IMG/VR virus record: IMGVR_UViG_3300031885_000091
Coordinates: 1 to 27,282 of that record
DNA: 27,282 bases
Reading direction: 5' to 3' (one strand)
Origin: a virus
A program made the translations under genes and the position numbers. The notes beneath the pieces were generated by a model. That model worked only from the letters and a program-made list of their open reading frames with translations, was not told where the DNA came from and did no database searches. This document shows positions 1-27,282 of the stretch, one piece after another (the stretch's first letter is position 1; every line of letters starts with the position of its first letter).

Positions 1-160
1 CGGTTGCTACGAATAATTGATCTTTAGTATTTTGTATCTGAGTTACAATATCTTCATCTGAGGTAGCCAGAGCTTCTAGGAAAGCCGTTATGACTGGATT
101 AAATCCAGCCCGTAAAGGCTTGGGAGCATTTAAGATATATCTTTCTAATTTTTCTCCCAT
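1..160 (-). CDS. Tail/baseplate protein, N-terminus only (gpI-like candidate)
   Basis: Runs off the left edge; only the first 53 codons are visible. The start is the ATG at 160-158, preceded by AGGA about 8 bases upstream and only 11 bp after the stop of the baseplate J gene, so it is co-transcribed with it. The N-terminus reads MGEKLERYILNAPKPLRAGF and continues into a short acidic helix and DQLFVAT. This opening is typical of the tail protein that follows J in contractile-tail clusters (P2 gpI-like), where a short helical arm binds the wedge. The assignment rests on position plus this N-terminal pattern; the fold cannot be confirmed from so little sequence. Confidence 0.55.
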   Translation of the reverse strand, partial: MGEKLERYILNAPKPLRAGFNPVITAFLEALATSDEDIVTQIQNTKDQLFVAT

Positions 161-171
161 AATTTAAATCC

Positions 172-3100
172 TTAACTAATAGTAATTAGGTTACTTCTAG
201 TTCTAGCAAGTTCATTATCTTTAATTTGAATATTAACCGTTGGAGCCACTACCTTAACATCTACAACATTGGGCAGGTTCATTACCACATCTATGATCTC
301 AGAGACTATGACGGGGGAAGCGATCCCTAGACCATTAATATATCCAGTAATGGCGGACAGCACGTTATCCTGTACCGAACTAATGGACACCCCCTCAGAT
401 AGAGTCAAAATCACATTGACTTCAATTTCATTCACTGTGGGGGCTAGAATTTGAAAGTTAACTCCGGCAGCCCCTACTCCAGGATAAGTTACTAAGTCTG
501 TGTCATCTCCATAAATAGTTTGATTAACAATCTTAGTTAATCCCGTGTAATAATTATAGGCAGCCAATCCTTGAAGTTGAGTAGTAGAAAATCCTAGTTT
601 TAAATTAGCTGATCCACCAGTTACGTTGATGTATCCATTTGAACCTTCTTGAATAGAGGAAATCTGAAGTTGGGTATTATTATTAACTGCCTGAACTACA
701 GAAACTAAGGATAAGCTGGTCACTCTAAGATTATTCATGTAATAGACTAGATTAGATAGGGTGGACGGAATTACTATAAAAGTATCTCCCAATCCCGGAG
801 CTAACGGAAAAGCTGGACTAACAGTGATAGCTCCGGTTAATCCATTATAGGCATTGATTGGTCTACGATTACCTAGTTTAGCCGAACCAGATGCCGAGGG
901 TTCTGCCACTCCCAAAGAATTAGTTACACGAACATATCCATTTCCTGCCAGGCTAATCCCGGTGATTACAAAGCTTCCGTTATTATTAAGATTACTTAAT
1001 CCTGAAAAAGTTACTTGATCTCCAATATTAAATTGAGAAAGACTTCCAGGAAGAGAACTAAAATTATATTGGAAAGTACTGCCCCCCGCGTTAGCCACGC
1101 TTGCAATACTTCCAGTAGTCGTATTTACCCCCGAAGTAAAGACAGCATAGAAGTTATTCAGGGCTCCCGTAGTAGAGAACGGAATATTGAAGGGCAAACA
1201 AGAGAATTGGCTAGCTCCTGAAACTGAAGTTACGTTACCTAAATAATTTAATACCACATTAAAAGTATTCGTAGATGATTTATTATCCACAATAACTACT
1301 AAGTTATCCCCTTGGACGAAACCATATGGCCCTGTAATTGAACTAACCAGGTAGGCCTTATTGGGAATTTCATTAGTTACCGTAGTATTATAAGTAAATA
1401 AGATTCCGGTAGCGGTCGAAGCAGAAGTAATTTGCAGAGATCCGAATGCCGAATTATATGAATTAGTATTAATTTCTAGATAGTGAACTCCCCCGATATC
1501 TCTTGAAAGTGCCGTGGCCCCAAGTAAAGAAGCATTAATAAACCCCGCAACTTGAGAGGCTGTGTAACTTCCAGTACTAGGAAAAGCAATCGTTTGTAAG
1601 CTTCCTCCATCTACGATGACTTTTAAAGTTTGGCCAGAAATAATAGAATAGAGTTCCGAGGATAAACACCTAAGATGAGCGCGAGTATATTGAGATCCCG
1701 CCGTAACTAGTTGGTCCGACGTAAGGGGGGCTACCAACTGAAGTTGCCCCAACTCTCTATTGAGAATATAGTCCGAGTTAGTTCCCATTACTGTAGTTAA
1801 GGAAAATTGAAGTAAAGTATTGGCGGAGCCCCCAGTCACTTGTATGATACTTTTTGAGGAAAGCTCTGTATTAGAAGAAATTCTAATAGCATTTCCGTTT
1901 ATCACAGAGGCGGTGGCCCCCGGAATAGTAGCATTAAACTTCGTCACTACTTCTTGAACAGTTGCTACGGAAGGATTAACAAAATCTCCAGGAACTAAGG
2001 ATACACTAATGGTGTTGGCAGATTTTCCATCCACAATTAAATTAAATACCCAGGGACTAGCTCCCAAAAATGGAAAATTATAAGGACCGGCTAAGGAGTC
2101 TACAAAAGCCGTACTTCCATCTTTGGATAGGAGTACATCATCCTTGTACAATAACAAAGTGGATTTTTTGGCGGTAGGAAATAAGAAGATACTGTTAGCT
2201 GTTCCACCTGTAATTTGTATATCTTCGTTGGTATCTGAGAGCGCGGCCAGGACCATTGTTGAGCCCACTTCGGCAGTACGGGCTTCCAAGAGAGTTGATC
2301 TAGAATTAATAACGGCCACGATATCTTGTGCTGTGGCTGAATTAGGGAAAATAAAATCCGCAGGATAAATAGTAATAGTTTCTGAGGCTATTCCTACCTG
2401 ATAACTTAAAGTTGTGGGTCCTGAAGATAGGTCATAGGGTTCGGCAGCAGCACTCTCTACCTGAGCTTTAACCAAAGGAAATTGATCTAATTGAAGTCTA
2501 CTCTCTCCTCCCGAAGCTTGAGTAACGACTGACTCAAACCCCTGTGATAAAAAGCTGGGTTCAAATCCAGTACCATCATCAATATAAACTTTAACGGGGT
2601 CCTGATTGCTTGTGGGTTCAATGATATTCGCGGAGACAACTCGTTTGGCCGTATTCGGGTCTACTAAACCCACAATATCGGTTAGGATAGAACGGGCGGT
2701 GCCCTTAGAAAGAGATTGAATCACATTCTTAATTCGGTTTCTAAGATCATCGTCTTGTTCTAAATCTCTACCATTAGTAAATTTAGAAAGGTTGGTAGCC
2801 CTAGCTCCCGGAAATGGGGGACTACTAAAGGCATCTGTTCCGTTAATCGCTTCAATTGGAATATTTCCTATACTTCCAGGAGTAGTACAGGTTACCGCGA
2901 TATTATCTACCTGAGCTTCTCCAGTAAGAAGGACCGTATCTTGGTCTACTGAAAATTGTAATTGTGGAGAATTAGAAGTGGCGGGAACTACTAGTAAAGT
3001 TCCTGCAGAAATAGAAACAGTAATATCTTGTTTAAGAATTACGCTTTCTCCCAAAGTATGATTATTAGATAAAGGAGAAACGGTAAATTCCCAGTAATTG

Positions 3101-3573
3101 GTTACATTTAAGGGGGCTGACGAATAAGTCACTTGTTCTTCAACTGAGGTTCCCCGGCCTACAATTAAGGTTCCAGAAGTTCCGTAAAGCGCATTAGAGG
3201 CGTCATTTACTCGTAGAACGGTATCTCCGGCCAAAGGTGCGGGAAATCCCGTATAAAGAGCAGTAGACACTTTCTGGAAGCCCGCTTGTCGATAGATGGT
3301 CACTAGGCCATTAGCAGCCAAGGCTTTGTTTCTGGTTAGTCCAAATTCGGTGGCCCGGTTATCTAAATCCGCCCCAGTAGTTGTATCTAAATTATAATTC
3401 CTAATGATATTAAGTAATTGGTAGTATTGTTGAAAATCTTCGGCTGCAGCTAACTCTAACAAGGTAACAACTACTGATCCAGGATTTAAGTCATTAACTC
3501 CAGTATCGGCCAGCAACTTAGAAATCATACTAGCTAGGATTTGATTTTTACTTTTAAGAATTAAATTAGCCAT
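172..3573 (-). CDS. Baseplate J-like wedge protein with inserted repeated beta modules
   Basis: 1133 aa, much longer than the roughly 300-500 aa usual for J/gp47-like wedge proteins. The N-terminal ~300 residues are J-like: a helical start with DLNPGSVVVTLLELAAAEDF, then NRATEFGLTR, a GSIGNIPIEAI strand turn near 232-243, and TNGRDLEQDDDLRNRI near 266-281. The C-terminal ~125 residues (about 1010-1133) return to J-like sequence with GVGAAGVNFQILAP and SEIIDVVMNLPNVVDV. Between them lies a beta-rich insertion with related modules at roughly 388-470, 509-596, 646-733 and 930-1001, several ending in GGSAN or GGTAN followed by a short hydrophobic strand. In contractile tails J joins the wedges around the hub. 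The inserts probably decorate the baseplate. SD-like AGGA precedes the ATG. Confidence 0.85.
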   Translation of the reverse strand: MANLILKSKNQILASMISKLLADTGVNDLNPGSVVVTLLELAAAEDFQQYYQLLNIIRNYNLDTTTGADLDNRATEFGLTRNKALAANGLVTIYRQAGFQKVSTALYTGFPAPLAGDTVLRVNDASNALYGTSGTLIVGRGTSVEEQVTYSSAPLNVTNYWEFTVSPLSNNHTLGESVILKQDITVSISAGTLLVVPATSNSPQLQFSVDQDTVLLTGEAQVDNIAVTCTTPGSIGNIPIEAINGTDAFSSPPFPGARATNLSKFTNGRDLEQDDDLRNRIKNVIQSLSKGTARSILTDIVGLVDPNTAKRVVSANIIEPTSNQDPVKVYIDDGTGFEPSFLSQGFESVVTQASGGESRLQLDQFPLVKAQVESAAAEPYDLSSGPTTLSYQVGIASETITIYPADFIFPNSATAQDIVAVINSRSTLLEARTAEVGSTMVLAALSDTNEDIQITGGTANSIFLFPTAKKSTLLLYKDDVLLSKDGSTAFVDSLAGPYNFPFLGASPWVFNLIVDGKSANTISVSLVPGDFVNPSVATVQEVVTKFNATIPGATASVINGNAIRISSNTELSSKSIIQVTGGSANTLLQFSLTTVMGTNSDYILNRELGQLQLVAPLTSDQLVTAGSQYTRAHLRCLSSELYSIISGQTLKVIVDGGSLQTIAFPSTGSYTASQVAGFINASLLGATALSRDIGGVHYLEINTNSYNSAFGSLQITSASTATGILFTYNTTVTNEIPNKAYLVSSITGPYGFVQGDNLVVIVDNKSSTNTFNVVLNYLGNVTSVSGASQFSCLPFNIPFSTTGALNNFYAVFTSGVNTTTGSIASVANAGGSTFQYNFSSLPGSLSQFNIGDQVTFSGLSNLNNNGSFVITGISLAGNGYVRVTNSLGVAEPSASGSAKLGNRRPINAYNGLTGAITVSPAFPLAPGLGDTFIVIPSTLSNLVYYMNNLRVTSLSLVSVVQAVNNNTQLQISSIQEGSNGYINVTGGSANLKLGFSTTQLQGLAAYNYYTGLTKIVNQTIYGDDTDLVTYPGVGAAGVNFQILAPTVNEIEVNVILTLSEGVSISSVQDNVLSAITGYINGLGIASPVIVSEIIDVVMNLPNVVDVKVVAPTVNIQIKDNELARTRSNLITIS

Positions 3574-3596
3574 AATCTAGTCCTATTCTATCTCCA

Positions 3597-5741
3597 TTAA
3601 ACTTTAATACTAATTGGTACGGGCATATCAACGTTTTTAAGCCAAATAGTGAAATTCACTAAAAAGGTATCTCCAACTCTTTGGATCGACAAGTTATCAA
3701 TGTGGTCAAACCTTGAATCTTGACTCAAGGTTTGAATAATATTGGTTTGTATCTCTGTAAAATTCTGGGCTTTAGTTCCCACAACTAGCCCCACCCCCAG
3801 GTTAGGATGATCTATTAAATCTCCCTTTTCAAGGGATAGCTTAAATACGATAGCCTGGGCTGCATTAGATTCGGCCTTAACTATTTGTAAGTCGTTGCTA
3901 TTGGTTAACTCTAAATCAAAATCCTTGGTTAATTTTAAATCAATTCCTAAGTTTTTCTGTACTTCACTTAAGCCTTGGACTAAGAAGTTTTGATCGTTAA
4001 TAGGAATATTGGGAAATCCGCTACTTAGGGGTTTGGGAAGTAAGATTTTATTTCCAGGAACCTTTATCGTTTGGGAGGCGTCTGCTGGATTAGAACTAAT
4101 AAAAGGAGGTTTAAGTCCGTTAAGTTCTACAATTTCAATCCACCGGGCTGCACTTCCCAATTGCTCCAGAGCTAACCTTTCCAAGGAAGTCTCTCCAGGA
4201 AGAATAATTTCTTTAACGGCAGGATCAGCCACTAAATTGGGGCTATCCGAAAAAGATTGATTAACACTTTGAATTACTTGGGGATAGGTACTCTTATAGA
4301 AAATATTAGTACTAAGAATTAGATTCATAGCTTCTATAGAATCTTCTAAAGCTTGGAGTACCGCGTACTGGTCATCGGTCACCATGCTGGTTGGACTCGG
4401 ACTTAAGGTAGGAGTTCTTTCAAAGATAGAGTCGTATACGGGAGCATCTAAGTTAAAAAGATCTGCAGCATTATTGTAAAAATCTTGTAGCCCATCCCTA
4501 GCATCTTTAAAGTATGATTGTGGGAGAGTTAGTGCCCCCTGTTGATCTTGTTGGACAGCCCCAAAAGTAGCGGCAGGAAATAACGAAATTGGCAGAGCCC
4601 CTAAAGAAGATCCGGGTAGGCTGGCCAGATATTGACTCGGGGTTTTATTGGGCACAGGAGTTAAAGAAAAAGAGGCTTTAGAAGAAGTTAAGCTCGCTAA
4701 TTTAGGATCTAAACTTCCAGAATTTTTATTACTATTAATCAAAGCTTTTATTCCTGAAGCAAGGCCAAAAACTTGAGGAATACTCATGGTTCTATTGACA
4801 ATATCATTGCCCACATCAGCAGCGGTAAGGCCTACTCCTAAGCCTGCTTTATAAATTAAACCTAGTTTTCTAATAGGTTCTAGTACAACCTGATTGTAAG
4901 TAGTACTAATCTGTCGAAGAATCCCTTGGGCTCCTAATAGAACTCCTTGAGCAGTGGTGAGAACATTGAGGCCAAACTCCATATAATCATCTAATTTTTG
5001 TGCCCAGTTTTTTTCATTTGCTATAAAACTCTCTTGTCCGAGCACCCTAGCCGTAATGGTATAGTTATAGAGCATGGGACTAGCTGCAGATCTCTTCATG
5101 CTAAACTTAGGAACTTCAATAATAAGGAATTCTCCATCTTTGAAATTCTTAAAAACTAGTCTAGCGCCCTTATTAGAGGGATTCTTTTTCCACTCATAAT
5201 AAGCCCTAAGCCAATTCCTTAACTCTAAAAATACTTCAAAACCACTAGCAGCTTTAATGTCATTTCCTTGAAGTATTGCCCGACCAGAATTTAAATCAAT
5301 TCCACCCGCCCCTCGTTTAGGGGCTATTCCGGTAGTTCCTGAAATTACTAAATCTTTATACCTATTTCCTGAATGATTTACCGCAGTTCCACCCTGAGTG
5401 GGTTGAATATGGATAGCAAAGTTTTCATCTTGAGTTATCTCAGAAGGATTAATAGGTAATACAAAATCTGCAAAGGCAGCTCCCTTAGCAGTATCAGACT
5501 TACCAGATTGTAAAAATGAAAAAGGAGCAGGAGTCATGCCCGCTTGCATTTCTCCCACCACTACTGAAAAGGCGTAGGGAATACTTTTATACCAATTCTT
5601 TTTTTCAACTTTAGCAAGGACGCTATCATCGGCGGGTTTAGGATATAGGATACTTCCAGTTTGTCCAGTAATTAATCCTACTAAACCCTCCACAGAATCA
5701 CTTATATTCTGAACTAGTTGTCCAATCCCTGCAAAGGCCAT
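3597..5741 (-). CDS. Baseplate protein: hub-adaptor/LysM-like region fused to a gp25-like wedge domain
   Basis: 714 aa with three parts. Residues ~50-240 resemble the N-terminal domain of LysM-containing baseplate adaptor proteins (VLPINPSEI near 94-102, RYKDLVISGTTG near 127-138). Residues ~509-571 are LysM-like: ILPGETSLERLALEQLGSAARW and a final GNKILLPKP. Residues ~598-714 match the gp25/GPW pattern: GIDLKLTKDFDL, NAAQAIVFKLSLEKGDLIDHPNLGVGL, and a late strand pair ending in NFTIWLK. In T4 and Mu-type tails the gp25-like protein is a separate small wedge subunit that nucleates the sheath. Here it is fused to the LysM-bearing protein. The middle (about 250-500) is low-similarity linker. 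ATG with AGGAG upstream; the 22-bp leader at 5745-5766 is shared with the chaperone gene. Confidence 0.85.
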   Translation of the reverse strand: MAFAGIGQLVQNISDSVEGLVGLITGQTGSILYPKPADDSVLAKVEKKNWYKSIPYAFSVVVGEMQAGMTPAPFSFLQSGKSDTAKGAAFADFVLPINPSEITQDENFAIHIQPTQGGTAVNHSGNRYKDLVISGTTGIAPKRGAGGIDLNSGRAILQGNDIKAASGFEVFLELRNWLRAYYEWKKNPSNKGARLVFKNFKDGEFLIIEVPKFSMKRSAASPMLYNYTITARVLGQESFIANEKNWAQKLDDYMEFGLNVLTTAQGVLLGAQGILRQISTTYNQVVLEPIRKLGLIYKAGLGVGLTAADVGNDIVNRTMSIPQVFGLASGIKALINSNKNSGSLDPKLASLTSSKASFSLTPVPNKTPSQYLASLPGSSLGALPISLFPAATFGAVQQDQQGALTLPQSYFKDARDGLQDFYNNAADLFNLDAPVYDSIFERTPTLSPSPTSMVTDDQYAVLQALEDSIEAMNLILSTNIFYKSTYPQVIQSVNQSFSDSPNLVADPAVKEIILPGETSLERLALEQLGSAARWIEIVELNGLKPPFISSNPADASQTIKVPGNKILLPKPLSSGFPNIPINDQNFLVQGLSEVQKNLGIDLKLTKDFDLELTNSNDLQIVKAESNAAQAIVFKLSLEKGDLIDHPNLGVGLVVGTKAQNFTEIQTNIIQTLSQDSRFDHIDNLSIQRVGDTFLVNFTIWLKNVDMPVPISIKV

Positions 5742-5744
5742 TTG

Positions 5745-5766
5745 ATCTCCTGTTTAATCTAATCTC
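5745..5766 (-). repeat. 22-bp leader repeat, copy 2, with ribosome binding site
   Basis: On the minus strand this 22-bp stretch is identical to 12152-12173. It ends in AACAGGAGAT and carries the Shine-Dalgarno of the LysM-gp25 gene (ATG at 5741). Two late operon genes about 6.4 kb apart therefore share the same untranslated leader. It may be part of a late promoter or an mRNA processing or ribosome-loading element; the identity is seen, the role is inferred. Confidence 0.6.
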
Positions 5767-5770
5767 TATA

Positions 5771-5790
5771 ATATCATCAATTTATGATAT
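5771..5790. other. A/T-rich inverted repeat between tail genes
   Basis: ATATCAT and ATGATAT (7 bp each) flank a 6-base loop. The repeat includes the stop codon of the 5782-5991 gene and lies just upstream of the 22-bp leader. There is no clear T-tract and the stem is weak, so it is more likely an RNA processing or protein-binding site than an efficient terminator. Confidence 0.35.
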
Positions 5791-5991
5791 ACTTCCCGGC
5801 ATCTCTGTATCATTGTTAGAGTCAGGTGGCTGAGCCACTACTGCGTTATCTTTAATGTGCTTTACTATGGCAGTTCCTATGGCTTCCCAAATAGAGATCA
5901 CTAGGGCATCTTGAGGATAAGATCCTCCTCCAGTTAAAGCCTTGATAGCGGCCACAATTTCATCCCCTAGCTGGGGTCCATTCATTGCCAT
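5782..5991 (-). CDS. Small conserved phage protein next to the tail spike
   Basis: 69 aa. The start ATG at 5991 has a good AAGGAG about 8 bases upstream. The pattern LGDEIVAAIKAL, then WEAIGTAIVKHIKDNAVV, resembles a small protein often encoded beside spike and baseplate genes in contractile-tailed phages (LGxxIxxAI ... W..IaxaIvxHIxxNAxV). Its biochemical role is not known to me. The first 11 codons overlap the end of the HNH gene in another frame, suggesting the endonuclease gene was inserted immediately upstream and this gene kept its own ribosome binding site. It probably has a structural or assembly role in the baseplate. Confidence 0.75.
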   Translation of the reverse strand: MAMNGPQLGDEIVAAIKALTGGGSYPQDALVISIWEAIGTAIVKHIKDNAVVAQPPDSNNDTEMPGSIS

Positions 5992-6535
5992 ATCGTTTCT
6001 CCTTAATTAACTCTAAATCTGACTTGGATTTCTTTAAGTTATCCCCAGCCCATAGAGGACGTAAGTTGGTATAATGTGCGGCTTTTAAAAACTCTTCTCT
6101 ATTAGTTAAATCAAAGATCCCCAAAGGTTTAATGTGGTCTAGGTGCCAACCGTATTTACCATAGTTATTCCAGGTCATTCCTGGTTGGAACTTGGATTCT
6201 AAATAGGCCCTAAACTCGGAAATAGAGCATCCCAGATCTCTAACCGCAGAACCAGATTTAAGATGTATTTTTAAGGCTTTATTCATTCTTTTTCTTAAGT
6301 TAGATCGAAGATGAAATTCCAAAGGATTTCTTTTATGCCGAGGAATGGGATGTCTCTTTCTATAATACCGTTTTAAGGCAGCTTTTAGTTTTTCTGGATT
6401 TTTAGATCTCCAGGATTTATGATGCTGGGTCTTACATTTTTTACAATGACTCATTTTTCCATCGGAAACATTAGGACGATTATAAAAATCTTCTAAAGGT
6501 TTTAAAATTTTACATTTAGTACAAATCTTTTCCAT
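5960..6535 (-). CDS. HNH endonuclease with N-terminal zinc-binding cysteines (free-standing, homing-type)
   Basis: 191 aa. Two CxxC pairs (C5/C8, C31/C34) form a likely zinc knuckle, followed by a basic segment (about 36-90) suited to DNA binding. The nuclease core is GMTWNNYGKYGWHLDHIKPL (His131, Asp133, His134), then HYTNLRPLW (154-162) and DNLKKS; these fit the betabetaalpha-metal HNH family found as free-standing genes in phage genomes. It sits between spike and baseplate genes with which it has no structural link, 2 bp after the spike stop and overlapping the next gene by 32 bp. Its likely role is site-specific DNA cleavage promoting its own inheritance, though some phage HNH proteins assist packaging. 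Confidence 0.9.
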   Translation of the reverse strand: MEKICTKCKILKPLEDFYNRPNVSDGKMSHCKKCKTQHHKSWRSKNPEKLKAALKRYYRKRHPIPRHKRNPLEFHLRSNLRKRMNKALKIHLKSGSAVRDLGCSISEFRAYLESKFQPGMTWNNYGKYGWHLDHIKPLGIFDLTNREEFLKAAHYTNLRPLWAGDNLKKSKSDLELIKEKRYGNEWTPARG

Positions 6536-6537
6536 CT

Positions 6538-7557
6538 TTAGCCCTTAGTTTTGAACTTATTGTAGGAATCTATATGCTTAGCCATTAAGAAAGGATCGTA
6601 ACTATTAGAAGTCACAACTGAATAACTGGACCCATTCACATTAATAGTACCCTCAGACCCCCCGATGTTTATATTTGTGGTAGGAGTATTTATATTATGG
6701 GTTCCAGAAGCATTAACCGTGGAAGTAGCCGTATTTAAAGTTTCTGAGGTAGAAGCATTTACGGTAGAAACGGGGGTATTTAAGGTATGGGAAGTTGAGG
6801 CATTTACGGTGGCTGTCTTAGTGGATAAAGTATAGGAATTCGACGCCAAAAGATTCATATTAGTACAGCTAACTTTAAACTCTTCTGGAGCCGTAATAAA
6901 GATAGATTTGGTAACAGCATCAATCGTGATGTTATTACCGGACTTATCCTTGATAATGACGGTGTTATTAATCAATTGAACATTGCATTCTTCGGTAGTT
7001 CCAGGAGTAAAAGCCGCTGTTTTAGTCGAAGCGGTCCCAGCTTTTCTGGTTATCCAAAGTTGGCCCTGGTTATCAATTAAAACATGCAGGCCGTTATATT
7101 CAAATAAAAGACGGGGCATCTGATTAGAGGTAGCTCCGGTTTTACCGTTATTTTGATAATGAGTTGCGGCTCCTAAGATTATGGGATAAAAAGGATTTCC
7201 ACCCAAGAAACAGAAGAAAACTACATCTCCATCTTGTTGGGATAGGTCCAATCCCCCATCCCTTTTAAAATTGGGATTGGTTGCAGCTCGCCAAACTCTT
7301 TCAGAATAATTATTAATTCCCCCTAAAAAGCATAGATCTCGTGCTCCATTAACCTTATGTCCCGCTCGGGGTCCTCCTAAAATTATTAAATCATAGAGTA
7401 ATTCTTGATTACCAGCTCCTTTGCTGAGATTTCCATTATCATCGACTGGATAAACTCGGACTACCATTCCCTTATAAAGGCAATCTTCTTGTTCTACCGA
7501 CATATGACTGAGGGTGGGAAGATTAGAAGATTCGTATGAGCCATCATCTCGTAGCAT
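6538..7557 (-). CDS. Baseplate central spike (gp5/gpV-like OB fold plus beta-helix)
   Basis: 339 aa. Residues ~28-135 form an OB-like domain: YKGMVVRVYPVDDNG, then FLGGINNYSERVWRAA, DGDVVFFCFLGGNPFYPIILG. After this comes a beta segment (LHVLIDNQGQLWITR; NTVIIKDKSGNNITID), then a repetitive beta-helix at ~229-300 with three copies of a 15-residue unit (TVNAS...LNT) at 250, 265 and 280. This is the organisation of contractile-tail spikes, whose trimeric needle pierces the outer membrane. No lysozyme domain is present. It starts 2 bp after the hub stop, with a weak GGA ribosome site, so coupling is likely. A conserved metal-binding HxH tip is not evident. Confidence 0.85.
   Translation of the reverse strand: MLRDDGSYESSNLPTLSHMSVEQEDCLYKGMVVRVYPVDDNGNLSKGAGNQELLYDLIILGGPRAGHKVNGARDLCFLGGINNYSERVWRAATNPNFKRDGGLDLSQQDGDVVFFCFLGGNPFYPIILGAATHYQNNGKTGATSNQMPRLLFEYNGLHVLIDNQGQLWITRKAGTASTKTAAFTPGTTEECNVQLINNTVIIKDKSGNNITIDAVTKSIFITAPEEFKVSCTNMNLLASNSYTLSTKTATVNASTSHTLNTPVSTVNASTSETLNTATSTVNASGTHNINTPTTNINIGGSEGTINVNGSSYSVVTSNSYDPFLMAKHIDSYNKFKTKG
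6676..6810 (-). repeat. Three 45-bp tandem repeats encoding the spike beta-helix
   Basis: Residues 250-294 of the spike protein repeat with a 15-residue period (TVNASTSHTLNTPVS, TVNASTSETLNTATS, TVNASGTHNINTPTT), giving 45-bp DNA repeats that can gain or lose units. Each unit is consistent with one turn of a trimeric beta-helix. Confidence 0.7.
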
Positions 7558-7559
7558 AG

Positions 7560-9269
7560 TTATCCGTTCTTCTTAATAAAAGAAGATTCCTTATTAAATA
7601 CCCTAGACTTATTAGTAGACTTACCCCCCGGAAATAAAGAGTCAGCTTCCATTCCGTGGGTAACATAAACTCGTTGAATCCAAGAAGCTGCTCCCTGTTC
7701 TAAGACGGTAAACTCATCATCGTAGCCCTCAATGTAGTAAAAAGAATTAGGATTGTAGGGAAAGGTTTCGTCTAGATATAGGACTTTTCCTACTTTAATC
7801 TCATTTCGTCCATAGATAGTTAAGCTTCCACTTTCGTAGAATACAAACTTATTCCAGTAATCAAAGGCTAGTTCGTTAGCCTCTAAAAGATAAGTAGTAG
7901 AAACTCCCAGATTATTCTTATTTTGAGAAGTATTTCCAATTTCATGAAATCCCACATAAAAGGTTTCTAGTTCTATAGCTGTGGGCCTGAAACCATTCCT
8001 GGATATGCTAGGGGCATTAGCCAGAGGAAACTTACGACCTTTTATAGTTGGAACCGAGAGTTGAGCTATGGCGCTAGTAGCCTGATTATAAAAAGGAGTA
8101 GTTAACGTATAGAAGTGATTATGGCGGGCGTGATCATCTTCTCCCAAATCTAGATTAATTAATTCTATGGGACTTAATAATACTCGTACTGCGGGGTCCA
8201 TGGCTAGATCTAGGAAAGTATCAACTACCTGTGCTAAGTTAGGGTATCCAGTAGGATCAATAGCCCAAGGAAGCATCCGATAAGTAAGTCTCATTTTGCC
8301 ATTATCATCGGTTTCCGTAAATAGCTCATGAAGGGGTTCTGCAGAATAGGCTTTTAACCTTTCCCATAAACGACCCTTTAAATAAGAAACCGGATTATTC
8401 ACTGGAAGACTAAACGGAGTAAACTTAAAATTTAAAATATTTTCTATATCTCCATAATAGGGACTTCCAGAACTAGGAACTTGATCCAAGAACTTAAGTA
8501 ATCTTTTTGGCATTATCCATTGAGTTGGGACACTTAAATTAGCTTTAAAATTTTCTATAACCTTTTGAAGCTTACTGTTTCCACTTTGAGAAAGCACCAT
8601 TTCATGAATAAACTTTAAAAGATTAGATAATGAACCGTAAACACTATCCTTTTCTATAGCACTAATATAAGAACTAAAAACCTCTGTTACATTTTGTTCA
8701 TTTAAGAACACGTTATACCACAGTTCGGTATCCTGGTATATGCATCCAAAGTCTCTCCCAGTAACCGTATAGTTAGCTATGAATTCTCCAGCCGCCCCAG
8801 TAATTATAGTAGTGGCTACTCGATCTACCCTACACACTCCTCGTATTTTTTTAGGATTTACATCTTTAACTGCTGGAGCATCCTTTAGTAATTGAATATT
8901 CCCAGTTCCATTAGGATCAGCAGCACTCTCCGGTCCTTCTAACATTTTTTCTAAAAACAGATCTCCAGCTTGGCTCATAAGAATCAATAGCCAATGTCCC
9001 GGCTTAATAACATCTTTCCAGTCTTTAGTGGAATCTAATTTAAGAGAGAAAGTACCAGCGGGATCTCCTAGATGTTTAGAAAAACTGCAGTATAAAAGAT
9101 GGTCCGAGATATCGTAGGAATTACAATCGGATAAAGCATTAGAATCTACCGTTGTTAGGCTTTCATCTGAAAAGTCCTCATCAGTCTTAGCCCAAGGAAA
9201 CCACAAGACTTGGCACTGTGGTATGTACGTCCTAACTTGATTAGTATTTAAGGGTGCTTCATTAGCCAT
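7560..9269 (-). CDS. Baseplate hub protein (gpD/gp27-like)
   Basis: 569 aa immediately upstream of the spike gene, the conserved hub position. Visible signatures: YDISDHLLYCSFSKHL then a beta-rich GTFSLKLDST and IKPGHWLLILM (residues ~50-100), typical of the first barrel of hub proteins; and IRGVCRVDRV near 142 followed by YTVTGRDFG near 168-176, typical of gpP/gpD-like hubs. A C-terminal region holds another beta domain with VLYLDETFPYNPNSFYYIEGY and YVTHGM. The hub trimer bridges tube and spike. The start ATG (MANEAPL) lies just after the tape-measure stop. The middle (about 190-350) is helical and unassigned. Confidence 0.75.
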   Translation of the reverse strand: MANEAPLNTNQVRTYIPQCQVLWFPWAKTDEDFSDESLTTVDSNALSDCNSYDISDHLLYCSFSKHLGDPAGTFSLKLDSTKDWKDVIKPGHWLLILMSQAGDLFLEKMLEGPESAADPNGTGNIQLLKDAPAVKDVNPKKIRGVCRVDRVATTIITGAAGEFIANYTVTGRDFGCIYQDTELWYNVFLNEQNVTEVFSSYISAIEKDSVYGSLSNLLKFIHEMVLSQSGNSKLQKVIENFKANLSVPTQWIMPKRLLKFLDQVPSSGSPYYGDIENILNFKFTPFSLPVNNPVSYLKGRLWERLKAYSAEPLHELFTETDDNGKMRLTYRMLPWAIDPTGYPNLAQVVDTFLDLAMDPAVRVLLSPIELINLDLGEDDHARHNHFYTLTTPFYNQATSAIAQLSVPTIKGRKFPLANAPSISRNGFRPTAIELETFYVGFHEIGNTSQNKNNLGVSTTYLLEANELAFDYWNKFVFYESGSLTIYGRNEIKVGKVLYLDETFPYNPNSFYYIEGYDDEFTVLEQGAASWIQRVYVTHGMEADSLFPGGKSTNKSRVFNKESSFIKKNG

Positions 9270-9271
9270 GA

Positions 9272-11374
9272 TTATCTCTTAGCCGGAGGTCTTCCGCCTT
9301 TTTCAGCTTTAGGTTTACCAGCAGCCTGTTTCGCCGTCTGTAGTTGTTCCTGGCGAATCTTATTAGCTTCTTGATCTGCCTTAGCTTTCTCGGCTGCATA
9401 TCTTACTAGGGCATCTAAACCTTCTTGTAATTTATCTCGTCTTTCTGTAGCTAGTTCAACCGATCTGGATTTTTCCCATCCAGTGCCTTTAGCCGAATTA
9501 ATTTGTTCATTAATACGAGAAATTTCTTCTTGATAAACATCTTGAAGCATGGATCTTTGAGAAGGAAACATTTGTTTCATCTCAATTTCAGAAAATCCCC
9601 CAGATTGAATCTTATCGGCTAGTTGTTCTTTAGGATTTTTAGTTCCTCCAGATATCCAATCTCCAACATTACCCCAGAAATTGGCTTTACCAGAAGCTAT
9701 ATCTTTCCAACCCTCTACGGTGCTAGCCGCACCCCCTAAGAGAGTTACTAATAACTTTTGAATTTCAATAACTGCCGGAGCTATGTCTTTACCTAACTTT
9801 TCTAAGGAAGCGGCGGTATTCGCTTGAATTTGAGCTAGGTGGCCCTCAGAAGTTTCCATGATCTTAGGAACGTCTTTTTCTCCAAAATCTTTTTCATATT
9901 GTTTTAATAGTTCTTCTCTCTTTTTAGGGTCCAGGGTCTTAGAAATTTGTTTTAGAGTGTTAAAGGCTTCGTAAGCTTCCGTGACATTCTTGGTCCCAGT
10001 TCCGGCCATTAAGAAACGACCCCTAGCTACCCATTGTTCCTCTTTAGCCCGCTCTGCCTCTTCCTTGGTAGCATTCGGTCCTACCGTTAGGGGAAATCTT
10101 TTTAACTGTGTTTCTAACTGTTCTACGATAGCCCCAGCTCGTTTTTTTGAAGCCCCTTCTCCCCCAAAACCGAGAGAGGTAATCATGGATATATCCTGAC
10201 TCGTTAGAAGACCCCTACCCCTAGCAGCCTCTAGTTGCTTTCCAGTTCCTCCACCAAATAAACCAAATTCTAGAGCACTCTGGGCTCCTCCAAAAGTTCC
10301 TCGTCCAATTCCTTTGGCAGCATAGGCTTGCATCAATAAAGCCTGGGGACCTCCTTGGGCATTTTTAATAAAATTATCTAACCCACCAATTAATTTGGTA
10401 GCTTGCTGAGCTGATACTTGATCTCCGGCTCCTGCAATCTTCGCAATAGAATCAAAAGCTTCAGCATTTAATCCTAGTCCGTTATCATTGATTTGGCTAA
10501 GGATATCCTGCATAGCCTCAAAGTATGGTCCTAGAGCATGCTCCAATTTATTAGAAAATATAGTAGCTCTAAACTCTTCGGCAGTTCGATTAGCCTGACC
10601 AAACCCACCCTGGGATTGAACTCCTGCAAATGCTCCTTGAACTTGATTAGCATCAAATCCAGTCATTCGGGCAAACTTCATATTTTTTTGAAATTCTTTA
10701 GATTCTAGTTGGCTAGCCCCAACCCCAAAGATTCCGATACTCTGCTCTTGCGCCGCCCTAATTTCCGAAGGTTTAAAACCGAGTGCGCCATTAAGATAAG
10801 GATTAGTTCCAGATACATCCTTAATCCCTCTCCCCATCAAAGCCAATCTTTGTGGCACGGAAGCCTCGAACTCACTAAAAGCCATTTTTCCAATCTTAAG
10901 AGCTAATCCTGCGGCTAATCCTAAGCCGCCCAAAGCAGTAGCTCCCATTACGCCCATGCCACCCATTTTCTCCATAGCCATAGTTGACACATCTCTTACG
11001 GTCATGGGAGAGGAGACGGCTCCTCCTAATGTTTGTTTAGCTTTCTCAAGTCTAGAGAGTTCATTAGCATACTTGGCTCTTTGAATTTCTATTTTTAAAA
11101 GTTTTTCTTTGGCTTGAAGATTTAACAGATCTGTCTCATTAATTTTCTTTAGACGATTATGGTAGTATTCGGCATACTTACCTAATTTTTTCATTTCTTC
11201 GCCAATGTTTCCGATGGCTTTTGTTGCTTCTCCAGCTAGGAATTTTCTAGTTTCGGGAGTAAATATATTAAAGGATTTACCTCGGCCAAAGGATCTTTCA
11301 ATAACACTAGAAATTTCAAATAAAGACCGCTTGACTTCATTCGCATCTAAGCCTATTTGGATTTTATTAGCCAT
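9272..11374 (-). CDS. Tail tape measure protein
   Basis: 700 aa. It directly follows the two overlapping chaperone frames, as tape measure genes do. Features: an N-terminal helical region with coiled coil (about 55-115), a Gly/Ala/Met-rich hydrophobic stretch (about 135-165; MGGMGVMGATALGGLGLAAG), a long Gly/Gln/Ala-rich helical body, another hydrophobic patch near 530-550 (LLVTLLGGAAS), and a highly charged C-terminus ending PKAEKGGRPPAKR. With the usual ~0.15 nm per residue, 700 residues imply a tail of about 105 nm. No peptidase or muramidase domain is seen. The start ATG overlaps the upstream frame by 8 bp. Confidence 0.85.
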   Translation of the reverse strand: MANKIQIGLDANEVKRSLFEISSVIERSFGRGKSFNIFTPETRKFLAGEATKAIGNIGEEMKKLGKYAEYYHNRLKKINETDLLNLQAKEKLLKIEIQRAKYANELSRLEKAKQTLGGAVSSPMTVRDVSTMAMEKMGGMGVMGATALGGLGLAAGLALKIGKMAFSEFEASVPQRLALMGRGIKDVSGTNPYLNGALGFKPSEIRAAQEQSIGIFGVGASQLESKEFQKNMKFARMTGFDANQVQGAFAGVQSQGGFGQANRTAEEFRATIFSNKLEHALGPYFEAMQDILSQINDNGLGLNAEAFDSIAKIAGAGDQVSAQQATKLIGGLDNFIKNAQGGPQALLMQAYAAKGIGRGTFGGAQSALEFGLFGGGTGKQLEAARGRGLLTSQDISMITSLGFGGEGASKKRAGAIVEQLETQLKRFPLTVGPNATKEEAERAKEEQWVARGRFLMAGTGTKNVTEAYEAFNTLKQISKTLDPKKREELLKQYEKDFGEKDVPKIMETSEGHLAQIQANTAASLEKLGKDIAPAVIEIQKLLVTLLGGAASTVEGWKDIASGKANFWGNVGDWISGGTKNPKEQLADKIQSGGFSEIEMKQMFPSQRSMLQDVYQEEISRINEQINSAKGTGWEKSRSVELATERRDKLQEGLDALVRYAAEKAKADQEANKIRQEQLQTAKQAAGKPKAEKGGRPPAKR

Positions 11375-11786
11375 TGTCTAAAGTCTCCTCAGAGGGGTCA
11401 AACATGATTTCTTCTTCTATTTTAGCGGCTTTTTGTTTTAGGTCTTTGATTCTCTTACGATTTTCTTCAATTTTGGTATCCATCCACTCAAATTCGTCTT
11501 CAGCCTCTCCTTCAGAAACTAAAGAGGATTCAAAGGCTTGACGGGCTTGCTCACTGTTTTTATATAAAACCGCATAGTATTCAATTAATAATTCTTCATC
11601 ACTATAAGAATCCCAAACTGGGTCTTTTAAAAGGATTTTCCTTTCATCGGCCAAAAAGAACTTTGCAATCCTTACAAAATCTTTAAAGGTCAAATCCTGG
11701 CGATTTTCGTCTAGTCCAGCTAAGAAGTATCCCATGTACTTTAACTTGAACAGGGGACCTTTTTTAGACTTAGGCTTGTTCTCCAT
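11367..11786 (-). CDS. Tail assembly chaperone, second (gpT-like) frame, probably made by programmed frameshift
   Basis: The open frame extends up to an ATG at 11849, but neither that ATG nor the one at 11786 has a good ribosome site. From 11786 it gives 139 aa: a basic start, then a helical acidic body (VRIAKFFLADERK, DEELLIEYYAVLYKNSEQARQAF) and a coiled-coil C-terminus (KIEENRKRIKDLKQKAAKIEEE). It overlaps the preceding chaperone frame and the tape measure start, the G/GT arrangement of tailed phages, where a few percent of ribosomes shift frame to make the fusion that loads the tape measure. It is offset by one base (+1, or equivalently -2) from the first frame. Candidate shift sites are at 11778-11793. 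Confidence 0.75.
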   Translation of the reverse strand: MENKPKSKKGPLFKLKYMGYFLAGLDENRQDLTFKDFVRIAKFFLADERKILLKDPVWDSYSDEELLIEYYAVLYKNSEQARQAFESSLVSEGEAEDEFEWMDTKIEENRKRIKDLKQKAAKIEEEIMFDPSEETLDNG

Positions 11787-12147
11787 GTACTTTAGTATTC
11801 CACTCCCGTTCAAAATTAAAGCACTTTTGGTACAATTCAGTGACCACATTTACATCATAGAGGTCGGCTCCAAAGTTGGAAGAAATCCACCATTTAGAAG
11901 CTTCCTGTTCGTCTATGGTATATCTCAAATATGCCAGCATATAGTGTAAGAGCTTGGTCGTAGGATCAAGTTCTACTCCGCTATTTAAGCGGGACTCCAT
12001 GATGGCTATTTGTGAGTTTCTAGAAATATTTGGTATACGGTATCTAAAGGTACCCCTATAAACCGTTTTAGTAAGAATTCCAGTTACTTCTAAGGATAGC
12101 TCGGTTTCCATGGGTGGAAGATCCTTAGATAACATAGATGTATCCAT
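11770..12147 (-). CDS. Tail assembly chaperone, first (gpG-like) frame
   Basis: 125 aa, first gene of the late tail operon. The start ATG has AGGAG upstream inside the 22-bp leader repeat. The N-terminal half is beta-like (ELSLEVTGILTKTVYRGTFRYRIPN), the C-terminal half helical (LLHYMLAYLRYTIDE, WWISSNFGADLYDVNVVTELYQKCFNFEREW). A small protein with a few aromatic helices, directly before a second overlapping frame and the tape measure, is the expected gpG-like chaperone that keeps the tape measure soluble. The N-terminal beta sequence and the phrase KWWI recall phage proteins of this position, but family membership is inferred mainly from gene order. Confidence 0.75.
   Translation of the reverse strand: MDTSMLSKDLPPMETELSLEVTGILTKTVYRGTFRYRIPNISRNSQIAIMESRLNSGVELDPTTKLLHYMLAYLRYTIDEQEASKWWISSNFGADLYDVNVVTELYQKCFNFEREWNTKVHGEQA
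11778..11793 (-). other. Candidate programmed frameshift site in the chaperone overlap
   Basis: Frame-one codons are AAA GTA CAT GGA GAA CAA GCC TAA (stop at 11772-11770). Two slips reach frame two. A -2 slip has Glu-tRNA move from GAA (11781-11779) to GAG (11783-11781), then read AAC. A +1 slip has Lys-tRNA move from AAA (11793-11791) to AAG, then read TAC. The -2 route would give a fusion of 123 + 137 residues. Mu-type tails are known to use -2 shifting. Which slip occurs cannot be decided from sequence. Confidence 0.45.
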
Positions 12148-12151
12148 TTTA

Positions 12152-12173
12152 ATCTCCTGTTTAATCTAATCTC
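12152..12173 (-). repeat. 22-bp leader repeat, copy 1, with ribosome binding site
   Basis: Identical on the minus strand to 5745-5766. It supplies AGGAG for the chaperone start at 12147. The stretch upstream of it holds no TTGACN-17-TANNNT promoter of the kind found at other unit boundaries on this strand, which suggests late genes are driven differently. Confidence 0.6.
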
Positions 12174-12179
12174 AATCTA

Positions 12180-12208
12180 TTGACGAACTCCAAAGAATCC
12201 GCTAATAT
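12180..12208 (+). promoter_or_regulatory. Sigma-70-type promoter TTGACG-17-TAATAT
   Basis: -35 TTGACG at 12180-12185, 17-bp spacer, -10 TAATAT at 12203-12208, in the gap between divergent units. The RNA is expected to start near 12215, 7 bases before the ATG at 12222, and no Shine-Dalgarno is present. TATAAC at 12213-12218 is a competing -10 without a matching -35. Confidence 0.5.
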
Positions 12209-12221
12209 CAATTATAACACT

Positions 12222-12389
12222 ATGCGCATACTAGCCCTTATAGTCTTTTTGTTGTTGTTCTGTATGGCCGTACACCACTATTCAATGGTAGTATATCGAG
12301 GTGGGGGAGGCCGACTACAGTTCCATTCCACGATGTTGCTCGTCCACGCACTAGTCTGTACGACTATTGGATTGATGCTGGTCCTATGA
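12222..12389 (+). CDS. Small membrane protein, two predicted helices
   Basis: 55 aa. The ATG at 12222 is preferred over an in-frame TTG at 12180, because the TTG is part of the -35 box and the hydrophobic helix begins right after the ATG. Two membrane segments (about 2-18 and 37-54) flank a short Gly-rich basic loop (YRGGGGRLQFH). It is first in a four-gene unit joined by ATGA overlaps. Size and topology would suit a holin or inner-membrane accessory protein, but no lysis enzyme is adjacent and I recognise no family. Translation likely starts near the RNA 5' end without a ribosome site. Confidence 0.55.
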   Translation: MRILALIVFLLLFCMAVHHYSMVVYRGGGGRLQFHSTMLLVHALVCTTIGLMLVL

Positions 12390-12601
12390 TTTTTTATCAT
12401 CCAATTATTACTACTTTTTTAGCCTATGCTTTAGGAGTAGGCATGGGTATTTTGACAGTTTTACTTGTCATTATCTCTTTTAAAGGAAGCTATACTTTAT
12501 TAAAAGATTGCGGATTAACTTTGATCCGATATTTGGTCCATACTAAAATAGAGATACGTTTAGTAAAGAACTTGAAAGATGAACCAAAAACGCCGATATA
12601 A
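12386..12601 (+). CDS. Small membrane protein, one to two helices with cytoplasmic tail
   Basis: 71 aa, overlapping the previous gene by ATGA (12386-12389), so translational coupling is likely. A long hydrophobic stretch (about 6-33: ITTFLAYALGVGMGILTVLLVIISF) is followed by a Lys/Arg-bearing amphipathic tail (KIEIRLVKNLKDEPK). Its stop overlaps the next gene by 23 bp. Together with the preceding peptide it forms a two-membrane-protein pair of unknown role; a holin/antiholin pair is one possibility, unsupported by similarity. Confidence 0.55.
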   Translation: MIFYHPIITTFLAYALGVGMGILTVLLVIISFKGSYTLLKDCGLTLIRYLVHTKIEIRLVKNLKDEPKTPI

Positions 12602-12794
12602 ATTAGAAAAGGTCTTTTCTTGGTCAGGAGGAGAGGGAGCCATCCGGTTCCAAGAAATCCAAGGTATTTTTGTAAGGCCCTCCTTACAACAGAAAGGCTA
12701 CCGAATTATAAACCGAAGGACCAGAAGGCCCTTAAAGGGATTATACGAAACTAGATCAGAGGCTTTAAAAGCTCTAAGAAGGCTGCTTAGATGA
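12579..12794 (+). CDS. Small basic protein, unknown
   Basis: 71 aa, strongly basic (many Arg/Lys, ending LKALRRLLR). A beta-like first half (KVFSWSGGEGAIRFQEIQGIFVRP) and a C-terminal helix (RSEALKALRRLL) would suit nucleic-acid binding, but no family is recognised. It starts inside the previous gene and overlaps the metallophosphoesterase by ATGA (12791-12794), so the two are translationally linked. Confidence 0.6.
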   Translation: MNQKRRYKLEKVFSWSGGEGAIRFQEIQGIFVRPSLQQKGYRIINRRTRRPLKGLYETRSEALKALRRLLR

Positions 12795-13423
12795 AAATTG
12801 TGTTATTTAGCGATATTCACGCCAATCAGACGACCCACATTCCACCGTGCGATATTCTTATTTTCTGTGGAGATTTTAGTTATCAAGGTCGAATTGAAGA
12901 AACTATTGCTTTTTTAAATTGGTTTGAGCAACAACCTGCCAAACACCGAATTTTTATATCGGGAAATCATGATTTTCTGGGATACCAAAATCCTGGGCTA
13001 TTCCGATCTCTCGTAAAAGAACGAAAGAATATCTATTATCTAGAAGATAGCGGGATCGAGATCAAGGGCTTAAAAATCTGGGGGTTACCCTGGACTCCCA
13101 TTTTCAATGAATGGGCTTTCATGCTAGCTGATGAATCTCCCGCTATGGAACAAAGAATGTCTGTAATTCCCACAGGATTAGATCTATTGATCTCCCACGG
13201 CCCTCCTTACGGAGTTTTGGACCGAACGGTAGACGGAGAGTTTGCAGGGGGAAAAAGCCTTACACAAGCCATCCTAGACAAGAAACCAAAATATGTAGTT
13301 TGTGGGCACATCCACGAGGCCTATGGAACTAGCGTCTTGGGAGATAGCATTATCATAAATTGTTCAGTATTAAATGAACGATATTATATGGTTAACATAC
13401 CCGTGATAATTACTTTACCTTAA
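12791..13423 (+). CDS. Calcineurin-like metallophosphoesterase
   Basis: 210 aa with the full metal-binding set: SDIH at 7-10, CGDF at 26-29 (GD), GNHD at 58-61, SHGPP at 135-139 and CGHIH at 171-175. This is the dinuclear-metal phosphoesterase fold that cleaves phosphodiesters or monoesters. The short form with SHGPPYG and a final CGHIHEAYG resembles compact bacterial phosphohydrolases of the MPPED/YfcE type. The substrate is unknown; nucleotides, RNA ends or cyclic dinucleotides are all possible. Last gene of the plus unit; its last 14 bp overlap the 3' end of the opposing exonuclease gene. Confidence 0.9.
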   Translation: MKIVLFSDIHANQTTHIPPCDILIFCGDFSYQGRIEETIAFLNWFEQQPAKHRIFISGNHDFLGYQNPGLFRSLVKERKNIYYLEDSGIEIKGLKIWGLPWTPIFNEWAFMLADESPAMEQRMSVIPTGLDLLISHGPPYGVLDRTVDGEFAGGKSLTQAILDKKPKYVVCGHIHEAYGTSVLGDSIIINCSVLNERYYMVNIPVIITLP

Positions 13424-13976
13424 TCATTTCTTTCATAAGTAAGGCGCACGCGAGCGCGTCAGCCTTAGCAGTATGGGCTTCCCCAGGAAATTGAAGATTA
13501 AAATGTTTCATTAAGCTAGAAAGGCTGGCACTCATTTCCATAGGAATTTTGCCAGTTAATTGAAGGAATTGACCGATAGTTCCTGTATCTAGTTTTCGAT
13601 ACCCCACATACTGATTCCAAGCCTTCTTGTTTAAAAGCTTTTCATTTATTTTAACAATATCGAAATGGACATTATGACCTACTGGAACTAACTTTTCGGA
13701 CCCAGATTTAGAGTGAAATACCAATAGTTGAAAGAGCTTAGATCCGGCAGTCTTTACTTCTTCAGCTTCCTTGAAATGCTGTACTAGATCTATCTTATTG
13801 ATTTCTAAGGCTTTGGCTGAGATATGAAAGAAATCATCTTCAGAAGAAGGTCGGATCTTCAAATCCAGTTCTTCTACCAAATCAAAGTTTTCATCTAAAA
13901 TCCCAAAATAAGCTGTAAGAAGGTCGGCTTCTGGGCCGAGGCCCCCCGTTTCTACGTCCATAGTAATAAATTTCAT
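13410..13976 (-). CDS. DEDDh 3'-5' exonuclease (DnaQ/RNase T-like)
   Basis: 188 aa. ExoI motif DVETGG (Asp7, Glu9), ExoII HNVHFD (Asp106), ExoIII HTAKADA (His168, Asp173): all five catalytic residues of the DEDDh superfamily are present. It would remove nucleotides from 3' ends of DNA or RNA; roles in phage include proofreading and degradation of nucleic acid. Its promoter (13982-14010) has an optimal -35, spacer and -10, placing the RNA start at or within 2 bases of the ATG at 13976, with no ribosome site, so a leaderless mRNA is predicted. It is a single-gene unit, convergent with the metallophosphoesterase. Confidence 0.9.
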   Translation of the reverse strand: MKFITMDVETGGLGPEADLLTAYFGILDENFDLVEELDLKIRPSSEDDFFHISAKALEINKIDLVQHFKEAEEVKTAGSKLFQLLVFHSKSGSEKLVPVGHNVHFDIVKINEKLLNKKAWNQYVGYRKLDTGTIGQFLQLTGKIPMEMSASLSSLMKHFNLQFPGEAHTAKADALACALLMKEMIKVK

Positions 13977-13981
13977 AGCTC

Positions 13982-14010
13982 ATTATACCAAAAGGAAAGC
14001 CCCGAGTCAA
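13982..14010 (-). promoter_or_regulatory. Strong sigma-70-type promoter TTGACT-17-TATAAT of the exonuclease gene
   Basis: Minus strand: -35 TTGACT at 14010-14005, exactly 17 bp, -10 TATAAT at 13987-13982, then GAGCT and the ATG at 13976. Eleven of twelve consensus bases match. The -35 lies in the loop and stem of the terminator hairpin of the upstream gene, so one sequence serves both elements. Confidence 0.8.
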
Positions 14011-14022
14011 GGACTCGGGGCT
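13998..14022 (-). terminator. Rho-independent terminator of the head/tail structural operon
   Basis: A perfect 11-bp stem (AGCCCCGAGTC / GACTCGGGGCT) with a 3-base loop, 33 bp after the tail tube stop. On the minus strand it is followed by TTTCCTTTTGG. It ends the minus-strand operon before the exonuclease. Confidence 0.85.
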
Positions 14023-14054
14023 GAGGAAGGAGGAGGAAGGGGTACGAAAAAATC

Positions 14055-14507
14055 TTAGATATTGCTGCCTTCGCTAGTTTGACGAGCTTTGAAGTTCCAA
14101 GTTCCCGTCCAAACGCCGCGAGCGTCTACTGTGCCAGTGCCTCCAGAAAACTTAACACCAGTTAAAGATGAAACGCTATTTCCCGTAACTCTATCAAGGA
14201 TATCAATTGAAAGATCTCCCCTAGAGAACAGAGCATTTAAATCCGAAGGATCAATGTTCAAGAAATTAGCTGCGTCATCATCAATCTTAAATCGGTTAAC
14301 AGAGCCAGTAACTTTGTGTGCAGTTTCAGCAAACTCTGCAACTTCCAATTGATCAAGTACATCAATATCCGTCAAGGTGTTATCCACATTGAGGGTATAA
14401 GACGAGGCGAAAGCCACCGGACCAAAACCGGCTATGTTAATTGATAGCCTACTACCAGACTTTGCTTTGGTAGTATTCGGGTTTGTACTAGAGGGTAAAT
14501 TTGCCAT
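14055..14507 (-). CDS. Tail tube protein
   Basis: 150 aa, two genes after the sheath, the standard position. Beta-rich with short turns: SRLSINIAGFGPVAFASSYTLNV, VTGSVNRFKIDDDAA, GDLSIDILDRVTG, TVDARGVWTGTWNFKAR; this repeated strand pattern is that of tube proteins of contractile tails. Subunits stack as hexameric rings around the tape measure. ATG at 14507 with AAGGAG 5 bases upstream. The gene is followed by a strong terminator, consistent with it being the end of the operon and with high expression. Confidence 0.8.
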   Translation of the reverse strand: MANLPSSTNPNTTKAKSGSRLSINIAGFGPVAFASSYTLNVDNTLTDIDVLDQLEVAEFAETAHKVTGSVNRFKIDDDAANFLNIDPSDLNALFSRGDLSIDILDRVTGNSVSSLTGVKFSGGTGTVDARGVWTGTWNFKARQTSEGSNI

Positions 14508-14536
14508 ATCTTTCTCCTTAAACTATTCTATCAAAC

Positions 14537-14962
14537 TTATTCAGTCTCACCTTGGCTTAGTAACTCTACCATTTGGGTGAAAATGTCTGTCTTAACTAGA
14601 AGACCCATAAGTCCCGCATTGCGGGTAACTTGCTGATCTCCTACAACGAGGTTTTCCCCTGTATAGATAGAATACTCTGGCCCTTCTTGTCCATTTCTAT
14701 AACTCTTAAAGAACAATTGACCAAGTTCAAATCCATCATATACCAGTTCTATGCCTGAAGGAATAACCTGTCCACCCATAACGGGCCTAGAAGATTCTCC
14801 CTTACTCATAGTAACCGCGATATTCTGAATCGGTTGTAAAACTTTGATTGGTTCTCTACTTTGAATTCTATTGTGCAAAGATTTTACTAACAACGGCTTC
14901 ATATTCTCTAGAATCGCAGGATTCTGAAGAATTCTCTTTGCTTTATCATTCAAGTGATTCAC
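14537..14962 (-). CDS. Unknown protein between sheath and tube
   Basis: 141 aa, starting with GTG at 14962; AAGGAG lies 6 bases upstream, which decides the start. The N-terminal ~50 residues are helical and basic (NDKAKRILQNPAILENMKPLLVKSLHNRI); the rest is beta-like (VIPSGIELVYDGFELGQLFFKSYRNG, YSIYTGENLVVGDQQVTRNAG) with a final amphipathic helix. No membrane segment. I do not recognise the family. A gene between sheath and tube is unusual, as these are commonly adjacent, and suggests a tail component or an assembly factor expressed with them. Confidence 0.6.
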   Translation of the reverse strand: MNHLNDKAKRILQNPAILENMKPLLVKSLHNRIQSREPIKVLQPIQNIAVTMSKGESSRPVMGGQVIPSGIELVYDGFELGQLFFKSYRNGQEGPEYSIYTGENLVVGDQQVTRNAGLMGLLVKTDIFTQMVELLSQGETE

Positions 14963-14972
14963 TCAAAGCTCC

Positions 14973-16820
14973 TTATGCCGACTGCGTAATATCTCCCAAG
15001 GTAAATTGGATGAAGATAAAATCTTGTCCTTGGACTGGTTTAATTTCCAACGAAACCAGAGCCGTATTACCTTGAATTTCTACTGTAAACGTCTTTTCAA
15101 CAAAACCATTAGGAGCATCGCTAGAGCTAGTAATAATACTTGCTTTATTAAGCTGGATTAACAATCCCCTAATAAAGGTCTTAATAGCCTGTGCTTGGTT
15201 ATTAGCAACTTTTCTACCAACAAAAGCCAGCTCTGACTGAATCCGCACAAATTTAACCGAATATTGTGCAGCCTCAATAACAGAACCTCTGTTAAAGATA
15301 AAGCTATCATCTTGGCCATAGGTTGTATTATCTACCACTATTCTCCAGCCACCATTAGCTTTTTCAACTGTAATGACGCCCTTTTCAATAGCCGAGACAT
15401 AATCCAAATTAGGATCAAAATCTCCAGCGGGAAGACCTGTTATAGGATTGACACAGCTCCCCACATTAGATGCATTCATGTACTTGTGGGTAAGGGGTTC
15501 GCCAACTTCCGTACCAAGGCGAGTTCCGGCCATTAAAGCGGCCAAAATGTGCGGTTGTTTCCAGGCCAGACTTCCGTCAGTTCCCACTACGAGAACATCT
15601 TGAATGGCCAGTTGAACCAAATAGGAGGCTAACGAATTAGCTTCTGCAAAGGCAGCCGCTTTGGTAGTAGATCGAAATCCACCAAAACCCTGAGCTTCTT
15701 TTCTATTTTGAACATTCCCTCGGAAGATCAAATGTGAATTCATAGCGGCCAAGACAGAGGCAATAGTATAACTAGAGCCTGAATCAGTTTGTCCTAGAAG
15801 AATATCTGCAGTTGCGTCTTGTGAAATACAAGGAAGAGCTACATTATAATCTTCTGACAAAGAGCTACTAAATCCATTAGAAAAGTCGGTATTTGACGAA
15901 GCTCCCTTGGCTCCACCCGACATTCCAAAAGTTCCATTAAGGAGAATTCCAGCATGTAGGGTCGATGAAAGGGCCGCACTAGCTAAATTAGAACCATTAA
16001 TTAATTCCACTAATTCCATTTGCAGCCTGTATAAACTAGGAGTAGCAATCTTAATTTCGGTAGATGCTACGTTATCCAGATCTGCCGCAGGAATTGCCGC
16101 CCCACTAGCAGTATTCAAAAGAACTGCCGTATAGGTTCCAAGGCTATTAATGAAATACACCAACTTAGAAATTGAAGTGTAATTTGATAATATAATATTT
16201 AGATTATCTGCAGGAGCGCCCGTACATGAAGTAGTAAGAGTTTTCACACTCGGCGTATTGCCTGCAATAGTTAGAGTAGCGGCTGAACCAGTTCCAGTAT
16301 AGTGAATACTCAACTGAGCTACTGCCGCATTTTGTCCTAAATTCTCCGAAGCCGTTCCTTGAGCTAACGTAATAATCTTTTGGTTTGCTGAAGATCCCGA
16401 AGCCACATTGACTGTAATCGAATTTCCATTGAAGCCCCAAAGAGGATCTGAAACGGTAAGAATTGATTGTGCGGTACTGTTATTAAGGGTTATCGAAGCT
16501 TGAGTACTAGAATTGGTTTTCCAAACTAGGACTTTATCTGCACCGGCAACTCCGGGAGTTAAGCTTGGGCTAGTAACCGCCATACGAGCCGCGTCTACAA
16601 TAGGACCTGATTGGTACCTAGCCACTAATGCTGGAAGTTGAGAAGCACTAAAAGATTGAATTCCCTCAACATCCCCAGGAGCGCCCGCATCAGCTTCTCC
16701 GAGCAAAAACAACGTGCCATTAGCCGAAAGATTTCTAGCTCCCGCGTTCGAGACGGTGCTAGTTGAATAAGATCCAGGCTTACTGATAGACTGGCCACCA
16801 AAACTTTTTACGATTGCCAT
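14973..16820 (-). CDS. Tail sheath protein
   Basis: 615 aa. Opens with the N-terminal arm AIVKSFGGQSISKPGSYSTS that interlocks neighbouring subunits, followed by LFLLGEADAG and a surface beta domain (about 95-270). The C-terminal core has the sheath hallmark: a VRIQSELAFVGRKVANNQ helix and a C-terminal arm ending in GQDFIFIQFTLGD. Sheath subunits contract to drive the tube through the envelope. Its 146-bp leader contains two hairpins and no obvious sigma-70 promoter; AAGGAG is 7-8 bases before the ATG. Confidence 0.85.
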   Translation of the reverse strand: MAIVKSFGGQSISKPGSYSTSTVSNAGARNLSANGTLFLLGEADAGAPGDVEGIQSFSASQLPALVARYQSGPIVDAARMAVTSPSLTPGVAGADKVLVWKTNSSTQASITLNNSTAQSILTVSDPLWGFNGNSITVNVASGSSANQKIITLAQGTASENLGQNAAVAQLSIHYTGTGSAATLTIAGNTPSVKTLTTSCTGAPADNLNIILSNYTSISKLVYFINSLGTYTAVLLNTASGAAIPAADLDNVASTEIKIATPSLYRLQMELVELINGSNLASAALSSTLHAGILLNGTFGMSGGAKGASSNTDFSNGFSSSLSEDYNVALPCISQDATADILLGQTDSGSSYTIASVLAAMNSHLIFRGNVQNRKEAQGFGGFRSTTKAAAFAEANSLASYLVQLAIQDVLVVGTDGSLAWKQPHILAALMAGTRLGTEVGEPLTHKYMNASNVGSCVNPITGLPAGDFDPNLDYVSAIEKGVITVEKANGGWRIVVDNTTYGQDDSFIFNRGSVIEAAQYSVKFVRIQSELAFVGRKVANNQAQAIKTFIRGLLIQLNKASIITSSSDAPNGFVEKTFTVEIQGNTALVSLEIKPVQGQDFIFIQFTLGDITQSA

Positions 16821-16966
16821 TGATTTTCTCCTTCAACTTCCTTAGCGTAAAAATACGCTCTATATCCTTTATTTTAGCCCTTATTAGGCAAATCCTTTTT
16901 GGATTTCTTTTTGGATCTAGTTCCTCACTCCCATATAGTATACAAGGTAGAAAGGGAATTCTTTAC
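16821..16966 (-). promoter_or_regulatory. Sheath leader with two hairpins
   Basis: The longest gap inside the structural operon. Two small perfect inverted repeats: AGCGTA-AAAA-TACGCT at 16844-16859 and AAATCC-TTTTT-GGATTT at 16890-16906. Neither has a terminator-like T-tract in the reading direction. Together with AAGGAG they may set transcript stability or translation of the very abundant sheath. A dedicated sheath promoter could lie here, but I see no -35/-10 pair worth calling. Confidence 0.4.
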
Positions 16967-17923
16967 TTAATCATCCGTGACTTTAATGGTCGAATTAGTC
17001 AATCCCAGGTCTTGATTGTCGGCTGTAGCCTTGGGAACCCTAACATCCACATCAATGTAGTCAATAGGGATGACCTGATCCGAGTTCCAGGTATTGTAGA
17101 TACGCCCCGAAACTGTTAAATATCTGCTGTAGATAAAATCTGACTCGAACCGCTCATTGATGTTGAAATCAGACCCCTCATATGTGGCTAATATGAATCC
17201 TCGATCAATTAAATCCTTTTTCCGAGATTCGATGATATATTTGATAATTGTGTAAAGATATTTGGTAGTTAGCATATCTTTAGTATGAATTCCTAGTAGA
17301 ATATTTTCTTTTTCTACGTTGGTTCTAACCTGATATTGATCATAGTTTATCGAAGATTTAATAAGGGAAGGGCCTACTATATTTAGATTAGCCTGTTTTT
17401 TGATAATTACAGATTTACTTCCGGTAGTATTGTTTATCCCACCTAAGATATAAAATTCATTTCCCGATGAATCGACTAGGAGATGATTGATGTGAACCGA
17501 GCTTAAGTCAGTAGCATCCGAAATTCCAACAACCCCAGAAAAGGAATCATAGCTCAATAAGGATACATTAGAGGCTAAAATTTGGGCTGCTAGGTCTTCT
17601 GAAGACATAGGAACTTGAATTTCTTCTTGGTAGTCATCCATAGCAGCCAAAGGAACATCCTCTTGAGCTGCCAGGAGTTGAAGCGAAATACAAGGCATTG
17701 GGGTGTTATTAATGGGAAAGGCTTGAATAATGGAAACTTCTCTGTCTTGAACTAGCGTTTTTATCTTATTAAGCTCTTTTTGGCCATATTTATTGGCTAA
17801 AGAATTAGGAAGACTACCTAATTGAGAAAAGAGATCATCAATAATTTCAGGCATTCTACGAAGATTCTCTAAACCTTCGCGAATTACACTTTCTAAGATT
17901 AGATCTGATAATGGAAAACCCAT
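16967..17923 (-). CDS. Virion structural protein upstream of sheath (tail terminator/neck candidate)
   Basis: 318 aa, no membrane segment. An N-terminal helical arm (LILESVIREGLENLRRMPEIIDDLFSQL), an Asp-rich middle, and a beta-rich second half with SVHINHLLVDSSGNEFYILGG, YQVRTNVEKENILLGIHTKDMLTTKYLYTIIKYIIESRKKDLIDRGF and a closing DVDVRV strand. The late segment resembles tail-terminator-type proteins, which bind the top of the tube, where a helix-rich pattern around 210-250 is followed by a beta pair. Position directly before the sheath supports a terminator or neck role. Family unknown to me. Confidence 0.5.
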   Translation of the reverse strand: MGFPLSDLILESVIREGLENLRRMPEIIDDLFSQLGSLPNSLANKYGQKELNKIKTLVQDREVSIIQAFPINNTPMPCISLQLLAAQEDVPLAAMDDYQEEIQVPMSSEDLAAQILASNVSLLSYDSFSGVVGISDATDLSSVHINHLLVDSSGNEFYILGGINNTTGSKSVIIKKQANLNIVGPSLIKSSINYDQYQVRTNVEKENILLGIHTKDMLTTKYLYTIIKYIIESRKKDLIDRGFILATYEGSDFNINERFESDFIYSRYLTVSGRIYNTWNSDQVIPIDYIDVDVRVPKATADNQDLGLTNSTIKVTDD

Positions 17924-17936
17924 AAACTATTTTACC

Positions 17937-18764
17937 TTATTTTAAGAAGTGATCCAGAATATTCTGAAGTTCCTTTTCTACTTCCTTTTCAGCTTCGGGG
18001 AATGCTCCAAGTCCTTGATATCCCGAGGAATACCATTTCCCAGCGGCAGAAAGATCTGAAATGGTTCTAAAAGTTAAGTATACCGAGGTAACTCTTTCCT
18101 TACCATTTTTATCAACCTTTATGGATTGATACTTGGTTAATCCCTCTAATAAGGGAGTTTTATCAAATTGTTGTACAAAATCGGCTGGATATCTAAAAGT
18201 AGCCACATTTCCAACCATGGATTTTCCAGATTCATCTTTAAAGACCTTAGTAATCTTTTGTTTTAACCCAGTGCGCTTGTTATATGCTTCTAAAGATTTG
18301 ATTACCTCGGCTAAGTTAGAAGATCCCTTGGCAGCTTTTCCGGTCGAATGCTCAAAAGGAACATGCGCGTACCTTTTATCCTTATTTGGTCCAGACTTAG
18401 TTTTTTGAACCCACTCTCGTCCCTTATTTCGTCCTTCTTTTACTAGGGCCGTAGAAGAAAGTAAGGAGTCTTTCATATCATAGGGCTTCCAACCATCTTC
18501 TATAGAATTAGGCCATTTTCCATCTAGATAGATTATGTAATTATCTGGAGATACCGTTTCAAATTTAAGACCCGATAAATAAGATTTTCTAGTTTGGTTT
18601 AAAGTTTTAGTAGCTTGACCTGCAATAGCAGAATGGGCAGCATGCGCGAGATCCTTTACTGCCTGCTTAATATCATTAACCGTAGATTCTGCGATATATT
18701 TGATACCCCGCCTAAGAGCCTCTACATCGAGATTTACTATGAATTCCCCTATTTTGTTGGGCAT
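17937..18764 (-). CDS. Virion structural protein, neck/HK97-gp10-like candidate
   Basis: 275 aa. Starts PNKIGEFIVNLDVEALRRGIKYIAEST, then a helical KQAVKDLAHAAHSAIAGQATKTL and YLSGLKFETVSPDNYIIYLDG. An amphipathic helix, then a strand around NYIIYLDGKWPNSIEDGW, is the pattern of HK97-gp10-type neck or tail-completion proteins, though this one is longer because of a charged insert (RNKGREWVQKTKSG...). It overlaps the previous gene by 16 bp. Call based on order and pattern, not on a firm match. Confidence 0.5.
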   Translation of the reverse strand: MPNKIGEFIVNLDVEALRRGIKYIAESTVNDIKQAVKDLAHAAHSAIAGQATKTLNQTRKSYLSGLKFETVSPDNYIIYLDGKWPNSIEDGWKPYDMKDSLLSSTALVKEGRNKGREWVQKTKSGPNKDKRYAHVPFEHSTGKAAKGSSNLAEVIKSLEAYNKRTGLKQKITKVFKDESGKSMVGNVATFRYPADFVQQFDKTPLLEGLTKYQSIKVDKNGKERVTSVYLTFRTISDLSAAGKWYSSGYQGLGAFPEAEKEVEKELQNILDHFLK

Positions 18765-19129
18765 GGATTCAGTATAGCACGGAGATCTTCCTGATAATCA
18801 TAGCGGATTGCCCGCTTAGGCGACTTCTGAAAATCTTCAAAAAGAGATTGATACATATTAGTTTCTTCTGGGGTAATCTCTAGAAAAGTATCATAGTCCA
18901 ATAAGATTTCGTAGTCACAATCGGGAGAAGCAATATCTAGATCTTTGCCGTACATAGAAGCTAACCAAAATTCTACAGTCCGTTGGGGATTCCAAAATTG
19001 GAATGACCCCACCGTCTTAATGTCTGTGACTTTGATGCCCTCTTTATCGAGGATCTTAAAGAGAAGCTGGATCTGAGTTCTCATATCCAGCTCTCTAAAC
19101 TCAAAATGAGGAGCAATGAATAGGTTCAT
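18749..19129 (-). CDS. Unknown protein at the head-tail connector position
   Basis: 126 aa, acidic, no signal peptide or membrane segment. The N-terminus has FRELDMRTQIQLLFKILDKEGIKVTDIKTVG; the C-terminus has YEILLDYDTFLEITPEETNMYQSLFEDFQ. Its ATG overlaps the stop of the preceding exported protein (TAATG), and it overlaps the next gene by 16 bp, so it belongs to the structural operon. Connector and tail-completion proteins of this size are common there, but no family is recognised. Confidence 0.5.
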   Translation of the reverse strand: MNLFIAPHFEFRELDMRTQIQLLFKILDKEGIKVTDIKTVGSFQFWNPQRTVEFWLASMYGKDLDIASPDCDYEILLDYDTFLEITPEETNMYQSLFEDFQKSPKRAIRYDYQEDLRAILNPCPTK

Positions 19130-19599
19130 TAAAAATCCAATCCCAAAAGAACCGAGATTGTCTTATTTGATTGACCTTGTGCTCCAATAGAAATTCTATC
19201 ACTGACCTTTCGTTGAAACTGTACTCCACCAACTAAACCTTTTTCGGCTTTGATCGTCGTTTTATCTTGAGACGGTTTATTGGATTTTAAGTCAGAGGTA
19301 GCACCAAAGCCCCCAAGGACTGAGACTCGGTTCTTTTCGGAAGCAGAACAAAGTAGAGTACTCTTAGTTTTGGTCACTACGAATTGTTGCTTTCTAGGAA
19401 CTACCTTAAACTTTTCGGCTGACACCGAACTCTCTCGTCCATCGGCCAAGCGAATAATAATGGTAGCTCCTTTAAGAAAGTTAGGAACATCCGTTTTAAT
19501 TTCTTTTTGTTCAGTTACTTGATCTGCAGTTTCAGAACAAGTCTGGCCTGCATATACATTTCCTGAAGCTAACAAAGCTAGTATAATTAATTTTTTCAT
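19129..19599 (-). CDS. Exported protein with signal peptide and outer-membrane-like C-terminus
   Basis: 156 aa. The ATG at 19599 is chosen over an in-frame TTG at 19611 because GAGGT sits 5 bases before it. The signal peptide is MKKLIILALLASGNVYA followed by GQTC. The remainder is polar and strand-like: VLGGFGATSDL, then LVGGVQFQRKVSDRISIGAQGQ and a final alternating strand ending in Phe (SVLLGLDF). A terminal Phe after an amphipathic strand is the signal used by outer-membrane beta-barrel proteins. At ~140 mature residues it could span only as a small barrel. A role in host-surface modification or superinfection exclusion is possible; there is no family match. Confidence 0.6.
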   Translation of the reverse strand: MKKLIILALLASGNVYAGQTCSETADQVTEQKEIKTDVPNFLKGATIIIRLADGRESSVSAEKFKVVPRKQQFVVTKTKSTLLCSASEKNRVSVLGGFGATSDLKSNKPSQDKTTIKAEKGLVGGVQFQRKVSDRISIGAQGQSNKTISVLLGLDF

Positions 19600-19607
19600 T
19601 TTACACC

Positions 19608-20459
19608 TCAATTAAAATCAATGACTCGAATACCAGTTGAACCAAGTTTCACAGCCAACATATCACTTGAAACCCAGAAACTATCTCCTTGTCCAAGCTC
19701 AAATTCTTTGGAATAGCTAGGGCAGGAACTACTTGTATAGATACCTGAGTTACTTCCAGTTGGTTTTGTATAGCGACTTGTACCTGCAATCAACGTGCAT
19801 GAAGATGATGTATAAGCAGTAACGGTTACACTAGCACCAGATCCAGTAGGTCCAGGCAAACCTTGTTCACCTTGTGGTCCAGTAGGTCCGGGTTCACCTT
19901 GTTCTCCTTGTTCACCCTGCATGCCAGGTTCACCTTGAGGTCCAACCTCACCTTGAATTCCTTGAGGTCCAGCTTCGCCGTCTTTGCCATCTAATCCATC
20001 AAGACCATCCTCACCATCTTGACCATCCCGTCCATTGCGCCCATCACGACCATTTTTACCATCACAAGCAATTAAGCTATTCTGATAACGATCACCATGA
20101 GAGAGAAATAGATTATCATCCATGTCAATATAAATATCTAATCTAGTTCCTCCAGTCCAGCACTCAAATAGGGATGCTGATCGAAATCGAGATACTAATG
20201 AGTGGCCGTTAGTTCCGTCCAATCCATCAGCACCATCTTGACCATCAATTCCATTGGTCCCATTCTGGCCATTAATTCCATCCACACCGGATGTCCCGTC
20301 TCTTCCTGCAACAGCGGGAGGAGCCGATACCTCTACTTGATCTACCCCACAACTACAAAAAGCAATGGAGGTCAATAGCAGCAAGGCCGCAACAATGATT
20401 AGGCTTCTAGTACGTTCTGAATTATGTGTTTGTCTTTTTCCTCTAAGAATTTTGGTCAT
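19608..20459 (-). CDS. Collagen-like exported protein with an inserted Cys-paired module
   Basis: 283 aa from the ATG at 20459, which has AAGGAG 5 bases upstream. A hydrophobic segment at ~19-34 is followed by CSCG (C35, C37), so membrane-anchored or lipidated secretion is likely, although the lipobox is not classical. Gly-X-Y repeats run ~52-85 and ~133-207, mainly GXDG types, then GPQG/GEPG. Between them a ~45-residue module (C100 ... C132) has GGTRLDIYIDMDDN and ends ACDG, resembling Cys-bounded modules interspersed in bacterial collagen-like proteins. The C-terminal ~75 residues are Ser/Thr-rich with C221/C246. It leads an operon that also carries tail genes, so it may be a phage surface or host-attachment protein. 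Confidence 0.8.
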   Translation of the reverse strand: MTKILRGKRQTHNSERTRSLIIVAALLLLTSIAFCSCGVDQVEVSAPPAVAGRDGTSGVDGINGQNGTNGIDGQDGADGLDGTNGHSLVSRFRSASLFECWTGGTRLDIYIDMDDNLFLSHGDRYQNSLIACDGKNGRDGRNGRDGQDGEDGLDGLDGKDGEAGPQGIQGEVGPQGEPGMQGEQGEQGEPGPTGPQGEQGLPGPTGSGASVTVTAYTSSSCTLIAGTSRYTKPTGSNSGIYTSSSCPSYSKEFELGQGDSFWVSSDMLAVKLGSTGIRVIDFN

Positions 20460-20476
20460 AAAATCTCCTTTTAACG

Positions 20477-20505
20477 AGAGTAACTTAACTCTTGACAAAT
20501 GTCAA
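20477..20505 (-). promoter_or_regulatory. Promoter TTGACA-17-TACTCT of the structural operon
   Basis: Minus strand: -35 at 20505-20500, 17 bp, -10 TACTCT at 20482-20477. RNA start expected near 20470, placing AAGGAG close to the 5' end of an ~11-base leader before the ATG at 20459. The -35 box is half of the palindrome TTGACAAATGTCAA shared with the divergent promoter. Confidence 0.55.
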
Positions 20506-20520
20506 TGAGCTTGATAACCT
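20492..20520 (+). promoter_or_regulatory. Promoter TTGACA-17-TAACCT of the plus-strand accessory operon
   Basis: -35 at 20492-20497, 17 bp, -10 TAACCT at 20515-20520. The -35 boxes of the two divergent promoters form a perfect palindrome (20492-20505), so any protein binding it would control both directions. RNA start expected near 20527, ten bases before the ATG. Confidence 0.5.
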
Positions 20521-20536
20521 TTTATAAGAGGTCCTC

Positions 20537-20893
20537 ATGATAGCTAAAGAAAAATGGATTTGGTTCACCCAGAATTTAGGGCTGGAACACACAGCTCTTT
20601 CGTCCCATGCAAAGTTTTCACAGTCTACCGCAGTAGGAAAGTTTGTCATAAATACTATTGGAGAAATCTCCAGTTCTTTGGATGGTAAACCCACAGAATA
20701 CTTTGGAGCTGGGCTACATTACCAGAGTATTATATTTTCCCTTAATCACCCCCCAAGAGGTCCTTGGGATGCTGACTATGTTAAAGGAATAATTTTAACT
20801 AAAAAGTATTCTACCAAAAGGGAAGCCTTGGATGGCCACTTGAATTTATGCGAAATTTATGCTAAAAGGAGTTCTATGAGAGGAATTAAGTGA
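20537..20893 (+). CDS. Unknown soluble protein, first gene of the accessory operon
   Basis: 118 aa; no signal or membrane segment. Trp- and His-rich start (KEKWIWFTQNLGLEHTALSSHAKF), a central FGAGLHYQSIIFSLNHPPRGPWDADYVKG, and a Cys-containing helical C-terminus (LNLCEIYAKRSSMRG). ATG with a partial ribosome site (AAGAGG). It begins a run of plus-strand genes with overlapping ends. No family recognised. Confidence 0.55.
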   Translation: MIAKEKWIWFTQNLGLEHTALSSHAKFSQSTAVGKFVINTIGEISSSLDGKPTEYFGAGLHYQSIIFSLNHPPRGPWDADYVKGIILTKKYSTKREALDGHLNLCEIYAKRSSMRGIK

Positions 20894-21075
20894 ATTGGGT
20901 TATTGCAGGAGTTTTCGGAACTTTCTTCTTATTTGCTGCTTTAATTATGCCCCTATTTTATCTTGTGGCTTTTTTCTGTGATAATAGGGACCCACTTCAT
21001 GAAGTTTATCAATTGTATAAAGCGGCCATCATATTTTTATTGGCTGTCTTTTTAATCTGGACTGCACTGAGTTAG
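20890..21075 (+). CDS. Small two-helix membrane protein, GTG start
   Basis: 61 aa starting with GTG at 20890; GAGGA lies 5 bases before it. The stop of the previous gene overlaps (GTGA). Hydrophobic segments at ~3-29 and ~44-60 flank a charged loop (DNRDPLHEVYQLYK). Size and topology allow a holin, but there is no endolysin nearby, so the role is open. Confidence 0.55.
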   Translation: MNWVIAGVFGTFFLFAALIMPLFYLVAFFCDNRDPLHEVYQLYKAAIIFLLAVFLIWTALS

Positions 21076-21082
21076 GAATTTT

Positions 21083-21280
21083 ATGAGTGATGTTAAAGAT
21101 GAAAATGTAAAAAATCATTTGCTAGAGTCAGGGGGATCAATGGGGATTTATGGAAAAACCTATCCTGATAAATCAATGTTTAAAGACGTAACCATTATGG
21201 TCGCTAATCATAAAGAGCGGCCTATACTGATAAAAATGACAGAAAAAGGATTGCTAATTGAACTAGTGAGGGATCAATGA
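21083..21280 (+). CDS. Small unknown protein
   Basis: 65 aa, mixed charge, soluble. A Gly-rich turn (LLESGGSMGIYGKTYPDKSM) then strands (VTIMVANHKERPILIKMTEKGLLIELVRD). AGGA lies before the ATG; the end overlaps the next gene by ATGA (21277-21280). No family recognised. Confidence 0.5.
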   Translation: MSDVKDENVKNHLLESGGSMGIYGKTYPDKSMFKDVTIMVANHKERPILIKMTEKGLLIELVRDQ

Positions 21281-21537
21281 AAGACGAAGAAATGCCAAAA
21301 GGCTGGCATGATCTCAAAGCCCAAATAGATTTCAGCCGGGAAGATGTAGTTCCGGGCGAAGAACTTCCCGCCTGCGCGGGATGCATAGATCACGCACTGG
21401 AACTTATTAAGAAACTCGCAGGAGCCCTAAAAGAGTCTCATGAAGTACTGAATCAATATAAAGATGTAGCAGAACAAAATCCCGAAACTATTGTGAACAA
21501 CTACGTTGTACTGACTGAATTTGAGGAGTGGAAATGA
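21277..21537 (+). CDS. Small acidic protein, unknown
   Basis: 86 aa, acidic. A CAGC pair (PACAGCIDHALELIKKLAG, C32/C35) precedes a long helix (ALELIKKLAGALKESHEVLNQYKDVAEQ) likely to form a coiled coil. ATGA-coupled to the previous gene. A lone CxxC is insufficient for a zinc-site claim. Confidence 0.5.
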   Translation: MKDEEMPKGWHDLKAQIDFSREDVVPGEELPACAGCIDHALELIKKLAGALKESHEVLNQYKDVAEQNPETIVNNYVVLTEFEEWK

Positions 21538-21803
21538 GCTACTCCCGTTGGAGCAATTCTCGATGGTATACCTTTTGGAGTGCTGCAGAAGCCTGTGAAA
21601 AGAATCGAGAAGTCTTTGATATTTGTACCGTTTGTCAATTTACTTATTATCAACTTAAAAATGATCTAGGGAGCTGTCTTGCGCGTGTACGCAAGTTAGA
21701 TTCCAAAGCTACCGATTTGGAAATTGATGAATTAGAAGTTTACATGAAGTTATTCATGAAGGACATAGATGAACACTACTCTAAAGGAACAGTAAGCTTA
21801 TGA
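21534..21803 (+). CDS. Small Cys-containing protein, unknown
   Basis: 89 aa from ATG 21534, chosen over GTG 21528 because GAGGAG lies 5 bases before the ATG. Aromatic N-terminus (SYSRWSNSRWYTFWSAAEACEKN) then CTVCQ and helices ending in an acidic segment (DLEIDELEVYMKLFMKDIDEHY). It overlaps both neighbours by 4 bp, so the genes are translationally coupled. Unknown function. Confidence 0.5.
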   Translation: MSYSRWSNSRWYTFWSAAEACEKNREVFDICTVCQFTYYQLKNDLGSCLARVRKLDSKATDLEIDELEVYMKLFMKDIDEHYSKGTVSL

Positions 21804-22123
21804 AATGCACAATAATTTTGGGCATTCTTTGTTTATTTCTATCTGGATGTGGGGTATCCCAAATGGCTTATAGATTGATCCTGGTAGAAAAACAGCGGCA
21901 TTTTTACGATATCCAAAGTGGAGATCCCTGCGAGCCTTCCGGCTACGAGGTTAACCCCAAGGGCTATGACAAGAAGGATTCTCCGGCAGTAGTGGAATTA
22001 ACCATTACTTATAAGAATTGTAATGTAAAAGAAAAAGTAATTCTAGATGATACTACTAAACCCATGTGGGGAGTTCAAACTCCTCAACCTCAAAAACCAA
22101 AAGGATCGGTAGGCGTGCAATGA
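21800..22123 (+). CDS. Small lipoprotein
   Basis: 107 aa. A type II signal peptide MKCTIILGILCLFLSGC: the lipobox LSGC is classical, giving a ~90-residue lipidated protein. The mature part has CEPSGYEVNPKGY, a strand VVELTITYKNCNVKEKVIL and a Pro/Gln-rich tail (QTPQPQKPKG). Lipidated phage proteins include o-spanins and exclusion factors. Its length and Cys pair are compatible with either; no i-spanin partner overlaps it. It overlaps the deformylase by ATGA. Confidence 0.7.
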   Translation: MKCTIILGILCLFLSGCGVSQMAYRLILVEKQRHFYDIQSGDPCEPSGYEVNPKGYDKKDSPAVVELTITYKNCNVKEKVILDDTTKPMWGVQTPQPQKPKGSVGVQ

Positions 22124-22725
22124 TTCGACCTATTCTTATTTATCCGAGGCTTCCTCTTAAAACAGCCTGCATATATCCGCAAGGGGATGAGGTTACCTTA
22201 AAATATATTGCTGACAATAAAGCCCTCTTTTTGGGATTAATTAAGGATTTAACCGATACCTTAGCAGAGATTCCTCAAGGGGTGGGCCTAGCATCCAATC
22301 AGATTGGACACCCAGACGAAGCCATAGCAGTTATGGACCCCGCTAAGAGTGAGAGTTTTCAAGGAAAGAGATCGGCTTTCCATGCTCTTTATCCCACTCT
22401 TTTAGAAGGCTCCTACATTATTAAAGTTCGAGAAGGATGTTTAAGTTTTCCACAATACTTTGAATCAGTAGAGAGATTTGGTAAGGTTACTGTGAAATAC
22501 TTTACCCTAGAAGGTTCTGCGCCTATCATTGAGGAAGCTACTGATTTCATGGCACAAATTTGGCAACACGAAATAGATCATTTAAGTGGGCAATTATTCA
22601 TAGATAAGCTCAGCCCCATGAAGAGAGATATGGCTGTCAAAAAAATGACAAAGACTCGACGCCGAATTGATGACTTTCAATGGATTCCCAAAAAGCATGC
22701 TTTCTTTGGATCTAAGTCCGAGTAG
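22120..22725 (+). CDS. def: Peptide deformylase
   Basis: 201 aa from ATG 22120, chosen over an in-frame upstream ATG (22066) since it overlaps the preceding stop as ATGA like its neighbours. Motif 1 GVGLASNQ (54-61), motif 2 EGCLS (105-109, Cys107 ligand), motif 3 QHEIDH (149-154, His150 and His154 ligands, Glu151 catalytic): all required residues of peptide deformylase are present. It removes the formyl group from nascent N-termini. Phage-encoded copies are known; they may support rapid translation of phage proteins. A basic C-terminal extension (KKMTKTRRRIDDFQW, then about 20 more residues) exceeds many bacterial forms. It is followed by a promoter. Confidence 0.93.
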   Translation: MIRPILIYPRLPLKTACIYPQGDEVTLKYIADNKALFLGLIKDLTDTLAEIPQGVGLASNQIGHPDEAIAVMDPAKSESFQGKRSAFHALYPTLLEGSYIIKVREGCLSFPQYFESVERFGKVTVKYFTLEGSAPIIEEATDFMAQIWQHEIDHLSGQLFIDKLSPMKRDMAVKKMTKTRRRIDDFQWIPKKHAFFGSKSE

Positions 22726-22754
22726 TTGACTTTTTTCCGTACCTAGCTTAATCT
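22726..22754 (+). promoter_or_regulatory. Promoter TTGACT-17-TAATCT after the deformylase gene
   Basis: -35 at 22726-22731, 17 bp, -10 TAATCT at 22749-22754. Start expected near 22761, on AAGGAG, 11 bases before the ATG at 22772. The distance from -10 to start codon (17 bases, with AAGGAGA) equals that of the divergent promoter at 20477-20505. Confidence 0.55.
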
Positions 22755-22771
22755 AGTTTTAAGGAGATCTT

Positions 22772-22978
22772 ATGACTCATTCACAGTATGAAGCAGTAAT
22801 AGTTCGTAATGATGATGGGAGCCTGACCTTTAGAGCTTACCATGATCGACACTGGATGGATATAGGCATTCATGAAAGAGACTTTGATCAAATAGTAATG
22901 ATTGCTATGATGCGAGCAGCAAAAAAGAATATAGGGAGGGGATATGCCTCGAAAAGCAAAACCAAAGTTGGTGGTTAA
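22772..22978 (+). CDS. Small unknown protein
   Basis: 68 aa with a strong AAGGAG. N-terminal strand pair (YEAVIVRNDDGSLTFRAYHDRHWMDIG), a helix DFDQIVMIAMMRAAKKNIG, and a Lys/Arg-rich C-terminus. Its last 35 bases overlap the next gene. First gene behind the 22726 promoter. No recognised family. Confidence 0.5.
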   Translation: MTHSQYEAVIVRNDDGSLTFRAYHDRHWMDIGIHERDFDQIVMIAMMRAAKKNIGRGYASKSKTKVGG

Positions 22979-23195
22979 TCCAGACGTTTTAAACATCGAA
23001 GGATTTAACATAAAGAAACGTTTATGTCTAGGATGTCTAGAATGGTTTCTCAGTACTTGGGCAGGACACCGTTTTTGTGAAGACTGCAAACAAAAACAAA
23101 AAAGTGGCATTGACCTAGAAAGTTATCGAGAAAGATTAGAAGATGAAAAAAGAAATAAGAAATCTTCTTCCAAGAATCTTGAAGCAATGAAATGA
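22944..23195 (+). CDS. Zinc-ribbon protein
   Basis: 83 aa. Two CxxC pairs 13 residues apart (C28/C31 and C45/C48) in LCLGCLEWFLSTWAGHRFCEDC form a likely zinc ribbon, a pattern seen in small phage proteins (CxxC ... STW.GHR.C..C). The Lys-rich, helical C-terminus (YRERLEDEKRNKKSSSK) suits nucleic-acid or protein binding. ATG preceded by GGGAGGGG inside the previous gene. Likely a regulatory or DNA-binding accessory; target unknown. Confidence 0.6.
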   Translation: MPRKAKPKLVVNPDVLNIEGFNIKKRLCLGCLEWFLSTWAGHRFCEDCKQKQKSGIDLESYRERLEDEKRNKKSSSKNLEAMK

Positions 23196-23202
23196 GGAAA
23201 TT

Positions 23203-23496
23203 ATGTTACCACTAATTCTTGCAACTATGTTAATTTCTGACCCAATCCCAATGGACAAGGCCGCTCACTTTGGGGTGAGCTACGCCCTAACTCATTCTTG
23301 CCAGGTAATTACCAAGAAGGTCTTTAATTCTTCTAAATTAAAAAGCACCCTATTATGCGCAGGGGCTACCTTAGCAGTCGGAGCTTTAAAAGAAGTGGCC
23401 GACGCCCAAAAAGGGGCTACGGATATGAAGAATGATTTTTTAGCTGACGCGGCAGGAGTTGGATTCGCCATAACTATAATCACCATTGATTGGTAA
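23203..23496 (+). CDS. YfiM/DUF2279-like membrane-associated protein
   Basis: 97 aa. DKAAHFGVSYALTHSC (18-33) and GALKEVADAQKGATDMKNDFLADAAG (60-85) carry conserved features of the YfiM-like (VanZ-related) group: DKxxHF and the acidic ExxDxxxxxxDxxxDxxAD pattern. N-terminal and C-terminal stretches are hydrophobic (PLILATMLI; VGFAITIITIDW), so it probably sits at the inner or outer membrane. The function of YfiM-type proteins in phages is not established. Overlaps the preceding operon only by close spacing. Confidence 0.65.
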   Translation: MLPLILATMLISDPIPMDKAAHFGVSYALTHSCQVITKKVFNSSKLKSTLLCAGATLAVGALKEVADAQKGATDMKNDFLADAAGVGFAITIITIDW

Positions 23497-23503
23497 GGGA
23501 TTT

Positions 23504-23803
23504 ATGAAGATATACAAATACAATCTCCCCTCTACCCCTGTAGGGAAAATTGGAGTCTTAATGCCCCAAGGAGCCGTACCGCTAAAGCTTGGTTGGCAAA
23601 GAGATCGGGCCAACTTTTCCATTACCAGTCTTTGTGTGTGGGCTCTAGTAAATCCCAATGCTATAGTAGCAGATAAGCAATTTTATATCTGTACGACTGG
23701 AGATGAAGTACCTCAATGGAAGAATGAGAATAGTCCTTGGAAATATCTAGATACTGCCATGAATAATGATGGTCAATACATTCTCCACGTATTCTTCTCA
23801 TGA
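23504..23803 (+). CDS. DUF7352-like small phage protein
   Basis: 99 aa; ATG 23504 is chosen over 23486 because AAGGGA lies 5-6 bases upstream and the family starts MK-IYKYxL. KIYKYNLPSTPVGKIGVLMPQGA, then LCVWALVNPNA, FYICTTGDEVPQW and the final YILHVFFS fit this family. The proteins are widespread in phages and of unknown role. The sequence is largely beta. It overlaps the next gene by ATGA (23800-23803). Confidence 0.7.
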   Translation: MKIYKYNLPSTPVGKIGVLMPQGAVPLKLGWQRDRANFSITSLCVWALVNPNAIVADKQFYICTTGDEVPQWKNENSPWKYLDTAMNNDGQYILHVFFS

Positions 23804-24069
23804 ACTCTAAAGAACGATATATTGAATTACGCTGGAAGCTTTTGGAATACAAGCTCATGTATTATTCTCCAGATCGAGTCCACCCTAGTAGGCATGAAGA
23901 ACTTATGATCTCAGACCTAGCCTATGATAGCTATGAACAAGAAATGCTAGCCCTAGATTCTCAATTAGAAATCAATAATGGAAAGATCCTAGATTTTCCT
24001 TTTACTTCTCCTAGTGGGGAGTTAGTGATGCGAAAGCTAGCTATGCCTAGAACCATCCCATCCAAATGA
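23800..24069 (+). CDS. Small protein resembling the N-terminal domain of NAD-dependent DNA ligase
   Basis: 89 aa. Helices with YIELRWKLLEYKLMYYSPDRVHPSRHEELMISDLAYDSYEQEML: YY..D......ISDL.YD...QE.L recalls the Ia domain (NAD-binding) of LigA, where Tyr and Asp residues bind NMN. Only this first domain is present; the adenylation lysine domain is absent. The protein may be a decayed or captured fragment, or may bind NAD-related ligands. Its 3' end overlaps the opposing gene by 23 bp. Confidence 0.55.
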   Translation: MNSKERYIELRWKLLEYKLMYYSPDRVHPSRHEELMISDLAYDSYEQEMLALDSQLEINNGKILDFPFTSPSGELVMRKLAMPRTIPSK

Positions 24070-24250
24070 AAAACCGATAAACTACATGACAAGTAGTAAA
24101 GGCTACTAAGACCTTTAGCGCATCATCCATTACTTCATTGGTGATGGCTAGACGTTTATTAGTGATTTGAAGATCCTTGATTTCAACCTGAAGTTTTCTC
24201 CATTTACGTTGGAAGTTAACCTCCTTTGTGTTGTGGTCTAAGCATTCCAT
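24047..24250 (-). CDS. Coiled-coil small protein with aromatic hydrophobic C-terminus
   Basis: 67 aa. A charged helix at ~8-45 (VNFQRKWRKLQVEIKDLQITNKRLAIT) with heptad-like spacing, followed by a hydrophobic aromatic C-terminus (LKVLVAFTTCHVVYRFFIWMGWF) that may be a membrane segment. TAATG overlap with the upstream coiled-coil gene suggests the two are produced together. Unknown family. Confidence 0.45.
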   Translation of the reverse strand: MECLDHNTKEVNFQRKWRKLQVEIKDLQITNKRLAITNEVMDDALKVLVAFTTCHVVYRFFIWMGWF

Positions 24251-24531
24251 TAGTCCACTTCCTTTCGGAGTTCCGTAACGGTTTTCTGTAATTTTAGATA
24301 ATCTAACCTGCCTAAAGTCTGTAATCCTACATAATGAAGTTGGTTAATGTCCTTGAGATATCCTGCCTTTAAGACTTGGAATTTCTGGAGATTATTCATG
24401 GTTTCCTGAAGGTCTTCCTGGCTAATACTGGATTGGCAGGCCAGAACATGCTGGCGCTTAGTTTTTACATCTTGGAGTCTTTGAGTAAACTCCTTCTTTA
24501 ATCCTAGAATATTAACTTCCAATTTGCCCAT
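24250..24531 (-). CDS. Helical coiled-coil protein with predicted leaderless mRNA
   Basis: 93 aa, all-helical with heptad pattern (LGLKKEFTQRLQDVKTKRQHVLACQSS; LQETMNNLQKFQVL; LDYLKLQKTVTELRKEVD). No signal or membrane segment. Its ATG lies just 6 bases after the -10 of the promoter at 24538-24566, so the RNA start should fall at or within a base or two of the start codon; no ribosome site is present. Function unknown; a scaffold or antirepressor-like partner is conceivable but unsupported. Confidence 0.5.
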   Translation of the reverse strand: MGKLEVNILGLKKEFTQRLQDVKTKRQHVLACQSSISQEDLQETMNNLQKFQVLKAGYLKDINQLHYVGLQTLGRLDYLKLQKTVTELRKEVD

Positions 24532-24537
24532 AATCTC

Positions 24538-24566
24538 AGCGTAACCCGAGAATGAAATCTCGTCAA
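24538..24566 (-). promoter_or_regulatory. Promoter TTGACG-17-TACGCT with leaderless start
   Basis: Minus strand: -35 at 24566-24561, 17 bp, -10 TACGCT at 24543-24538, then GAGATT and ATG at 24531. The spacer contains the inverted repeat CGAGA-ATGAAA-TCTCG (24547-24562), a possible operator. Same TTGAC-N18-TA geometry as the other phage promoters. Confidence 0.5.
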
Positions 24567-24640
24567 GACCCCTCTCTTTATTTTCTTATATAAGGATATA
24601 CTTGGATTTGAAATATGCGATAATCCGCTAAACCTACACA

Positions 24641-24663
24641 TCCTATACCAATTTAGTATAGGA
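24641..24663. other. Perfect 8-bp inverted repeat between minus-strand units
   Basis: TCCTATAC-CAATTTA-GTATAGGA, 8-bp stem and 7-base loop, in the 158-bp gap upstream of the 24250-24531 gene and downstream of the 24690-25223 gene. No clear T-tract follows on either strand, so a protein-binding site or processing hairpin fits better than a terminator. Confidence 0.4.
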
Positions 24664-24689
24664 ACGTTTACCCAAAAATCCACCCAAAA

Positions 24690-25223
24690 TTACCCAAACA
24701 TCTTCTTAACTAACTTATGGCTAGTTCTCCAGTTAGGGGCTTCCCGCTTAGTCCAGGTAGTCTTACTTTCAAAAAGATCCCAGGTTGTATTTAAAAAATC
24801 CCTAAAACCCACCACTGGATCAGTAACCTCCCACTCACCAAAAGGGTTATGGAAGAACAGGTGTGGGCTTTGATAACTCGAATCTACAAACATACGATTA
24901 AAGGACCAGATCTTTATCAACCCTTCTGCAAAATCTGCCAAGAATTTTTCCTTGGGATGGCTTTTCCCGAAGCGATATCTATACTCGTTGCAGAGCCCTT
25001 TAAAGTGGTCTAGAAGCCATTTATAATGTTCTGGATGACCCCTAACCCAAAACGAACACGGATGGTCATAATTCCTTTTTTTAAGGGGTGCTAAATTAGC
25101 GCAAATGGGGTGTAGGGCGTTTGAAAGTAGCTGGGCGATACTAGGGATGGATTTTTTCAGTAGCGCGTCATCTAGGGCCATTGCCGACGCCGTAGGATGA
25201 ATACTAGTGACATAAATGTTCAT
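24690..25223 (-). CDS. Conserved phage protein of unknown function
   Basis: 177 aa. The pattern MNIYVTSIHPTASAMALDDALLKKSIPSIAQLLSNALH, HPCSFWVRGHPEHYKWLLDHF and LCNEYRYRFGKSHPKEK fits a family repeatedly seen in phages (start MxIxVTxxDPxxxAxxLDDxxLxKxxxExxQLLxxA; HPcxxWxRxxxxNYxWLxxxFxxLxxEYxxRyGK). Its function is unknown to me; the absence of a signal peptide suggests a cytoplasmic role. ATG overlaps the preceding stop as ATGA. Three TTTGGGT repeats follow the stop in the minus direction. Confidence 0.7.
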   Translation of the reverse strand: MNIYVTSIHPTASAMALDDALLKKSIPSIAQLLSNALHPICANLAPLKKRNYDHPCSFWVRGHPEHYKWLLDHFKGLCNEYRYRFGKSHPKEKFLADFAEGLIKIWSFNRMFVDSSYQSPHLFFHNPFGEWEVTDPVVGFRDFLNTTWDLFESKTTWTKREAPNWRTSHKLVKKMFG

Positions 25224-25405
25224 TTGAGTAAACCCCTCTTGGTTAAGAGTATTTCCAATTCCAGCCGGGCCAAAAGTCTGGCCGTAGAATCTCCTTGGAA
25301 TAGGGCTAGCGCCTTTTGCTCTAATTCTTCACAGTAATCCAGGATTTCAAAAAGAGGATCTATATCAAAGGTTTTCATCTTGGGGGTATCCTTAGCTTTT
25401 TTCAT
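25220..25405 (-). CDS. Small helical acidic protein
   Basis: 61 aa. MKKAKDTPKM, then an acidic amphipathic helix (DIDPLFEILDYCEELEQKALALFQG) and a second helix (ARLLARLELEILLTKRG). It is coupled at both ends: TAATG with the upstream gene, ATGA with the downstream gene. Helical peptides of this kind in phages can be inhibitors of host enzymes, but nothing in the sequence shows this. No family recognised. Confidence 0.5.
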   Translation of the reverse strand: MKKAKDTPKMKTFDIDPLFEILDYCEELEQKALALFQGDSTARLLARLELEILLTKRGLLK

Positions 25406-25662
25406 TAGTACACATCTCCATTTTCATCTCTTTTTTTGTTCTCGTAAGGACCCACCACTCGGCGTTGGAACTCAGCCTTAGCACCCTCTAGGGCACCTAT
25501 AATGTCATTGATCGTCTGGTAGCACAGTCCCTTTTTATTCATGTACTGGAGGGCCAGTAGGGTAAAAAGATAGTTAAGTTCTCCAGCCGTCTGAGGACAA
25601 TCCTCATGCAAGAAGTAAGATAAGCCTAATCTGGTTCGATCTTCATCCTTGATGTAGGGCAT
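25405..25662 (-). CDS. DUF6899-like phage protein
   Basis: 85 aa from ATG 25662, preceded by GAAGGAGG; the longer frame to 25710 is rejected because that start lies in the promoter. MPYIKDEDR, then GELNYLFTLLALQYMNKKG, YQTINDIIGALEGAKAEFQRRVV and a final YENKKRDENGDVY match a family (DUF6899) common in phages, with MPYI...R, NDIIGALE.AK.EF.RRV..PYE and GDVY as hallmarks. Mechanism unknown. First gene of a three-gene minus unit driven by the promoter at 25682-25710. Confidence 0.85.
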   Translation of the reverse strand: MPYIKDEDRTRLGLSYFLHEDCPQTAGELNYLFTLLALQYMNKKGLCYQTINDIIGALEGAKAEFQRRVVGPYENKKRDENGDVY

Positions 25663-25681
25663 AGAACCTCCTTCAAACTGT

Positions 25682-25710
25682 AGATTACTATGGGACCCAA
25701 AAAATGTCAA
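25682..25710 (-). promoter_or_regulatory. Promoter TTGACA-17-TAATCT with GGGWCCC operator in its spacer
   Basis: Minus strand: -35 TTGACA at 25710-25705, 17 bp, -10 TAATCT at 25687-25682. The GGGWCCC palindrome at 25692-25698 lies entirely between -35 and -10, and a second at 25714-25720 lies just upstream of the -35. A protein on these sites would block RNA polymerase, so repression is the simplest reading. Confidence 0.65.
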
Positions 25711-25720
25711 GATGGGACCC
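25692..25720. promoter_or_regulatory. Pair of GGGWCCC palindromes overlapping the DUF6899 promoter
   Basis: GGGACCC at 25692-25698 and at 25714-25720, 22 bp apart start to start (about two helical turns), in flanks ATGGGACCCA and GATGGGACCCTAG. The second flank recurs exactly at 26237-26249. Probable operators of a phage regulator. Confidence 0.55.
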
Positions 25721-25729
25721 TAGTCTATT

Positions 25730-26137
25730 TTAAGATCGGGTAGAACACCAATGAGCGTGGGTGGTTTTACACTTCTCTGCTCCGCAGTCACACCGAGACA
25801 AAGGTCTAATGACTGCTCCTCCCCAATCTGATCCCCAGGAAGAAGTATCTATTTTCCCTGAAGTAAAAGTAAATTGCTGAGGAGTAGCATTAACAGGACC
25901 CGCGATAACCTGACCGAGTTGTCCATTGTGAGCAGAAGAATTAAGACTATAAAGTGGTTTGAATCCAGATTTAATAAGAGCCTGCTCTACCTTGTTAAAA
26001 ACTTCATCTGGCCGGACATACAGGTCTGCATCACTAATACAGACTTGGGGATGTATGGGATGCCACCAAATCAAAAGATTATTACTATGAGTAAATCCAT
26101 TGAGCTTAATAAAGTCAGTAACTTCATTCGTGGTCAT
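25730..26137 (-). CDS. Unknown protein with C-terminal Cys/His knuckle
   Basis: 135 aa. An N-terminal helix-strand region (TNEVTDFIKLNGFT, NNLLIWWHPIHPQVCISDADLYV) and an acidic middle end in a C-terminal cluster CDCGAEKCKTTHAHWC with four Cys and two His, similar to the CxCGxxK...HxxWC tail of several phage proteins, probably binding zinc. ATG at 26137; the -10 (TAGCTT) ends 10 bases upstream, so the RNA leader is only a few bases. GGGWCCC sites flank it on both sides. Convergent with nothing; downstream of it lies the next minus unit. Confidence 0.6.
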   Translation of the reverse strand: MTTNEVTDFIKLNGFTHSNNLLIWWHPIHPQVCISDADLYVRPDEVFNKVEQALIKSGFKPLYSLNSSAHNGQLGQVIAGPVNATPQQFTFTSGKIDTSSWGSDWGGAVIRPLSRCDCGAEKCKTTHAHWCSTRS

Positions 26138-26147
26138 ATTACCCTAC

Positions 26148-26176
26148 AAGCTACCACAATTAAAAGGGGAGGTCAA
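26148..26176 (-). promoter_or_regulatory. Promoter TTGACC-17-TAGCTT
   Basis: Minus strand: -35 at 26176-26171, 17 bp, -10 TAGCTT at 26153-26148, then 10 bases to the ATG at 26137. RNA start near 26141 leaves a leader of about 4 bases, too short for a Shine-Dalgarno. Three GGGWCCC sites lie 18-70 bp upstream of the -35. Confidence 0.45.
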
Positions 26177-26193
26177 GAGGAGCCCGGCGACGA

Positions 26194-26246
26194 GGGTCCC
26201 TAGAGGTCTTTGGATGGGACCCACAGGGCTGCCGTAGATGGGACCC
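26194..26246. promoter_or_regulatory. Three GGGWCCC palindromes upstream of the 26137 gene
   Basis: GGGTCCC at 26194-26200, GGGACCC at 26216-26222 and 26240-26246, spaced 22 and 24 bp start to start. A further GGGGTCCCC lies at 26349-26357. They are upstream of the -35 of the 26148 promoter, so here they could activate rather than repress, or nucleate binding from neighbouring sites. Confidence 0.5.
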
Positions 26247-26376
26247 TAGAGATATACTCCTGTAGTAAATCAGTATAGAATAGATGGTACCTAAAATTCT
26301 GGGAGTGCGTGCGGGTATATGTCCCTCCGCACTGAGAGAAGAAAATATGGGGTCCCCACGTCAAAATGTTGACACG

Positions 26377-26393
26377 TGCAAGAATCATGCCAG
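26377..26393 (-). promoter_or_regulatory. Sigma-54-like promoter sequence, minus strand (one mismatch)
   Basis: Minus strand CTGGCATGATTCTTGCA matches the sigma-54 (RpoN) consensus YTGGCACGRNNNTTGCW with one mismatch (T for C at position 7). It repeats the 26476-26492 site 99 bp away. RNA start would be near 26366, toward the 26137 gene. Confidence 0.45.
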
Positions 26394-26418
26394 CCCCCGC
26401 CCGTCAGTTTATTGACAC

Positions 26419-26465
26419 TATGCATCTATTGCGTAGGGAGTATTGACATATGCATGTAATGCATA
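26419..26465. repeat. Two TATGCAT-type palindromes behind TTGACA
   Basis: TATGCAT-GTA-ATGCATA at 26449-26465 is a perfect inverted repeat; TATGCAT-CTA-TTGCGTA at 26419-26435 is a diverged copy with two mismatches in the right arm. They are 30 bp apart, and each is preceded by TTGACA. TGCATA half-sites recur at 26699-26704 and 26719-26724. Likely operators or activator sites. Confidence 0.55.
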
Positions 26466-26475
26466 GCTCCCCCCC

Positions 26476-26492
26476 TGCAAGATTCGTGCCAA
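26476..26492 (-). promoter_or_regulatory. Sigma-54-like promoter sequence, minus strand (exact consensus)
   Basis: Minus strand TTGGCACGAATCTTGCA matches YTGGCACGRNNNTTGCW at every position, with GG at -24 and GC at -12. By simple counting, an exact match is expected about 0.002 times by chance in a window of this size. RNA start would be near 26465, at the TATGCAT palindromes. Confidence 0.55.
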
Positions 26493-26569
26493 GTCAATCG
26501 TCAGGGCATTGACGGGCGTTAACTATGGTTGCAAGCGAGCCTTAAGCCCTAGCGCAATAATGGTCCCTA

Positions 26570-26605
26570 TGATATCAACCACTTAGCCTTAACCTCTTGA
26601 TATCA
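26570..26605. repeat. Pair of TGATATCA palindromes
   Basis: TGATATCA at 26570-26577 and 26598-26605, 28 bp apart start to start, both perfect 8-bp palindromes. Similar spacing to the TATGCAT pair suggests paired sites for a second dimeric protein. Confidence 0.4.
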
Positions 26606-26705
26606 CTAGGGCATATATGGTCGCATAGTGCCGCAATACGTCGCAATCCGTTATAATGCGGGGAGCACGAAGTCAATGGTTACGCCTAGTTATCGTGCTG
26701 CATAG

Positions 26706-26722
26706 TTGGCATGCGGCTTGCA
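26706..26722 (+). promoter_or_regulatory. Sigma-54-like promoter sequence, plus strand
   Basis: TTGGCATGCGGCTTGCA keeps the sigma-54 core TGGCA-N6-TTGCA; it differs from YTGGCACGRNNNTTGCW at two positions. RNA start near 26733 would give a 47-base leader containing the GAAGGGAGTCAA ribosome site before the ATG at 26780. Confidence 0.4.
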
Positions 26723-26763
26723 TAACATAGTAGCGTGAATGCAACACGAAAATACGACCACAC

Positions 26764-26775
26764 GAAGGGAGTCAA
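26764..26775 (+). repeat. GAAGGGAGTCAA leader repeat, copy 1
   Basis: The 12-mer GAAGGGAGTCAA is found at 26764-26775, 27017-27028 and 27233-27244. It precedes the start codons at 26780, 27033 and 27249 by 4 bases each. GGGAG is the ribosome binding site; TCAA beyond it is also conserved, so more than translation may be selected. Confidence 0.7.
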
Positions 26776-26779
26776 GACT

Positions 26780-27001
26780 ATGAGTGAAGCACGAAACCTG
26801 AATCAATTAACTGAAAATACAACGAAATCAACCATATACACCGTATTCTATGCATCGAAAATCGGCAAGAGCATGCACGTTGACTCGACGCCGGTATACC
26901 TCGACCAAGCACACCTTGACCACGCAGTAGCGCACCAGAATGCGGTTAAGCTGCAATGGTCTTGCAAGAATCCCCGCATTGTGGTCTTGCTACTTAACTA
27001 G
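26780..27001 (+). CDS. Small unknown protein behind the conserved leader
   Basis: 73 aa; ATG 26780 is supported by GGGAG in the GAAGGGAGTCAA leader and is preferred over the upstream ATG at 26735. Composition: Ser/Thr-rich start, then IYTVFYASKIGKSMHVDSTP and YLDQAHLDHAVAHQNAVKLQW with three His, ending in a hydrophobic IVVLLLN. Codons (ACG, TCG, CTC, CGC) differ from those of the genes to the left. No family recognised; probably an early phage peptide. Confidence 0.6.
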   Translation: MSEARNLNQLTENTTKSTIYTVFYASKIGKSMHVDSTPVYLDQAHLDHAVAHQNAVKLQWSCKNPRIVVLLLN

Positions 27002-27016
27002 GGGCGCAGCGAGCGC

Positions 27017-27028
27017 GAAGGGAGTCAA
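27017..27028 (+). repeat. GAAGGGAGTCAA leader repeat, copy 2
   Basis: Identical to 26764-26775, 4 bases before the ATG at 27033. It lies in the 31-bp gap between two small genes, whose other bases are G+C-rich (GGGCGCAGCGAGCGC). Confidence 0.7.
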
Positions 27029-27032
27029 GGCA

Positions 27033-27227
27033 ATGAATAACCTGAGCATAGCGAAATCACTAGGGGAGCAAGGGAGCGGGCAAGCGTGCTGCTACTCGAA
27101 ACGCTCCCCGCAAGGCATCGTCAGGGCGCTAGGCATGCTCACGACGCTAGGCCTTGACCATGTTTCACTAGGCTTGCTTGCGTCAATCGCTTGCGTGGCC
27201 TTAACGCGTATTTTGGGAGTTAACTAG
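27033..27227 (+). CDS. Small unknown protein with hydrophobic C-terminal segment
   Basis: 64 aa, ATG 27033 behind GGGAG. The N-terminus is polar (NNLSIAKSLGEQGSGQACCYSKRSPQ) with a CC pair; the C-terminal half (IVRALGMLTTLGLDHVSLGLLASIACVALTRIL) is hydrophobic with one to two membrane-type helices. High-GC codons again differ from the left part of the window. No family recognised. Confidence 0.55.
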   Translation: MNNLSIAKSLGEQGSGQACCYSKRSPQGIVRALGMLTTLGLDHVSLGLLASIACVALTRILGVN

Positions 27228-27232
27228 TCAAT

Positions 27233-27244
27233 GAAGGGAGTCAA
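27233..27244 (+). repeat. GAAGGGAGTCAA leader repeat, copy 3
   Basis: Identical to copies 1 and 2 and 4 bases before the ATG at 27249. An imperfect version (GGGAGTTAACTAGTCAATGA) lies just upstream at 27215-27234, covering the end of the previous gene. Confidence 0.65.
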
Positions 27245-27248
27245 TCGA

Positions 27249-27282
27249 ATGAATAAACTGAACAAAATCAATAATATAGCCA
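27249..27282 (+). CDS. Start of a further small gene, truncated by the window edge
   Basis: Only MNKLNKINNIA is visible after GAAGGGAGTCAA and 4 bases. Its start is supported by the leader repeat alone. Product unknown. Confidence 0.5.
   Translation, partial: MNKLNKINNIA

Follow-up and report, generated by a model that had tools for sequence, protein, structure and literature searches.

The pac site of phage P1 consists of hexamer arrays. Mycobacteriophage repressors provide a precedent for operators that are oriented, asymmetric and present in multiple copies (PMC9283540). The stoperators of cluster A mycobacteriophages such as L5 and TipsytheTRex are 13-mers that are spread genome-wide, with an orientation that follows transcription, and some of them overlap promoters (PMC9283540).

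The locus studied here is located in a viral DNA of 27,282 nucleotides (the whole stretch is referred to as the window) and contains a cluster of the 7-bp word GGGWCCC, here termed box. Like the stoperators, the boxes are short sites in multiple copies, some of which overlap promoters. However, the stoperators are distributed across the whole genome, whereas copies of the 7-mer are gathered in a single local array that is often located at the terminase module. In the 27-kb fragment, six of the seven sites lie within 665 bp, and other contigs mostly contain one array each; the likeness to dispersed stoperators drawn in the initial annotation was thus not borne out. The strand asymmetry was 148:2 in a set of loci anchored on the terminase, as compared to 4:2 in the window. 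By analogy, the array may work like a clustered, oriented operator array, nearest in idea to the mycobacteriophage stoperators.

Packaging sites (pac), such as those of P1 and those of SPP1/SF6 (for the latter, PMC4737164), resemble the arrays in that they are clustered repeats beside terminase genes with a plausible directionality. The boxes differ from pac sites in that they do not follow the sequence of the small terminase gene (terS), overlap promoters and are sometimes far from the large terminase gene (terL). Many arrays elsewhere are adjacent to terminase genes, whereas no terminase gene was found in the window. In sister contigs, small arrays of parS centromere sites (TGTTTCACGTGAAACA) are located in the same terS-terL gap, but parS is a distinct, truly palindromic word of 16 bp that is absent from the window. 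An exact-word search of an incomplete literature collection, which can miss reports, retrieved no paper that mentions GGGACCC together with terminase, or GGGWCCC together with phage.

The window phage

The window is a linear IMG/VR fragment from the incomplete genome of a contractile-tailed phage. In addition to the tail sheath, its products include baseplate proteins, an endonuclease VII-like protein and a peptide deformylase.

14973 to 16820: tail sheath
19608 to 20498: collagen-repeat protein of the tail-fibre type
22066 to 22725: phage-encoded peptide deformylase (PF01327, E 5.5e-29)

The sheath and baseplate proteins are distantly similar to those of SPO1-like phages, and the best E-value for the sheath was obtained with Myxococcus phage Mx1, at 29% identity. 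The Mx1 genome contains six scattered GGGWCCC copies, as compared to approximately 35 expected, and no cluster. Searches with the baseplate, sheath and phrog_624 proteins and at the DNA level identified no close relatives of the window phage, and Rfam and tRNA searches of the window were empty.

Six boxes cluster within 665 bp

A recount of the window confirmed that six copies start exactly where the initial annotation had placed them, with a single further copy at position 20987 and spacings of 22, 22 and 24 bp within the groups.

25692 to 25698, minus strand: GGGTCCC box in the -35/-10 spacer of the predicted DUF6899 promoter
25714 to 25720, minus strand: GGGTCCC box 3 nt upstream of the -35, 22 bp from the box at 25692
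26194 to 26200, plus strand: GGGTCCC box, orientation opposite to that of the neighbouring boxes
26216 to 26222, minus strand: GGGTCCC box, 22 bp past the box at 26194
26240 to 26246, minus strand: GGGTCCC box, 24 bp past the box at 26216, with TATACT on the plus strand at 26253 to 26258
26350 to 26356, plus strand: GGGTCCC box, followed by TTGACA on the plus strand at 26369

The clustering of the six boxes is non-random, and an even spread of the word was not seen in the 27-kb fragment. The total of seven copies compares with 2.3 ± 1.5 expected, and at least seven were obtained in one of 100 shuffles. Six GGGWCCC copies within 665 bp were observed in none of 3,000 Markov simulations (order 1 to 3). 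However, when any 7-bp palindrome family was permitted, a cluster of at least six copies appeared in about 14–17% of the simulations, probably mainly in families with AT-rich arms, and the local cluster statistic is therefore weaker than it appears. Four of the boxes have the context ATGGGACCC in common (minus-strand form GGGTCCCAT), with no longer duplication around them. Unlike most arrays described below, the one in the window is of mixed orientation (4:2).

One box lies in the spacer of a predicted promoter

The box groups are located among the following features.

25682 to 25710, minus strand: predicted sigma70-like promoter, TTGACA-17-TAATCT, with a perfect -35 and a weak -10, read directly from the sequence
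25405 to 25662, minus strand: DUF6899 gene (PF21840), 85 aa, ATG with a GGAGG Shine-Dalgarno sequence
25220 to 25405, minus strand: 61-aa gene, next after DUF6899 in the probable leftward operon
24690 to 25223, minus strand: gene of the phrog_624 'DNA binding protein' family with a weak Pyr_excise match, overlapping the 61-aa gene
25730 to 26137, minus strand: 135-aa gene without family match, separating the two box groups
26138 to 26779: noncoding region of 642 bp between divergent gene sets, containing four boxes

The DUF6899 gene, which probably heads a leftward operon, starts at the ATG at 25662 with its Shine-Dalgarno sequence rather than at a TTG at 25710, and the box pair at 25692 and 25714 is therefore outside the gene. 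On the minus strand, the TTGACA (25710 to 25705) is separated by a 17-bp spacer from the TAATCT (25687 to 25682), and the order upstream of DUF6899 is GGGTCCC-atc-TTGACA-tttttt-GGGTCCC-atag-TAATCT. This agrees with the initial annotation, which had described one box inside the spacer and another beside the -35 of this promoter. The promoter is absent from the list of the consensus scanner because its -10 scores only three of six matches. The second promoter proposed beyond the box triplet is weak, with a TATACT at 26253 on the plus strand and no recognisable -35.

The noncoding region also contains a second repeated element, in which three TTGACA words between 26369 and 26470 are each followed after 1–3 nt by a TGCA-containing stretch (TTGACAcgTGCAaGAATCATGCC, TTGACActaTGCATCTATTGCG and TTGACAtaTGCATGTAATGCATAGC). 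Further to the right, a leader, GAAGGGAGTCAA, directly precedes the ATG of three successive small plus-strand genes, and the G+C content of this stretch exceeds that of the rest of the window. The leader copies (repeat family D1) were identified in a repeat search of the window.

26764 to 26782, plus strand: leader copy
27017 to 27035, plus strand: leader copy
27233 to 27252, plus strand: leader copy

Box arrays in other phage contigs

GGGWCCC arrays outside coding sequence are found repeatedly in contigs of unrelated environmental phages. IMG/VR was scanned for patterns of box pairs and triples. The matches listed included in-frame repeats, for example in collagen-like genes, and many contigs in which four to nine boxes form a noncoding array with irregular spacing. 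terL was detected in the fetched piece for 26 of the 47 noncoding arrays with at least three boxes and was located within 2.5 kb of 25 of them, again among the matches listed. For the control word CCCWGGG, which has the same composition, one of 11 noncoding arrays had terL in the piece and none had it within 2.5 kb. A single orientation throughout was observed in 21 of the 27 noncoding arrays with at least four boxes (1.7 expected; among the matches listed), and no helical phasing of the box spacing was found in the arrays.

Since these contigs had been drawn by the motif, a second sample of 84 contigs or loci was fetched by terL homology alone. GGGTCCC was present in 148 copies upstream of terL in the 84 loci, as compared to 13 expected, which is the highest z-score of all 7-mers, and only two copies of GGGACCC were found on this side. 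Single-mismatch variants of GGGTCCC reached at most 29 copies each on either strand. In the 71 contigs that were new to the motif scan, there were 69 GGGTCCC copies (10 expected) and two on the other strand. Arrays were present in 13 of the 49 loci that had sufficient upstream sequence and came from contigs not drawn earlier by the motif. The strand ratio of 148:2 suggests that the word is read with polarity in the terminase-anchored group, and not as a symmetric palindrome; such a bias in a near-palindrome excludes simple symmetric dimer binding in this best-sampled group.

In the largest group, the arrays occupy the terS-terL gap, and in the group of L138, L200 and L177 the array heads a structural operon, approximately 10 kb from terL. 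No noncoding GGGWCCC array was found in 369 bacterial genomes from the class of one array-bearing MAG contig, and the arrays therefore look like a phage feature. The three hits in these genomes were regular tandem repeats, and the idea of a bacterial host using box arrays was rejected. Cultured phages with related terL contained no boxes except for one isolated copy. PF03237 gave no match above its cut-off in the array contigs, and no gene family in the flanks co-occurred convincingly with the boxes (best p of approximately 0.05 before correction).

Near-tandem repeats of approximately 24 bp, each with a GGGACCC, were observed downstream of terL in three contigs.

L084 (279-kb contig), 11154 to 11366: near-tandem GGGACCC repeats
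L220, 766 to 867: near-tandem GGGACCC repeats
L034, 844 to 970: near-tandem GGGACCC repeats

Several box arrays are located near contig ends, which could be physical genome termini or assembly breaks.

G027, 82 to 239 of 67,057: array
G007, 129 to 456 of 22,253: array
G011, 277.1 kb of 278.9 kb: array
G031, 36.07 kb of 36.6 kb: array
Window, 0.9 kb from the end: array

Some terS-terL gaps contain arrays of a parS-like word, with two to five copies of TTTCACGTGAAA and one-base variants, alone or together with GGGTCCC boxes (L363, L366, L367, L375, L378, L382, L384, L385, L387, L391 and L421).

A proposed operator array and alternative explanations

We propose that the six boxes together form a clustered array of operators for a putative sequence-specific DNA-binding protein, a reading to which we give about an even chance. 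Such a protein would bind each GGGTCCC box. At the DUF6899 promoter, RNA polymerase would be blocked at the spacer box, with reinforcement from the box next to the -35; the triplet and the single box would control the divergent region at 26.1–26.8 kb. Binding to the boxes, repression by this binding and related readers for the window and the terminase-linked arrays are all inferred from sequence. The observed overlap is that of a box with the predicted promoter, TTGACA-17-TAATCT with its weak -10. A TTGACA was also located 0–1 bp before a box in six other arrays (L067, L148, L120, L236, L408 and L418), where the box is followed by an element similar to a -10; five of the six had a further box at about the -10 or the start site. 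The excess is modest (six as compared to approximately 1.2 expected, from 0.6 per gap elsewhere), and L067 and L148 are relatives. This placement parallels that at the window promoter and thus favours transcriptional control; an operator-like role is supported because a box sits in the promoter spacer here and likewise in other phage contigs. With as many as ten boxes across several hundred bp, some arrays exceed the usual length of a simple promoter operator. A role of the boxes in RNA hairpins was dismissed by reasoning, based on the W-W mismatch between copies of the same orientation and on one window box being upstream of the promoter. The operator set for a phage regulator postulated in the initial annotation is partly supported by the promoter overlap here and in the six arrays, although no DNA-binding regulator or repressor for the boxes was found in the 27-kb window, which is a fragment of an incomplete genome.

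The initial annotation had omitted the main rival, which is raised by the clustering of arrays beside terminase and late genes: the array could be a pac-like site at which a small terminase initiates packaging, with the box orientation setting the direction and the window containing a packaging site or genome end. The proximity of terL to 25 of the 47 arrays (among the matches listed), as compared to none of the 11 CCCWGGG controls, the filling of the terS-terL gap in the largest group and the location of several arrays, including that of the window, near contig ends are consistent with this explanation, and the single orientation suits a directional function. Small terminases present HTH motifs in a ring, but the HTHs of SF6 bind with little sequence specificity (PMC4737164). 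The boxes do not co-vary with the small terminase: L365 and L387 have terS genes with 87% identity but four boxes and none, respectively, in their terS-terL gaps, and box presence is scattered over the terS tree. The small terminase was therefore not supported as the box reader. The array that heads a structural operon 10 kb from terL, the near absence of boxes from cultured phages with related terL and the lack of a terminase in the window also argue against a packaging site, and we regard it as unlikely. The boxes could instead be bound by a protein of replication or segregation, or by a nucleoid protein, encoded by either host or phage, so that the array is a centromere, an origin or a decoy. 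The parS-like arrays in sister contigs, some of them alongside boxes, point in this direction, as do the parS-like 7-mers, which rank next in enrichment among the signals specific to the terL-upstream side, and a turnover of boxes that is faster than that of terS. However, the parS-like word is absent from the window, the lack of box arrays in the 369 genomes of the searched class speaks against a site for arrays on the host chromosome, and promoter overlap is not predicted by such a role, which we consider improbable.

The window cluster might also have arisen by coincidence, or by local duplication of a word without importance, and have no connection with the other arrays. Only a 7-bp word is shared with the array-bearing contigs, to which the window has no homology, roughly one in six simulated genomes has some palindrome family clustered to a similar degree, and the distant cultured relative Mx1 has no cluster. 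This explanation seems improbable to us in view of the simulations for GGGWCCC itself (0 of 3,000), the regular 22/22/24 spacing, the ATGGGACCC context of four boxes without a longer duplication and the placement of boxes on a predicted promoter. With respect to the operator array, no protein families were detected in common between the window phage and the array-bearing terminase contigs in comparisons that included 31 query proteins, of which one (26776 to 27001) was translated out of frame, with no effect on the other 30; we hypothesize that the window array is tied to the terminase-linked arrays by the 7-mer, the clustering and the promoter placement, not by homology.

Implications

On a broader scale, GGGTCCC arrays may represent a widespread, undescribed and strand-oriented control element of environmental tailed phages at the head of the terminase or late module. 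Unrelated phages would have a reader family in common or would have arrived at it by convergence, and in the window the same element would be used at a promoter that serves small non-structural genes. We consider this generalization possible but doubtful. If it is true, a locus for regulation or packaging would be marked in many uncultured phages by one exact 7-mer, and GGGTCCC would be a defined bait for the reader protein. Late-gene control or packaging would also become accessible through sequence in phages that have no cultured relatives.
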